A DNA stretch of 64,000 nucleotides from Halostagnicola larsenii XH-48 (lineage in GTDB: Archaea > Halobacteriota > Halobacteria > Halobacteriales > Natrialbaceae). How positions within the stretch are numbered: the stretch's first letter is position 1; each line of letters begins with the position of its first letter. Under the pieces are notes generated by a model. That model did not search any database. It was not told the DNA's origin and saw only the letters and a list, made by a program, of their open reading frames with translations. The stretch covers positions 2,542,001 through 2,606,000 of the forward strand of contig NZ_CP007055.1 of NCBI RefSeq assembly GCF_000517625.1. Direction: 5' to 3'. Below, in pieces: positions 1-64,000 of the stretch. A program made the translations under genes and the position numbers.

Positions 1-1
1 C

Positions 2-991
2 GGGACTCGATCGCTGACCGCGATCATCTTCCCGCTACTCGTCGTGAGCCTCACAGCGGTCGCGACGGCCTCTCGCACCGACGAACCTGCGATTACGCGA
101 ACGCCGGTCGAGGCCGGTTTCATCGGCGAGCAACGGACCGTCGAGATCGGGATCGAACCGGATACCCCCATCTCTGCCACCATCCACGATACCGTCGACA
201 CGGACGGTCTCACCGCCGAAGAAACCGGAAACGCCGCGGAGACGACGATAGCCGCGAAGTGTCGATTTCGGTACGACGTTCGGCTCGAATCTCGAGGCGA
301 ACACGAGGTTGGGCCGCTCTCGATCGTCGTCACTGACCTGCTGGGGCTGGTGAAACGGCGGTTCGAGGACGAACAGACGACATCGGTACTGGTCTTTCCC
401 CGCATCTACGATCTCACCGGCGGGTCCAAACGCGAGTTGCAGTTGCTCGCAGACGCCGCCGGCCTCAATAGCCGCGAGGAGTTCGACCACCTCCGGGAGT
501 ACGTTCGGGGCGACTCGCTGCGGGACGTCCACTGGAAATCGGCGGCGAAACGACCCGACGACGAACTGGTCGTCAAGGAGTTCGTCGCCGACGAGGAACG
601 TGGTTCGGCCTCGATCGCGGCCGAGTGTATCCCCGGACGCGAGGATGCGATGGCCACCGCGGTCGCCAGCGTCGCGACGTACCTCCTCGAGTTCGGCGTC
701 TCAGTCGGGGTGGAACTGCCCGAGGTCCACAGACCGCCCGCGACCGGACGGGAGCACCACCGGGCGATTCTACGATCGCTCGCCGTCGTCGAAGCCGGCG
801 AACTCGACGAGCGAGCGAAAGCCACCGCCGACGTGCTCGTCCACAGCGACGCGAACGGAACCGTCGTTCTCGTCGACGGCCACGAGATTCCGTTCGATCG
901 ACTTCGCGGGGGCTCTTCCGGAACGAACTCGAGCGCGGAGAGCGGTCGATGGGCCGCAGAGAGCGCCGAGCCGACGGGGGTGCGTTCATGA
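2..991 (+). CDS. DUF58 domain protein (5' end outside window)
   Basis: The reading frame is open from base 2, so the start lies upstream. The first visible residues (TAIIFPLLVVSLTAVA) form a membrane segment, followed by a long extracytoplasmic-type beta-rich part. The DUF58 signature is near the visible residue 160: a Y-x-x-GD-x-x-R-x-x-x-WK-x-AAK pattern, the conserved core of the family. The stop codon overlaps the ATG of the transglutaminase gene (ATGA), so the two are co-transcribed. In bacteria and haloarchaea DUF58 proteins are usually encoded with a MoxR AAA ATPase and a TgpA-like transglutaminase; a MoxR gene is expected just upstream. The biochemical role of DUF58 is not known; a link to envelope or protein-complex assembly is inference. 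Confidence 0.9.
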   Translation, partial: GTRSLTAIIFPLLVVSLTAVATASRTDEPAITRTPVEAGFIGEQRTVEIGIEPDTPISATIHDTVDTDGLTAEETGNAAETTIAAKCRFRYDVRLESRGEHEVGPLSIVVTDLLGLVKRRFEDEQTTSVLVFPRIYDLTGGSKRELQLLADAAGLNSREEFDHLREYVRGDSLRDVHWKSAAKRPDDELVVKEFVADEERGSASIAAECIPGREDAMATAVASVATYLLEFGVSVGVELPEVHRPPATGREHHRAILRSLAVVEAGELDERAKATADVLVHSDANGTVVLVDGHEIPFDRLRGGSSGTNSSAESGRWAAESAEPTGVRS

Positions 992-3273
992 GTTCGCAAT
1001 CGAAGCGCCGAGTCGCGTCGGTCGACCTCGACGGCGCGGTCGGACCGAAGACGTTCCGGATCCTCGCGCTCGGCGGCATCGGCATGCTGACGGCCTCGTA
1101 CCTTCGAGTCCTCCACCAGGATATCACCTCGGTCGTCGGCGGTTCGGGGACGCTGCTTGCCATCATCGCCGCCTCGATGGTCGCCGCAACCGCGCTCGCG
1201 TACACGATCCGCCCGCGAACCGCCGTGATCGCGACACTGGTCGCTGCGGTCTGTGGGTTCGCGTACTACCTGAGTGCAGCCGGCATCAACCTCGGGATCG
1301 CGATCGGGGCGTGGGACTCGCTTCTCTCGGACGCGCTCACCCTCGCGACGGGCCTGTCGATACTCAGGATGGTCGAGGCCGGAACCTGGGCGTTCGGATT
1401 CGCGCCCGGCCCGGTCTTTCTCTCGTGGTACCTCGCGATGCGAAAGCGGTACGTCTTGAGCGTCGTTCCCGGCGGATTCGCCCTGCTGTTTCTGGTGCTA
1501 ACCGGGAACGCAGGGATCGCCGTTACCCTGTTCGGAACGCTCGGCGGGATAACGGCCGTCGCGTTCGGCGAGCTCGCTCGACGCGACGGGTCGATCGCCC
1601 AGGCGGACGTCCTCGCCATCGCCTTCGCGCTCATGATCGCCCTCTCGTTGTCGGTCACGGTCGTCCCGGGCGGACAGAACAGCGGCCCGATCTTTCGCGA
1701 TAGCGGCGGGCCAACCACCCTCGAGGGAACGATCGACGCCTCGCCGAGCCAGTCGGAGATCGGCGGGCCGGTCGATCTCTCTCCCGAGGTCAGGTTCACG
1801 GCGACCGCAGAGGAGCCGGCCTACTGGCGAACCGGCGTCTACGATCGCTTCACCGGAGACGGGTGGGTTCGAACCGGGGAGATGTCCACGTACGACGGCC
1901 GCCTCGAATCACCGCCGGGCGAGTACGAGACGGTCGAACAGGAGATCGACCTCGAGACGGCGATACAGACGATGCCGACGGCGGCCCAGCCGTTGACGGT
2001 CGAAAGTAGCAGTATTTCCGTCGCCGAGGTCTCGGATCACGGCCAGCTCCATCCCGCCGAAACGCTGCTCGCGCAGGACTCGTACACGGTCGAGAGTGCG
2101 GTCGTCGACCCCGGGCCGAACGAACTTCGGGCGGCCGGGACGAACTACCCGAGCGAGATCCGCGACAGCGAATACCGTCAGCTGCCCGAAGGCACGTCCG
2201 ACGAGTTCGAGGCGGAAACGGCGGCGATCGTCGAGGATGCAGACTCCCCCTACGAGAAGGCGAGCGCGATCGAATCGCACCTCCGATCCAGCAAGGGCTA
2301 CTCGCTCGACGTCGAGAAACCGTCGGGAAACGTCGCAGAGAACTTCCTCCTCGAGATGGACGAGGGCTACTGCGTCTACTTCGCGACGGCGATGACACAG
2401 ATGCTCCGAGCGGAAGACGTACCCGCCAGATACGTGGCCGGCTACGCGACGGGCCAGCAGGTCGACGACAACGAATGGGTCGTCCGAGGGCTCGACTCCC
2501 ACGCCTGGGTCGAGGTCTACTTCCCCGGTCACGGTTGGGTCGAGTTCGATCCGACGCCGCCGAGCGACCGGCAGGGAGCCAACAACGACGCCCTGCAAGA
2601 CGCACGCGAACAGGGCCAAAGCGGGATCGACACCGACCAGAGCGAAGACGTGCCGATCGAAGACGAGCAAGCGGGCGAAGATACGGATCCAAACACAGAG
2701 AACGAGTCCGAAGACCCGAACGAAAACGAGTCGGAGGCCAACGAATCCAACGAGGGGAACGAGTCGAACGGGAATCAAAGCGCCCCGGGCCCCGAAAATG
2801 TCGACGGAGTGGACACTACTACCGGACCAGAAGACGAAGGAGGAATCCTCTCCTCGCTCTCGTTCGAAAACGTCGTAATCGGCCTCTCAGCGCTGGTCGC
2901 GCTGGTCGCGGGCGCCCACCGGAGCGGCGTCGGCTCACACGTGAGTCGGACGGCCCACCTCTACTGGCACGGCTCCCGAGAAACGCCGACCGACGATGCC
3001 GTGCGCGCGTATCGACGACTCGAGATTCTCCTCGAGCGAGCGTACCGGCCGCGACGAGACAGCGAATCGACGCGTGAATACCTCGCTGCGCTCGCTTCGA
3101 CGAACGAGTTGGATCCACGAGTGCAGCGGGTTGGCCAGGCCTACGAGTTGGCGACCTACAGTGGAGAGATCAGCCGTGAACGGGCCGACGAGGCGATCGA
3201 ACTCGTCGACGAACTGGCGCGCGAACGGGTGCCTGTGATCGGCGATTCGGACAAGACGGGGGCCGATCACTGA
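988..3273 (+). CDS. TgpA-like membrane transglutaminase (DUF3488/DUF4129 type)
   Basis: This 761-residue protein starts at the ATG overlapping the DUF58 stop. The N-terminal ~220 residues hold about six membrane segments. A large extracytoplasmic part follows with a transglutaminase-like fold: Cys462 (in GYCVYFA), His505 (in DSHAWVEV) and Asp521 (in FDPTPP) form the expected Cys-His-Asp triad. After it comes a low-complexity acidic Asn/Glu/Ser linker (about residues 545-610), one membrane segment, and a cytoplasmic DUF4129-like tail. The layout equals bacterial TgpA. The substrate is unknown; the gene pair is common in haloarchaea. Confidence 0.92.
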   Translation: MSSQSKRRVASVDLDGAVGPKTFRILALGGIGMLTASYLRVLHQDITSVVGGSGTLLAIIAASMVAATALAYTIRPRTAVIATLVAAVCGFAYYLSAAGINLGIAIGAWDSLLSDALTLATGLSILRMVEAGTWAFGFAPGPVFLSWYLAMRKRYVLSVVPGGFALLFLVLTGNAGIAVTLFGTLGGITAVAFGELARRDGSIAQADVLAIAFALMIALSLSVTVVPGGQNSGPIFRDSGGPTTLEGTIDASPSQSEIGGPVDLSPEVRFTATAEEPAYWRTGVYDRFTGDGWVRTGEMSTYDGRLESPPGEYETVEQEIDLETAIQTMPTAAQPLTVESSSISVAEVSDHGQLHPAETLLAQDSYTVESAVVDPGPNELRAAGTNYPSEIRDSEYRQLPEGTSDEFEAETAAIVEDADSPYEKASAIESHLRSSKGYSLDVEKPSGNVAENFLLEMDEGYCVYFATAMTQMLRAEDVPARYVAGYATGQQVDDNEWVVRGLDSHAWVEVYFPGHGWVEFDPTPPSDRQGANNDALQDAREQGQSGIDTDQSEDVPIEDEQAGEDTDPNTENESEDPNENESEANESNEGNESNGNQSAPGPENVDGVDTTTGPEDEGGILSSLSFENVVIGLSALVALVAGAHRSGVGSHVSRTAHLYWHGSRETPTDDAVRAYRRLEILLERAYRPRRDSESTREYLAALASTNELDPRVQRVGQAYELATYSGEISRERADEAIELVDELARERVPVIGDSDKTGADH

Positions 3274-3310
3274 AAAAGAACCACACGAGGGAGGGAAGGT
3301 CCCGATAGTG

Positions 3311-3319
3311 TTTAATATG
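3311..3319 (+). promoter_or_regulatory. TATA-like box of the aSUI1 gene
   Basis: tttaatatg lies with its centre about 29 bases before the ATG at 3343, the spacing of a leaderless haloarchaeal transcript. This supports 3343 over the in-frame ATG at 3334, which is only about 20 bases away. Confidence 0.55.
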
Positions 3320-3342
3320 CCGCTTTCGTACGAATGAACGTA

Positions 3343-3636
3343 ATGTCGGAAGTCTGCTCGACGTGCGGGCTGCCTGAAGAGCTTTGCGTCTGCGAGGACG
3401 TCGCCAAAGGTCAGCAGCAACTCACCATCCGCATTGACGAGCGCAGATACGGTAAGGAGGTAACGATCATCCAAGGATTCGACCCGAAAGACGTCGACCT
3501 CGACAGTCTGTCGTCGGATCTCAAATCGAAATTCGCCTGTGGCGGTACAGTCGAAGACAGCCAGATTGAACTACAAGGAAATCACTCCGGGCGGATCGAA
3601 GATTTCCTTCGGGATCGCGGCTTCAACGTCGCATAG
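3343..3636 (+). CDS. Translation initiation factor aIF1 (SUI1), zinc-motif form
   Basis: A 97-residue SUI1/eIF1 protein. The N-terminus carries a compact Cys-x2-Cys ... Cys-x-Cys motif ([13 protein letters not shown]), typical of the main archaeal aIF1, followed by the SUI1 fold with the conserved [14 protein letters not shown] segment and the CGGTV turn. aIF1 binds the small ribosomal subunit and monitors start-codon pairing. The start at MSEVC matches the usual family length and the TATA spacing; two residues more are possible from 3334. A second SUI1 protein without the zinc motif is at 43403-43699. Confidence 0.95.
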
Positions 3637-3787
3637 GATGATCTGATACGACTCCCAACGCGCGGCGAGCCCGTATCGCTTCGCTACCGATCCATTTTCT
3701 CCGAGGAATCCGACGCCGACAGCGACCGTACTCACCAGCGGACGTACCACCGCGGAGACGGCGATTAGACAGCCGCGTTCGTCCGCG

Positions 3788-4156
3788 TCAAAACGGCGAT
3801 TCGGTGCTCGCAGTCGAGTCCTCGCTCGAGGACGACTCCGAAACGAGCCCATACTTCAGACCGTACTCCTCGAGACCGCCTTTCATGCTCTCGACCGTCG
3901 CGTCGGCGCTCCCCTCGTAGGAGCCGATGAGGTTTGCGGCCTGGACGCTCGCTTTCCCGTGCGGGCAGACCGTCACGACGCGTTCGGCGTCCTCAAACTC
4001 CTCGATTCGACTCGAAAGTTCGTGGAACGGGACGTTTTCACTGCCGGGAATGTGGCTGTGTTCGAAACTTCGCTCGTCGCGGATGTCGACGATCCGGACG
4101 TCGGCATCGGCCTCGACGAGTTCCTGTACCGCATCAGTGGAGATTTCGCCGTCCAT
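3788..4156 (-). CDS. Rhodanese-like domain protein
   Basis: A 122-residue single rhodanese domain. The active-site loop reads CPHGKAS, with the Cys that carries persulfide. Upstream sit the VRIVDIRDERSFEHSHIPG and NVPFHEL segments typical of the fold. The last ~15 residues are a Ser/Glu-rich tail. Single-domain rhodaneses move sulfane sulfur, but the acceptor here is unknown. The gene stands alone; the Nudix gene on the same strand ends 66 bases before it. Confidence 0.88.
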   Translation of the reverse strand: MDGEISTDAVQELVEADADVRIVDIRDERSFEHSHIPGSENVPFHELSSRIEEFEDAERVVTVCPHGKASVQAANLIGSYEGSADATVESMKGGLEEYGLKYGLVSESSSSEDSTASTESPF

Positions 4157-4221
4157 CGATCAGGTGTTATCACTCGGACCGAATAAGATCACGGGTCGAA
4201 CGAAACGAAGCGACAGCACAC

Positions 4222-4824
4222 CTACAGCAGTCCGTCCTCTCGAGCCAACAACAGCGCGCTGATCGTCGAGTCGTTTGCCGGTTGCTCACGAGCGCGCTCG
4301 AGCGCCGCGTCGACTGGAAGCGACGTCACCTCGAGGAACTCGTTGGTATCGAGTGCCCGCTCGCCGGGAACGAGGCCGTCTGCGTAGACGACGGCCCGAT
4401 CGTGGTTCAACACGCCCGTCGCGACGGCGTACTCCTGTAAGAGCACGGTCGTCGAGGGCACGAATCCCGTCTCCTCCTCGAGTTCTCGCGTCGCGGCTTC
4501 CGTGTAGGATTCGCCGTCTTCGACGATTCCCGCGGGCAACTCGAGGTGGCGTTCGCGGATCGCCGGTCGGTACTGTTCGACGAACAGCAGGCGGTCGCCT
4601 TCGGTGTCGGACCCGCTCGATCCGACCGCGGTCCCGTCGACCTTCGCGACGATGACGACAGCCGGCGGCAACTCCGCCCAGTAGTAGCGTTTCTCGCTCC
4701 CGTCGGGCTGTTCGACCAGATCGTACCCGCCGTCGTACCAGCCCGTCTCGTACTCGGTCTCGCGCTCTATGACGTCCCACTTCGCTGGGACGCTCGGGTG
4801 GCGCGACTCGTCTGGGTCGCTCAT
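4222..4824 (-). CDS. Nudix hydrolase (ADP-ribose pyrophosphatase-like)
   Basis: A 200-residue protein with a perfect Nudix box, G-x5-E-x7-R-E-L-x-E-E-x-G-F (GIVEDGE ... RELEEETGF), around residues 99-121. The preceding LLFVEQYRPAIRERHLELPAG stretch is typical of the ADP-ribose pyrophosphatase branch. The protein presumably cleaves a nucleoside diphosphate linked to another group with Mg2+; the substrate cannot be read from the sequence. Confidence 0.92.
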   Translation of the reverse strand: MSDPDESRHPSVPAKWDVIERETEYETGWYDGGYDLVEQPDGSEKRYYWAELPPAVVIVAKVDGTAVGSSGSDTEGDRLLFVEQYRPAIRERHLELPAGIVEDGESYTEAATRELEEETGFVPSTTVLLQEYAVATGVLNHDRAVVYADGLVPGERALDTNEFLEVTSLPVDAALERAREQPANDSTISALLLAREDGLL

Positions 4825-4913
4825 CGAACCCGAGTGGGCACTCGAGTCGGTAATAGGTGCCGTTTCCGACGCGTCTCTGAGAGGCGATCAACACAAGACG
4901 GTTGCTGGCGACC

Positions 4914-5324
4914 CTACAACAGATCGCGATACAGACGGCCGAACGCCTGTCGGCGAAGCGTCGAAACCGCCGCGTCCTCTTCGTTCTGGAAGGTTGCAGC
5001 GACGCCTTCGCCGTCGGGCCCGGCGTGCCAGGCGACGTAGTCGACGGACTCGTGGCCCGTCTCCGTCACCTCGCCCTCGTAGTCCTCGAGCCACTCCGCG
5101 TACTCCGCGCGCGTGCCGACGTGAACCGAGAGCATGCTCGCGAAGAGAGCGTCTCGAGCCGTCTCGACGACCTCGCTCGAAACCCGTTCGCGATACTCCT
5201 CCCGGTCGAACTCCATTGCTCTGGCGACCTCGCGGACGACAGTCTGTGCCGCAGGCCCGACGTTCTCGTAGTGTTCGCGCGCCGCAGCGATCGAGTCGGG
5301 GGAAAACGAACCCGTCGTATGCAT
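4914..5324 (-). CDS. Uncharacterised haloarchaeal protein (probably DUF5809)
   Basis: A soluble, acidic 136-residue protein, mostly predicted helical, with no metal-binding or catalytic motif that I recognise. It resembles the haloarchaea-restricted family DUF5809 from memory of its N-terminus (GSFSPDSIAAAREHYENVGP). It is 24 bases downstream of the zinc-finger gene at 5349-5816 on the same strand, and the two families are usually neighbours, so they probably act together. Confidence 0.8.
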   Translation of the reverse strand: MHTTGSFSPDSIAAAREHYENVGPAAQTVVREVARAMEFDREEYRERVSSEVVETARDALFASMLSVHVGTRAEYAEWLEDYEGEVTETGHESVDYVAWHAGPDGEGVAATFQNEEDAAVSTLRRQAFGRLYRDLL

Positions 5325-5348
5325 AGGGAGACAGATGAACGCAGACGG

Positions 5349-5816
5349 TTACAGGGTTTCGTTGTCCGATTCCGTAGACGACTCCTCGGCCGATTTTCCC
5401 GTCGCCTCGGTCTCGTCTGTCGTTGTCTCATCCATCGCCTCGCCATCGGTTGACTCCGTGGATTCGTACAGCTGTTGTGTCAGTTCACGAGCCTCCTCGA
5501 GTGCACCCTGAGCCTCCGGGCTCGGATCCTGAGTCATCGACCCACGGCCGGGCCCACGCGATTGGGCGGCCAGTTCAGCCTCGAGCGACGGCGACCGACC
5601 GGTCCCCTGTTCGAACTCGGGTGTCTCGACTTCTCGTGCGTGTTCGGTGACGATCTCGGCGAGTTGCTCCGGGCTGCGTTCGTTCCAATCGGGTGCGTGA
5701 CGCTCGAGCCACTCGAGGTGATTTTCCCGCCCGAGCGACGCAGTCACCGCAAAGTGATTCGCGAGGTGAACGCCGTCGGCTTCCTCCGTCGAACAGACTG
5801 GACAGGCGTATCCCAT
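5349..5816 (-). CDS. Zinc-finger haloarchaeal protein (probably DUF5810)
   Basis: A 155-residue protein starting MGYACPVCST. The Cys-x2-Cys plus His (GVHLANHFA) pattern in the first 25 residues makes a C2H-type metal site likely. The C-terminal half is acidic and low-complexity (Glu/Thr/Ser). I chose the internal ATG because the longer frame adds 12 residues without family similarity and the C-x2-C motif normally sits at the very N-terminus. It pairs with the DUF5809-like gene downstream. Confidence 0.82.
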   Translation of the reverse strand: MGYACPVCSTEEADGVHLANHFAVTASLGRENHLEWLERHAPDWNERSPEQLAEIVTEHAREVETPEFEQGTGRSPSLEAELAAQSRGPGRGSMTQDPSPEAQGALEEARELTQQLYESTESTDGEAMDETTTDETEATGKSAEESSTESDNETL

Positions 5817-5941
5817 AGCCGTCCGTACGCCAGCCAGCGGTAAAATCGCCACGTCTCGACGATACCAGAACGACCAGAGCAGTCAGTCGATCCGCGACGG
5901 CTACACCAGGTCTCAGGCGAGCACAAACGGGTCGCCCGCCG

Positions 5942-6415
5942 TCACTCGAGGTCGTAGATCATCACGATAGCATCCTCGTCGTTGTCGTAGTAGTCCGGAA
6001 CGCGCCGCAGCGGATCGAATCCGAACGAGCGGTACAGCCGCCTCGCATCGTTGTTTGACGGGCGCACCTCGAGTTTTATCGAGTCCGCGTCGTACGCGCT
6101 GAGTACCGACAGCGCTCGCGTGAGCAACGCCGAGCCGATACCCGCTTCCCGATAGTCCGGGTGAACGGCGATATCCTTGACGTGTCCCAGATTACGGCCG
6201 TAGTTCGGCGTCACGTCGGACACGACGTACCCCACGATAGATCGATTATCGATGGCGACCAGAAATCCCGGTTCGCCGAGAAACGTCTCGAACGCATTGT
6301 GGGGCCACGGTTGGGAAAACGACGCGTTCTCGATCCGAACGACCGCGAGCAAGTCCGCCCGTTGAGCCTGTCGGATCGAGAGGCTGTCTCCCCCCTCTGG
6401 AACAGGGGCCGTCAT
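5942..6415 (-). CDS. rimI: Ribosomal protein alanine N-acetyltransferase RimI-like
   Basis: A 157-residue GNAT acetyltransferase. Motif A (IAVHPDYREAGIGSALLTRAL) contains the acetyl-CoA loop R-x-x-G-I-G-S-A, and the C-terminal LEVRPSNNDARRLYRSFGF segment is the RimI/Naa10-type signature. Archaeal RimI homologs acetylate protein N-termini broadly, so the name reflects family rather than proven substrate. The start is the ATG giving MTAPVPEGG; the upstream extension has no GNAT similarity. Confidence 0.88.
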   Translation of the reverse strand: MTAPVPEGGDSLSIRQAQRADLLAVVRIENASFSQPWPHNAFETFLGEPGFLVAIDNRSIVGYVVSDVTPNYGRNLGHVKDIAVHPDYREAGIGSALLTRALSVLSAYDADSIKLEVRPSNNDARRLYRSFGFDPLRRVPDYYDNDEDAIVMIYDLE

Positions 6416-6559
6416 GGACGTGAGTATCACATCGAACCATAAAAACGAACCGTCGAGCGACCGACGCTTCCAGCACCGCCGGAATCCCTTCGAATACGTT
6501 CGTTTCAATCAACACCAGTGCGGTTAGCGAGCGATCACCGCCAATTCAACCTGGTCCCT

Positions 6560-6847
6560 CTAGTTATCGGCAGATCCATCCTCGACGCGCTGTGCATATT
6601 CCTCGAGTTCTCCCGCCAGTTCTCGAGCCTGCTCGGGACCTAACTGCAGTTCGACCGTATGTGCTGGAAAGTATTCCTCCGCTCGATTATCCAGTTCGAC
6701 CTGCAACTGAACGTCGTCGGGATCCTCGCGATCAGCGGTCGCGTTTACGACGGCTACCGACTCGAACTCGAACTCGTACCCAGTTGCGATCGCGTCGACG
6801 TAATCCAACGTGGTGTGTGCAGTGACCGACAGCAAACGGTTCGCCAT
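6560..6847 (-). CDS. Small haloarchaeal protein (probably DUF6360)
   Basis: A 95-residue acidic soluble protein starting MANRLLSVTAHTTLDYVDA. A beta-rich first half (FEFESVAVVNATADRED) is followed by a helix (LGPEQARELAGELEEYAQRV). It resembles the haloarchaeal family DUF6360; function unknown. The longer open frame upstream has unlike composition, so I use the internal ATG. Confidence 0.78.
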   Translation of the reverse strand: MANRLLSVTAHTTLDYVDAIATGYEFEFESVAVVNATADREDPDDVQLQVELDNRAEEYFPAHTVELQLGPEQARELAGELEEYAQRVEDGSADN

Positions 6848-7074
6848 AGGTCGCGTATGACCACGAATCCACTTAGCCGCCGCGGCTTCGAACGAGCCTC
6901 GAGCACGCCGCGAAAATTTGGTGACGGTCGCTCCAGTCAAAATCGCAGGACTCGAGTCGCTTTGGTGGGAAAGATAGAAACCGAGATAGCGGCTATCCTT
7001 TCCGCCACGAGCGAGTACGGGTATCGCTTGCACCCGAAGTCGAACTTATGGGCGTGTCGCTCATATGGGTGGAC

Positions 7075-7170
7075 ATGAGCTACAATTCGCGAACCAAACT
7101 CGGCAGACGACAGCACGTTTCGGCCGACCTCGCGACGGAATTTCGCCGAACGGAGGGGTACCATGACTAA
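7075..7170 (+). CDS. Very small ORF upstream of the 43-residue gene
   Basis: A 31-codon frame (MSYNSRTKLGRRQHVSADL...) whose last codons overlap the start of the next small gene by 8 bases. It is basic at the N-terminus, unlike random acidic shadow frames here, and tightly coupled to its neighbour. No family is recognised. It may be a real microprotein, a leader peptide for translational coupling, or chance. Confidence 0.35.
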   Translation: MSYNSRTKLGRRQHVSADLATEFRRTEGYHD

Positions 7171-7294
7171 GACCGAATGCGCGACGGAGCCGACAGAAGA
7201 CGACGACCGCGACGATAGCCATCTCGACGATGTCGAGGTCGGTGCTGGCTGTACAGAAATCTGGGAGCACCTCGCTGAAAAGCGCGACGAGTGA
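7163..7294 (+). CDS. Small acidic haloarchaeal protein ending GAGCTEIWEHLAEKRDE
   Basis: A 43-residue protein with a very acidic middle and a C-terminal GAGCTEIWEHL motif. I recall this ending as recurrent among tiny haloarchaeal proteins, although no function is known. The single Cys in the motif could serve a metal or redox role (inference). It overlaps the 31-codon frame upstream and lies 52 bases before the DUF7119 gene. Confidence 0.6.
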   Translation: MTKTECATEPTEDDDRDDSHLDDVEVGAGCTEIWEHLAEKRDE

Positions 7295-7346
7295 GAGAGA
7301 CGGCGGAACAGGAACTTTTTGACGATCTGTCTCCTATCATGTTGTC

Positions 7347-8078
7347 ATGAGCGATAATCGGCGTGGCGATCAACCATACGAAGACACTGACCGGTCCGTT
7401 CCAACGGACCGCAAATCGCCCGTTGGAGCACCTGTCATTCGAGGCGACGAATCTGTCGCCGGCAACCGCGCCGAAAAAGCCGTCCAATTCGACCCTGACG
7501 ACCCAGATAGTCTGGCCGAGGCTGCCGAAACGGTCAGACAGTTCGCAGCCGGAAACACGACGGGCGATCACCTCTATATGCTTCGCGGAGCCGCTGCATG
7601 TGCCGCACTCGTCCGTGGTGAAGGCTCGTACAAAGCCGCTGCAGAGCGCGCTCGTGATGGGCTCGAAGAGATACAGCAACCCGACGAGGACGAACCCGAA
7701 GCCGCGACCGTTTCGTTCATTCGAAAGTGGGCCCGCGTACACGACCTTCCCCGATCAGTACGACGGCAAGTCGCGCTCGGCCAGATCGCACCGACCGCGG
7801 CCAAACACATCGCACGCGTTTCCGGCGAATCTCGCCTCCTCCTTGCCTGGGCCACACTCGACGGCGACCTCACCGTTCGACAGGTCCGAAGCGTGGCGAG
7901 TACGATCAACGATGGCACACCCATCAACCAGGCGCTCGCGGAGTACGACGTCCAGTTAGGAACCCTCGAGTTGACACTCCCGCCGGTTATCTACCGCGAT
8001 CTACGCCAACAGGCATCCCTCGAAGGCAGACGCGCTGGCGAGATCGTCGCGGACGCACTCGAAGAGCAGTTAGATTGA
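7347..8078 (+). CDS. DUF7119-like protein with HTH character
   Basis: A 243-residue haloarchaeal protein. The first ~45 residues are polar and probably disordered. The core contains VRGEGSYKAAAERARDG, SFIRKWARVHDLPRSVRRQVALGQIAPTAA and LTVRQVRSVASTINDG, which read as consecutive helix-turn-helix-like elements similar to the KorB/ParB-type central domain. DNA binding is therefore likely but not proven. The match to DUF7119 is from memory. It sits directly upstream of tRNA-Lys. Confidence 0.8.
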   Translation: MSDNRRGDQPYEDTDRSVPTDRKSPVGAPVIRGDESVAGNRAEKAVQFDPDDPDSLAEAAETVRQFAAGNTTGDHLYMLRGAAACAALVRGEGSYKAAAERARDGLEEIQQPDEDEPEAATVSFIRKWARVHDLPRSVRRQVALGQIAPTAAKHIARVSGESRLLLAWATLDGDLTVRQVRSVASTINDGTPINQALAEYDVQLGTLELTLPPVIYRDLRQQASLEGRRAGEIVADALEEQLD

Positions 8079-8145
8079 CTCTGGGCGATTCCCTCCGTCG
8101 GAGAAAGAAACGTTTAACCACTGCTCGCCGATACTACCAAACACG

Positions 8146-8219
<74 letters not shown>

Positions 8220-8456
8220 TATTCTCGCCACGAGCAAACCTGCGAGCGACAGGTACTGGACCCAACTCGATTTGAATGTAGGGAGGTCGCGCGCAGCGAA
8301 GTCGTTCGGAAGACGCGAAGCGTCGTCCGTGACTGAGCGAATCGAAGCTAAGCGGGATGGATATTCCGTCAGAATTCGCAATGTCCGCAAACGCGAAGCG
8401 TTCGCTTGATGACGAGAGAGTGGAACTCTCTCGAACCACGAGCACGTCCGACCGTA

Positions 8457-8535
8457 TGTTCAAATCCGCCCGACCCGCTTTCTCCGAGTACTACACAAGG
8501 AGCAAAGCGTAACATGATTCGAACGCAGGGAAGTC
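8457..8535 (+). repeat. Decayed direct copy of the tRNA-Lys 3' end and flank
   Basis: Bases 8457-8478 (tgttcaaatccgcccgaccc...) nearly match the T-arm and acceptor end of tRNA-Lys at 8198-8219. Further on, gattcgaacgcagggaagtc (8516-8535) matches gatttgaatgtagggaggtc (8269-8288) at 16 of 20 positions. The two blocks are offset by 259 and 247 bases, so the whole segment looks like a diverged tandem duplication. This is what an old attachment-site pair at a tRNA gene looks like. Confidence 0.7.
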
Positions 8536-9272
8536 ACACACCCCAGAGAAAAACGACCCATGGCCATCTCGGAGACCAACCGCAGCCATCGGGTGATCTC
8601 CCCGTCAGCGAATACCTCGAGAACCCAACGAGCTCGCAGCCACACATGTCGCGGTGTTGTGACTGTTCTCGTCGCATGCCGTCGTCTCACCTGTAGAACA
8701 AACGGCTTCGTTTGGTTGTGCTTCGTCCACTGCTCGCTCGAAAGGTCTACGTTTCCACCGTTCGACACTGTTTAACAACATTCCTACCTATTCAGCAATC
8801 TGGAGTGGCGCAACATCGGGTAATATGTTTTTACCGATGTCTGATTTAGGAGAAAGAACGTATAATACGTTTTTACCGACTGCACTCCACCAGCGAGCAA
8901 CACCTGCATCGTTTCGATGCGCTAAGCAGGGGTACACTGACCTATTCAAGGAGTATTATGTAAGCAGCGTTAGGATGGTCCGCGCCACATCGCTGTAGAC
9001 GATCGGTCTCGACATCCAGTTGTTGCAGGGCTGGTCGCGCATACGATGTCGGGTGTCTCGTTCTCGAGGTTCAACTGCTCACACTGTACTGAACAGTTCC
9101 GATAGAGCCGAATCGGAATACGATCGACTTTCAAGCGACAGCACACCACGTTAGCTGTCACTATCGCGTGTATGATTCAGAACACTCTCTGAAGTTATGA
9201 AAACGTGTAGTCTCAGGTGTATAATTCACCTGAATGCCTTCAACCTAGGTAGGTTGTGAAGGGGTTGACGTA
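8536..9272. other. Non-coding stretch downstream of the rRNA operon
   Basis: No supportable gene in about 740 bases. It holds an AT-rich part with a 17-base near-perfect direct repeat, taatatgtttttaccga at 8821-8837 and taatacgtttttaccga at 8863-8879 (one mismatch, 42-base period). A short palindrome, caacctaggtaggttg, lies at 9241-9256 just beyond tRNA-Cys. The rest shows nothing recognisable. Confidence 0.6.
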
Positions 9273-9348
9273 AGCCAAGGGCCGGATTTGAACCGGCGGT
9301 GGGCGGCTCTGCAGGCCGCTGCGTTCGGCCGGACTCTGCCACCTTGGC
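9273..9348 (-). tRNA. tRNA-Cys (anticodon GCA)
   Basis: A 76-base cloverleaf on the minus strand. Acceptor GCCAAGG pairs with CCTTGGC, discriminator T as usual for tRNA-Cys. The anticodon loop is CTGCAGA. T loop TTCAAAT. It is the last gene of the rRNA operon, but the terminator-like hairpin at 9438-9467 separates it from 5S. A TTATGC box about 28 bases upstream could be its own promoter. Confidence 0.96.
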
Positions 9349-9437
9349 GCAGATAAGCGTAGACGAGTTGCGCGCATAACGGTTACGGTCGGCGACCACA
9401 CTACACCCCACTCACAAACCCATAAGAAAGACGAAAA

Positions 9438-9467
9438 CCCCCCACCCAGCGGGCGCTGGATGAGGGG
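9438..9467 (-). terminator. Terminator-like hairpin after 5S rRNA
   Basis: Read on the minus strand, CCCCTCATCCAGCG and GCTGGGTGGGG form a strong stem with a three-base loop, directly followed by TTTTCGTCTTTCTT. A GC-rich stem plus T-rich tail fits termination of the rRNA transcript, though archaeal termination depends mainly on the T tract. Confidence 0.65.
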
Positions 9468-9482
9468 TATAAGGTATGAAAA

Positions 9483-9603
9483 GGGGCGGCGAATCGGATT
9501 TCCCAGAGGGTCTCCCACTCCAGTACTGACCGAAACGCAGGCGGGCTTATCTTCCGTGTTCGGGATGGGTACGGGAGGAACCCCGCCGCTATGGCCGCCT
9601 TAA
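9483..9603 (-). rRNA. 5S ribosomal RNA
   Basis: 121 bases starting TTAAGGCGGCCATAGC and ending GCCGCCCC on the minus strand, the usual haloarchaeal 5S ends, which pair with each other (GGCGGC/GCCGCC). The conserved CCCGAACACGGAAG loop is present. It lies downstream of 23S as in the standard archaeal order. Confidence 0.95.
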
Positions 9604-9678
9604 TGCCGATTAACGGAATCGAACCGTCCACACACGCTCGCGTGAGCGTGTGACGCCAGTCTCGGTTGCGGTGCCGAA

Positions 9679-9725
9679 CCGTGTGTACGTGTAGTCCAGT
9701 TCACGCCTGGACCCGTTTCCGGGTC
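9679..9725 (-). repeat. 23S rRNA processing stem, 3' arm
   Basis: The segment starting ccgtgtgtacgtgtagtcca is reverse-complementary, with small internal differences, to 12685-12731 on the other side of 23S. The two arms form the long stem around pre-23S rRNA. The small mismatched bulges near the middle are where the archaeal bulge-helix-bulge cut is expected. Confidence 0.85.
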
Positions 9726-9737
9726 CGTACATGATCC

Positions 9738-12664
<2,927 letters not shown>

Positions 12665-12684
12665 CGTTCTTTCGGATCAGTAGT

Positions 12685-12731
12685 GACCCGGGAACGGGTC
12701 CAGTGGACGCCTGGACTACACGTACACACGG
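12685..12731 (-). repeat. 23S rRNA processing stem, 5' arm
   Basis: The sequence gacccgggaacgggtccag continuing to cgtacacacgg pairs with 9679-9725 to enclose 23S rRNA. It lies between tRNA-Ala and 23S. Confidence 0.85.
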
Positions 12732-12880
12732 TCTCATCTGCACGCCCGTAGACAGCGGGCCTGCATTAACCCTTCCCACCCACGCTTGCGCGGGGTGGTG
12801 CATCGGTTTGTGCTTCGGATTAGATCAAAGCGCCGTCTCCCACTTAAGGGGCACGATTCGCTTCGACCTAACCCGAGTCA

Positions 12881-12952
12881 TGGACCCACAGGGATTCGAA
12901 CCCTGGGCATCCTCCTTGCAAAGGAGGCACTCTACCACTGAGCTATGGGCCC
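12881..12952 (-). tRNA. tRNA-Ala (anticodon TGC) in the 16S-23S spacer
   Basis: A 72-base cloverleaf. Acceptor GGGCCCA pairs with TGGGTCC (one G-T pair), discriminator A. Anticodon loop CTTTGCAA with TGC. Spacer tRNA-Ala is the standard arrangement in euryarchaea. Confidence 0.97.
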
Positions 12953-12994
12953 ACCCCGATCTCGTCAACGACGCGATCGGGGATCAAACGGAGT

Positions 12995-13052
12995 GTTAGC
13001 TTTGACAGTTCTAAGGTGCTCGCTCGGCCGAACGCTGGTCCGAACTGTGGAC
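12995..13052 (-). repeat. 16S rRNA processing stem, 3' arm
   Basis: Two blocks, gttagctttgacagttc (12995-13011) and cgaactgtggac (13041-13052), are exact reverse complements of 14681-14697 and 14637-14648. They bring the ends of pre-16S rRNA together for the processing cut. Confidence 0.85.
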
Positions 13053-13098
13053 GCACGACTACTGCTGTGGGCCGGGGCGTCGCCCCGGTCCCGGTCTG

Positions 13099-14571
<1,473 letters not shown>

Positions 14572-14636
14572 GCTAAATCCCCTGTAAAACAGGGGGGTTT
14601 GGCGGTGAATGTTAAAACACACTCACACATTGCGTG

Positions 14637-14697
14637 GTCCACAGTTCGACGACCTCATCGCCGACCGATCGAGCGTCACCGAACTGTCAAAGCTAAC
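14637..14697 (-). repeat. 16S rRNA processing stem, 5' arm
   Basis: The blocks gtccacagttcg (14637-14648) and gaactgtcaaagctaac (14681-14697) pair perfectly with the downstream arm at 12995-13052. Confidence 0.85.
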
Positions 14698-14867
14698 ATC
14701 AGATCCCATCTTAACGGCGGACCGCAGGGGTAGGATCCTCATTTCCTTCGGACTCAATCATACGCCCTCAAGGGTACAAAACCCCTTCGGACCATGACCG
14801 TCCAACCCGGCAAGCCGACCATATCAGCCCACCGGCCACGTGTTCGCTACGTTCACATCCGAACCGA

Positions 14868-14890
14868 CCTATCCTAATAAGGCCGTCGGA
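14868..14890 (-). promoter_or_regulatory. rRNA operon promoter, proximal copy
   Basis: On the minus strand CCGACGGCCTTATTAGG matches the haloarchaeal rRNA promoter type, a CGACGG-like block followed by a TTAT box. It is the copy nearest to 16S. A transcript would start about 280 bases before 16S. Confidence 0.6.
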
Positions 14891-14952
14891 TTACACCCAC
14901 GCCGAAAACCACATCCCGGCGCCGGTATCCACGTACCCAATCGAAGACCATC

Positions 14953-14977
14953 GCCCCATATAAGGCCATCGTCTTCA
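14953..14977 (-). promoter_or_regulatory. rRNA operon promoter, middle copy
   Basis: On the minus strand GACGATGGCCTTATATGGGG repeats the arrangement of the proximal promoter about 85 bases further upstream, with a TTATAT box. Confidence 0.6.
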
Positions 14978-15103
14978 CCCCGACCAAGACCATCCCGGTC
15001 GAGAACAGGTACGCACGTGAACGAACTACCCTCCGTGCTGGAACACAGCCAGAGGGGACGCGACATCCCGCGTCACGTCGATTGCATTCAATCCGAAGAG
15101 ACA

Positions 15104-15125
15104 TCCACATAAAAGACCGTCGAAC
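15104..15125 (-). promoter_or_regulatory. rRNA operon promoter, distal copy
   Basis: On the minus strand TTCGACGGTCTTTTATGTGG is the best match to the known haloarchaeal rRNA promoter core (TTCGACGG plus TTTTATGT). The stretch from 14698 to 15503 holds no gene; besides the three promoters it has CGGTCCTATTTATTAC at 15188-15203, a possible fourth, weaker one. Confidence 0.7.
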
Positions 15126-15503
15126 CAACCCCGCCCCGCAACCCGCTACCATGCCACGGTTTTCCACCCATCGATTACTCCGCTGACAGTAATAAATAGG
15201 ACCGATGCCGAAACGGAGCATCCGCTCGAGAAAGAGATACAACGATATCGCGCGGGCGGAGGTCGGTCGCTCATTCCGTCCTTGCAGACACGGTCTGACC
15301 GGATGATACCCGCGCGAGTTGGTATTCGAGTCTGCACGCAAGAACTCTTTCTTTCGCATGTCGTGCATACCACGAAGATGGACGCATCGTGTATGGTTCT
15401 CGGCGAAGCGAAAGCGAATATGTTCGCGCGTGAGCGGCCAGAAGACGTAAATGGGGATCAGCATCGATGCGAATAAACCGTGGGGGTGGCTAGGGAAAAG
15501 CGA

Positions 15504-15881
15504 ATGGTCCGGGACCCGACCGCTTCGGAGTCGATGCCCTCGGCCGAAGAGATCTGCGCTGCGCTCGACGACCCCGACTGTCGGGAGATTATCCGGAGTC
15601 TCGAGGAACCGCTGACGGCGTCCGAGCTCACGAATCGGTGTGAGATTCCACAATCGACGCTGTACCGGAAACTCGAGTTACTCACCGATGCAACGTTGCT
15701 CGAGGAGTCGACCGAGATTCGACGCGATGGCCACCACGCGAGCAAGTACTCGGTCGCGTTCGAGGAGATTACCCTCGTTCTCGAGGACGACCGTTCGCTT
15801 GCAGTCCGGATCGAACGGCCGGCCCGGACGGCAGACGAGCGGCTCGCAGAACTGTGGTCGGAGGTGCGAAAGGAAACATGA
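15504..15881 (+). CDS. Winged helix-turn-helix regulator
   Basis: 125 residues with an ArsR-like winged HTH: IIRSLEEPLTASELTNRCEIP followed by the recognition helix QSTLYRKLELLTDATLLEES. A beta-wing and a short C-terminal domain follow. A gaataaac box at 15470-15477 is placed for a leaderless ATG at 15504; an in-frame GTG at 15480 would add eight residues. The stop overlaps the ATG of the membrane gene (ATGA), so the pair is one operon. The signal sensed is unknown. Confidence 0.85.
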   Translation: MVRDPTASESMPSAEEICAALDDPDCREIIRSLEEPLTASELTNRCEIPQSTLYRKLELLTDATLLEESTEIRRDGHHASKYSVAFEEITLVLEDDRSLAVRIERPARTADERLAELWSEVRKET

Positions 15882-16174
15882 GCACGGAACTTATCGAACC
15901 GACCACCGCCGCGATGGCGTTGATGGTCGTTAAAACGTTATTACTCGTTGTTGGGAGCATAATCACGTACTTCGCGTTCAAGGCGTATCGGAGAACGCGT
16001 CAACCTGCACTCGGATATCTCACGTCCGGGTTCGCGATCGTAACGCTTGGGTTCGTCCTCGCGGGGATGGTCCACGAAGTGTTTAACGTGGACCTGACGC
16101 TCGGAATCCTCGTCGAGAGCCTCCTGGTGTTGCTCGGGTTCTCGATCATCGCGTACTCGCTGTACGTCCAGTAG
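15878..16174 (+). CDS. Small membrane protein, partner of the HTH gene (DUF7521-like)
   Basis: 98 residues with three membrane segments (about residues 10-30, 43-62 and 73-95) and a basic loop (KAYRRTRQPALG) after the first. It resembles haloarchaeal DUF7521 proteins, which commonly follow an ArsR-type HTH gene. The HTH protein and this membrane protein probably form a small regulatory unit; no mechanism is known. Confidence 0.82.
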   Translation: MSTELIEPTTAAMALMVVKTLLLVVGSIITYFAFKAYRRTRQPALGYLTSGFAIVTLGFVLAGMVHEVFNVDLTLGILVESLLVLLGFSIIAYSLYVQ

Positions 16175-16344
16175 CCGACACGAAGACGAGAATCGCCCCT
16201 CGTATCCGTTTTTGTGGTGAGTTCGTAACCCCTCGAGTTCCATCGCCTGTTCGGAGACGATCGCAGTCGCCACCGTACGCTCGGCTCGATAATCCGATAG
16301 CACCGAGAAAAACGGAAGGTGGACGAGAAGAGACCGTTATGGAT

Positions 16345-17814
16345 CTACCGGTTGAGCGTGTGGATCGCTTGGCCGAGCGCGTTTTCGGCGGCCTCCATCA
16401 CGGATTCTGAGAGCGTCGGATGGGTATGTACCGTTCGAGCGATGTCCTCGAGCGTCGCGCCGAGTTCGATCGCGAGGCCGAGTTCTGCGATCAGTTCGGA
16501 GGCCTCGGGAGCGACGATCTGTGCGCCGAGGATGAATCCGGCCTCCTCGTCGGCGACGATGCGAACGAAGCCGTCGGATTCGTTCATCGTCAGGGCTCGA
16601 CCGCTCGCACGAAGCGGGAATTCGCCGACGAGAGGCTCGAATCCCTGTTCGGACGCTTCGTCCTCGGTCAGTCCGACGGTTCCGATCTCGGGTTCGGTGA
16701 ACACGGCGGCGGGCATCGCCTGATAGTCGATCGCCGAGGGTTCGCCGGCGATCACTTCGGCGGCGACTTGCCCCTCCATCGATCCCTTGTGAGCGAGCAT
16801 GGGTTCCCCGGCGACGTCGCCGACGGCAAAGACGTGCTCTCGGTTCGTCCGAGCGCGATCGTCCGTCGGGATGAACCCTCGTTCGTCGGTCTCGATACCG
16901 GCAGCCTCGAGGTCGAGCGTATCCGAGACCGGTTTGCGGCCGACTGCGACGAGCACCTTCTCGGCGTCGAGTTCGAGCGACTCCGCGTCGGCGGTTTCTA
17001 ACTCGCCGCCGTCGGTCGCCGGTTCCGCGACGGGGTCGGCGACGACGCGGATTCCGTCGCCGTCCTCTATGTCGTGCCACTCGGCGGCGGTGTAGCCGAA
17101 CTCGAAGTCGACGCCGAGTGATTCCGCGCGCTTGCGAACGGGACGCGAGAGGTCATCGTCGTAGCCCGGCAGGGCGTCCTCGAGCATCTCGAGGACCGTC
17201 ACGTCGGTGCCGAGTTTCGCGAAGACGCCGGCCAGTTCCATCCCGATGTAGCCCGCGCCGACGATGACCAGCGACTCGGGGACTGACTCGAGCGCGAGCG
17301 CCTGCCGCGAGTCGAGGACGGGTTCGTCGCCGTACTCGAAGCCGGGGATCTCGATGGGGCGCGATCCGGTTGCGATGATCGCGTCCTCGAACTCGAGGGT
17401 CTCGCTGCCCTGACCTTCACCGTCGTGAGAGACCCGGACCGTGTTCTCGCCGTCGAACCGGGCGGTTCCCTCGAGTAAGTTGACCTGGTTCGCCTTGCAG
17501 AGTTTTTCGACCCCGCCTGTGAGCTGGTCGACGACGCCGTCCTTCCAGTTCATCATTCCCGAGAGGTCGATCGCGGGATTGGCGTGGATGCCCATCTCTT
17601 CGGCGTGGCTCGCCTCGTGGGCGACGTTCGTCGCCGAAATAAGCGCCTTCGAGGGGATACAGCCGTGGTTCAGACAGGTCCCGCCGTAGGCGTCCCGCTC
17701 GACGAGCGTCACGTCGAGGTCCAGTTGTCCGGCACGGATCGCGGCCACGTAGCCCGCGGGTCCAGCGCCGATTACCAGTACGTCCGTGCCAGTTGTGACA
17801 TCTCCAACGACCAT
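16345..17814 (-). CDS. lpdA: Dihydrolipoyl dehydrogenase (E3)
   Basis: 489 residues. An FAD-binding GxGxxG (VLVIGAGPAGYVAA) is at the N-terminus, followed by the redox-active disulfide GGTCLNHGCIPSK, an NAD-binding GAGYIGMELA, and the C-terminal HTHPTLSE motif that supplies the active-site His and Glu across the dimer. The enzyme reoxidises dihydrolipoamide on E2 and reduces NAD+. It is the last gene of the E1-E2-E3 operon, 81 bases after the E2 gene. Confidence 0.97.
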   Translation of the reverse strand: MVVGDVTTGTDVLVIGAGPAGYVAAIRAGQLDLDVTLVERDAYGGTCLNHGCIPSKALISATNVAHEASHAEEMGIHANPAIDLSGMMNWKDGVVDQLTGGVEKLCKANQVNLLEGTARFDGENTVRVSHDGEGQGSETLEFEDAIIATGSRPIEIPGFEYGDEPVLDSRQALALESVPESLVIVGAGYIGMELAGVFAKLGTDVTVLEMLEDALPGYDDDLSRPVRKRAESLGVDFEFGYTAAEWHDIEDGDGIRVVADPVAEPATDGGELETADAESLELDAEKVLVAVGRKPVSDTLDLEAAGIETDERGFIPTDDRARTNREHVFAVGDVAGEPMLAHKGSMEGQVAAEVIAGEPSAIDYQAMPAAVFTEPEIGTVGLTEDEASEQGFEPLVGEFPLRASGRALTMNESDGFVRIVADEEAGFILGAQIVAPEASELIAELGLAIELGATLEDIARTVHTHPTLSESVMEAAENALGQAIHTLNR

Positions 17815-17895
17815 TGTAGTGAGTCTCCGTGTTCGCTCGTGAGTCCGTTCGCCCGCCCGCTACTTCAACAGTAGCAGTCGGAAATCCGCGAGCCC

Positions 17896-19512
17896 CTACT
17901 GCAACAAGAGCAGTTCGGGGTCCTCGAGGTACTCCATCAGCGCGTTCGTAAACCGCGCGCCGACCGCGCCGTCGATCAGACGGTGATCGAACGACAGCGA
18001 CAGGGTCATGATCGAGCGCGGTTCGATCGATTCGGTGCCGTCTTCGTCGGTGACGACGCGAGGCTTGCGCTTGATCTCGCCGATCGCGAGGATCCCCGAC
18101 TCGGGATAGTTGAGGATCGGCGTCGCGTACTCGCCGCCGATGCCGCCGACGTTCGTGATCGTGAACGTCGATCCCCGCAGTTCCTCGGGAGAGATCGACC
18201 GCTCTCGAGCCTTCTGGACGAGTTCGTTCGTCTCGGAGGCGATCTGTAGCAGCCCTTTCCCGTCCGCATCTTCGACGACGGGGACCATCAAACCGACGTC
18301 GGTCGCCGTGGCGACGCCGATGTTGTAGTAGTTCCGGTAGACGATTTCCTCGTTGTCCTCGTCGATCACCGCGTTCATCTCGGGGAACTCCTCGAGAGCG
18401 GCGACGACGGCTTTCGTGATAAAGGGCATGTACGTCAGTTTGATCCCTTCCTCCGCGGCGCGGGGTTTGAGTCGCTCCCGGAGTTCGACGAGGTCGGTGA
18501 CATCGACCTCGTCGTGGTGGGTGACGTGCGGCGCGCTGTACTTCGATTCGACCATCGCGTCGGCGATGGCTTTTCGGACGCCTTTGAACGGCTCTCGGCG
18601 CTCGCGTTCACCCTCGAACCCGCCGGCGCTCGAAGAGACGGCGGCCGCGTCGGCTTCCTGGGCCTCTCGCTGCATCGTCGCGTACTCCGTTACCGCCTCC
18701 GGAGTCACGAACGGCTTGCCGTCCCGCGTCTCGTCCGTGGGAACGGTATCGATGTCGATCCCTTCTTCCTCGGCGAGCCGCCGCGTCGCGGGTGCCGCGA
18801 GCGTTCGATCCCGATCAGCTGACTCGAGCTTTTCCCGCGGCTGAGTCGCCCTATCGGCCGGTTCCATGGCTCCACTCGAGTCCGAAGCGGTGGATTCGCT
18901 CCCGGAATCGGCGCTCGAGGCCGATTCGTCGGGTGACGCTGTCGAACGCTCGTCCGGAGTGTCGGAATCCGATCGTTCGTCGGCGGCCGCTCGAACGTCC
19001 CCGTCGGTGATCCGCCCGCCTGGACCGCTCCCCTGAATGGACTCGAGGTCGACGCCTTCTTCGCGCGCTATGCGTCGCACTCGCGGGGGCGCGAACACTC
19101 GTCCTTCGGGCGTGGCGATCTCCTCGATGTCGCCTCCCGTCGCACCCGGATCACCGGCAGGTCCATCTTCGGCGTCAGTGTGGGTCGCCGATTCGGTTTC
19201 GGATTCGGGAGTCGACGTCGAATCGGCCCGGTCGTCGCCCGTTTCGACGTCCGCCCCGTCCGCCGGTTCCTCGCCCTCGACGTCGAACGTGATGATCACG
19301 TCGCCGACGGGGACGATTTCGCCCGCTTCGGCGCGCAGTTCCCTGACGGAGCCGTCGACGGGCGAGGGCACTTCGACGAGCGCTTTGTCCGTCTCGACCT
19401 CGGCGACGGGCTGGTCCTCCGAGACCGAATCGCCTTCTTCGACCAGCCACGAGACGAGTTCGCCTTCGGCGACCCCCTCGCCGACGTCGGGGAGTTTGAA
19501 CTCGCGAACCAT
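17896..19512 (-). CDS. 2-oxoacid dehydrogenase E2, dihydrolipoamide acyltransferase
   Basis: 538 residues with one N-terminal lipoyl domain, Lys43 in VETDKALVEV being the lipoylated residue. An acidic low-complexity linker follows, then an E3-binding domain (FAPPRVRRIAREEGVDL) and another similar segment (ATRRLAEEEGIDIDTVPTDE) about 100 residues later, suggesting two peripheral-subunit-binding domains. The acyltransferase domain ends with the catalytic SFDHRLIDGA. The ATG is directly after the E1-beta stop. Acyl specificity cannot be read with certainty. Confidence 0.95.
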   Translation of the reverse strand: MVREFKLPDVGEGVAEGELVSWLVEEGDSVSEDQPVAEVETDKALVEVPSPVDGSVRELRAEAGEIVPVGDVIITFDVEGEEPADGADVETGDDRADSTSTPESETESATHTDAEDGPAGDPGATGGDIEEIATPEGRVFAPPRVRRIAREEGVDLESIQGSGPGGRITDGDVRAAADERSDSDTPDERSTASPDESASSADSGSESTASDSSGAMEPADRATQPREKLESADRDRTLAAPATRRLAEEEGIDIDTVPTDETRDGKPFVTPEAVTEYATMQREAQEADAAAVSSSAGGFEGERERREPFKGVRKAIADAMVESKYSAPHVTHHDEVDVTDLVELRERLKPRAAEEGIKLTYMPFITKAVVAALEEFPEMNAVIDEDNEEIVYRNYYNIGVATATDVGLMVPVVEDADGKGLLQIASETNELVQKARERSISPEELRGSTFTITNVGGIGGEYATPILNYPESGILAIGEIKRKPRVVTDEDGTESIEPRSIMTLSLSFDHRLIDGAVGARFTNALMEYLEDPELLLLQ

Positions 19513-19513
19513 C

Positions 19514-20512
19514 TCAGAAATCCACCGCGTTTCGGATGCCCGACTCGATGCGCGCCGGTTCGGGCAGGTAGTAGTCCTCGAGCGCGTACAGCGGGAACGG
19601 GGTGTCGAAGCCGCTGATGCGTTCGACCGGTGCCTCCTGGTAGAGCAGCGCTTCCTCCTGGATCGTCGCGGCGATTTCAGCGCCGAGGCCGCCCGTCTTC
19701 GGTGCTTCGTGAACGACGGCGGCCCTGCCCGTCTTCTTGAACGAGTCGACGATAGTGTCGGTATCCAGTGGAGACATCGTCCGCAGGTCGACGACCTCGA
19801 CGTCGATCTCGCCCGCGAGGTTCTCGGCCGCCTCGAGAGTCGGCCTGGTCATCGCGCCCCACGTGAAAACGGAGATATCGGTACCCTCGCGGCGAACCGC
19901 GGCCTCGCCGAGTGGCACCTCGTATGATTCTGTGGGGACCTCCTCGCGGAACGCCCGGTAGATGAGCTTCGGCTCGAGGAAGATGACCGGGTCAGGGTCG
20001 CGGATCGCGCTCGTGAGGAGCCCCTTCGTGTCGTAGGGCGTCGACGGGATGACGACCTTGAGCCCGGGCTGGTGGACGAACATCGCTTCGGTCGACTCGG
20101 AGTGGTGTTCGGGGGCGCGAATGCCGCCGCCGTAGGGTGCGCGAACGACCATCGGACACGTGTATCGCCCGCGCGAGCGCGTGCGAAGGCGCGCGGCGTG
20201 ACTGACGATCTGGTCGAACGCGGGGTAGATAAAGCCCATGAACTGCATCTCGGGGACGGGGCGCATCCCGTAGGCCGCCATCCCGATGGCCGTCCCGATG
20301 ATACCGGACTCGGCGAGCGGCGTGTCGATGACCCGGTTCTCGCCGAACTCGTCGTAGAGCCCTTCGGTCGCGCGGAACACGCCGCCGTTTCGGCCGACGT
20401 CCTCGCCCATGACGAGCACGTCTTCGTCGCGTTCCATCTCCGTGTAGAGTCCGTCCCTGACCGCCTGTACGAGCGTGAGATTCTCGGCCTCCGTTGTGGA
20501 TTGTGCTGACAT
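19514..20512 (-). CDS. 2-oxoacid dehydrogenase E1 beta subunit
   Basis: 332 residues starting with the family pattern TLVQAVRDGL ... VLVMGEDVGRNGGVFRAT. The transketolase-like fold includes PLAESGIIGTAIGMA and the C-terminal domain with VVDLRTMSPLDTDTI. Together with the alpha subunit it binds thiamine diphosphate and decarboxylates a 2-oxoacid. It is packed between the E1-alpha gene (two bases) and the E2 gene. Confidence 0.96.
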   Translation of the reverse strand: MSAQSTTEAENLTLVQAVRDGLYTEMERDEDVLVMGEDVGRNGGVFRATEGLYDEFGENRVIDTPLAESGIIGTAIGMAAYGMRPVPEMQFMGFIYPAFDQIVSHAARLRTRSRGRYTCPMVVRAPYGGGIRAPEHHSESTEAMFVHQPGLKVVIPSTPYDTKGLLTSAIRDPDPVIFLEPKLIYRAFREEVPTESYEVPLGEAAVRREGTDISVFTWGAMTRPTLEAAENLAGEIDVEVVDLRTMSPLDTDTIVDSFKKTGRAAVVHEAPKTGGLGAEIAATIQEEALLYQEAPVERISGFDTPFPLYALEDYYLPEPARIESGIRNAVDF

Positions 20513-20514
20513 CG

Positions 20515-21624
20515 TTAGTCCTCTAAGAGCGCGTCGTCACCGTGGCGCTCGCGAATCGTTTCGAACCACTCGAGCTGTTCCTGTAATCGTTTGGGCATCC
20601 CCTCGTACACGTGGGCGAATATTTCCTCGGGGTCGGGGCGTCGAACGTTCTCGGCGGCCTCGATGGCATCTGCGACCTCGCTCTCGACGCGCGAATCGAT
20701 CGCGTCGACGCGCTCGTCGTCGAGAATCCCTTCCGAACGCAGGAACGACTCGAGGCGCGGAATCGGGTCCTTCTGTTTCCAGCGCTCGACTTCGTCGTCG
20801 TCGCGGTAGACCGACGGATCGTCGGCCGTCGTGTGCGCGCCGAACCGGTACTGGACGGCCTCGATCAGCGTCGGTCGAAGTTCGCCCTGTCCCGGATCCT
20901 TCGCCTTCTCGACGGCGTCGCGGGTTACTTTGTACACCGCCAGCGGATCCATCCCGTCGACCTGAACGCCGTCGAAGCCGTACGCGGTGGCCTTCTGGGC
21001 GAGGGTCGCGCTCGCGGTCTGGCGCGCTCGCGGAACCGAGATCGCCCACTGGTTGTTGTTACAGAAAAAGACCGTCGGGGTGTCGAAGACGCCCGCGAAG
21101 TTCAGCCCCTCGTGGAAGTCGCCCTCGCTCGTCGCTCCGTCGCCGAAGTAACAGAGGAAAGCCTTCTGCTCGCCCTTGAGTTTCGACGCCCACGCGGCAC
21201 CCGTCGCGTGGGGGATCTGGGTCGCGATCGGAACCGCGACCGTGAACGTGTTCGAATCCTCGGAGATCCGGTTTCCGCGTTCGTGACCCATCCAGTACAG
21301 CATCGTCCGCTTCAGGGACGTACCGCGGACGAGCGCCGTCCCGTGCTCGCGGTAGCTCGGAAACACCCAGTCGTCGTCCTCGAGCGCGTGGGCGCTTCCG
21401 ATCTGTGCGCCCTCCTGTCCGGACAGCGGCGGATACGTCCCCATACGTCCCTGACGCTGGAGACTGACCGCGCGCTGATCGAAGTGACGAACCAGTCGCA
21501 TCTGCTCGTACATTTCGACCATCTCCTCGGCCGAGATGTCGGGCACCGACGCGCCCTCGAGGAGTTGGCCGGTATCGTCGAGCACCTGCACCTTCTCTCG
21601 AGGATCGCGCTGTAACGTACTCAT
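20515..21624 (-). CDS. 2-oxoacid dehydrogenase E1 alpha subunit
   Basis: 369 residues from [11 protein letters not shown]. The thiamine-diphosphate motif [17 protein letters not shown] ... NNNQWAIS is complete, and the phosphorylation-loop-like segment [14 protein letters not shown] is present. A GGAGG ribosome-binding site lies eight bases before the chosen ATG; the upstream frame extension is not family-like. First gene of the four-gene operon. In haloarchaea pyruvate is oxidised mainly by ferredoxin oxidoreductase, so a branched-chain or other 2-oxoacid is a likely substrate. Confidence 0.95.
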
Positions 21625-21947
21625 GGAAAGAACCTCCGTAGCATACCCGTAGCAAGGATCGCTCGAGATAAAGAATTTTCGTATAAACTTTACTCTTGGG
21701 TGTAAAATTGCCACTGCTGTACAGATGTGTTCAGCGACCCGAGTGTTGGACGGACGAATGTCTTATTTTCCGACGAGCGGGAGGAGGCCGCGTAACAGAT
21801 CCTGCACAACGGCCGTCGTTTTGGACGGACGAACAACTCTCGGGAACAATACCCGCACAGCAGGAGAACACAACGAGAACCACGCAGCGAGTACCAACGT
21901 TTGCACTGGTCTCTCGAGCGCGTTTCTCACCCGCGTCTGTTGGCCCG
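21625..21947 (-). promoter_or_regulatory. Promoter region of the E1-E2-E3 operon, with a 13-base direct repeat
   Basis: The first 60 bases upstream of E1-alpha on the minus strand are AT-rich, with TTTATA and CTTTATC boxes as TATA candidates. Further up, ttggacggacgaa occurs exactly twice, at 21746-21758 and 21821-21833 (75-base spacing, seven helical turns). The repeat could be a regulator-binding site pair (inference). No gene is visible. Confidence 0.5.
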
Positions 21948-22913
21948 CTACTTCGCGCGCGTCTGGCGAGCCTGTTCGCGTGCGCGTTCGATACTCTTGC
22001 CCTCGCGCAACACCGCGTCCACGAACAACTCTCCAGCCTTGTACGAGGAGCGAACCATCGGCCCGCTGGCGCAGTAGAGATAGCCCAGTTCGTCCTCGGC
22101 GACGCGTCGCCACGTCTCGTACTTGTCGGGGTGGTCGTAGCGCTTCACGTCGAGGTGTGACCTCGAGGGCTGGAGGTACTGTCCCAGCGTGACGATATCG
22201 ACTCCGCGCTCGCGCAGATCCGCCAGCGTCTGGTAGACCTCGTGGTCGTACTCGCCGTGGCCGAGCATGATCGAGGTCTTGGTGTAGATGTCCGCGTTCC
22301 GGTCGACGTACTCGAGCACGCCGAGGCTCTGTTCGTAACTCGCACGCCGATCTCGGACCGGGAACTGGAGCCGTTCGACGGTTTCGACGTTGTGCGCGAT
22401 GACGTCCGGCTCAGCGTCGATGATCTTCTCGAGGAGCCGTTTTTCGCCCTGGAAATCCGGGATGAGGACTTCGACGAGGATGCCGGGGTGGCGGCGTTTG
22501 ATCTCGCGAATAGTCTCTGCGAACTGCCCCGCGCCCTGATCCGGTAGGTCGTCCCGGTCGACGCTCGTGAGGACGACGTAATCGAGGCCGATTTCGGCGA
22601 CGGCGCTCGCGACGTTTTCGGGTTCGTCGGGATCGAGCGGTTCCATCCCGCCAGTTTCGACGTCACAGAAGTTACAGCCTCGAGAGCACCGATCACCGAG
22701 CAGCATGAACGTCGCCGTCCCGCCGCCCCGGTCGTTCGCATCGGCCGACGGGCCGCTCGAGCGGCCGGACCAGCACTCGCCGAGATTCGGGCAGTTAGCT
22801 TCCTCACAGACGGTGTGGAGGTTTTGCTCCCGAAGCGTCTCGCGGATATCGGCGAACTCCCGACCCGACGGCGGTCGCGTTTTCAGCCAGTCGGGCTTTC
22901 GCGAACGACTCAT
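21948..22913 (-). CDS. lipA: Lipoyl synthase
   Basis: 321 residues with both iron-sulfur motifs of LipA: the auxiliary-cluster cysteines Cys36, Cys41 and Cys47 (CEEANCPNLGEC) and the radical-SAM CX3CX2C at Cys76, Cys80 and Cys83 (CSRGCNFC). The C-terminal RSSYKAGE motif carries the serine that ligates the auxiliary cluster. It inserts sulfur into octanoyl groups on lipoyl domains, here most obviously the E2 protein encoded downstream on the same strand. The start is the ATG giving MSRSRKPDW. Confidence 0.97.
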   Translation of the reverse strand: MSRSRKPDWLKTRPPSGREFADIRETLREQNLHTVCEEANCPNLGECWSGRSSGPSADANDRGGGTATFMLLGDRCSRGCNFCDVETGGMEPLDPDEPENVASAVAEIGLDYVVLTSVDRDDLPDQGAGQFAETIREIKRRHPGILVEVLIPDFQGEKRLLEKIIDAEPDVIAHNVETVERLQFPVRDRRASYEQSLGVLEYVDRNADIYTKTSIMLGHGEYDHEVYQTLADLRERGVDIVTLGQYLQPSRSHLDVKRYDHPDKYETWRRVAEDELGYLYCASGPMVRSSYKAGELFVDAVLREGKSIERAREQARQTRAK

Positions 22914-23155
22914 ACCCCGATACTGGTGACCCGTCGTGAAAATCGTAGTGGTGTCCACTCACGATCTTGTCACGAACGTCCGGGATATCCGCTCGAGCAC
23001 GCAGTTTCACCGCGAGTGGCTCTCGAAGCCCTGACGACGGGCAGCAGCTGTTCTCGAGGCTCACTGACTCGAGGACGAAGTGAGCGTACCGCGAGAGCGG
23101 TCGCTCTCGAGTACGTGAAGAAAGTGAAAAATCCGGCTACTGAACGCGGACCGTA

Positions 23156-23350
23156 TTACAAACGGGTGACGTTGGTTGCGCGGGGACCTTTCGGTGCCTG
23201 TTCGATGTCGAATTCGATCTCTGTACCTTCTTCGAGGTCCGGGCCGCCAACGTCTTCCATGTGGAAGAACACGTCGTCGTCCGCATCTTCTGTCTCGATG
23301 AAACCGTAGCCGCCTGTGTCGTTGAAGAAATCAACAGTGCCTTGCGCCAT
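23156..23350 (-). CDS. cspA: Cold-shock domain protein
   Basis: 64 residues, a single cold-shock domain. RNP1 (GGYGFIET) and RNP2 (DVFFHM) RNA-binding motifs are intact. It starts MAQGTVDFFND; seven extra upstream residues in the open frame are not family-like. Highly AT-rich upstream (ATATATAAC and CATTATACG) provides TATA candidates. Nucleic-acid chaperone role is from family knowledge. Confidence 0.96.
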   Translation of the reverse strand: MAQGTVDFFNDTGGYGFIETEDADDDVFFHMEDVGGPDLEEGTEIEFDIEQAPKGPRATNVTRL

Positions 23351-23600
23351 TACGACTAAATGGTGTGCCACGACACGTATAATGCTTGTGTTATATATTT
23401 CTGCAGAAAAAGATAGAAACGAGGCAGATCCGAGAAGGACGACACCTCAGTGAGAGATTTTCCCTAATTCCGCCCCATATTCGTACAATAGTGCGAGTTT
23501 CGTGTAATTTCTGGCAGTGCCCTCGAGATATCTCGGCAAAGACAGTCCCGCCGGCACCGACGTTAAGTTTCCATGGGGTGTACGACTGTTTCGAACTCCC

Positions 23601-24158
23601 ATGGTTGTACTCGAGCGATTACGCAGGCGACAGGCAAGCACCGAAACGGAGGAGTCCGGCGCGCGCTCGCGGGCACAACACGCGGCGGCCGCCTCCGCCA
23701 ACGGACTGCAGGCTGGGTTCGTTGCGACCTGTATCATGACGGCGTTTCGGCTCCCCATTCTTCGCTCGCTGCCCCCGTCGGCGAACTTCTGGAGCCAGTA
23801 CGTAACCGGCGGAGATCCGGACGATCATCCGATTGCCGGGCTCGTTTTGCACCTCGTCTACGGCGTGAGTGCGGGCGCGGTATTCGGCGGTCTCTTCGCG
23901 CTTCAGGACGCCGAACGGTCGATCGAACCCGAACAGCGGGGACTGGTCTGGGGGGCGATCTACGGGATGGTGCTCTCGGCGTTCGGCTCCCAGATCATGC
24001 TCAGGGAGCTTCTGGATATCCGCCTCGAGAGCGACGAACTCGCGCTGTTTCACGCCGGACACCTCGTCTACGGACTCGCGCTCGGCGCGTGGGTCGGTTC
24101 GCGAACCGAGGGCGTCGAAGATCCGACGACGGAGTACGAATACGACGACGGCAACTGA
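23601..24158 (+). CDS. Integral membrane protein, uncharacterised
   Basis: 185 residues from MVVLERLRRRQ. After a polar N-terminal ~35 residues come four membrane segments (LQAGFVATCIMTAF, a Leu/Ala/Gly-rich one near residue 90, GLVWGAIYGMVLSAFG and a last one near 160), then an acidic tail. It may belong to DUF6789 or a YagU-like family; I am not sure. A gttaagtt box about 40 bases upstream may be the promoter. Confidence 0.72.
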   Translation: MVVLERLRRRQASTETEESGARSRAQHAAAASANGLQAGFVATCIMTAFRLPILRSLPPSANFWSQYVTGGDPDDHPIAGLVLHLVYGVSAGAVFGGLFALQDAERSIEPEQRGLVWGAIYGMVLSAFGSQIMLRELLDIRLESDELALFHAGHLVYGLALGAWVGSRTEGVEDPTTEYEYDDGN

Positions 24159-24220
24159 GAATCGAGACGACGCCTAACGCCGCTTTGAAGTCTCGTCCGC
24201 TTCGGGTCACGCCGCGCGGG

Positions 24221-24445
24221 TCAGTTCGGGGTCGCTCCCGACGGACGCCCCCGGCGAAGGAGTTTGACGACGCCCTGTGCAGCCATCCCGATGAGGGCCC
24301 ACTTCCAGGCGAAGACCGCGACGACGAGCAAGAGTACGCCGCGGATTCGCTTTCCGCGGTCGAACGATCGCTTCGCCTCGACTAAGACCGAGAGGACCGT
24401 CAGCGACCGGGTTGCTCTCGAGCCGAGCAGTCGTGTGAGTGCCAT
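24221..24445 (-). CDS. Small membrane protein, uncharacterised
   Basis: 74 residues (MALTRLLGSRAT...). One strong membrane segment (GVLLLVVAVFAWKWALIGMAA) is flanked by basic residues on both sides. A second ATG six bases upstream (24451) is equally possible. No family recognised. It converges with the membrane gene before it. Confidence 0.6.
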   Translation of the reverse strand: MALTRLLGSRATRSLTVLSVLVEAKRSFDRGKRIRGVLLLVVAVFAWKWALIGMAAQGVVKLLRRGRPSGATPN

Positions 24446-24591
24446 GCGCATTCTTTCCGAGCAGGCAGGATAACGACAGACCCGGAACGTGCAAGCCCGG
24501 AGGCGAATCGCCCGCTTCAATAACCCACCCAGGCCGGCGCGCGACCACGGCTGAAACAGTTCGGCTGAAGCTATCCATCCGTCTCGACGGG

Positions 24592-25182
24592 TTACTCTTT
24601 CTCGTTTGTATCGGTCGCGTCGTCAGTTGCAGCTTCCTGCTCCGCGTCACTCGTCCCGTCAGTTTCAGCCGCCTCGTCCGGCTTCGTCCTCGATTCGTCG
24701 GCAGCCTCGCGCCCGTTCGATTCGTCGGATTCGTCGTCGGTGACTTCCGCCGCGACGCCCTCGTCTATCGACATTTCGCCCGGCTCAGCCGGCTCTCCTT
24801 GTACATCCGGCTCGACGCGCTCGTCGATTTCGGCGTCCGAGCGCTCCGTCCTCGAAACGGAGTCGGCGTCGACAGCGAGATCGGTCCCGCCGGTCCGATC
24901 CGTCTCGGAAGGCGACTCACCGATCTCGATCGTTTGTGCGTCCTCGAGCCCGTCATCGCCGAATTCGTCCGACTCGAGCGTGTCCGTCACTCGTTGCTTG
25001 AGGGTCGAATCGTCGCGGTCTCGGCGGCGAACGAACAGGTAGACGAGCGCGCCGATTCCGAGCGCGAGGACGAGTTTCCGACCGAGACCTCCACTCGCCG
25101 AAGAACTGCCCTGTTGACCGTCCGTCGGGCGCTGAGCTGTCGCGTCTCTCTCGTTCCGTCCGGATCGCGGGAGACGAACCAT
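24592..25182 (-). CDS. Acidic single-pass membrane protein
   Basis: 196 residues from MVRLPRSGRNE. One membrane segment near residues 36-52 (LVLALGIGALVYLFVRRR) with positive residues on its far side, then ~140 residues of extremely acidic, Asp/Glu/Ser/Thr-rich sequence with little predicted structure. The frame stays open far upstream but that part is antisense to the gene at 26521 and is not coding. Function unknown. Confidence 0.65.
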   Translation of the reverse strand: MVRLPRSGRNERDATAQRPTDGQQGSSSASGGLGRKLVLALGIGALVYLFVRRRDRDDSTLKQRVTDTLESDEFGDDGLEDAQTIEIGESPSETDRTGGTDLAVDADSVSRTERSDAEIDERVEPDVQGEPAEPGEMSIDEGVAAEVTDDESDESNGREAADESRTKPDEAAETDGTSDAEQEAATDDATDTNEKE

Positions 25183-25289
25183 GGGCGTCGTACCGTCCGA
25201 ACGACGAAGTTCGTTTGGGGTGCATACACAGCCACCATCCCACCGGCGGACTCGAACGGCCGGCGAAAACGAAACCCGCTCAAGATCGA

Positions 25290-26330
25290 TTAGCGCGCCG
25301 AAAGGCCCGCCGCCTCGGCGAGCAGTTCGTGCGATCGGAGCACGTCGTCGTGGGTGGCGAGTTGCTGCTGGATGACGACTTCGTCGACGCCCGTCTGGTC
25401 GGTCAGCTGTTCGAGTAACGTTCGGACGGTCGACGGACTGCCCGAAAGCTGGCGGGGCCACTCGCCGGGTTCGATCGTCGTCGGGGTCGGCTCCGGGACG
25501 TGTCCGAGTTCGTCGATCGCGGCCTCCGTCGAGCGGATCGGGGGGCGATCGATAGTCCCCTGTCGGAGTCGCTGGTGGGTCGCCTCGGTCGTCGCGCGAA
25601 GCCGGGCCGCCTCCTCGTCCGTCTCGGCGCAGGTGACGTTCGCCGCGACCATCCCGTGGGGTTCCTCGGGACCGGCACCGAACGAAGACGGTTCGAAGTT
25701 CTCCCGGTAGACCTTGAGCGCCCGAACCGCGGGGCCGGGTCTGATGAACGCCGCGAAGCAGTACCGGAGCCCGAGCTGGCCGGCGATGGCGGCGCTCGAG
25801 GGACTCGAGCCGAGGACCCAGATGTCGGGAACGGTCTCGCGTGCGCGGGCGAGCTCGAGCTGACTGAACGAGTGATCGTCCGGGAACCCGTCGTAGAGGT
25901 GAGCCGCGACCTCGTTTATCTTCTCCCGGTGATCCTCGTTGGAGCCCGCCCGGTGTTGGCTCCGGTCGGTCTGGAGCGCGCGGTCGCTGACCGGATTGCC
26001 GGTCGCCCGACCGAGTCCGAGGTCGATGCGACCGGGAGCGAGCGCGTCGAGCACGCTGAACGTCTCCGCGACCTTGTACGGGCTGTAGTGGTTGAGCAGG
26101 ACCGTTCCGGAGCCAACCCGGATCTCGTCGGTCTTGGCGGCGACGTGCGGGATGAGCACCTCGGGTGTCGTACTCGCCAGCGAGTCGGTGAAATCGTGGT
26201 GCTCGGCCACCCAGACCCGCGAGTAACCGAGATCCTCCGCGTTTTGCGCTCGCTCGACGGTGTTCTCGAACGCGTCCGTTGCTGATCCGTCCTCGGGTAT
26301 CGGCGCGAGGTCGACGATCGATAGATCCAC
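25290..26330 (-). CDS. Luciferase-like flavin-dependent oxidoreductase
   Basis: 346 residues of the LLM class (MsnO8-type branch). Typical segments are LGYSRVWVAEHHD, IRVGSGTVLLNHYSPYKVAE and RIDLGLGRATG. These TIM-barrel enzymes use reduced FMN or F420; in haloarchaea F420 is plausible. No partner gene reveals the substrate. It is 190 bases from, and divergent to, the MutS-family gene. Confidence 0.88.
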   Translation of the reverse strand: MDLSIVDLAPIPEDGSATDAFENTVERAQNAEDLGYSRVWVAEHHDFTDSLASTTPEVLIPHVAAKTDEIRVGSGTVLLNHYSPYKVAETFSVLDALAPGRIDLGLGRATGNPVSDRALQTDRSQHRAGSNEDHREKINEVAAHLYDGFPDDHSFSQLELARARETVPDIWVLGSSPSSAAIAGQLGLRYCFAAFIRPGPAVRALKVYRENFEPSSFGAGPEEPHGMVAANVTCAETDEEAARLRATTEATHQRLRQGTIDRPPIRSTEAAIDELGHVPEPTPTTIEPGEWPRQLSGSPSTVRTLLEQLTDQTGVDEVVIQQQLATHDDVLRSHELLAEAAGLSAR

Positions 26331-26520
26331 ACTGACAGATCGGGTCCAGCGAGTAATGAAAGGCGCGTTCTCGGGGGATACATCCGGAGATTTCGGCCGG
26401 TACCGCCGTCTCGAGCGCCGATAGCGCAGAACGGAGAGCCCGGCGGCCGAAGCGACGACGCCCTTTCCGACGATCGGCCGGGCGGGAGTTTTTTCTCGCT
26501 TCGATGGGATACGCCGGTCG

Positions 26521-28545
26521 ATGGAACTCGAGACGATTCCGGGCGTCGGCGAGAAGACGGCTCGGTCGCTTGCAACGCTCGAGGATCCCGAGCGGGCGCT
26601 GAAATCGGGCGACGTGGCGGCGCTCGCGAAGGCACCGGGAATTACGCAGGGACGAGCCGCCCGGATCGCGCGCGGGGCGATCCGTCGCGAACACGACGAC
26701 CCCGGTGGCTTCCTCGCGACCGAGCGCGCACGCGAGATCTACCGCGAGGTGCTCTCGCTGTGTAAAGAACGCACCGTGACGGAGTACGGAGCCCAGCGTC
26801 TCGAGACGATCTACCCGAGCCCGTGTCGGTCGCGGATCGAGGAGGTACAGACCTTCGCGCGCGAGGCGATCGAGCGCGACCCCGATCCGGCGGTCCTCGA
26901 GGCCCTCGAGGGGGTCGAACCGCTCGCGGATACCGGCGACGTCCAGGTTCGCGGACGATGTCTCGCGACGACCGACGCCGAGCGGTATACGGCCGCCCGC
27001 GAATCGATTCCGGAACTCTCGGTCGAGGTCGTCGAAGACGCACAGGGGTTAGCCGAACTCGCCCGGGGCTACTCGACGGTGATCGCCATCGACGAGGCGT
27101 TCGCCGGCGTCACCGTCGACGGCGACGTACAGGTCCGGCCCGACGCCCTCGAGAACCCTGCGGAGATCGTTCCCGAACGCTCGATCGCCTTTTTCGCTCA
27201 CAATCGCGACAGCTTGCAGGCTGCCATCGCCGTCCACCGCAGCGCGGATCTCGAGACCGATTGCGACCTCGCGGCGCTCGAAGCCGGACTCGCCCGGGTG
27301 AACGACGACGGGACCGTCGCCGGCGACGACGAACTGGACCGACTCGCGACGGCGGTCGACGACCTCGAGGCGGCGGTCGGAGCGGCCGAATCCGTCGCGA
27401 ACGATCACCTTCGCCAAGCGATCCGCGAACAGGACGTCACGATCGAAGGGTCGGATCTGCTCTCGCTGGTCGAACAGGGTGCGGGCGTCGACTCGTTGCT
27501 CTCTCGAGAACTCGCCGACGAGTACGCACGGGCCGTCGAAGCCGCCCGCGAGCACCTGATCGACGCGCTCGATCTCGACGCCGGCGAAGCCGAACTCGCA
27601 CGCCGGACGTTCGGAGACGAACCGACGTTTCCGGTCGAACGCGACGAAGATACCGTCACTCGACTTCGAGAGGAGCTCACGGCGACCAGAGAACGCCGCG
27701 AGACGCGACTGAAGCGCGACCTGGCGGCTGACCTGGCTGATCAACGTGCGACAGCGGAGAACCTCGTTCGGAACGCCCTCGAACTCGATGTCGAACTCGC
27801 CATCGCTCGCTTTGCGCGCGATTTCGAGTGTACGATGCCGGAGTTCGTCGGCGGGTCAGCAGGATCGGCGGATTTAGCGAACGCGAACGGATCGGCCGGC
27901 GGTCGCGGATTCGAGATCGATGGCGGCCGATCGCCGTTGCTTTCGGAACCGCTCGAGGCGATCGAACCGGTCGACTACGGCGTCTCTGGCGTCGCGCTCC
28001 TGTCGGGTGTCAACAGCGGCGGGAAGACGTCGACGCTCGATCTGGTCGCCGGTGTCGTCGTGCTGGCGCACATGGGGCTGCCGGTGCCGGCTGATCGGGT
28101 TCGACTCGAGCGCTTCGAGTCGCTTCACTACCACGCCAAGACCCAGGGGACGCTCGACGCGGGCGCGTTCGAGTCGACGGTCAGGCAGTTCGCCGATCTG
28201 GCCGACGGCGGGGCGGGGTCGCTGGTGCTGGTCGACGAACTCGAGAGCATCACCGAACCCGGCGCGTCGGCGAAGATCATCGCGGGCATCCTCGAGGCGT
28301 TATCGGAAAACGGGGCGACGGCGGTGTTCGTCTCACACCTCGCGGGAGAAATCCGCGAGATGGCGATCTACGACGTGTCCGTCGACGGCATCGAAGCCGT
28401 GGGACTCGTCGACGGCGAACTCGAGGTCAACCGCTCGCCAATCAAAGACCACCTCGCGCGCTCGACGCCGGAACTAATCGTCGAGAAGTTAGCCGACGAG
28501 AGCGACGCCGTCTTCTACGACCGACTGCTCGAGAAGTTCTCGTGA
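26521..28545 (+). CDS. HhH-MutS family ATPase (MutS2/MutS5-like)
   Basis: 674 residues. The N-terminus has two helix-hairpin-helix repeats (IPGVGEKTARSLATL and KAPGITQGRAARIA). A long helical lever-clamp region follows, then the MutS ATPase with Walker A GVNSGGKTST at about residue 496, and Walker B LVLVDELES. The mismatch-recognition domain I of MutS1 and the Smr nuclease of bacterial MutS2 are both absent, so this is not the mismatch sensor; a role in recombination intermediates or structured DNA is likely from family knowledge. It lies 1.9 kb from an orc1/cdc6 gene. Confidence 0.9.
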   Translation: MELETIPGVGEKTARSLATLEDPERALKSGDVAALAKAPGITQGRAARIARGAIRREHDDPGGFLATERAREIYREVLSLCKERTVTEYGAQRLETIYPSPCRSRIEEVQTFAREAIERDPDPAVLEALEGVEPLADTGDVQVRGRCLATTDAERYTAARESIPELSVEVVEDAQGLAELARGYSTVIAIDEAFAGVTVDGDVQVRPDALENPAEIVPERSIAFFAHNRDSLQAAIAVHRSADLETDCDLAALEAGLARVNDDGTVAGDDELDRLATAVDDLEAAVGAAESVANDHLRQAIREQDVTIEGSDLLSLVEQGAGVDSLLSRELADEYARAVEAAREHLIDALDLDAGEAELARRTFGDEPTFPVERDEDTVTRLREELTATRERRETRLKRDLAADLADQRATAENLVRNALELDVELAIARFARDFECTMPEFVGGSAGSADLANANGSAGGRGFEIDGGRSPLLSEPLEAIEPVDYGVSGVALLSGVNSGGKTSTLDLVAGVVVLAHMGLPVPADRVRLERFESLHYHAKTQGTLDAGAFESTVRQFADLADGGAGSLVLVDELESITEPGASAKIIAGILEALSENGATAVFVSHLAGEIREMAIYDVSVDGIEAVGLVDGELEVNRSPIKDHLARSTPELIVEKLADESDAVFYDRLLEKFS

Positions 28546-28590
28546 GCGCCGTCGAACGCTCCCTCAGGGACGCACTACACGCCTCGGTAC

Positions 28591-28630
28591 CGATACCTCG
28601 GTGAGCGGTAACTATTTACACGAGGTATCG
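28591..28630. repeat. Perfect 10-base inverted repeat before the MFS gene
   Basis: cgatacctcg (28591-28600) and cgaggtatcg (28621-28630) are exact reverse complements with a 20-base spacer containing actattta, a TATA-like box. Palindromic arms flanking a TATA box about 85-90 bases before the MFS start suggest an operator, or a hairpin at the end of the upstream transcript. Confidence 0.5.
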
Positions 28631-28703
28631 TTACGTACGGCCGTGAGAGTTTGCCAACAGATGACAAAAAGGGCCCGGAGACGAGAGCGCTCGAGGTAAC
28701 GCG

Positions 28704-30098
28704 ATGGCAGAGACGAGCGCACTGAGATCCGATCCGAAGCTCTACGCTATTCTCGGCCTCGCCGGAGTCGGCGTACTCTCGAGCACGCTCGTCTCGCCGG
28801 CCTTGCCGGGGATGGCGTCGACGTTCGACCTGACGGAGGCTCGAGTCGGGATGGTGATGACCGCCTTTTTCCTGACCGCGGTCGTCGCGATTCCGACCGT
28901 CGGCGTCGTGACGGACGTCTGGGGACGCCGGCGGGTGTTTCTGGGATCATTACTCGTCTACGGCGTGGCGGGCACGCTGATCGGGTTCGTCGATACGTTC
29001 GGATTCGTATTGCTCCTCCGGGCGGTACAGGGATGTGCCTTCCCGGGTCTGCTGCCGATGGCGATCACGCTGATCGGCGACCTCTACGACGGGGCCGTCG
29101 CGACCACGGCCCAGGGGTATCTCACGAGCACCACCGGATTCGGCGGGATCGTTTCGCCGCTCGTCGCCGGCGTGCTCGTCGATATCTCCTGGCGGCTTCC
29201 CTTCTGGCTCTACGGGATTTCGTTCGCCGCGTTCGTCCTGTGTTACTGGTGGCTCCCGGAGCCCGATGCCGCACCGACGGATGAACGCTCGTCCGCGTTC
29301 GAGGACGGACAATCGTCCGCGCTCGAGTCGAACGCCGGTCCGAATCCCACGCCGGGGGCGAACCGATCCGCGGTTTCGAACCCCGCGTCGGAACGCAGCG
29401 AATTAGCAAACCCCGGTTCCACCCCGAATCACGAACAGGTGAGAGAGCCCGACGATGCGAACACGGGTGGAAATACCAGCGCCTGGATCGCCCGAGCTTC
29501 GGCCTGGATCACCCGGGTTTCGGGGATGATACGCGAGGTCGAAGACGCGCTCACGAGCGAGGCCCGAACCATCATCTGCGCCGTCGTCGCCCTGTTTTTC
29601 GTGCGCTACGCGCTGTTTACGTTCATGCCGCTGTACGCGGTCACCGTGTTAGGAACCAGCGAGTTTATCGGCGGCGTGGCCGTCGCCGTGCTCGGGTTAG
29701 GGCGGTTCGTTGCGGCACCCTACGCGGGACGGCTCGCTACCCGCGTCAGCCGGCCGACGATTCTGGTCTCGAGCCTGCTCTGTTTCGGCGTCGGAACCTG
29801 GGCGCTCCTCCTGACGACCGAGCCCTGGGCCGTCATCGTCATCCTCGGGCTGACGAGCGTCGGGGACGGCTTCTTCGACCCGGTCGCGAACGATATCGTC
29901 ACGATGAGCGCCCCTGCGGCCGTCCGCGGTCGCATCGTTAGCGTCCTCGAGGTCGGCAAAACGGGGGCGATTGCGGTGTCGCCGGTCGCGTTCGGAGTCT
30001 TGCTCTCGGCGAGTTCCTACACGATACTGTTCCTGACAGGTGGGGCGCTCATGGCGATCACGTCGGGTATCGTCGGGCTGGTCCTGTTCGAACGTTAA
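28704..30098 (+). CDS. MFS transporter with long central linker
   Basis: 464 residues, 12 membrane segments in two halves. The first half has the MFS motif A-like VGVVTDVWGRRRVF loop. The loop between segments 6 and 7 (about residues 190-285) is unusually long, polar and low-complexity (Ser/Asn/Pro/Glu-rich). A GAGGT ribosome-binding site precedes the ATG. Substrate unknown; drug or metabolite export is typical for this branch. Confidence 0.9.
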   Translation: MAETSALRSDPKLYAILGLAGVGVLSSTLVSPALPGMASTFDLTEARVGMVMTAFFLTAVVAIPTVGVVTDVWGRRRVFLGSLLVYGVAGTLIGFVDTFGFVLLLRAVQGCAFPGLLPMAITLIGDLYDGAVATTAQGYLTSTTGFGGIVSPLVAGVLVDISWRLPFWLYGISFAAFVLCYWWLPEPDAAPTDERSSAFEDGQSSALESNAGPNPTPGANRSAVSNPASERSELANPGSTPNHEQVREPDDANTGGNTSAWIARASAWITRVSGMIREVEDALTSEARTIICAVVALFFVRYALFTFMPLYAVTVLGTSEFIGGVAVAVLGLGRFVAAPYAGRLATRVSRPTILVSSLLCFGVGTWALLLTTEPWAVIVILGLTSVGDGFFDPVANDIVTMSAPAAVRGRIVSVLEVGKTGAIAVSPVAFGVLLSASSYTILFLTGGALMAITSGIVGLVLFER

Positions 30099-30185
30099 AA
30101 CCGCTGACCGAGACGTTCTATGGCACCCTCGAGCCCACTACTGTGCAAGTACAACGACTATCTCCGCTCGGACCAATTCGTTGGT

Positions 30186-30353
30186 ATGGCATACCAATTC
30201 GAATGCCCGCGGGAGCGCTGTTCGTTCTTGGTTCGGGCCGACAGCGACGGAGAAGCGAAAACGCTGGCTCGAGCCCACGCTCGAGTGGCCCACAGTTCCA
30301 GGTTCGCCCCGGCGGATCTCAACCGATGGATCGAGTCCATCGAGACGGCCTGA
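30186..30353 (+). CDS. Small DUF1059-like protein
   Basis: 55 residues starting MAYQFECPRERCSF. The Cys-x4-Cys pair plus two histidines further on (AHARVAH) resemble a small zinc-finger-like DUF1059 protein. An in-frame ATG at 30120 would add 22 residues of unlike composition, so I use the internal start. It lies 73 bases before the orc gene on the same strand. Confidence 0.7.
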   Translation: MAYQFECPRERCSFLVRADSDGEAKTLARAHARVAHSSRFAPADLNRWIESIETA

Positions 30354-30426
30354 AACGCGGGAGAATCGGAAACGGAAGCGCGTACGCCGAAAACAACTAA
30401 GTAGCTCCGAGAGCGTGGTGGAACTA

Positions 30427-31557
30427 ATGGATGGGGACCCCGACGAGGGGATGTTGTCGTGGGACGAATCCGTGTTCCGGAACGAGCACGTCTTCGAGAT
30501 CGACTACGTCCCTGAGACGTTCAAACACCGCGAGAGTCAGACCCAGAGTCTGACCTACGCCTTGCGACCCGCGGTTCGAGGGTCGCGCCCGCTGAACGTG
30601 ATGGTTCGCGGGCCGCCGGGAACTGGCAAGACCACCGCGATTCAGAAACTGTTCGACGAAGTCGGCGCACAGACCGGCGACATTCGAACGATTCGGGTCA
30701 ACTGTCAGGTCAACTCGACGCGCTACTCGGTGTTCTCGCGGCTGTTCGAGGGAACGTTCGACTACGAGCCGCCCTCGTCGGGCATCTCCTTCAAGAAGCT
30801 GTTCGGCCAGATCGCCGAGAAGCTCGTCGAGCAAGACCGCGTGTTAGTGGTCGCGCTCGACGACGTGAACTACCTCTTTTACGAGAACGAGGCCTCCGAC
30901 ACGCTCTATTCGCTGCTTCGGGCCCACGAGGAGTACCCCGGTGCGAAAATCGGCGTCGTCGTGGTCTCCTCCGACCCGACCCTCGAGGTGATCGACGAAC
31001 TGGATTCGCGGGTCCAGAGCGTCTTCCGCCCCGAAGACGTCTACTTCCCGGTGTACGACCAGCCCGAAATCGTCGACATCCTCGACGAACGCGTCAGGCG
31101 AGGGTTCAACGACGGGGTCATCTCGCGAGAGACGCTCGAGTACGTCGCCGAACTGACCGCAGAAAGCGGCGACCTCCGGGTCGGCATCGACCTCCTTCGG
31201 CGGGCGGGACTCACCGCCGAGATGCGCGCCAGCCGCGTCGTCGAGCGCGAAGACGTCGAAAACGCCTACGAGAAGTCCAAGTACGTGAGCCTCTCCCAGA
31301 GCCTCTCGGGACTCAGCGACACGGAACGCGCCCTGATCGAGGTTATCGCCACAAACGACGGCGAACAGGCGGGGGCCGTCTACGACGCCTTCCGCGAGGA
31401 GACCGATCTGGGCTACACGCGCTACTCCGAAATCGTCAACAAACTCGACCAGCTCGGCCTGATCGAGGCCGATTACGCCGAAATCGACGGCCGCGGACGA
31501 TCGCGGTCGCTGACGCTCGCCTACGAGAAAGAGGCGGTGTTGGATCGGCTCGAGTAA
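30427..31557 (+). CDS. Orc1/Cdc6 family replication protein
   Basis: 376 residues. AAA+ domain with Walker A GPPGTGKT at residues 62-69 and Walker B VVALDDVNYLF near 140. Sensor-1 (VVVVSSDPTLE) follows, then a C-terminal winged-helix domain (GLSDTERALIEVIATNDGEQ ... RYSEIVNKLDQLGLIE). Haloarchaea carry several such paralogs; some mark origins. I see no ORB-type repeats or long AT-rich unwinding element within 300 bases on either side, so this copy is probably not origin-linked. Confidence 0.93.
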   Translation: MDGDPDEGMLSWDESVFRNEHVFEIDYVPETFKHRESQTQSLTYALRPAVRGSRPLNVMVRGPPGTGKTTAIQKLFDEVGAQTGDIRTIRVNCQVNSTRYSVFSRLFEGTFDYEPPSSGISFKKLFGQIAEKLVEQDRVLVVALDDVNYLFYENEASDTLYSLLRAHEEYPGAKIGVVVVSSDPTLEVIDELDSRVQSVFRPEDVYFPVYDQPEIVDILDERVRRGFNDGVISRETLEYVAELTAESGDLRVGIDLLRRAGLTAEMRASRVVEREDVENAYEKSKYVSLSQSLSGLSDTERALIEVIATNDGEQAGAVYDAFREETDLGYTRYSEIVNKLDQLGLIEADYAEIDGRGRSRSLTLAYEKEAVLDRLE

Positions 31558-31654
31558 CGGAGTAACATCACGGAAACGCGGACTCGGCTCGAACGGCCGC
31601 CAGACATGCATTTGCCAGCCGAACAGCCACCGATCAGCTGGCGCTACCCCGCGT

Positions 31655-32053
31655 ATGGAGCGAGACGAGTTTTATCAGACCGTCGAACAGCGGGCCGAAC
31701 TCGCGGACCGAGAGGACGCGGTCGACGCCACTCGAGCCGTCGTCCGAACGCTCGGCGAGCAACTCGAGACCGACGACGCACAGCGGCTTCACGGAGAACT
31801 GCCCGAAGGGATCGGCGACGAACTCACCGAGGGCAGCGACGACGAGCGGCTCTCGGGCGAGGAGTTCAATCAGCGGATCGAAAAACGCGCCACGAGGGTC
31901 GACACCGGCGACGCGGAGACGGTTGCGGTCGCCGTCGTCACCACGCTCCTAGAGCACGTCGACGAAACTGAACGCGAGCGACTCCTGGAACGCCTTGAGG
32001 CGTTCGGATACGATGAGTTACTCGAAGACATAGAGGCGATTGACGCGGGGTGA
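31655..32053 (+). CDS. DUF2267 protein
   Basis: 132 residues. DUF2267 is normally two similar helical repeats, seen here as FYQTVEQRAELADREDAVDAT and FNQRIEKRATRVDTGDAETV, each followed by a leucine-rich helix. Highly acidic and soluble. Function unknown; bacterial members are often stress-linked. Confidence 0.85.
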   Translation: MERDEFYQTVEQRAELADREDAVDATRAVVRTLGEQLETDDAQRLHGELPEGIGDELTEGSDDERLSGEEFNQRIEKRATRVDTGDAETVAVAVVTTLLEHVDETERERLLERLEAFGYDELLEDIEAIDAG

Positions 32054-32097
32054 GCGACGGGATCTCCGGGGGAGACCCGAGAGCACTCGCGGGCCAC

Positions 32098-32367
32098 TCA
32101 GGCCTGCTCGAGGTCCTCGCGGTAGCTCTCGGCGTGCTCTAGCGCCCGGTCGACGGCCGCCTCGGTCTCGCCGCCGGCGCGTTCGCGCAGTTGACGGAGC
32201 GTGTTGAGGTGGTCGTCGAGAACCGCGTGATCGACGGTTTCCGTCTCCGTCTCGAGTTTGCTGAATTCGGCCGCCGTCTCGCGAAGGTCATCGCGGATAT
32301 CGTCCCCGGCAGTGTCGACGGCGTCATCGAGTTCTGTTCGGGCGGTCTGCAGTTCGGAAGCGACCAT
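32098..32367 (-). CDS. Small coiled-coil-like haloarchaeal protein
   Basis: 89 residues starting MVASELQTARTEL, almost entirely helical and acidic, with heptad-like spacing of hydrophobic residues. May belong to DUF7553, from memory. No motif suggests a reaction. It converges with the DUF2267 gene. Confidence 0.7.
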   Translation of the reverse strand: MVASELQTARTELDDAVDTAGDDIRDDLRETAAEFSKLETETETVDHAVLDDHLNTLRQLRERAGGETEAAVDRALEHAESYREDLEQA

Positions 32368-32488
32368 ACGCTGGCACCCACAACGACGCCGGTCAAAACG
32401 CTGTGGGTGGCGTACGCGGGCGAGAATTGAACCTCGAAACGGCGACGCCGCCACGGATTCGTCTCCCACCGGCGAACCCCCGAAATAC

Positions 32489-32500
32489 ACATATATATTT
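32489..32500 (+). promoter_or_regulatory. TATA box of the DyP-like gene
   Basis: acatatatattt is centred about 28 bases before the GTG at 32522, which fits a leaderless transcript and fixes that GTG as the start. Confidence 0.6.
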
Positions 32501-32521
32501 CTCGAGGCCAACGTTCCGATA

Positions 32522-33835
32522 GTGACGGTTCCCGAGCGACGCGGACTCTCCCGGCGGGACTACCTCCGAGCGGCCGTCGCGGTCGGCGGTGCCAGCGCCA
32601 TCAGCGCCTGCCTCGACGAGCGCGGGGAGGTCGACGTACCGTCGGGAACCGACGACCCCGACTCGCTCCCGGTGCGCCAACACGCCTGGAACGAGTTTCT
32701 TGAGACCGACGACGACGGGAACGTTCGACCGCCCGAACACCACGCGCTGGTGGCGCTTTCGCTCGCGGTCAATCCCGCCAATAGAAGCGATAGCGAGTCG
32801 TCCGCCGATAGAAGCGACGGCGAGTCGTGGGCGGAGGCAACGGAGACGGTCGAGGAGAGTCTCCGAACGCTCGAGCGGGCCTACGAGTGGAGCAACGACG
32901 GGCTGTTGTTCACGATCGGGTACACGCCGTCGTATTTTTCCCGGTTCGACGAGGAACGTCCAGCCAGCGTCGACCTCCCGGAACCGGAGCCGCTGACGGA
33001 CCGGGAGGACCCCGCGTTCGACGAGTTCGACGGACTGATCCACCTCGCGAGCGATCACCCCGAAGTCGTGCTCCGCGCCGAGGAAGCGCTCTTCGGCGAC
33101 CTCGAGACGGTGAACGACGAACCCGTCGACACGGACCTGACTGGCGTGTTCGACCGACTCGAGGAGCGTCGCCGAACCGGGTTCGTGGGCGCAGGGTTGC
33201 CGGCCGAGCACACCGACGTCGACGGCGTTCCGGACTCGGTGCCGGAGGAGGCTCCGTTTTTCATGGGCTTTCGATCGGGGTTTCAAGAGAGTCAGGCGAC
33301 CGAAGACCGGGTCACAATTCAGGACGGACCCTTCGCCCGCGGGGCGACCCAGCAGCTCTCGTCGCTCGACATCCAACTCGACGTCTGGTTCGAGCAGGAA
33401 AACCACGCACAACGCGTGATGAAGACGTTCAGTCCGGGTCACGACGAGGACGCGGTCGGCGTCGTCGGCGAAGCGCTCGAGACCTCGAACGGGCTCACCG
33501 ACGAACGGATCGCCAGCACCGAAGACGACGCGCAGAATCCGGGCGTCGTAGGCCACGCCCAGAAGGCGGCGCGAGCGCGCGAGGACGGCGAGCCGATCAT
33601 CCTCCGACGGGATTTCAACACGGTCGACGGCGATTCCCCAGGGCTCCATTTTCTGTCCCTCCAGCGAGGGATGAGTGACTTTCGGGCGGTGCGCGATGCG
33701 ATGACCGGAGCGGATCTCGACGTCGGGATCATCCAGAACAACGGCATTCTCGGCTACATCTTCGTCGACCGGCGGGGAAACTATCTCCTCCCGCCCCGGT
33801 CGCGTCGGTCGCTACCGACGGCGAATCCCGACTGA
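32522..33835 (+). CDS. Secreted Tat lipoprotein of the DyP-peroxidase superfamily
   Basis: 437 residues beginning at a GTG set by the TATA box. The signal has the twin-arginine SRRDYLRAA and a lipobox ending at the Cys of SAISAC. The C-terminal half has DyP landmarks: His345 in VVGHAQKAAR, aligning with the proximal haem ligand (DyP HIRRANP), followed by IILRRDF and GLHFLSLQRG. The usual GxxDG acid is not conserved: the segment reads GFRSG, with Ser252 where Asp is expected. It may bind haem without classical peroxidase activity. It is followed by a p19-like gene, as EfeB and EfeO-type genes occur together in bacteria. Confidence 0.75.
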   Translation: MTVPERRGLSRRDYLRAAVAVGGASAISACLDERGEVDVPSGTDDPDSLPVRQHAWNEFLETDDDGNVRPPEHHALVALSLAVNPANRSDSESSADRSDGESWAEATETVEESLRTLERAYEWSNDGLLFTIGYTPSYFSRFDEERPASVDLPEPEPLTDREDPAFDEFDGLIHLASDHPEVVLRAEEALFGDLETVNDEPVDTDLTGVFDRLEERRRTGFVGAGLPAEHTDVDGVPDSVPEEAPFFMGFRSGFQESQATEDRVTIQDGPFARGATQQLSSLDIQLDVWFEQENHAQRVMKTFSPGHDEDAVGVVGEALETSNGLTDERIASTEDDAQNPGVVGHAQKAARAREDGEPIILRRDFNTVDGDSPGLHFLSLQRGMSDFRAVRDAMTGADLDVGIIQNNGILGYIFVDRRGNYLLPPRSRRSLPTANPD

Positions 33836-33935
33836 TCGCCGTCAAAGCGAACCGTCAGCGAAACGACCATCGCCATTACAGCGACCGTCGACACCAAAGC
33901 GAACGGTTACAAGCGACCACCGGCTGACACACATT

Positions 33936-35204
33936 ATGGACCGGCGAATCGATCGACGGCGCTTTCTCTTGCAGACGGCCGCGGCGGCGGGCGCCGTCGC
34001 CGCGGCGGGGTGTACGCTCGAGGTCGAAGACGACGCCGACCCGAGCGAAGATCCCGTGATGCCTCAGTTTTACGAGATTCAGGACAAACCGGACGCGGTC
34101 TACCTCCCGACACACCGGGAAGCGATGGAGATGCTCGAGCCGGTCGAGGCCGGCGAGTACACGCTCGCGCCGATGCTCTCGTACGTCCACCCGTTCTGGA
34201 TCATCAGCGGCGACGAAATCGAGCGCGAGGAACCCGACGACGGCAACGGCGTCCACCTCATGATCGTCGTCTGGGACACCGAAACCGGCGTCGTTCTCCC
34301 CGTCGACAGCGGGGCACAGCTTCGCGTCGAGAAAGACGGCGAGCAGGTCGGCTCGCCCCGGACGCCCTGGACGATGATCTCCCAGCAGATGGGCTTTCAC
34401 TTCGGCGACAACGTCCCGCTCGCCGACGACGGCACCTACACCGCCGAGCTGACGATCCCGCCGCTCGACGTGCGGACGACCGGCGATCTCGAGGGAAAGT
34501 TCGCAGAGACGGAGACCGCCTCCTTCGAGTTCGAGTACGATGCGGAGTTCCGCAACGAAATTCCCGCCCGGGTCGAGTATCTCGAGCGCGAGGAGTGGGG
34601 CGAACCCGGCGCGCTCGAGCCGATGAGCCACGGCAGCGGCGGAGACGACGGAGGCAGTACCGACAGCGGTGATGACGACGGCGAGCACGAACCCGACGGC
34701 AACGAGAGCGGCCACGAGCACAGCGGCGACGGCCAGACAGACGCGGACGAGGACGGTGGACACGTCCCGTTCTCGGCGTTGCCGCCCGCCGAGGAGTATC
34801 CTGGAACCGGCCTCGAGCCGCACGACGGCGAGGGCGAGGCCACGAGCGGCGACGCCGCCTTTGTGGCGAGACTCGTAGAGTCCGGATCGCGGTTCGTCGA
34901 GGGGGACGAACGGTACCTCCTCGTATCCCCCAGAACGCCCTACAACCGGGTGCCGCTGGCGGACATGTCCATGACGGCCGCGGTTTCGGGCGTCGAATCC
35001 GCAGATTCCGTCGCGCTCGAGCAGACGATCGACGGCGAGTACGGCATCCACTACGGGGCCGCACTCGCGGGCGTCGAACCCGGCGACACGGTGACGATCG
35101 AGATCGACTCGTTCCCGCAGGTCGCGCGCCACCAGGGGTACGACACGGCGTTTTTCGACATGCCCCCGGTCGAACTGACGGTGCCGGAATCGGTCGAACA
35201 ATGA
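33936..35204 (+). CDS. Tat lipoprotein with p19/Tp34-like metal-binding domains (DUF7350-like)
   Basis: 422 residues. The Tat signal is RRRFLLQTAA with lipobox Cys near residue 26 (AAAGC). The first domain has the p19 layout: VHLMIVVWD, then QMGFHFGDNVPLADDGTYTAEL, resembling the metal-binding GxHYGDN turn of periplasmic p19/Tp34 proteins linked to iron uptake. A Gly/Asp/His/Glu-rich linker (about 228-270) with several histidines separates a second, related beta domain. Located 100 bases after the DyP-like gene and overlapping the cohesin-like gene. Confidence 0.78.
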   Translation: MDRRIDRRRFLLQTAAAAGAVAAAGCTLEVEDDADPSEDPVMPQFYEIQDKPDAVYLPTHREAMEMLEPVEAGEYTLAPMLSYVHPFWIISGDEIEREEPDDGNGVHLMIVVWDTETGVVLPVDSGAQLRVEKDGEQVGSPRTPWTMISQQMGFHFGDNVPLADDGTYTAELTIPPLDVRTTGDLEGKFAETETASFEFEYDAEFRNEIPARVEYLEREEWGEPGALEPMSHGSGGDDGGSTDSGDDDGEHEPDGNESGHEHSGDGQTDADEDGGHVPFSALPPAEEYPGTGLEPHDGEGEATSGDAAFVARLVESGSRFVEGDERYLLVSPRTPYNRVPLADMSMTAAVSGVESADSVALEQTIDGEYGIHYGAALAGVEPGDTVTIEIDSFPQVARHQGYDTAFFDMPPVELTVPESVEQ

Positions 35205-35836
35205 CGGAGACACGGACTCGAGTCACAGTGGTACTCGCAACTTTGCTGCTTGCCGCCGGCCTCGTCGTCGCGCCGGTCAGCGCCGGACACAGCCCCGGCG
35301 TCTACAGCTTCGAACCGGACGACGCCAGCGTGGCCGCCGGCGAAACCGTCGCGGTCGACGTCGTCCTCTCGGCCAACCGAACCCCCGCCGGCGACGGAAT
35401 CAGCGAGACGGGGTTCACCGTCGACTACGACGCGGATCGGTTCTCGGTCGTCGACGTCGAACACGGCTCGTGGTTCGAGGACGGCGACGCGTCGATCGAC
35501 TCGGAAATCAATCGCTCGAGCGCGGTCGACGAGGACGTGGGCACCGTCTCGGTCGAAACCGCACTCGAGTCGCCCGGCAATGGGGTTGCCAACAGCGCAC
35601 CCGTCGCGACGATCACGTTCCAGGCCGACGAGGACGCGGATGACGGCGAGAGTGAGCTCACGTTCGCGAACAGCTCCGCGGCGACACCCTCGAGTCCGAC
35701 GCCGACCATTACTAATACGGGGACTCTCGAGGTCGGCGAGGGCGTGCTGGGCGCGAGCGGATTCGGCCCGATAGTCGCGCTCGGATCGCTGTTGCTCGCG
35801 GCACTCGTGGGTCTCCGACGGGCGAAAAACGACTAA
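35201..35836 (+). CDS. Secreted cohesin-like protein with PGF-CTERM-like tail
   Basis: 211 residues with an N-terminal signal (VVLATLLLAAGLVVAPVSAG), a cohesin-like beta domain (ETVAVDVVLSANRTPAGDG ... GFTVDYDADRFSVVDVE), a Ser/Thr/Pro-rich stretch and a C-terminal GFGPIVALGSLLLAALVGLRR that resembles a PGF-CTERM sorting tail recognised by archaeosortase. ATGA overlap with the p19-like gene shows co-transcription. It may anchor or scaffold the neighbouring lipoproteins (inference). Confidence 0.8.
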   Translation: MTETRTRVTVVLATLLLAAGLVVAPVSAGHSPGVYSFEPDDASVAAGETVAVDVVLSANRTPAGDGISETGFTVDYDADRFSVVDVEHGSWFEDGDASIDSEINRSSAVDEDVGTVSVETALESPGNGVANSAPVATITFQADEDADDGESELTFANSSAATPSSPTPTITNTGTLEVGEGVLGASGFGPIVALGSLLLAALVGLRRAKND

Positions 35837-36406
35837 CGTGACCCTCGACAGATCTACTTCAGTTCGCTCGAGTGGTCTCGAAATGGTTGCCTGAATCGTC
35901 CAGAACAGAGTACGGCGGGATTGCTCCATCTCGGACAATTCACGTGCGGTGGCGCGCGCTCAGAAGCGGGTCGCGATAGCGATCCGCGAGTGAAACTGCG
36001 CGAGGGATGAGCGAACGAGGTTACGAGTGAGCGAATCGGTTGGGGAGGACGTGGAAATCCTAGTTGCCAGCATCAGTAGTGTTCTCGAGCACTCCAGCAA
36101 TCCTATTGTACAAGTTGGGTACGACATTTTTCTCGAGAGTGCACATTATTCCCGGTCTGAAACAGTAGTTATATGACACTACAGGGCGTTGGATCAAATG
36201 GAAGCCACACACTCCGCGAGACGGGGGCGTTTTGTATTGAAATGCCCCGGGTGCTGAAGACACCCGAGACGTGGCTTCCAACCCGGATATGGATCGGTTG
36301 CCATGATTGGATTACTTCTCCGCGGGCTTAAACATCCCGTCCGACAGACGAATCGAAGTCGATTACAGCTAGCTACCGGTTACGCTATCAGAGGTGAACA
36401 CGAGCG
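35837..36406. other. Intergenic stretch entering the accessory island
   Basis: 570 bases without a supportable gene. The middle holds low-complexity words (gagtgagcga, gcgagggatgagcgaacga). The structured repeat at 36199-36281 is the main feature. The last 100 bases carry cttaaac (36325) as a weak promoter candidate for the next gene. Confidence 0.6.
36199..36281 (-). repeat. Structured repeat, copy 1 (outer stem plus two hairpins)
   Basis: Read on the minus strand, a perfect 10-base terminal inverted repeat TGGAAGCCAC / GTGGCTTCCA (plus-strand 36271-36280 and 36199-36208) encloses hairpin 1, CGGGTG-TCTTCAG-CACCCG, and hairpin 2, GGGC ... GCCC. A second copy with the same architecture and about 30 shared bases lies at 62008-62092 in the other orientation. 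No transposase is nearby. Candidates are a miniature transposable element or the conserved end of an IS605-like element, or a small structured RNA. Confidence 0.8.
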
Positions 36407-36745
36407 ATGACCGCGTCGACGGACAGTCTCGTCGTGGATATCGTTCGTACTCTCGAGAAACAGGGCATACCTCGAGAGTCCTACCAGCTCGGCAGGGAGT
36501 TCGACCCCGAAGCACTCGCCCGGCTACTCGACTCCGGAGGCGGTACGGTCGAGGTCCGCCTCGAGGTGCGCGGCGTGTCGCTCGTCGTGACGAAGCAAGG
36601 TGTCTGGGTGACCGACGAGCCGCCGTCGGAACGGCCCGAGTGCCCTCACTGTGGGCTCCCGGTCAGCGCCGTCGTTCAACTCGTTCCAACCCACCACACC
36701 GCCTATCCTTGTGGATGTCGGGTTCGGGGTGACTTGCTCGAGTAG
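36407..36745 (+). CDS. HalOD1-like domain protein with C-terminal zinc ribbon
   Basis: 112 residues. The first ~75 residues resemble the haloarchaeal HalOD1 output domain (SLVVDIVRTLEKQGIPRESY ... FDPEALARLLDSGGGTVEVR). The C-terminus has CPHCGLP and, 30 residues on, CGCR, a likely zinc ribbon. HalOD1 domains are thought to act in signal output. The last ~75 bases of the gene and its downstream flank are duplicated in decayed form at 37411-37517. Confidence 0.72.
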   Translation: MTASTDSLVVDIVRTLEKQGIPRESYQLGREFDPEALARLLDSGGGTVEVRLEVRGVSLVVTKQGVWVTDEPPSERPECPHCGLPVSAVVQLVPTHHTAYPCGCRVRGDLLE

Positions 36746-36883
36746 CTGAGAGCGCTCGAATCGCAGGCCATCGTCGATACAGAAAATCGCAACTCGATTT
36801 CGTTATTTGTGAGTGAAAATCGGGTAAGTACAGCCAATTCACATACCAAACTATATATGGCAGATATTCAATAATTAACAACT

Positions 36884-37321
36884 ATGGACACACCTCGTCG
36901 TCATATTCTTGCTGGACTTGGAATCACACTTATAGGAGGTTGTGTGGGTGAATTTAGATCTGATTCGGGAATCCAACTCGGAAGTCTTCGGGTCGCAAAC
37001 AGGCTAGAAGAGACCCAGACAGTTGACTTAGTGTTAGAGAGAGACGAATCACGTGTTTATCATGACATGGTAGAAGTCGACTCAGATGATCATCTGTGGA
37101 TAGATCCAGATTGGTCCTCCGAGCCAGCAGAATATGAGCTGTACTACACTGTCTCGGGTTCGGATGAAGTTTCTATCGCACAACTCACATCCAGTACTGT
37201 ACCCAGCAATAGTAAGGGAGAATGTGTATTTGCGGATATTCTAATATCTGAAGGATCCCTGGAATCGATGGTATCACTCTCGAGCGTTAATGAGGTTGAG
37301 GGGGCAGAGTGTAACTCCTGA
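36884..37321 (+). CDS. Tat lipoprotein, uncharacterised, low G+C
   Basis: 145 residues. N-terminus PRRHILAGLGITLIGGC gives a Tat-type signal with the lipobox Cys near residue 20. The rest is a beta-rich acidic domain with a lone pair of Cys near the C-terminus. Codon use and base composition are clearly more AT-rich than the flanks, suggesting transfer. An actatatatgg box lies about 30 bases upstream. Haloarchaeal accessory regions carry many such lipoproteins; another is at 62252-62728. Confidence 0.78.
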   Translation: MDTPRRHILAGLGITLIGGCVGEFRSDSGIQLGSLRVANRLEETQTVDLVLERDESRVYHDMVEVDSDDHLWIDPDWSSEPAEYELYYTVSGSDEVSIAQLTSSTVPSNSKGECVFADILISEGSLESMVSLSSVNEVEGAECNS

Positions 37322-37410
37322 GTAGTTAGTGTATCTGTAGTTACTGAACAAAATTTCCACGGACATCCAGCGAACACGATCTTGAGCACCAGTTCTGACC
37401 GACTACCAAG

Positions 37411-37517
37411 CCGTCGTCCAACTCGTCCCGACCCACCACACCGCCTATCTCTGAGGTATCAGGTTAAGGGCGACCTGCTCGAGTAGTTGGGAGCACTCGA
37501 ATCGTAAGTCGTCGACT
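37411..37517 (+). pseudogene. Decayed duplicate of the 36407 gene's 3' end
   Basis: About 107 bases match 36669-36776 (the 3' end and flank of the HalOD1-like gene) at roughly 80 percent. The reading frame gives AVVQLVPTHHTAY and then meets a stop (ctctga), so it is dead. The copies are 742 bases apart and enclose the low-G+C lipoprotein gene. Confidence 0.75.
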
Positions 37518-37598
37518 CAGAAGATCTTCTTTCCACAGACTGGGCAGTCGTCCGTTGAACGAGAGATATTAAGTTCTCGTAACATGTAGTATCTCACG

Positions 37599-37907
37599 AT
37601 GCTTGAGTGGTTCGGTGGACCACTGAACGTGATCGAGATTCTCATCCCCTTAGTCGGGATTTGCGTTCTCCTGATCGCTCCAAAAATAACCGACACCGGC
37701 CGTAGTAGACGATACTTTGTTCCGGCGTTCACTTGCTGGTTTGGGTTCCACGTGCTGATCGGACTCGAAGAAGGAACGCTCGTATCGTTCCCCTATCTAA
37801 TCAGGCTGATTAGTGCAATTTTGCTGTTACTCGGGTTTGTCGGATATCTGTTTCGCGGACTCTTTGCCGCGTGGAAAGAGCAAGAATCCAACGTGTCTTC
37901 GGTTTGA
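37599..37907 (+). CDS. Small membrane protein, uncharacterised
   Basis: 102 residues, three membrane segments (near 10-27, 43-58 and 66-92). No family recognised. Lower G+C than the core genes, in line with the surrounding island. Confidence 0.6.
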   Translation: MLEWFGGPLNVIEILIPLVGICVLLIAPKITDTGRSRRYFVPAFTCWFGFHVLIGLEEGTLVSFPYLIRLISAILLLLGFVGYLFRGLFAAWKEQESNVSSV

Positions 37908-38061
37908 AGCCACCTCGAAAGAGACGGATCCAATGCGTTCGCGGTTCATGGCGTCATCAGAGACGTAAACGACTTCATGAAAATCCACTGCGATATGGAA
38001 AGCGTGCAGGTGGCCACAAAATCCTCCACTTATATCCCAGAATACATTTAATCGTAGTACG

Positions 38062-38757
38062 ATGGCGGCCGAAGAGAAATCGCGTGTTCGAACGACACTT
38101 GCCCTACTCTTCCTCGCAAATCTGCTCCCATTTGTCGGACTCGAGGTCTACGAGTGGAGCCTACCCGAAGCTCTCTTCGTGTACTGGATCGATATTGGAC
38201 TGTTCGTAGTTCTGTATACTGCATTAGTTCCCTTTGCGCAGAAAAAGCCACGACCAGAAGAACGAATGGTTGAATTAGTTACAATTTCAATACCGTTCGT
38301 GTCTGGCCGTTCTGGATCAATCCAGCCAGTTAGATGGCTCCCCCCAATTTGGTATCGAAATCTGAAATACGCATTCGGTATTTTCGTGTTCGGACTCGCT
38401 TTCTGGTTTATATCTGGGGACTTATTTCTCGTCGAATCCGATCCCGGATTTTATTACGATACTGGAGGAGTTCCTACTGATTCGATAGAGCAATCTTTCA
38501 TAGCAATTCAACGGTCGTTCACCCCTGAAGCACTTGGCATGATTGCGTTGCTGTTCGGATTCCGATTGCTTATCGCTTATAAACAGTTTAGTAGCCAACG
38601 ACGGTACGAACGCGTCTCGGCACCAGTGCTAGCTGAGATTCCGACACGGATCGTAGTGTTTTGGTTCCTTCTGACCGCAGTAACGACCATCTCGTTAATA
38701 GTGATTGTACTACCGCTTCTACACGACTTCGGGATAGCGACGGTGAGTAAAACCTAG
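38062..38757 (+). CDS. DUF6498-like membrane protein, short form
   Basis: 231 residues with about six membrane segments. The N-terminal pattern LLFLANLLPFVGLEVYEWSL followed by EALFVYWIDIGLF matches the start of the 446-residue DUF6498 protein at 60188 (VSNLLPLVGVLVLKWSA ... TVYWFELGVM), so the two are distant paralogs. A Leu/Val-rich last segment ends near the C-terminus. G+C is lower than the genome average. Function unknown. Confidence 0.72.
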   Translation: MAAEEKSRVRTTLALLFLANLLPFVGLEVYEWSLPEALFVYWIDIGLFVVLYTALVPFAQKKPRPEERMVELVTISIPFVSGRSGSIQPVRWLPPIWYRNLKYAFGIFVFGLAFWFISGDLFLVESDPGFYYDTGGVPTDSIEQSFIAIQRSFTPEALGMIALLFGFRLLIAYKQFSSQRRYERVSAPVLAEIPTRIVVFWFLLTAVTTISLIVIVLPLLHDFGIATVSKT

Positions 38758-39126
38758 GTTATCGTAATCACCGTGTTTGGGAAATTCACCATGGAATGGG
38801 CAGTCTTCCAGGGAGGACGACCGGAGAATTCTGACCGCCTCATCCGGTGGCTCACACCCGAAGAGATACCTGATAAAACGGAAACTGATTCGTGAGGCTA
38901 CTCTCCAGAGAGGAGGCCATCGGCTTCCGAGGAAACGGAACGACAGCGTCTATTCTTTCACTTCGTTCCTCAGATTTTCATCGTAGAAACCTCTGGGTGC
39001 CAGGCGATACACGATAACGACCGCCCGAAATCCTCCCAGAGATCCAGGGCCAACGCCCTCGAGCATTGCCTCTGACCGACCTCCAAGCGTGTCGGTCAAG
39101 TGCCTCGAGACCCTACTCGAGTCATC
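38758..39126. other. Intergenic stretch before uvrB
   Basis: 370 bases. One open frame of 69 codons (38777-38986) lacks a ribosome-binding site, TATA box or recognisable protein and has frequent Arg/Ser, so I do not call it. No repeat or RNA gene seen. Confidence 0.5.
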
Positions 39127-41181
39127 GTGAGCGACACTCGAGGCCCACTGCAGCCGGATCGTCCAGACGCCGCCGAGCCGTTCGAGGTCGACGCGCCCTT
39201 CGACCCCGCCGGCGACCAACCCACGGCGATCGAGGAGTTAGCCGAGGGGTTCCGATCGGGGGCGGACAAGCAGACCCTGCTGGGCGTGACGGGGTCGGGA
39301 AAGACCAATACCGTCTCGTGGACGATAGAGGAGATCCAGCAGCCGACGCTGGTCATCGCCCACAACAAGACGCTGGCGGCCCAGCTCTACGAGGAGTTCC
39401 GGAACCTGTTTCCGAACAACGCCGTCGAGTACTTCGTCTCCTACTACGACTACTACCAGCCCGAGGCCTACGTCGAACAGAGCGATACCTACATCGACAA
39501 GGACGCCTCGATCAACGACGAGATCGACCGGCTTCGCCACTCCGCGACGCGCTCGCTTTTGACCCGCGAGGACGTGATCGTCGTCGCATCCGTCTCCGCG
39601 ATCTACGGCCTCGGTGACCCGCGAAACTACGTCGACATGTCCCTGCGACTCGAGGTCGGCGAGGAGGTCGGCCGCGACGAACTCTTAAAGCGGCTCGTGG
39701 ACCTGAACTACGAGCGCAACGACGTCGACTTCACGCAGGGGACCTTCCGCGTGCGCGGCGACACCGTCGAAATCTACCCGATGTACGGCCGCTACGCGGT
39801 CCGGGTCGAACTCTGGGGCGACGAGATCGACCGCATGATCAAGGTCGACCCGCTCGAGGGCGAAGCCAAGGGCGAACAGCAGGCCGTGCTCGTCCACCCC
39901 GCGGAGCACTACTCGATCCCGGAGACGAAACTCGAGAACGCGATGGACGAGATCCGGGACGACTTAGAGTCGCGGATCAGTTACTTCGAGCGACAGGGCG
40001 ACCTCGTCGCCGCCCAGCGAATCGAGGAGCGAACGACCTTCGACCTCGAGATGATGCAAGAGACCGGCTACTGTTCGGGCATCGAGAACTACTCGCTGTA
40101 CCTCTCGGATCGCGAGTCGGGCGAGGCGCCCTACACGCTGCTCGATTACTTCCCCGAGGACTTCCTGACCGTCGTCGACGAATCCCACCAGACCATCCCA
40201 CAGATTCGGGGCCAGTTCGCCGGCGATAAGTCCCGCAAGGACTCGCTGGTCGAGAACGGATTTCGACTGCCGACGGCCTACGACAACCGACCGCTCACCT
40301 TCGAGGAGTTCGAGGAAAAGACCGACCGGACGCTGTACGTCTCTGCGACCCCGAGCGACTACGAGCGCGAAGAGAGCGACCAGATCGTCGAGCAGATCGT
40401 TCGACCAACCCACCTCGTCGACCCCGAGGTGGAGGTCTCGTCCGCCAGCGGGCAGGTAGACGACCTGATGGATCGCATCGACCAGCGCATCGAGCGCGAC
40501 GAGCGCACCCTCGTGACGACGCTCACCAAGCGGATGGCCGAGGACCTGACCGAATACCTCGAGGAAGCCGGCGTGAACGTCGCGTACATGCACGACGAGA
40601 CCGACACCTTAGAGCGCCACGAGATCATCCGTTCGCTCCGATTGGGGGAGATCGACGTCCTCGTCGGCATCAACCTCCTGCGGGAGGGACTGGACATCCC
40701 CGAGGTGAGCCTCGTCGCGATCCTCGACGCCGACCAGGAAGGGTTCTTGCGAAGCGAGACGACGCTCGTCCAGACGATGGGTCGGGCCGCGCGAAACGTC
40801 AACGGCGAGGTCGTCCTCTACGCCGACGACCCCTCGAGCGCGATGGCCGACGCGATCGAAGAGACCCAGCGCCGCCGCCGGATTCAACAGCGGTACAACG
40901 AGGAACACGGCCACGAGCCGACCACGATCGAGAAGGAAGTCGGCGAGACCAACCTGCCCGGAAGCAAGACCGACACCAGCGAGGTATCCGGACGCGACCT
41001 CGCGGACGACGACGAAGCGGCACGGTACGTACAGGAACTCGAGGATCGGATGGAAGAAGCCGCGGGGAACCTCGAGTTCGAACTGGCGGCGGATATTCGA
41101 GACCGGATTCGAGAGGTGCGCGAGGAGTTCGAACTCGAGAGCGACGAGGAGGGCATCGCGCCGCCGGCCGAGGAATTCTGA
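39127..41181 (+). CDS. uvrB: Excinuclease ABC subunit B
   Basis: 684 residues starting at a GTG ([11 protein letters not shown]); an upstream GTG at 39100 would add nine residues that the family lacks. Walker A GVTGSGKT is near residue 53, followed by the beta-hairpin [10 protein letters not shown] that inserts between the DNA strands. The helicase motif V/VI region ([13 protein letters not shown]) and the C-terminal UVR motif that binds UvrC are present. Bacterial-type nucleotide excision repair; haloarchaea acquired these genes. uvrC is at 43793-45535. Confidence 0.97.
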
Positions 41182-41290
41182 GCGCGGACGAGCGGTCGCG
41201 TTCACTGCCTGTAACGCTTGTTTTCGAATTTGTGTTCTCGTCCACGTAGTCCAATTTTGCTACGCTTTTCACACCCTAGAACGTCGACCG

Positions 41291-42514
41291 CTAGAGCACG
41301 CCGAATCCGAACTCGGCCATGCCGAAGACGGGACCCCACAGGAAGTGGAGGGCGACGCCGACGACCACGGCGGGCAGGAAGTTGTAGATCGTGGCGACGA
41401 TGGCGGCTCTGGCGTCGACGGCAAGCAGGGGAAACAGCGCGTCGCCGTCCTGGGCGATGGCGTTGGCGGAGAGCGCGGAGAACGGCAGTCCACCTTCGGC
41501 GTAGACGCTCGCCAGCAGGATCTGCGGGCCACAGCCGGGGATCAACCCGACCACCGCGCCACCGATCGGTGCGAGAACGCCCGCAGCCGCCGCGATGGTC
41601 GCGACGTTCATCCCGGTCAAGAGGACGGCGTATTCGTAGACGAGAAAGGCGACGAGCACCCAGACGGTGACGAAACTCGTCTCCATCGCCGCGTGGGTGA
41701 GCGTATCGTAGATCGAGCCGAAGGAGTCTCGAGCCCGTGCGACCTCCCCTTCGCCGACGTAGTGGCGGCCGACGCCGTAGAGGTACAGCGACAGCACCGC
41801 GCCGGCGATGCCGACGACCGTGAACAGGCCGTCGAATCCGAGTCCGAGCGCGAGCGGAACCTCGGGACCGCCCCGAAGCAGGTAGAGCGTTCCGAGGGCG
41901 AGCCCCGCCAAGGCGGCGGTCCACCACAGGACGTGCGCGAGGTGAGAGAGCGGCGTGAGCACTCGAGACTGCCGATCGGGACCCGACTCGTGGGCGTGAG
42001 TGGGGGCCGGGCCGCCGTAGTCGTGAGCGGGGTTGGGACCGACGCCCTTGTTGACCACGGTGCCGCCGTCGGCCATCGCGGGCGAAAGCTGTGCGACCGC
42101 GTTGTCGACTCGAGTGACGCCCAGGCCGACGGTATCGACGAGGTAGCCGGTCGCGACCGAGGCGACGAAGGCGATGGCGTAGGCGTAGAGTGCGGCCTCG
42201 GGGGCGAGCGCGAGGATCACGAACGCCGAGTCGCCGGCGGTCGCGCCCAGGGTTGCGACGACGGTCCCGAAGCTAACCGTTCCGCGGACGTAAAGCGGCA
42301 TGACGATGATCGCACCGCCGCAGCCGGGAGTCAGTCCCAGCAGGCCGCCGAACAGCACTTGCAGTCGCTCGTTGCCCTCGATCGCGCCGATGACGGCCCC
42401 GTCGGTCCAGTACTGGAGCAGGCCGAAGGCGAGGATCGTCACCGCGACGAACGCGCTCACCTGAACGTACCCGTCCCGAAGCGACGCCAGAAAGACCTCA
42501 ATTAGTTCGTTCAC
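41291..42514 (-). CDS. Permease of the putative manganese transporter family (PF11449-like)
   Basis: 407 residues, about ten membrane segments arranged as two related halves. Each half has a re-entrant-looking motif: GLTPGCGGAIIVMPLY and GLIPGCGPQILLASVY. A central hydrophilic loop (about residues 150-185) contains several His residues (PAHDYGGPAPTHAHE), suggesting metal binding. Family members are thought to export or import Mn2+; the direction is not established here. A TTAGA-n4-TCTAA palindrome lies 40 bases upstream. Confidence 0.78.
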   Translation of the reverse strand: MNELIEVFLASLRDGYVQVSAFVAVTILAFGLLQYWTDGAVIGAIEGNERLQVLFGGLLGLTPGCGGAIIVMPLYVRGTVSFGTVVATLGATAGDSAFVILALAPEAALYAYAIAFVASVATGYLVDTVGLGVTRVDNAVAQLSPAMADGGTVVNKGVGPNPAHDYGGPAPTHAHESGPDRQSRVLTPLSHLAHVLWWTAALAGLALGTLYLLRGGPEVPLALGLGFDGLFTVVGIAGAVLSLYLYGVGRHYVGEGEVARARDSFGSIYDTLTHAAMETSFVTVWVLVAFLVYEYAVLLTGMNVATIAAAAGVLAPIGGAVVGLIPGCGPQILLASVYAEGGLPFSALSANAIAQDGDALFPLLAVDARAAIVATIYNFLPAVVVGVALHFLWGPVFGMAEFGFGVL

Positions 42515-42553
42515 GGGCCCTCACCTGAGAATTGGCTCTGGCTGGCCCAATGA

Positions 42554-42567
42554 TTAGACATCTCTAA
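42554..42567 (-). promoter_or_regulatory. Palindrome, candidate metal-regulator operator
   Basis: ttagacatctctaa is a perfect 5+4+5 inverted repeat 40-53 bases before the permease start and next to an AT-rich box (aaaaatagat). DtxR-family metal regulators bind such TTAG/CTAA palindromes in haloarchaea, so Mn- or Fe-dependent control is plausible. Confidence 0.5.
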
Positions 42568-42795
42568 AAATAGATTTGCCACCATCAGGTAAATAGTTGC
42601 TGGTGACACCACTGCGTTGCAGGTATCGACGCAACTGGCTCGACGCGGTTTGTCCGCCCACGCCCGGTATCAGGGCATTGGCCCCGGATTACCGGCAGAT
42701 GGTTGGTAGACGCTAACCAGCTGATAGACGCTATCAATCCGACGGCAGGCGAGAAAACGCGCCGCGGGTAGCGAGCAAAAGCACGCTCGAGGCCG

Positions 42796-43317
42796 CTACA
42801 ACTCGAGCGTGTAGACCACTTCAGGATAGAACTCGCCGTCGATTTCGACCTCGCCCTCACCGGTTCGTTCGAATCCGAGCGACTCGTAGAAGCCCCGTCC
42901 CCCGTCGTTGAAGGCGAAGTCGATCAACTGGATTCGATCGACGTCGTAGGCCTCGAGTTGAATTCTGAGCCGCTCGTGGAGCCTCGTGCCGATCCCTTGT
43001 CCCTGATAGTCGGGGTGGACGTACAGTCGAAGCACGTCAGCCGTCTCGCCGTGGACGACGGCCTGCGCGAAGCCGACGAGTTGATCCGCCGCTTCGTGGT
43101 CGTCCGACTCGCCGGTGGCTGCGTCCTCGACCTCGACGACCAGAACGATGGTTCCGGGCGCCTCGAGCGGAATCGCACCCTCGCCGTACCACTCGTCGAT
43201 GGCCCAGTCGATCGTCTCCGCGTCGAGTTCGTCGTAGGTGTCGTGCCACGTCTCCCGGGCGACCGCCCTGATCGACTCGAGGTCGTCCGCCGTCGCGAGT
43301 CGAACGTGCATACTCAC
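42796..43317 (-). CDS. GNAT family N-acetyltransferase
   Basis: 173 residues. The acetyl-CoA loop is YVHPDYQGQGIGTRLHERL, and the FYESLGF segment near the C-terminus is typical. An acidic insertion (about residues 68-80, EDAATGESDDHEA) is species-specific. The start may be at the first or the third codon (MSMHVR). The substrate is unknown. Confidence 0.88.
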   Translation of the reverse strand: MSMHVRLATADDLESIRAVARETWHDTYDELDAETIDWAIDEWYGEGAIPLEAPGTIVLVVEVEDAATGESDDHEAADQLVGFAQAVVHGETADVLRLYVHPDYQGQGIGTRLHERLRIQLEAYDVDRIQLIDFAFNDGGRGFYESLGFERTGEGEVEIDGEFYPEVVYTLEL

Positions 43318-43402
43318 AGAGTAGACCGAGAGCGCTAAAGGTGTTCTCGATTTTCGAGTCGAATGGTGGTCGAAACGCTGCGCCGATGAACGAGCAGACG
43401 AC

Positions 43403-43699
43403 CTACTTCCGGATTTCGAATCCGCGGTCGCGAAGCAACTCCGGAACTCGATCTTGGTGGTCGCCCTGGAGTTCGATCCGGCCCTCGTCGACCGTTCCTC
43501 CCGTTCCCATCGCGCTCTTGAGGTCGGACGCGACCGACTGTATCTCCGAGTCCGGCAGGTCGAACCCTTCGATGATCGTCACCGGCTTTCCGTACCGCCG
43601 AGTCTCCATCCGGATCGAGAGCACCTGCTGGGAGGTCTCGAGGTCTCCCTGACTGTCGAGTTCGTCGAGCAAGTCGTCGAGCGAATCGTCGTTTGACAC
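43403..43699 (-). CDS. Second SUI1-family protein (YciH-like), no zinc motif
   Basis: 98 residues starting at GTG (VSNDDSLDDLLDEL). The N-terminal helix replaces the Cys motif found in the paralog at 3343. SUI1 core: RMETRRYGKPVTIIEGFD and TGGTVDEGRIELQGDH. Bacterial YciH and archaeal second SUI1 proteins resemble eIF1 and may tune initiation. It overlaps nothing and lies 93 bases beyond the uvrC stop on the same strand. A longer frame from 43747 is less family-like. Confidence 0.85.
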   Translation of the reverse strand: MSNDDSLDDLLDELDSQGDLETSQQVLSIRMETRRYGKPVTIIEGFDLPDSEIQSVASDLKSAMGTGGTVDEGRIELQGDHQDRVPELLRDRGFEIRK

Positions 43700-43792
43700 A
43701 CGATACCATTGTTCGCCATCGGCTATAGCCCTGTCCTTGCAACCCAAGGGGTCCGGAAACCGAGACGACCCGACCGGTCCGGATTGCCCGAT

Positions 43793-45535
43793 TTACAACC
43801 TTGTTTTGATCGTCTCGGCCGTCTTCTCGCCGACGCCGGCGACGCTTCGAAGGTCCTCGAGCGACGCCTCGCGGACGTTTTCGACGCTGCCGAATCGCCC
43901 CAAAAGCTGCTTTCGCGTCTCCGGGCCGACGCCCGGCACGTCGTCTAACACCGTCTTCACCTCGTCGCGGATCGTCTGGTGGTACTGCACCGCAAAGCGG
44001 TGGGACTCGTCGCGAACGCGCTGGAGGAGGTGCAGGTGCGGGGCGTCAGACGGCCAGGAGTACTCCCGATCGGGCGTGATTACCAGCTCTTCGGCCTTCG
44101 CCAGCGCGATCGCCGGCACGTCCCAGCCAACCTCGGCGAGCGCGTCTCGAGCCGCCTCGAGCTGACCCGCCCCGCCGTCGATCACCAGCAGGTCGGGGTC
44201 GGGGCGGTCGTCCCGACCCTCGACGGCGCGGCGGGCGCGCCACTCGAGCAGCGCCCGCATGTTGTCATAGTCGTCGTTCTGATCGGTGAGCTTCTTTCGG
44301 CGGTAATCGGCCTTTTCGGCGTTACCGTCCACGAACGTGACGTTGCTACCGACCGCCGATTTCCCCTGGGCGTGGCTCACGTCGAACCCCTCGAGGCGAG
44401 CGGCCGACTCGAGGCCGAGCGCGTCGGCGAGCATGCCGCACTCGTCGCGACCGCCGACGTTCCGCCGGGCGTTTTTCAGCGCGAGGTCGACGAGTTTCGC
44501 CTCCCGTCCGGCACCTGGGACGCGGACGTCGACGCCCTCTGTCTCGAGCCAGCCCGCGACCTCCTCGTCGCCGTGGCGTTCGGGGAGCAACAGGGCGTCC
44601 GGCAGGTCCCGCTCGGCGTAGTACTGGACGAGAAACGCCGCGAGAACGGACGAGACGCGCTCCGTCTCGCGGTCGGGGGCCGGCGCTTCGACGCGGTGGC
44701 GGTCCCGCTCGATTAGCTTCCCGTCTTCGGCGCGAAGCCGCGCGACCGTCGCGTCCTCGCCTTCGATCGCGACGCCCAGCACGTCGACGGCCCGTTCGTG
44801 GCCGACCGACTGGACGGCTTCGCCGCCCTCGCCGTGGAACGCTTCGACGGACTCGAGTCGATCCCGAACGTTGGCCGCGCGTTCGAAATTCTTGTCCTGC
44901 GCCGCGTCCTCCATCTCCCGCCGGAGCGGATCCGCAAGAATTCCGGTTTCGCCCTCGAGAAAACGTTCGACTACAGTGACGTCCTCGCCGTAGCTCTCGA
45001 GGCCGATTTCGCGGGTGCAGGGGGCGGTACAGAGTCCCATCTCGTAGTCGAGACACGGCCTGTCTCGACCCGAGTACTTGTGGTCCGAACAGCCCCGGAC
45101 GCCGTAGGTTTCCCGCAGCGCTTTGACGACGGTTTCGACCCGACCTTTGTCCGTGTACGGCCCGAAAACGGTCGCGGACTCGTTGGGGTCTCGCGTGATC
45201 TCGATCCGCGGGGCTGCGTGGTCCGTCAACTGAACCATCGGGTAGGACTTGTCGTCTTTCAGCCGGACGTTGTAGCGGGGCTGGTGGCGTTTGATCAGGT
45301 TCGCCTCGAGCAACAGCGCCTGGGTCTCCGTGTCCGTGACGGCGATTTCGATGTCGTCGGCGCGGTCGACCATCCGCCGGATCCGGGCGCTTCGTGGATC
45401 GGCATACGAGTGTACGCGGTCTCGGAGGTCAACGGCCTTCCCGACGTAGACGGTGACTTCGTCCGCGCGGAACTGGTAGACGCCGGGCTCTCGCGGCAGC
45501 GACCGCGCCCGCTCGCGAACCGTCTCGGCGTTCAT
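43793..45535 (-). CDS. uvrC: Excinuclease ABC subunit C
   Basis: 580 residues from [17 protein letters not shown] nuclease at residues ~18-28 ([17 protein letters not shown]), a Cys motif (CSDHK ... [13 protein letters not shown]), a UVR domain for UvrB ([20 protein letters not shown]), an RNase H-like 5' nuclease ([17 protein letters not shown] and [14 protein letters not shown]), and C-terminal helix-hairpin-helix repeats ([25 protein letters not shown]). All domains are intact. It completes the UvrB-UvrC part of the repair system encoded 2.6 kb away. Confidence 0.97.
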
Positions 45536-45669
45536 CGGCGGCCCTATGCGTTCGACGACTTTCAGCCTACCGTCACAGCGATTCCCACGCCGACTCGAGC
45601 GAGCGCAGAAGACGGGCGTGAAAATCTCGACGCGATACTTTCTCGGTGATCGACCCACAAGAACGGCCC

Positions 45670-45939
45670 ATGAGTGACTCGACGGTACGATGCTGGCTGG
45701 TCGAGCGGACGTTCGACGACCGAAACCTCGTGACGATCGTCTACGCGACGCCCGACGGTTCGAAGTACCACCAGCGGGAACGATCGGCGATGTCCCTTCA
45801 GCAAGGATCGGCGGTGACCGCGGCGGCCGACGTCGATCCGGACGAACTCGAGGCAGTCACCGACGAGGAGACTCGAGAGCGCTACGCTTCTGAAGTCGAG
45901 CGAACGGCGAACGCGCACGAACCGGACGAGGAAATCTAA
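45670..45939 (+). CDS. Uncharacterised haloarchaeal protein
   Basis: 89 residues ([15 protein letters not shown]...). The first half forms beta strands ([20 protein letters not shown]); the second is acidic and helical. A conserved haloarchaeal family by appearance; no number assigned with confidence. It is divergent from uvrC, 134 bases away. Confidence 0.72.
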
Positions 45940-46046
45940 CGGGTTTACGCGCGATCCCGAAACGCCGCTCGAGGCCTAGTCACGGTTTCTCACCCCCGTA
46001 CCTACTGTGGAAAAAGCTTATCGGTCCCCAGTGAGTGAAGCGACCT

Positions 46047-46970
46047 ATGGCCGCTATAGAAGCCACTGCCCTGACAAAATCCTACGGTCGCACGCTCGCG
46101 CTCGAGGACCTCTCCTTCGAGGTCGGCGAAGGCGAAGTGTTCGGCTTTCTGGGTCCAAACGGTGCCGGAAAGTCCACGACGATTAACGTCCTCCTCGACT
46201 TCATCCGGCCGACCGCCGGCGAGGTGAGCGTCCTCGGGATGGATGCACAGGCACGGAGCCGTGACATCCGCAAGCGGACCGGCGTCCTCCCCGAAGGGTT
46301 CGAGACCTACGACCGGCTCACCGGTCGCCAGCACCTCGAGTTCGCCCTCAACTCGAAAAACGCCGACGATGATCCGGACGAACTCCTCGAACGGGTCGGC
46401 ATCCCCGACGCCGCCGACAAAAAGGCCGGCGGCTACTCGAAGGGGATGTCCCAGCGACTCATGCTCGCGATGGCGCTCGTCGGCGAACCCGACCTCCTGA
46501 TTCTCGACGAGCCCTCGACTGGCCTCGACCCCAACGGGGCCCGGGAAATGCGCGAAATCGTACTCGAGGAAGCAGATCGCGGCGCGACGATCTTCTTCTC
46601 GAGTCACATCATGGAGCAGGTCGAAGCGGTCTGTGACCGCGTCGGCATCCTCAAGGACGGACAGATGGTCGCCGTCGATACCGTCAAAGGACTGCGGGAT
46701 TCGGTCAGCACCGGAACGACGCTTCGAATCACCGTCGACCGGATCGACAACGGTGCGGTCAACAACATCCGCGCGATGCCGGAAGTCACCGCCGTCAGAA
46801 CGGATGAGAGCGGTCCATCGCTCATCGTCGAGTGTAACGGGTCGAAAACGACCGTGCTGAACGAGATCGAACAGCAGGGACTCGAGGTTCGGGACTTCCA
46901 GACCAAGGAGGCGTCGCTCGAGGATGTCTTCCAATCGTACACGACCGGACGGGAGGTGCGCGCCCAATGA
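46047..46970 (+). CDS. ABC transporter ATP-binding protein (ABC-2 type)
   Basis: 307 residues from MAAIEATALTKSYG. Walker A GPNGAGKST near residue 38, signature YSKGMSQRLMLAMAL, Walker B LLILDEPSTGLDP and the switch His in FFSSHIMEQ. The C-terminal ~80 residues are a regulatory domain usual in this family. A longer open frame adds four residues. It overlaps its permease gene by four bases. Substrate unknown. Confidence 0.95.
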   Translation: MAAIEATALTKSYGRTLALEDLSFEVGEGEVFGFLGPNGAGKSTTINVLLDFIRPTAGEVSVLGMDAQARSRDIRKRTGVLPEGFETYDRLTGRQHLEFALNSKNADDDPDELLERVGIPDAADKKAGGYSKGMSQRLMLAMALVGEPDLLILDEPSTGLDPNGAREMREIVLEEADRGATIFFSSHIMEQVEAVCDRVGILKDGQMVAVDTVKGLRDSVSTGTTLRITVDRIDNGAVNNIRAMPEVTAVRTDESGPSLIVECNGSKTTVLNEIEQQGLEVRDFQTKEASLEDVFQSYTTGREVRAQ

Positions 46971-47932
46971 GCACCGAAACCGCGAGCAGCTCGAGGTCGG
47001 GGTCGGCGACGAGTTCGATCAACCTCGAGAGCGTCCGCGCCGTCGCGAAGAAGGACTTCCAGGATGCGGTTCGCTCGTGGGTGTTCTGGGGACTGAGTTT
47101 CCTCTTCTTCCTGTTGCTGGTCGGTATCACAGGCGGGTTGGCGTATTTCAGTACCGGGTCCGGGTCGACGCAGGAATTGACGACGGGTGGGCTCATTTCG
47201 ATCGTTAGTCAGGTGACGCGGGTCATTATCCCCCTGATCGCACTGGTATTGGGCTGGAAGGCGATCGCCGGCGAACGAGAGAGCGGCACCATCAAAGTGT
47301 TGCTCTCGCTCCCACACTCGCGAAAGGACGTGGTGCTCGGCAAACTGATCGGCCGCTCGGCCGTGCTGTCGCTGTCGATGATCATCGGGTTCGGCCTCGC
47401 GGCCGTCGTCGTCGCCGCGTTGATGGGCGGTTTCGATATCGCCCAGTACGTCGGACTGCTCGGAATGGCGATCCTCTACGGGCTTGCCTACACCGGTATC
47501 GCCGTCTCACTCTCCTCGCTAACCAAATCGACGACGCTCGCTGGTGGTGCGATCTTCGGCGTCTTCATGTTGTTTTACGGCGCCTGGAACTTCATCCGCC
47601 TCGGATTCGGGATGCTGGTGAGCCGAGACATAATCAGTGGGGTCACGTACACGCGGACGGCTGAGATGCCAGATGGGACGACTACGGAGTTTACGAGTGA
47701 GCGAGTGCCCGACTTTGTATTGTTCATCGAGTCACTCGATCCGGGCAACGCCTTCAATAACGCGCTCTCGATCGTGAGCCCGGCCATCGACGGCGTCACG
47801 TATCCGGGTTATATGTTCCCGGACGGATTGCCGTTCTACCTCGAGGACTGGGTCTCCTTTATCATCCTGCTTTGCTGGATCGTCATCCCGACTGCCATCG
47901 CACTCTGGCGGTTCGACCGGGTCGACCTGTAA
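46967..47932 (+). CDS. ABC-2 transporter permease
   Basis: 321 residues. A Ser-rich N-terminus precedes six membrane segments, among them the first near residue 40-60 (WGLSFLFFLLLVGITGGLAYF), a cluster around 80-180 and a last one near residues 295-315. Between segments lies an extracytoplasmic loop (about 225-280). GWKAIAGERESGTIKVLLSLP is the typical ABC-2/NosY cytoplasmic coupling segment. Works with the ATPase encoded directly upstream (ATGA overlap). Confidence 0.92.
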   Translation: MSTETASSSRSGSATSSINLESVRAVAKKDFQDAVRSWVFWGLSFLFFLLLVGITGGLAYFSTGSGSTQELTTGGLISIVSQVTRVIIPLIALVLGWKAIAGERESGTIKVLLSLPHSRKDVVLGKLIGRSAVLSLSMIIGFGLAAVVVAALMGGFDIAQYVGLLGMAILYGLAYTGIAVSLSSLTKSTTLAGGAIFGVFMLFYGAWNFIRLGFGMLVSRDIISGVTYTRTAEMPDGTTTEFTSERVPDFVLFIESLDPGNAFNNALSIVSPAIDGVTYPGYMFPDGLPFYLEDWVSFIILLCWIVIPTAIALWRFDRVDL

Positions 47933-47950
47933 CAGCCGATTTCTTTCGTT

Positions 47951-48343
47951 TTACGACTCGAGCGCACTGTGCTCCTCGAGAACCGATCGGAGCGCCGTCG
48001 AGAGCTCTTCGAACCGCTCCATCGAGAGCGGGTCGGTCGTCACCCAGACGCCGATGTCGCCGCTGATGACGCGCGTGAGATAGCCGTTTTCGAACATTCG
48101 AATCGTCGCCTCGTACTCCCCGAGCTGGGTGTTCCGGTAGGCCGACTGCGACCGGAAGCCGAGCGCCTCGTGTTCGGCGAAGCCGACGAGGTCGGCCGTT
48201 CGCTCGAGGTCGGAGCGGAGGTACAGCTGTTCGACCTCGTCTTCGGTGAAGTAGGTAATGCTCCGGAGTTCGTCGCCGACAGCGGTTCGACAGACGCTCT
48301 CGAGTTCGTCGACCAATTCCTGATCGATGTTACCAGTGCCCAT
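47951..48343 (-). CDS. Uncharacterised haloarchaeal protein (DUF7522-like)
   Basis: 130 residues. A helical start (IDQELVDELESVCRTAVGDE) is followed by an alternating alpha/beta body (SITYFTEDEVEQLYLRSDLE ... YEATIRMFENGYLTRVI) that resembles roadblock or heterocyst-type profilin-like folds. From memory it fits DUF7522. No catalytic motif is visible. Convergent with the ABC permease gene, 18 bases apart. Confidence 0.78.
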   Translation of the reverse strand: MGTGNIDQELVDELESVCRTAVGDELRSITYFTEDEVEQLYLRSDLERTADLVGFAEHEALGFRSQSAYRNTQLGEYEATIRMFENGYLTRVISGDIGVWVTTDPLSMERFEELSTALRSVLEEHSALES

Positions 48344-48526
48344 ATGCGATCATGGGGGCGATCGGACAATAGCGTGACGGTCACCGAACGCTTCGCGGGG
48401 TTGTCGGTGCGTTTCGAGTCGTGCAGCTACGAAGGAGAAAACCGGGTGCCGCATACTGCAAAGCGAGCATGACACGCCGGTACGAGGTATCACGCTGCTA
48501 GATAGCATCGACATGCGGTCCGCAAG

Positions 48527-50662
<2,136 letters not shown>

Positions 50663-50808
50663 TTAAAGTCGCTGTCTCTCGCGCCGAGACGGCATCGACC
50701 GCTGATGGAGTATCGGCTGTCGGAGATTGAGCGGGCGCTCGTATCGTGCTGACGGTCCGCAAAATCGGAGCCACAAACTGGCTCCGTGCACCGAACGGAA
50801 CCTACCGC

Positions 50809-51078
50809 TTAGACAGATGGCGTCTCGAGGGTCCAACCGGGATCGTGTCCCGTCTGATCGATCGCATCGGCCCGACACGCCGGGCAGTAGTCGGGCGTCG
50901 TACTCTCGTTTCGGGGGACATAGACCGCGCCGCCACACGTCACGCACGCATCGGAAACGACAGTTACACAGTCGTGACAGAGGTTGAAGTCGTCGACTGT
51001 GAGCTCGCGCAGGGGTTCGAGTTGTTTGTCCAAGAGATACTCGTCGATGACCGCCTGACAGTTGTGGCACGGTTTCAT
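50809..51078 (-). CDS. Small zinc-finger protein (DUF7571-like)
   Basis: 89 residues with four Cys-x2-Cys pairs (CHNC, CHDC, CVTC, CPAC), enough for two zinc-ribbon sites. Appears to be a haloarchaeal conserved family, possibly DUF7571. May bind nucleic acid or protein; no direct evidence. Confidence 0.78.
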   Translation of the reverse strand: MKPCHNCQAVIDEYLLDKQLEPLRELTVDDFNLCHDCVTVVSDACVTCGGAVYVPRNESTTPDYCPACRADAIDQTGHDPGWTLETPSV

Positions 51079-51260
51079 AGCGATGCGTCCGGTACCATGT
51101 CATAGTAACACAAAGGTCTGTCGCCCGTGCCAACCCTCGCGCCACTTCGCCGTCGTGTGGATTTCGACGACAGTGGCGACTCGATCGGGGCCGAAGACAG
51201 CCGTTGATCGGCGATCCGAAACCTGAACTGGTTTATTCCCGGCCTGAAAACCATCGGTCG

Positions 51261-51905
51261 ATGACCATCGTCGCTTTCGACTTCGACGGAACGCTCTCCG
51301 ATTCGGAAATGACCGTCCTGCTCGGTGACCGCTGCGGGGCCGCTGACGAGATGGCAGCGATCACCGAACGCGCGATGAACGACGAAATCGGCTACGCGAA
51401 GAGCCTGCGCGAGCGTGCTGCCCTGCTCGAGGGCCTTCCCGAAGCCGAGGCCCGGGCCGCCTTCGACGAGGTCGAACTCCGCGAGGGATCGGCAGCCCTG
51501 ATTCGGGCGCTCAACGACGCCGGTGTTACCACCGCCATCCTCACCGGTGGGTTCAAACGCGGCGTCGCGGCGGCGCTCGAGAAAGAGGGCGTCAGCGTCG
51601 ATTACATCGTCTCGAACGAACTCCCGATCGAAGACGGCGAGTTGACCGGGGACGTCGAAGGGACGCTCATCGAGGGCACGAAAGATACGGCACTCGAGAG
51701 CCTCGCCGGCGATGTCGGCGTCTCCATGTCCGAGACGGTCGCCGTCGGCGACGGTGCCAACGACCTGCCGATGCTCGAGGTCGCCGGTCTCCCGATCGGA
51801 TTCGATCCGAAACCGGCCGTCGAACCGGCCTGCGAGGTCGTCGTCACCTCGATGGCCGAAGTTCGCGATACGCTGCTCGCAGAAGGCGTGCTCGACCGGA
51901 CGTAG
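51261..51905 (+). CDS. serB: Phosphoserine phosphatase (HAD family)
   Basis: 214 residues from MTIVAFDFDGTLSDSE. HAD motif I is DFDGTLSD, motif II is the Thr of AILTGG, Lys is in the region near residue 139, and motif IV is VAVGDGANDLPML. The pattern matches archaeal SerB, which makes serine from phosphoserine; other small HAD phosphatases cannot be fully excluded. The upstream frame adds 19 residues without family match. Confidence 0.92.
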   Translation: MTIVAFDFDGTLSDSEMTVLLGDRCGAADEMAAITERAMNDEIGYAKSLRERAALLEGLPEAEARAAFDEVELREGSAALIRALNDAGVTTAILTGGFKRGVAAALEKEGVSVDYIVSNELPIEDGELTGDVEGTLIEGTKDTALESLAGDVGVSMSETVAVGDGANDLPMLEVAGLPIGFDPKPAVEPACEVVVTSMAEVRDTLLAEGVLDRT

Positions 51906-51931
51906 GACAAAATCGATTCTCGACGGACGAG

Positions 51932-52729
51932 TTACGACGATACCTCGTCCGATTCGGACTGGGCCGACTCCGCCGCTCGGTTGCAGCCCGGTTCAGCCGG
52001 TTTTACGTAGTGAGAGATGAACACCGCGACCGCGCCCCCGAGCAGCGTAAACGTGAGTACGGTGCCGGCCGTCGTCAGAACCAGCGACGAGTCGACGGCG
52101 ACCGTGATCGCTTCGGCCTCCCCGGTCCCCGCCGCTCCGCTGGCGGTCCCCCCGCTCTCTCCCTCGAGATCCCAGATCGAAATCGTCGCTAGAACGACCG
52201 AAAGTACCACGTAACTGGCGGTACAGACCATTCCAGCGATCGCGCTATTTCTGACCGTCTCCTCGAGACTCGCCTCCCACAGCGTGCGAACGAGGAGATA
52301 GCCGGCGATCGAAAGCACGACAACCGGAACGAGCGCGGTTAGGTGAGATGAGAGGCTGGTATAAATACTGTAACCGGTCTGTACCGGCTCTTCACCGTTT
52401 AACATCGTTGCACCGTGGCTCACCAGCATGGATATCCCGGTGATCACCCATCGGCTCGGTTCCTGCTCACCTGCTGTGAACAGTCCGGTGGCGAACATTG
52501 TCCCGATTAGGTGATAAAGCACGGCGTAGACGGCGACGAACGACCCGACGCCGAACCCGAGTCCGACGCGACTCGAGCGGCCTGCCGATTCGACGAGTCC
52601 AGATTCGCCGCGCCCTGGATCATCGTCGCTTCTCGAGGCGTCGTCCGAATCCGTCCCATCCTCCTGTTCGTCCACCGCGGGACCCGTGTCGTACGCTGGG
52701 CCCTTGTCGTACTCGAGCTGTCTGTCCAT
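51932..52729 (-). CDS. Multi-pass membrane protein, uncharacterised
   Basis: 265 residues from MDRQLEYDKG. The first ~60 residues are acidic and polar, followed by about five membrane segments (from GLGFGVGSFVAVYAVLYHLI to TFTLLGGAVAVFISHYV). Acidic C-terminal tail. Only haloarchaeal in appearance; function unknown. It is convergent with serB. Confidence 0.7.
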   Translation of the reverse strand: MDRQLEYDKGPAYDTGPAVDEQEDGTDSDDASRSDDDPGRGESGLVESAGRSSRVGLGFGVGSFVAVYAVLYHLIGTMFATGLFTAGEQEPSRWVITGISMLVSHGATMLNGEEPVQTGYSIYTSLSSHLTALVPVVVLSIAGYLLVRTLWEASLEETVRNSAIAGMVCTASYVVLSVVLATISIWDLEGESGGTASGAAGTGEAEAITVAVDSSLVLTTAGTVLTFTLLGGAVAVFISHYVKPAEPGCNRAAESAQSESDEVSS

Positions 52730-52846
52730 TGCCACTATCCTTTCAGTCAAACGGAATGTGTGTTTCGGTATGGCGAGGGATATCTGGTGGTAACTGGGAT
52801 ACTGCGGGCCGAATCGGCGGCTCAGAATAGACTGAATCGAACCGAA

Positions 52847-54100
52847 TCACTCCGAAAAGAGACTCGTGTGGACCGGCGCGAACGCCTCCGGTTCGTCCTC
52901 CTCCTCGGCAGTATCCGTGATCGCCCGTCCGTCGAGCCCCGCCGATAGCAGCGCCGATAGCGGCGGGCCGACCTTCTCCGGTTCGACGAGGAACGCATCG
53001 TGGCCGTGGTCGGATTCGATGACGTGGTGTGAGACGTCGACGCCCGCGTCCCGACAGGCGTCGGCGAGGACTTCGGCCTGTTCGACGGTGAAGTGCCAGT
53101 CCCCGGTAAACGAGAGGATGAGCAGTTCGCCCTCGAAGGCGGCCAGCGCGTCGGCGTCGGACTCGTAGCCCGCCGCGAGGTCGAAGTCGTCCATCGCGCG
53201 GGTCAGGTAGAGGTAGCTGTTGGCGTCGTAGCGCTCCGTGAACTTCTCGGCCTGATAATCGAGGTACGACTCGACCTCCCGGTACGGGAAAAAGGCCCCC
53301 GCCGGATCCGTTGGCTTCTCTCGAGTCGCCTCCCGACCGGCCGAGCGACGCCCGAACTTGCGGGCCATCGAGGCCTTCGAGAGGTACATGATGTGGCCGA
53401 TCTGACGCGCTCGAGCCAGCCCGTCCGTCGGCTCGGAACCGCCGTCGGACGAGTCCGACGAGCTTTCGCTCTCGTCGGTCGCGGAGGCGTCGTAGTAGTG
53501 GCCCCCGTTCCAGTTCGGATCCGACGTAATCGCTCGCCGCGCGACGGTATCGAGGGCGAGACACTGGGCGTCGAGTCGGGCGGCGGCCGCGACCGAGGCG
53601 GCGTAGTCGACGTCGTCGGGGTATCGACGGAGCCAGTCGAGAACGTTCATGCCGCCGACGCTGCCGCCGACGACCGCGTGGAGGCGGCCGACGCCGAGTT
53701 CGTCGAGGAGTCGCCGCTGAGAGCGAGTCCAGTCGCCGATCGTCACGGGCGGAAAGTCCGTCCCGTAGGGTTCGCCGGTCTCGGGGTTCGTACTCGAGGG
53801 GCCGGTCGTGCCGTAACACGACCCCGGCGCGTTCGCACAGACGACGTAGTACTCGGTGGTGTCGATGGCCTTGCCGGGGCCGACGACGTCGCCCCACCAG
53901 GCGCGGGCCTGTCCGGCCGTTTCGCCGCCCGCATCGGGTCGGCGGGCGACGTGTGCGCTGCCGGTCAGCGCGTGACAGACGAGGACGGCGTTGTCCCCCG
54001 TAAACTCCCCGTAGGTCTCGTAGGCGACCTCGAGCGAGGGGATCGACTCGCCGCTTTCGAAGGTGAACTCGCCGAGGTCGACCGTCGCTTTGGTCGTCAT
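52847..54100 (-). CDS. metX: Homoserine O-acetyltransferase
   Basis: 417 residues, alpha/beta-hydrolase fold. The nucleophile is Ser147 in [10 protein letters not shown]; the C-terminal [12 protein letters not shown] contains the catalytic Asp/His region. The substrate-site segment [14 protein letters not shown] is typical of MetX. An acidic insertion near residue 218 ([18 protein letters not shown]) is likely a surface loop. It activates homoserine for methionine synthesis. Its start codon overlaps the metY stop, with metY upstream. Confidence 0.95.
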
Positions 54101-55452
54101 GGTCGCTCCTCCGGGGGCCGTTCCGTCGTCCCCGCACGCGACTGGGCGGTCGCCGTCTCGATTGCCGCGTCGATATCCGCGAGGATATCCGCGGGATCCT
54201 CGATGCCGACCGAGAGTCGGACCAGATCGGGCGTCACGCCCGCGTCTCGCTGTTCCTCGGGCGAGAGTTGCCCGTGGGTCGTGCTCGCGGGGTGGATGAC
54301 GAGCGTCTTCGCGTCGCCGATGTTCGCGAGGAACTGGGCGACCTCGACCTCCTCGCAGAAGCGTTTGCCGGCCTCGAATCCGCCCTCGAGGCCGAAGGCG
54401 ATCATGCCGCCGAAATCGGAGAGGTACTTCGAGGCGTTATCGTGGGTCGGGTGACTCTCGAGGCCCGGATACGTGACCCAGGCCACGTCGTCGTGGTCGG
54501 CCAGGTACTCGGCGACGATGGTCGCGTTTTCGCAGTGTTTGTCCATCCGCAAGGGCAGGGACTCGAGCCCCTGGAGGGTCTGCCAGGCGTCGAAGGGCGA
54601 CTGCTGGTTGCCCAGACTGCGCGTCGAACGGAACCGAACCGCGGCGGCGAGCGGCGCATCCGGAAAGTCCCGCGAGAAGTCGACGTCGTGATAGGCGTGG
54701 TTCTGCCCCGAAATCTCGTCGTAGCCGTGCTCACCCCACGGGAACTCACCGCCGTCGACGAGGATGCCCCCGACGGTCGTCCCTGAGCCGTGGAGCCACT
54801 TCGTCGTCGACTCCCAGACGACATCCGCGCCGTGTTCTAACGGACGACAGAGGTGCGGCGTCGCGAACGTGTTGTCGACGACCAGCGGCACGCCGTGATC
54901 GTGAGCGATGGTCGAGAGACGGTCGAAATCGGGCGTCACGAGCGAGGGGTTGCCGATCGTCTCGACGTGGACGAACGCCGTGTCCTCGTCGATCGCTTCC
55001 TCGTAGGCCTCGGCCTCGAGCGTCGGGACCAGACGCGTCTCGATGTCTCGCCGGGACGCCGTCTTCGCGAAGTACGCGGTCGTCCCGCCGTAGGTATCCG
55101 TCGAGAGGACGACGTTGTCACCCGCCTCGGCCAGCACGAGCACCGCCGAATCGAGCGCGGCCATCCCGCTCGCGGTCGCCACCGCCCCCGGCGCGCCCTC
55201 GAGGGACGCCAGCCGGCGCTCTAAGGTCTGGACAGTGGGGTTCGTGATCCGCGAGTAGATGTGGCCCTCGCTCTCGAGGGCGTAGAGATCCGCGGCGCTG
55301 TCGGCGTCATCGAAAACGTAGGAGGTCGTCTGATACAGTGGCGGGGCCATCGCGCCCGTCTCGGGATCGGGAGATTGTCCGGCGTGGACGCTTCGCGTTC
55401 CGAATCGACACCGTTCGGGATCGTCGGTCCCATCGCTCGTGTCGTCGCTCAT
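54097..55452 (-). CDS. metY: O-acetylhomoserine sulfhydrylase
   Basis: 451 residues, PLP-dependent gamma-family fold. The Schiff-base Lys218 is in [29 protein letters not shown] and the [11 protein letters not shown]-like segment ([13 protein letters not shown]) are family hallmarks. It makes homocysteine from O-acetylhomoserine and sulfide, using the MetX product. Alternative start three codons upstream (55461); the upstream CGCATAAG box may be a TATA element. Confidence 0.95.
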
Positions 55453-55590
55453 GTTTTGCATGCATACTTCTCCACGGACTTATGCGTCTCAGTAACGGCA
55501 AAAACCGCAAATACTGCGTGGTATACACACTCATCTGACAGGCATGCCGGGACGAACGATTTCTTAGGGGCGTAGTCCTAACGGTCGCTC

Positions 55591-56820
55591 GTGTCCTCGA
55601 GTCGTCGCGATCGAGTGGTCCTGGCGACCGTCGTGTTCGCCGTGTTGTTCTCCCAGCTACTGCTGTATCCGGGCGTCTCGACGCTCGTCGAAGCGCTTGG
55701 AGCGGACGCGGGCGGGGGGTCGTCGCCGTTCGCAACGACCGAACTCGACGCGAGCATGTGGTTCCTCGTGGCCGAATTCGCGGCCTACGTCGTCTTCGTC
55801 GGCGTCTGGGGAGCCGCCAGCGATATGACGGGCCGACGAACGCCCTTCATCGTCACCGGCGCGCTCGCGGGAGCCGTCGGCTATCTTGCGCTCGCGGCCG
55901 CACCGATGCTCGGTTCGATTCCCTTCGAAGGCGTCCTCTTGCTACGCGTGTTGCAGGGAGCGATGACGATCGGCGCGTTCTCGCTGACGATGACGATGCT
56001 GATGGATCTCGAGGGCGGCCACGGAAAGAACATGGGCGCGGCGGGGATCGCGATCGGCCTCGGGGCCGCTCTGGGCGCACCGATCGGCGGCCAACTCACG
56101 ACGGTCGATCCGCTCGCGCCACTGGTCGCCGCCGGAATATTGCTCGTCTGCGTGGGCGGACTCGTCACCCTCGTTCCCGACCGCGCGCCCACCGGTCGAC
56201 GGGCGGCTCGAGACCTCCTCGACGGTATTCGACAGCGACCGACGCTCTCGATTCCGTACGCGTTCGGGTTCATCGATCGGCTCACGGCCGGGTTTTTCGC
56301 CCTCGTCGGGACGCTCTATTTCCAGGACGCGTTCGGGGTGGGGCCGGCCCAAACCGGCCTCCTGCTGGCGTGCTTTTTCGCACCCTTCGCGCTCTTGCAG
56401 TACCCGATGGGAGCGCTCTCGGATCGAATCGGCCGAACGATCCCGATCGTCGCTGGTTCGCTCTGTTACGGTGTTGGTATTCTGAGCGTCAACGTGGCCC
56501 CGACGGTGGCACTCGCGGCCCTCGCGATGGTGCTTGTCGGAGTCCTCGGCGCGCTCGTCTCGCCGGCGACGATGGCACTGGTCACCGACCTCGCGGCGGA
56601 CGGCGAACGCGGGGTCGCGATGGGCGGGTTCAACCTCGCCGGCAGCCTCGGCTTCCTGGGCGGGTTTCTCATCGGCGGCACCGTCGCCGACACCTACGGC
56701 TACGACCTCGCCTTCCTCGTCGTCGGCGGCCTCGAGATCGCGATCGCGATCGTCACCGTTCCGGTGTTCCTCAGACTATCAGTAGACGGACACAAACATG
56801 TTCGTGAAGACGAGGCATAA
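55591..56820 (+). CDS. MFS transporter
   Basis: 409 residues, 12 membrane segments. The family motif A-like GAASDMTGRRTPF follows segment 2 and GALSDRIGRTIPI follows segment 8. It starts at GTG, about 27 bases after a tttctta box (55560-55566), so probably leaderless. Bacterial-type drug or sugar exporter branch; substrate unknown. Divergent from metY. Confidence 0.9.
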   Translation: MSSSRRDRVVLATVVFAVLFSQLLLYPGVSTLVEALGADAGGGSSPFATTELDASMWFLVAEFAAYVVFVGVWGAASDMTGRRTPFIVTGALAGAVGYLALAAAPMLGSIPFEGVLLLRVLQGAMTIGAFSLTMTMLMDLEGGHGKNMGAAGIAIGLGAALGAPIGGQLTTVDPLAPLVAAGILLVCVGGLVTLVPDRAPTGRRAARDLLDGIRQRPTLSIPYAFGFIDRLTAGFFALVGTLYFQDAFGVGPAQTGLLLACFFAPFALLQYPMGALSDRIGRTIPIVAGSLCYGVGILSVNVAPTVALAALAMVLVGVLGALVSPATMALVTDLAADGERGVAMGGFNLAGSLGFLGGFLIGGTVADTYGYDLAFLVVGGLEIAIAIVTVPVFLRLSVDGHKHVREDEA

Positions 56821-56953
56821 AACCACACCGGCTAATCAGCCCCTCTTCCGCCGATTCTCGAGAGGGTATCGCAAAAACAGTGGTATGTGAACACATGACT
56901 GTACGGCGACAGAGGGAATCCCTTTTTATGTACGCAGTACCAAGAATGTCACG

Positions 56954-57436
56954 ATGGCACGAAAGCGAACGGTCTCACGGCGAACCGCACTGAAGGTCAC
57001 AGGCACTGCTGCGGCAACCGCGCTCGTCGCAGGATGTAGTAGCGGTGGCGGTGGCGACGACGGCAGCAGCGATGACGGCAGCAGCGACGACGGTATCGAA
57101 GTCGATCCTGGCCAGATCGAATTAGAAGCCGCCACGAGCGCGTGGATCGGTGTTTCACCGGACAGTATCAGTGAAGAGGAAAACCCGACGCTGATCCTGC
57201 AGGAAGGCGAAGAGTACGAAATCGGCTGGAACACAGGAGACGGCAAGGAACACAACATCGAAGTTCGAAACGACAGCGGTGATCCTCTTGAGCAGGATGG
57301 CGAGGAACTCGCAACCGAGCAGGTCACAGACGAGGAGCCCGACGACCAGTGGCTCACTTTCGAAGCCACCAGTGACGCGTCGGTCTATCGCTGTAACCCA
57401 CACGCCAGCATGGAAGGCGACATCGTCGTCGAATAA
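56954..57436 (+). CDS. Halocyanin-like blue copper lipoprotein
   Basis: 160 residues. Tat signal SRRTALKVTG with lipobox Cys28 (VAGC), a Gly/Asp/Ser-rich linker, then a plastocyanin-like domain. The type-1 copper ligands are all present: His100 in KEHNIEV and Cys147, His150 and Met153 in CNPHASM. An electron carrier on the outer face of the membrane. A tttttatgta box (56923-56932) about 26 bases before the ATG suggests a leaderless transcript. Confidence 0.93.
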   Translation: MARKRTVSRRTALKVTGTAAATALVAGCSSGGGGDDGSSDDGSSDDGIEVDPGQIELEAATSAWIGVSPDSISEEENPTLILQEGEEYEIGWNTGDGKEHNIEVRNDSGDPLEQDGEELATEQVTDEEPDDQWLTFEATSDASVYRCNPHASMEGDIVVE

Positions 57437-57764
57437 CTGACTCGCTACTGCCGTTTTTCAGAAGTCAGTACGCCACTTACTGAGACGGGTATCATCGAAT
57501 TCGCTTCTATCTCTCGTCTGATGACAGATGGTGTCAGTAGTTACGTTTCTCTCACCTATCCGCCGTCGAGACACGCTTTGGTAAGCGGATCGTCAACGGG
57601 ACCAGTCCGACAATTGCGTACTGGGCGAGCATGTCATACGAGTTAGTACCACACGCAATTTTAGCCACGTTCAATGGTAGCATATGTTGTGGAATTTAGC
57701 CGGTAGAAGGCCCACATCACAAGAATAACAACATACAAGTGCTCGAGTCACCTCCCATAATAAA
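57437..57764. other. Intergenic stretch
   Basis: About 330 bases with no gene. Locally AT-rich just before the next start (cataataaaatg), which may contain its promoter. Nothing else recognised. Confidence 0.5.
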
Positions 57765-58796
57765 ATGAATTCACAGAGAAATATTCTCCTCTTCGCCGCG
57801 CTTGCACTCGCCTGGGGAACCGCGTTCAGTGCGATCGAAATCGGTCTCGGATCGCTACCGCCGATCCTGTTTGCCGCCTTCCGACTCGACGTCGCAACCG
57901 CGTTGTTCGTCATCCTCACCGCCGTACTCGGTCTCGAGTGGCGACCGCAAACGCGAGCGGACGTGATATCGATAGCTACCGGTGGCGTCCTCCTCGTGGG
58001 CGCCCACTACGGACTGTTGTTCGTCGGCCAGTTGTACGTCTCGAGCGCCGTCGCCGCGATCGTGTTGAGCCTGACCCCGATCGTCACGCCGCCGATCGCC
58101 CTCGCAGTGCTCCCGCGAGAACGAATCCGTCCGCCCGCCGCAGTTGGGCTGGTACTGGGACTGCTGGGTGTCGTCGTCATCGCCATCTCCGGCGGCTCGG
58201 TGGGCGGGCAGGCCCTCGGCGTCGGCCTCCTGTTCGGCTCGGCCCTCTCGATCGCCGTCGGGTCCGTCGTCCTCGAGCGAACGAGATCGACGCTCTCGAT
58301 CATCCCGCTGCAAACGTGGGCGATGGGCGTCGGCGGGCTCATGTTACACGGCCTCAGCGCCCTCCACCCCGGCGAAAGCGTCCTCGCAGCGACGTTCACG
58401 AGCGACGTTGTGGCCGCACTCGCGTACCTCGGCGTCGTCTCGACGGCCGGCGGCTTTCTCGCGTACTTCATCCTGCTCGAGCGGGTCGGCGCGACGGAAC
58501 TCAGCCTCGTCAACTACACCTCCCCCGTGATCGCCGCCGTGTTCGGGTGGCTCTTGCTCGGCGAATCCATCACGGTCGCGACGGTCGCCGGCTTCGCGCT
58601 GATCGTCTTCGGCTTTACTCTCTGTAAGATCGACAGCCTCTGGAAGCTGGTTCGGCCGGTGGTCGAAGACGGCACACGTCGCCCGGTACCCGCCGACGGA
58701 TTCGTCGTCCAGAAAAACCCGTACGTCCGATCCGCAAACCGCGGAAACGAGGGTCGATCCGCGTCGCCGTCCCGTTCGTCTCCGGGAGCGGACTAA
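57765..58796 (+). CDS. EamA/DMT-family transporter
   Basis: 343 residues, ten membrane segments in two EamA repeats, typical of the drug/metabolite transporter superfamily. Segments include LFAALALAWGTAFSAIEIGL and the conserved YTSPVIAAVFGWLLLGE near the end. The last ~45 residues form a basic polar tail past the final segment. Probably an amino-acid or metabolite exporter; substrate not visible. Confidence 0.9.
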   Translation: MNSQRNILLFAALALAWGTAFSAIEIGLGSLPPILFAAFRLDVATALFVILTAVLGLEWRPQTRADVISIATGGVLLVGAHYGLLFVGQLYVSSAVAAIVLSLTPIVTPPIALAVLPRERIRPPAAVGLVLGLLGVVVIAISGGSVGGQALGVGLLFGSALSIAVGSVVLERTRSTLSIIPLQTWAMGVGGLMLHGLSALHPGESVLAATFTSDVVAALAYLGVVSTAGGFLAYFILLERVGATELSLVNYTSPVIAAVFGWLLLGESITVATVAGFALIVFGFTLCKIDSLWKLVRPVVEDGTRRPVPADGFVVQKNPYVRSANRGNEGRSASPSRSSPGAD

Positions 58797-58974
58797 CCGC
58801 TCCTCGCGACCGGATCGACGCGTGGATCGAAGATCCGTATTCCGTCCTCAACCCTGCTGATTCGGCCCTGTTCACTCGTCCTCGAGTAAACTCACGGCGG
58901 ACGATTCGAGAGCGGTGCGCCATCAAAAGTACCATACCGACGCACGACTCAGTAGCTGTTATCAGGTGGTTTGC

Positions 58975-60087
58975 GTGACCAAAAAAAGCGAGTATCAAGA
59001 CGACTACCCCGACAAGACGCTGTATATTCCGGGCCCAACTGAAGTACGCGAGGACGTCATCGAGGCCATGTGCGAGCCGATGTTCGGCCACCGCATGGAC
59101 CGCATGACCGACCTCTACACGACCATCGTCGAGGACACGAAGGAATTTCTCGGCACCGACAACGACGTCATCATTCTGACCGGGTCGGGAACCGAGTTCA
59201 TGGAGAGTTCGATCCTGAACCTCGTCGACGAGAACGTCCTCGTCACGACCTGCGGCAGCTTCAGCGAGCGCCAGGCCAACGTCGCCGAACGCCTCGGCAA
59301 AACCGTCGACACCCTTGAGTACGAGTGGGGCCAGGCCGTCAAACCCGAGGATGTCCGCGAATACCTCGAAGAGAGTGACACCGACTACGACGTCGTCACC
59401 TGCGTGAAAAACGAGAGTTCGACCGGCGTGCGGAACCCGATCGAAGAGATCGGCGACGTCGTCGCCGAGTACCCGGACACCTACTTCGTCGTCGACGCGG
59501 TCTCGTCGCTCGGCGGGGACTACATCGACATCGACGAGCACAACATCGACGTGATCTTCACCTCTGTCCAGAAGGCCTTCGCCATGCCGCCGGGACTGGG
59601 CGTCTGCGTCGTCAGCGACGAGGCCTACGAACGCGAACTCGAGTCCGAGTCGGCCTCGTGGTACGGCGGCTTCCAGCGTACCCTCGACTACTACGACCGG
59701 AAGGGCCAGACCCACTCCACGCCCGCGATCCCGATCATGCTCGCCTACCGAAAACAGATGAAACACATGCTCTCCGAAGGCCACGACGCGCGCGACCAGC
59801 GCCACCGGGAGATGGCCGAATACACCCGCGAATGGGCCCGCGAGCACTTCGCGATGTTCCCCGAGGAAGGCTACGAATCCCAGACCGTGAGCTGTATCGA
59901 GAACACGCAGGGGATCGATGTCGCCGCGACCATCGACGCCGTCAGCGAGGAGTACGACATGGTCTTCTCGAACGGCTACGGCTCCGCGCTCGGCGAGAAG
60001 ACGTTCCGCATCGGCCACATGGGCGAACACGATCTCGAGAGCATCAAGGAACTGACCGACGCGATCGAGGATGTCGCCGATCTGTAG
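58975..60087 (+). CDS. Class V aminotransferase (alanine-glyoxylate/serine-pyruvate type)
   Basis: 370 residues beginning at GTG (VTKKSEYQDD), with GGTGG about eight bases upstream; an ATG-free 20-codon extension is less family-like. PLP lysine Lys200 is in FTSVQKAFAMPPG, and VVDAVSSLGGD contributes the Asp that binds the PLP ring. Family knowledge links it to serine/glyoxylate/alanine interconversion; the exact donor pair is unknown. Confidence 0.9.
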   Translation: MTKKSEYQDDYPDKTLYIPGPTEVREDVIEAMCEPMFGHRMDRMTDLYTTIVEDTKEFLGTDNDVIILTGSGTEFMESSILNLVDENVLVTTCGSFSERQANVAERLGKTVDTLEYEWGQAVKPEDVREYLEESDTDYDVVTCVKNESSTGVRNPIEEIGDVVAEYPDTYFVVDAVSSLGGDYIDIDEHNIDVIFTSVQKAFAMPPGLGVCVVSDEAYERELESESASWYGGFQRTLDYYDRKGQTHSTPAIPIMLAYRKQMKHMLSEGHDARDQRHREMAEYTREWAREHFAMFPEEGYESQTVSCIENTQGIDVAATIDAVSEEYDMVFSNGYGSALGEKTFRIGHMGEHDLESIKELTDAIEDVADL

Positions 60088-60187
60088 GGAAGTCTCGAGC
60101 GTAGTTTGAAACAGGTCCAGGGTATCCGGGCCTATTCGGTAGTGGGAAACGTAACGACTTACGTATGATCGATCAAACACGAGGCAA

Positions 60188-61528
60188 ATGGCTGCGCTCG
60201 AGCGACTGCGTGCGATCGACGCGACGCCCGAGTTGCTCGCGGTCATCGTCTCGAATCTCCTGCCGCTCGTCGGGGTCCTCGTGCTCAAGTGGAGCGCAGC
60301 AACGCTCGTCACCGTCTACTGGTTCGAACTCGGTGTCATGTGTTTCTGGGCGCTGATTCGAGCGCTCTTTGCCGGTCGTCCGTCCGAATTCGACCCGGAG
60401 ATGTATCTCCTCGGGGCGCTCGTAGACAGGCCCGTTGCAGTTCCGATCCCGCGTACCGGCCTCGAGATACGGCTCTCGACGCTCCCCATCTTCGCCCTGG
60501 CGGTCCCGATACTCTCGCTTATCTGGTTCGTCGCGGGAACCGTGACCGTTGGACTCGTCGGTGGCCACGTGCTCGAGTCGAGCGCAATCGAGACGGTGGC
60601 CCTCGTGACCATCGTCATCTTCCTCACCGAGGGGGCCCGGACGGCACTCGAGTACTTCTATCGACAGGAGTATCGCGAGCACAGCGCCCAGACGGCGGTA
60701 CACGGCGTATTTTGGCGTATCGGGGTGTTGTTCCTCGTCGGACTCTGTACAGCAGTTCTTGCCGCGATGGCAGACCCCTCGGTGGCCGGTGACGAGTCGA
60801 TCGCCGCTGTGGACCCGACGATCGTCGGGGTGCCACTGCTGATCGGGATCATCCTGCTCAAATCCGGGTTCGACCTCGCGGACGTCTACCGCGATCGGCT
60901 GGTTGCGCTCGAGGAATCGATAGGCGAACACTTCGACAGCGGGGACACTCCAGCGACGCCGGGGAACACTCCAACGACGCACGGGCACACTCCGTCGACG
61001 CCGAATCTGATCGACGATTCCTTGCCGGACGCAGGAAAACGAGTCCGTCCACCCGTCGGCGGTCGGCTGCTCGCAACCGTAGTACACGCCAAACGGTATC
61101 CGAAGATTTGGTTCGTTGGCGTGTGTATCGCCGCCGGTGGGCTTCTATTCGCGTTCGACGGTGCCTGGTCGATCGTGGCTGGATTCGGGTTCATCGCTAT
61201 CGCCGTGACCGCCCTATTGATCCACCTGGATTACTGGCTTCGCTACGCGGGCGTCGAATACCGGATCGATGACGACGCGATCGTCGGCTACGACCGACTG
61301 TTTCGACAACCGGTGTGGCACATCGAGCCAGGAGACCAACGCACTGTCAGCATCGAATGCGACTGGATCGACGGCCGGCTCGAGACGGCAACCGTGGTCG
61401 TCGAGTATCCCGACATCGACCGCGACCTGCGGCTTCCGCGAGTGGGCGACCCAGAGACGATTCTCGAGGTGTTCGACCGCCAATCCGACGAGTCGACTCG
61501 GACGAAATCAACTCCCCCGAGTCTGTAG
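60188..61528 (+). CDS. DUF6498 membrane protein, long form
   Basis: 446 residues. The N-terminal ~210 residues contain about six membrane segments including the DUF6498 start (AVIVSNLLPLVGVLVLKW). A hydrophilic linker holds short Pro/Thr/His repeats, TPATPGNTPTTHGHTPST (around 257-274). Two more segments precede a C-terminal domain rich in beta strands (YRIDDDAIVGYDRLFRQPVW), resembling a PH-like or bPH domain. Paralog of the short protein at 38062. Function unknown. Confidence 0.8.
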   Translation: MAALERLRAIDATPELLAVIVSNLLPLVGVLVLKWSAATLVTVYWFELGVMCFWALIRALFAGRPSEFDPEMYLLGALVDRPVAVPIPRTGLEIRLSTLPIFALAVPILSLIWFVAGTVTVGLVGGHVLESSAIETVALVTIVIFLTEGARTALEYFYRQEYREHSAQTAVHGVFWRIGVLFLVGLCTAVLAAMADPSVAGDESIAAVDPTIVGVPLLIGIILLKSGFDLADVYRDRLVALEESIGEHFDSGDTPATPGNTPTTHGHTPSTPNLIDDSLPDAGKRVRPPVGGRLLATVVHAKRYPKIWFVGVCIAAGGLLFAFDGAWSIVAGFGFIAIAVTALLIHLDYWLRYAGVEYRIDDDAIVGYDRLFRQPVWHIEPGDQRTVSIECDWIDGRLETATVVVEYPDIDRDLRLPRVGDPETILEVFDRQSDESTRTKSTPPSL

Positions 61529-61563
61529 GACGGACCCTAGTCAGACTCGAGCGGTGAACCCCC

Positions 61564-61857
61564 TCAAGCGATTTCACCACTCAACGCCAACAGCCCGATC
61601 CCGGCCGCACAGTCGGGACAGCACGCTCGAGCGACCGCGGCGTACCGATCCTCGAGTGCCGGACACGGGCGGGTCGAAACGCGGAGCACGCGGTCGGCGG
61701 GGATCGACTCGTCGCACCGATAACAGACGGTCGGGGAGGATCGGTCGGCGCTCGAGTGGCCGCCGGAATCGTGGGTGCTCGAGGTATCCGTGATATTGGT
61801 GTTTCTCGAGTCCGTGCCAGCGGTTTTCGAGTCCGTTTCGTCGGGACTCGAAGTCAT
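61564..61857 (-). CDS. Small zinc-ribbon protein
   Basis: 97 residues. The first 40 are Ser/Thr/Asp-rich and probably disordered. Two Cys clusters, CYRC and CCPDC (the latter with an extra Cys 15 residues before), can make a zinc ribbon. One of many small haloarchaeal zinc-finger proteins. Converges with the DUF6498 gene. Confidence 0.7.
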   Translation of the reverse strand: MTSSPDETDSKTAGTDSRNTNITDTSSTHDSGGHSSADRSSPTVCYRCDESIPADRVLRVSTRPCPALEDRYAAVARACCPDCAAGIGLLALSGEIA

Positions 61858-62007
61858 ACGAATCGCCTCCAGTACGCCTCCGAAGCGCGATTCCGCCGAG
61901 AGAGGCGGTCGCTCGAGTTCTCGAGGTGGTCAAACGTGATACTGCGCTGTCGTTCGAGAGTTTTTTGTCTCGGTGGGAGTAAGTAAAGCATGGCACCAAG
62001 TGTTCGC

Positions 62008-62092
62008 TTGGAAGCCACACGCTTCGGGTGTCTCTAGCACCCGGGGCATTTCACGCGTATGCCCGCGGCCAATTCGGCGCGCGCAGCTTCCA
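62008..62092 (+). repeat. Structured repeat, copy 2 (outer stem plus two hairpins)
   Basis: TTGGAAGCCAC is followed by CGGGTG-TCTCTAG-CACCCG (same stem and loop length as copy 1), then GGGCAT-TTCACGCGT-ATGCCC, then GCTTCCA, which closes the outer stem with TGGAAGC. Hairpin 2 differs from copy 1 in sequence yet still pairs. It lies in the 394-base gap between the zinc-ribbon and lipoprotein genes, which otherwise shows nothing recognisable. Confidence 0.8.
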
Positions 62093-62251
62093 TCGTGACA
62101 GTTAGTCTGAAGTATAATATACCTACTGGTACGGGATGGAAGAAGGGGTTCTGGGGAGGGGAAAGAAGGTGGTTTGGCTGGGAGTTGCCGTGCTCGAGGG
62201 GCTATGATTTTACTTTGGATCAGTTGCAGGGTGCTCGAGATTAGGTGGTAC

Positions 62252-62728
62252 TCAAACGTCACACGCTACCTGCGTCTGAATAGATTTACCCGTGATCGTT
62301 CCATCAGAAGAGATTGTTACGGTCGTCCAGTAGTCGTTACAGGTGTCGAAATACTCAATCTTTCTAACGTGTTCTGTTCCAGTTTCAGACGAGGTAACCG
62401 CTACCCTGTACTCGGCTGGCCCTCGTAGTTCACCGTTGATAGAACCGCCGCCGCCGATGGAGTACGACCGCTCCAAGAGCGTTTCATCAGTTTTGGTGTC
62501 AGTTATACGAAGGGAGATTGTCCGCGAACGTTCACTTTCGTTTTCGACGGTCAGCTCATGAGGGCCGACTGTATCGGTTGTATCACCAACGCTGAACGTA
62601 CCGTCGAACGCTTCCGTGTCCGACTTATCCGTCGCGTTCGTGATCGGCACGTCGGCTTCGTTTGCCGACAAACATCCGGCGGTTGGGAGGGTCACGCCGA
62701 GTGCTGCAATAAGTTCCCGTCGTCTCAT
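62252..62728 (-). CDS. Tat lipoprotein, uncharacterised
   Basis: 158 residues. RRRELIAALGVTLPTAGC is a Tat-type lipoprotein signal with the Cys near residue 19. The mature part is an all-beta, Thr/Ser/Glu-rich domain with an HELTVENESERSRTISL segment, like other small haloarchaeal surface lipoproteins, and a Cys pair near the C-terminus (DTCNDYW, VACDV). Lower G+C than core genes. Function unknown. Confidence 0.78.
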   Translation of the reverse strand: MRRRELIAALGVTLPTAGCLSANEADVPITNATDKSDTEAFDGTFSVGDTTDTVGPHELTVENESERSRTISLRITDTKTDETLLERSYSIGGGGSINGELRGPAEYRVAVTSSETGTEHVRKIEYFDTCNDYWTTVTISSDGTITGKSIQTQVACDV

Positions 62729-63227
62729 AACGGCGTCTACTCTTTCGACACGTAAGAATGCTAATCAAGGTATCATCTTTATTTTAGCTAAGCAGAGTTC
62801 CTTCGGAGAATCGGGTAGGCGTACACAGGAGGCCGGTATGAGAAAAACTAGAGTTACGGTAATAGCCATATTGACCGATACGTGAGTTCCCATACTTACT
62901 GACCTAACAAAATCCCTCCCAGATGATGGTACACAGGCCTTAAACGGTCGAAAGCCCCTTTCGCGCTCGACTCCCGGGCCTCGCTGCGCGCTTCGGTCGC
63001 TGCGCTCCCTGCAGTGCTTGCGTCGTCCGGGTTCGCCGACCCGCGAAAGCCCCTTTCAGTCCCGCCCGGCGGCGGGCGTGTGGGCTGCTGTAGACAGCGT
63101 CGTCACAGCGGGCGAAACTAGCGATTTGACGGGATAGCCGGCCGCTGGTAAAATGGAGTCTCGTCGCATTACTTCCGATCGGGCAATTGGCCGCCTACGG
63201 AGTGTACGCCCGTGTCTGATGGAATCG
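62729..63227. repeat. Non-coding stretch with a repeated GC-rich element
   Basis: About 500 bases without a supportable gene. cgaaagcccctttc occurs at 62949-62962 and 63044-63057, enclosing a GC-rich block (tcccgggcctcgctgcgcgc). Such cgaaagcccc-bounded blocks look like dispersed haloarchaeal intergenic repeats (recalled, not checked). The first part is AT-rich. Confidence 0.5.
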
Positions 63228-63515
63228 CTATGCGATGTGGCCTTCGCGACGGAGCTGGTCGGCGTCGGACTTCTCGTAGCGCCAGGTGATGTCGGCCTTT
63301 TCGTCCTGCCAGTCCCACGGCTCGACGAGGACCACGTCGTCCTCGCGGATCCAGATGCGCTTTTGCATCTTGCCCGGAATGCGTGCGGTGCGTTCTTCCC
63401 CGTCGGCACAGCGGACTGTGACTCGGTTCGCCCCCAGCATGTTCGTGACCGTCGCGAAAACCTCGTCGTCTTCGGGCATTCGGAGGTTTTTGCGGCTGCT
63501 CTCGTCCTCGCTCAT
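63228..63515 (-). CDS. eif1A: Translation initiation factor aIF-1A
   Basis: 95 residues from [10 protein letters not shown]. The S1/OB-fold core is [21 protein letters not shown], followed by [24 protein letters not shown], the best-conserved stretch. Binds the ribosomal A site during initiation. The longer open frame upstream is not family-like. No other gene appears to share its transcript. Confidence 0.96.
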
Positions 63516-63670
63516 ACGTCGTGGTTGGCGTTGGAGGGTTTTAAACTCTATCAACGAAACCGTGCCGACTCCGGTCCAACGACGGCGTCGGATCGCGGTC
63601 GGCGGCGATCCGATGACTGCCGACACCCCAAACCACGCCGTTTATTTTGGGCGGCAATCGACTGACGCGT

Positions 63671-63850
63671 ATGCTCGATAAACTCGGCCCGCTCGGTATC
63701 GCGGGGCTCGTCATCGTTCTCGTCGGAATCGCAGTCATTGCCTACGGGAATTACATCGTCGCTGCCGGTATAGCGATCGTGCTCGTCGGACTAGCTCTGA
63801 CCGTCAAGGCACTGGTCTCGGGGATGCTCGGGGCCTTCGGCATGATGTAA
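63671..63850 (+). CDS. Small membrane protein (DUF7470-like)
   Basis: 59 residues with two Gly/Ala/Val-rich membrane segments (GIAGLVIVLVGIAVIAYG and AAGIAIVLVGLALTVKALV). It resembles haloarchaeal DUF7470. Start at MLDKLGP; an earlier ATG at 63647 is less likely. Confidence 0.8.
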   Translation: MLDKLGPLGIAGLVIVLVGIAVIAYGNYIVAAGIAIVLVGLALTVKALVSGMLGAFGMM

Positions 63851-63932
63851 GACGGTACAGACAGGCGTTTCGCACCGTCCGGCGGCCCGATAACTGGATA
63901 ACGTTAACGTGCTACCAGCCGTATGGATTCCT

Positions 63933-64000
63933 ATGGGATACACGTTGCACTATTACGACCTGGTGTTGCTCTGTATCGCCGCGAGCCTCGCCGCCGGGGT
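63933..64000 (+). CDS. Membrane protein, 3' end outside window
   Basis: Only the first 22 codons are visible (MGYTLHYYDLVLLCIAASLA), the start of a membrane segment. Similar starts follow DUF7470-like genes in other haloarchaea as far as I recall. The start at the only in-frame ATG is plausible. Confidence 0.6.
   Translation, partial: MGYTLHYYDLVLLCIAASLAAG

Follow-up and report, generated by a model that had tools for sequence, protein, structure and literature searches.

A candidate riboswitch-like mRNA leader ahead of small zinc-finger operons in haloarchaea

What is a short, strongly paired stretch of DNA doing twice, in opposite orientations, in one part of a haloarchaeal genome? The window analyzed here (64,000 nucleotides of Halostagnicola larsenii XH-48) carries two copies of an ~83-base element, which an earlier note had placed at 36199-36281 and 62008-62092 and had suggested might be a miniature palindromic transposable element, an IS605-like end or a small structured RNA. 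Both copies are found at these positions, with the shared blocks and paired stems described there. Our analysis suggests that the element is probably the 5´ end of an mRNA leader that would control translation in a riboswitch-like way, with no Shine-Dalgarno sequence involved.

Strand, covariation and distribution of the element

Against 200 dinucleotide shuffles, each 83-85 nt copy folds better than every one of them, whichever strand is taken (z -3.2 to -5.8). In copies found by a plain sequence pattern, P1 and P3 contain 30 G-U against 5 A-C combinations on the functional strand, and several stem positions that read as A-C mismatches on the strand considered originally are G-U pairs on the opposite one. 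A covariance model from 22 sequences, R1, matches copy 1 (36200-36279) with 74.9 bits (E 6.9e-18) on the plus strand versus 17.5 on the other, and copy 2 (62010-62091) with 59.7 bits (E 1e-13) on the minus strand, the other strand giving only an offset 13.7-bit match. The G-U excess and the bit scores thus identify the RNA strand as plus for copy 1 and minus for copy 2: the opposite orientations stand, but the functional strand of each copy is the complement of the one first read. A candidate promoter on that first strand, TTTAAG/TTTATA, was rejected, as it consists of Leu/Tyr-Lys codons of a micro-ORF read backwards and is lost in copy 2.

The pair in the window belongs to a much larger family. 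A sequence search of the same genome returned 14 similar copies at dispersed chromosomal sites, and the covariance model found 15, not two; three sister genomes have 11-15 copies each by the same approach. R1 matches occur in 80 of the 125 genomes of the family and in 25 of its 29 genera, with up to 33 copies per genome. A broader model, R2, built from weaker R1 matches in other families, detects the element (E <= 0.001) in 194 of 391 sampled haloarchaeal genomes and 66 of 86 genera, and all 37 matching genomes of a phylum-wide sample belong to the haloarchaeal order. Distant copies retain the TATA box, the junction and the AUG. No Rfam 15 family matched at or near its gathering score.

Covariation across the family is strong. 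Across 38 diverse sequences, both partners vary in 17 of the 21 pairs and 94.5% of cells pair, with a covariation score of 0.435 versus 0.148 for shuffled alignments and at most 0.109 for slid structures; these values come from an alignment that was fitted to the structure, and model alignments lean towards structure. The G-U count and the TATA spacing, ORF start and alternative helix described below are independent supports, because the model contains none of them. The earlier suspicion of selection on structure was therefore right in kind.

A probable leader in fixed order with a promoter and a small operon

When copies are aligned, conservation extends from ~50 nt on one side to well beyond the other. 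The conserved unit is thus larger than the ~83 bases and runs from a promoter ~50 nt upstream into the following ORFs. The Tat lipoprotein genes near both copies, to which the earlier note had drawn attention, are incidental; the neighbor that stays constant is the small operon headed by the leader. As a separate observation on this neighborhood, a lipoprotein-like gene is directly followed by a gene (35201-35836, plus strand) whose 211-aa product contains a cohesin domain (Pfam PF00963, E 4e-11) and ends in a hydrophobic C-terminus.

On the functional strand the order is constant: a TATA box, a junction RNA made of P1, an optional P4, P3 and P2, and then, after 10-29 nt, the AUG. The TATA box lies ~28 nt upstream of P1, and TATA-like sites at -36 to -22 from P1 mark 69 of the 70 copies in the Natrialbaceae and 40 of the 57 in other families, compared with 5-7 in control windows (109 of 127 copies overall versus 11-12). 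We infer a transcription start at the first base of P1 or close to it. The AUG follows P1 by a median of 22 nt in the Natrialbaceae and 17 nt elsewhere, and on this side, 9-45 nt beyond the element, 68 of 70 Natrialbaceae copies and 54 of 57 in other families have the start of an ORF with 24 codons or more; the total of 122 of 127 contrasts with 17 of 127 on the element's other side. Most Halostagnicola copies also have a CATTATTCC-like motif ~20 nt upstream of the TATA box (36120-36170, plus strand, in the window), possibly a regulator site common to the operon family.

At the first locus, all on the plus strand, the TATA box TTATAT (36169..36174) precedes a leader core (36200..36279), a three-way junction closed by P1 that is matched by R1 and marked by covariation. 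Within it are the P1 5´ strand GGAAGCCAC (36200..36208), a P3 hairpin GGGGCGU...AUGCCCC with the conserved UGAA on the 3´ side of its loop (36224..36248), the P2 hairpin GGGUG-CUGAAGA-CACCC with its invariant stem and free loop (36249..36265), and the P1 3´ strand GUGGCUUCC, which doubles as a predicted anti-start strand (36271..36279). Further on lie a pre-AUG strand GGUUGCC (36296..36302), complementary to GGC..AACC after P1, a basic micro-ORF of 35 aa, MIGLLLRGLKHPVRQTNRSR... (36303..36410), and the gene for a 112-aa HalOD1-like/CPxCG...PCGC zinc-finger protein (36407..36745), whose start overlaps the micro-ORF stop (ATGA). The second locus, on the minus strand, has the TATA box TATATT (62116..62121), the leader core matched by R1 (62010..62091), a 45-aa micro-ORF, MLYLLPPRQKTLERQ... 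(61854..61991), and a 97-aa Cys-rich (CxxC) small protein (61564..61857). Its micro-ORF is of the same type and has the same ATGA overlap as at the first locus, but the small Cys-rich protein is a different one.

P1 closes the junction with P3 and P2, and many copies add a variable P4. In the Natrialbaceae two unpaired segments hardly vary: UGAA, at the 3´ side of the P3 loop, and GAGAC, which follows P2. The P2 stem is invariant, while its loop of 5-7 nt varies among copies and at the same site between sister species. We therefore regard this loop as free, and the idea that it serves as a specific address was rejected. Many haloarchaeal mRNAs are leaderless. A leaderless peptide starting from AUGGAAGCC inside the leader was dismissed, as its AUG is not kept (AUA, ACG, CCG) and its frame breaks in the loop, and a coding frame LKCPGC through P3/P2 fell on the same grounds.

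In the Natrialbaceae, the leader AUG opens a basic micro-ORF of the pattern M....LPRYKRLARQ..R, with lysine at codon 10 in 120 of 122 cases and a mean net charge of about +6. An ATGA overlap joins its stop to the start of a gene whose zinc finger has the motif CPxCG...GPTxHxxxPCGC, and among 75 recognised cases the overlap was called at exactly -4 in 53, the scan having reached an earlier in-frame start first in the remainder. A HalOD1-like domain (PF18545, E 0.004, below the cut-off) often stands ahead of the zinc-finger part in Halostagnicola. Codon-position differences are flat over the first codons of the micro-ORF and give no sign of selection on its protein; what speaks for the micro-ORF is that the frame and the overlap are kept. 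Among the ORFs tested none matched an NCBIfam family, nor did the tested zinc-finger proteins match any in PHROGs. Two of three public plasmid records leave the leader and its small operon unannotated; the match in Halopiger xanaduensis has no annotation at all.

In other haloarchaeal families the leader stands directly before SWIM zinc-finger genes (Pfam PF04434), genes for small CxxC proteins or other short ORFs. Some downstream proteins (L339, L350, L359) have no evident zinc motif, and we found no common metabolic theme beyond small zinc-finger-like proteins. The association does not work in reverse: only one of the SWIM genes on 12 named plasmids (Halalkalicoccus sp. FCH27, L364) has the leader, and a SWIM gene therefore does not imply one. 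Other plasmid SWIM genes (L365, L366, L368-L372; Halorussus, Haladaptatus, Haloarcula, Haloferax, Haloprofundus and Halobellus plasmids) have in common a different short hairpin, roughly TTTATNGCCCCCnAAGGGGTGCGGGGC, about 30-65 bases before the start codon; it gives no R2 match and may represent a second leader type.

Two further observations concern the encoded proteins. Haloarchaeal proteins are mostly acidic; the micro-proteins are strongly basic (about +6) and their partner zinc-finger proteins average about -6, and the two might bind each other, or RNA. Outside the Natrialbaceae (L331-L360), many of the ORFs begin alike (MSTNE-, MATNE- or MTENE-like), with ACGAA ~10 nt after the AUG, in proteins that are otherwise unrelated. 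This common start may be a further RNA-level element within the beginning of the coding sequence.

The fixed arrangement bears on what kind of element this is. That it is mobile DNA, a miniature palindromic element or IS605-like end as first proposed, has become hard to believe. The copies are dispersed, and in Halostagnicola a whole unit of ~630 bp, from promoter to zinc-finger stop codon, is repeated at unrelated sites, so the operon must have spread somehow; but we saw no terminal repeats at the ends of that unit, a promoter with its TATA at fixed spacing and an ORF start at short distance keep their order, and the G-U asymmetry marks pairing in RNA over pairing in DNA. The spread over at least 66 haloarchaeal genera also speaks against this reading, as does the lack of matches among viral contigs (exact pattern) and phages, on which ground a viral origin was rejected as well; the one SWIM protein compared had no viral relative. 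An empty-site comparison at one locus gave no clean empty site, the far flank not being common to the relative. Elsewhere, a HalOD1/zinc-finger fragment (G000 C1:406857-407117) is 65% identical to residues 28-112 of the window protein, with no leader beside it among the matches listed, and is possibly a decayed operon copy.

The other early proposal, a small structured RNA, survives as to structure but probably not as to independence: the RNA is most likely the 5´ leader of the downstream gene, on the strand opposite to the one first read. A small RNA that acts in trans from its own promoter, and to which the following ORF is merely adjacent, would account for the promoter, the multiple copies, the stable fold and the variable, exposed P2 loop. 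We nevertheless consider it very improbable, given an ORF start at a fixed short distance in nearly all copies, P2 loops that are not conserved between orthologous sites, and the pre-AUG pairing.

A predicted alternative helix at the start codon

The P1 3´ strand, with the consensus ACGUGGCUUCC, has a second complement in the bases that immediately precede the AUG (GAAGCC). These bases are a copy of the P1 5´ strand (GAAGCC-AUG with P1 GGAAGCC/GGCUUCC), and the P1 3´ strand can therefore pair with either. The copy tracks P1 as P1 changes: GAAACC-AUG occurs with AGAAACC/GGUUUCU, GAAGACC-AUG with GGUCUUC, GACAACC-AUG with GGUUGUC, and GAAAGACA-AUG with UGUCUUUC. Over 43 distinct P1 3´ strands the alternative helix has a mean of 5.43, versus 4.00 after permutation of the pre-AUG sequences (highest value 4.57; 0 of 2000 permutations as high as observed), and outside the Natrialbaceae 5.81 versus 4.22 (0 of 2000), in permutation tests that are inflated by related sequences. 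Many Natrialbaceae copies have a helix that extends over the AUG itself (CGUGGCUUC with GAAGCCAUG); in copy 1 the pre-AUG strand (36296..36302) and the AUG would pair with CGUGGC of the P1 3´ strand. The contiguous alternative helix is weak in some copies. P1 and the AUG-masking helix are, on complementarity and predicted folds, mutually exclusive.

When the P1 5´ strand was blocked in folding, the pre-AUG bases and the AUG became less accessible in 12 of the 13 examples folded. The cost was 0.2-9.8 kcal/mol, and the exception was L343, which lacked the expected masking. For most examples P1 is predicted to be several kcal/mol more stable than the masked state (9.8 for window copy 1), with energies calculated at 1 M NaCl and 37 C versus the high-KCl interior of the cell. 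A regulator must therefore oppose P1, or conditions in the cell must differ. The same stability is what favors a constitutive folded 5´ UTR, that is, a non-switching fold that enhances translation, affects stability or recruits ribosomes, with the pre-AUG repeat put to some other use: the ON fold may simply persist. We think this unlikely, as the P1 3´ strand has stayed complementary to the pre-AUG bases through sequence change in 43 distinct versions, which would be needless in a passive UTR.

The model that we favor is a switch of access to the start codon. The folded leader would be a junction of three arms, optionally four, with P1 as its closing helix. With P1 formed, the AUG would be free and translation ON; with P1 opened, its 3´ strand would pair with the pre-AUG bases, hiding the start and turning translation OFF, the coupled zinc-finger gene included. 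In the Natrialbaceae the second protein would be made by coupled re-initiation from the micro-ORF stop that overlaps the zinc-finger start, and in other families the leader would act directly on genes for SWIM or small, often Cys-rich, proteins. We infer the switching, its ON/OFF sense and the coupling from this anatomy.

As to the regulator, the leading options would be a small ligand or ion bound at the conserved junction, or feedback by the family's zinc-finger protein. The second option differs from the first only in the regulator: a protein, most simply the zinc-finger protein, would bind the junction of all paralogous leaders. It deserves serious attention, though we would not expect it to be the answer. 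Small zinc-finger genes follow nearly all of the Natrialbaceae leaders examined, and SWIM or Cys-rich genes follow many distant ones, whereas the downstream proteins are diverse, some of them lack an evident zinc motif as noted above, and the Natrialbaceae core is nearly constant while the proteins differ. A bolder form of the switch is that the leader is the first natural haloarchaeal riboswitch class, an order-wide sensor of a single small ligand or ion that hides the AUG with no Shine-Dalgarno sequence involved and governs up to ~30 paralogous micro-ORF/zinc-finger operons per genome; we offer it tentatively, as a possibility that may well prove wrong. Zinc as the ligand, which is a guess, would fit the downstream proteins.

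Relation to known leaders and significance

The element resembles translational riboswitches in being a 5´ leader and a junction RNA with near-invariant unpaired bases, and in having a P1 3´ strand predicted to enter two exclusive helices, one of which would mask the translation start. It is a covarying structured RNA in the 5´ leader, on the gene's own strand, and the exclusive alternative helix at the translation start is indicated by sequence, covariation and folding only. In contrast to known classes, it would mask the AUG itself, not a Shine-Dalgarno sequence, is confined to haloarchaea and belongs to no Rfam family. Because it is known here without a ligand, we call it riboswitch-like and not a riboswitch.

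Few archaeal systems are available for comparison. The fluoride (crcB) riboswitch of Thermococcus was named in 2021 as the sole experimentally determined natural archaeal riboswitch (PMC8241225). It too is a natural archaeal leader thought to act on translation, but it is of an unrelated family (no Rfam match here) and serves other genes in another lineage. A synthetic theophylline riboswitch in Haloferax volcanii demonstrated that a folded leader can control haloarchaeal translation (PMC8241225), although it is engineered and unrelated in sequence. We found no report of a natural haloarchaeal riboswitch in the open-licence literature, and a start-site map of Haloferax volcanii led to the judgment that translational control by structured leaders is untypical of haloarchaea (PMC4983044).

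Ribosomal-protein leaders, among them the S15 leader of Halobacteria (PMC7247131), are likewise structured archaeal leaders, and the leader described here may similarly be bound by the type of protein it precedes. It differs in being multicopy per genome and in preceding genes for zinc-finger, SWIM or other small proteins; no ribosomal-protein gene was seen among the downstream ORFs. The proteins themselves are of a familiar kind. Small C(P)XCG zinc-finger micro-proteins are known and abundant in haloarchaea (PMC11241148, PMC6562870; see also Brz, PMC2253796), and the Natrialbaceae downstream genes are of the same kind; we found no description of a folded leader or an upstream micro-ORF for them, including in the text of PMC11241148.

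The leader is an RNA class new to Rfam and is present in multiple copies in many genomes. From its two-state anatomy follows a model, directly open to test, of how access to a start codon might be controlled in riboswitch-like fashion where Shine-Dalgarno pairing plays no part. Small operons in the hundreds, often without any annotation, are marked by it as well, which gives a way into the question of why tiny zinc-finger proteins are so abundant in haloarchaea.
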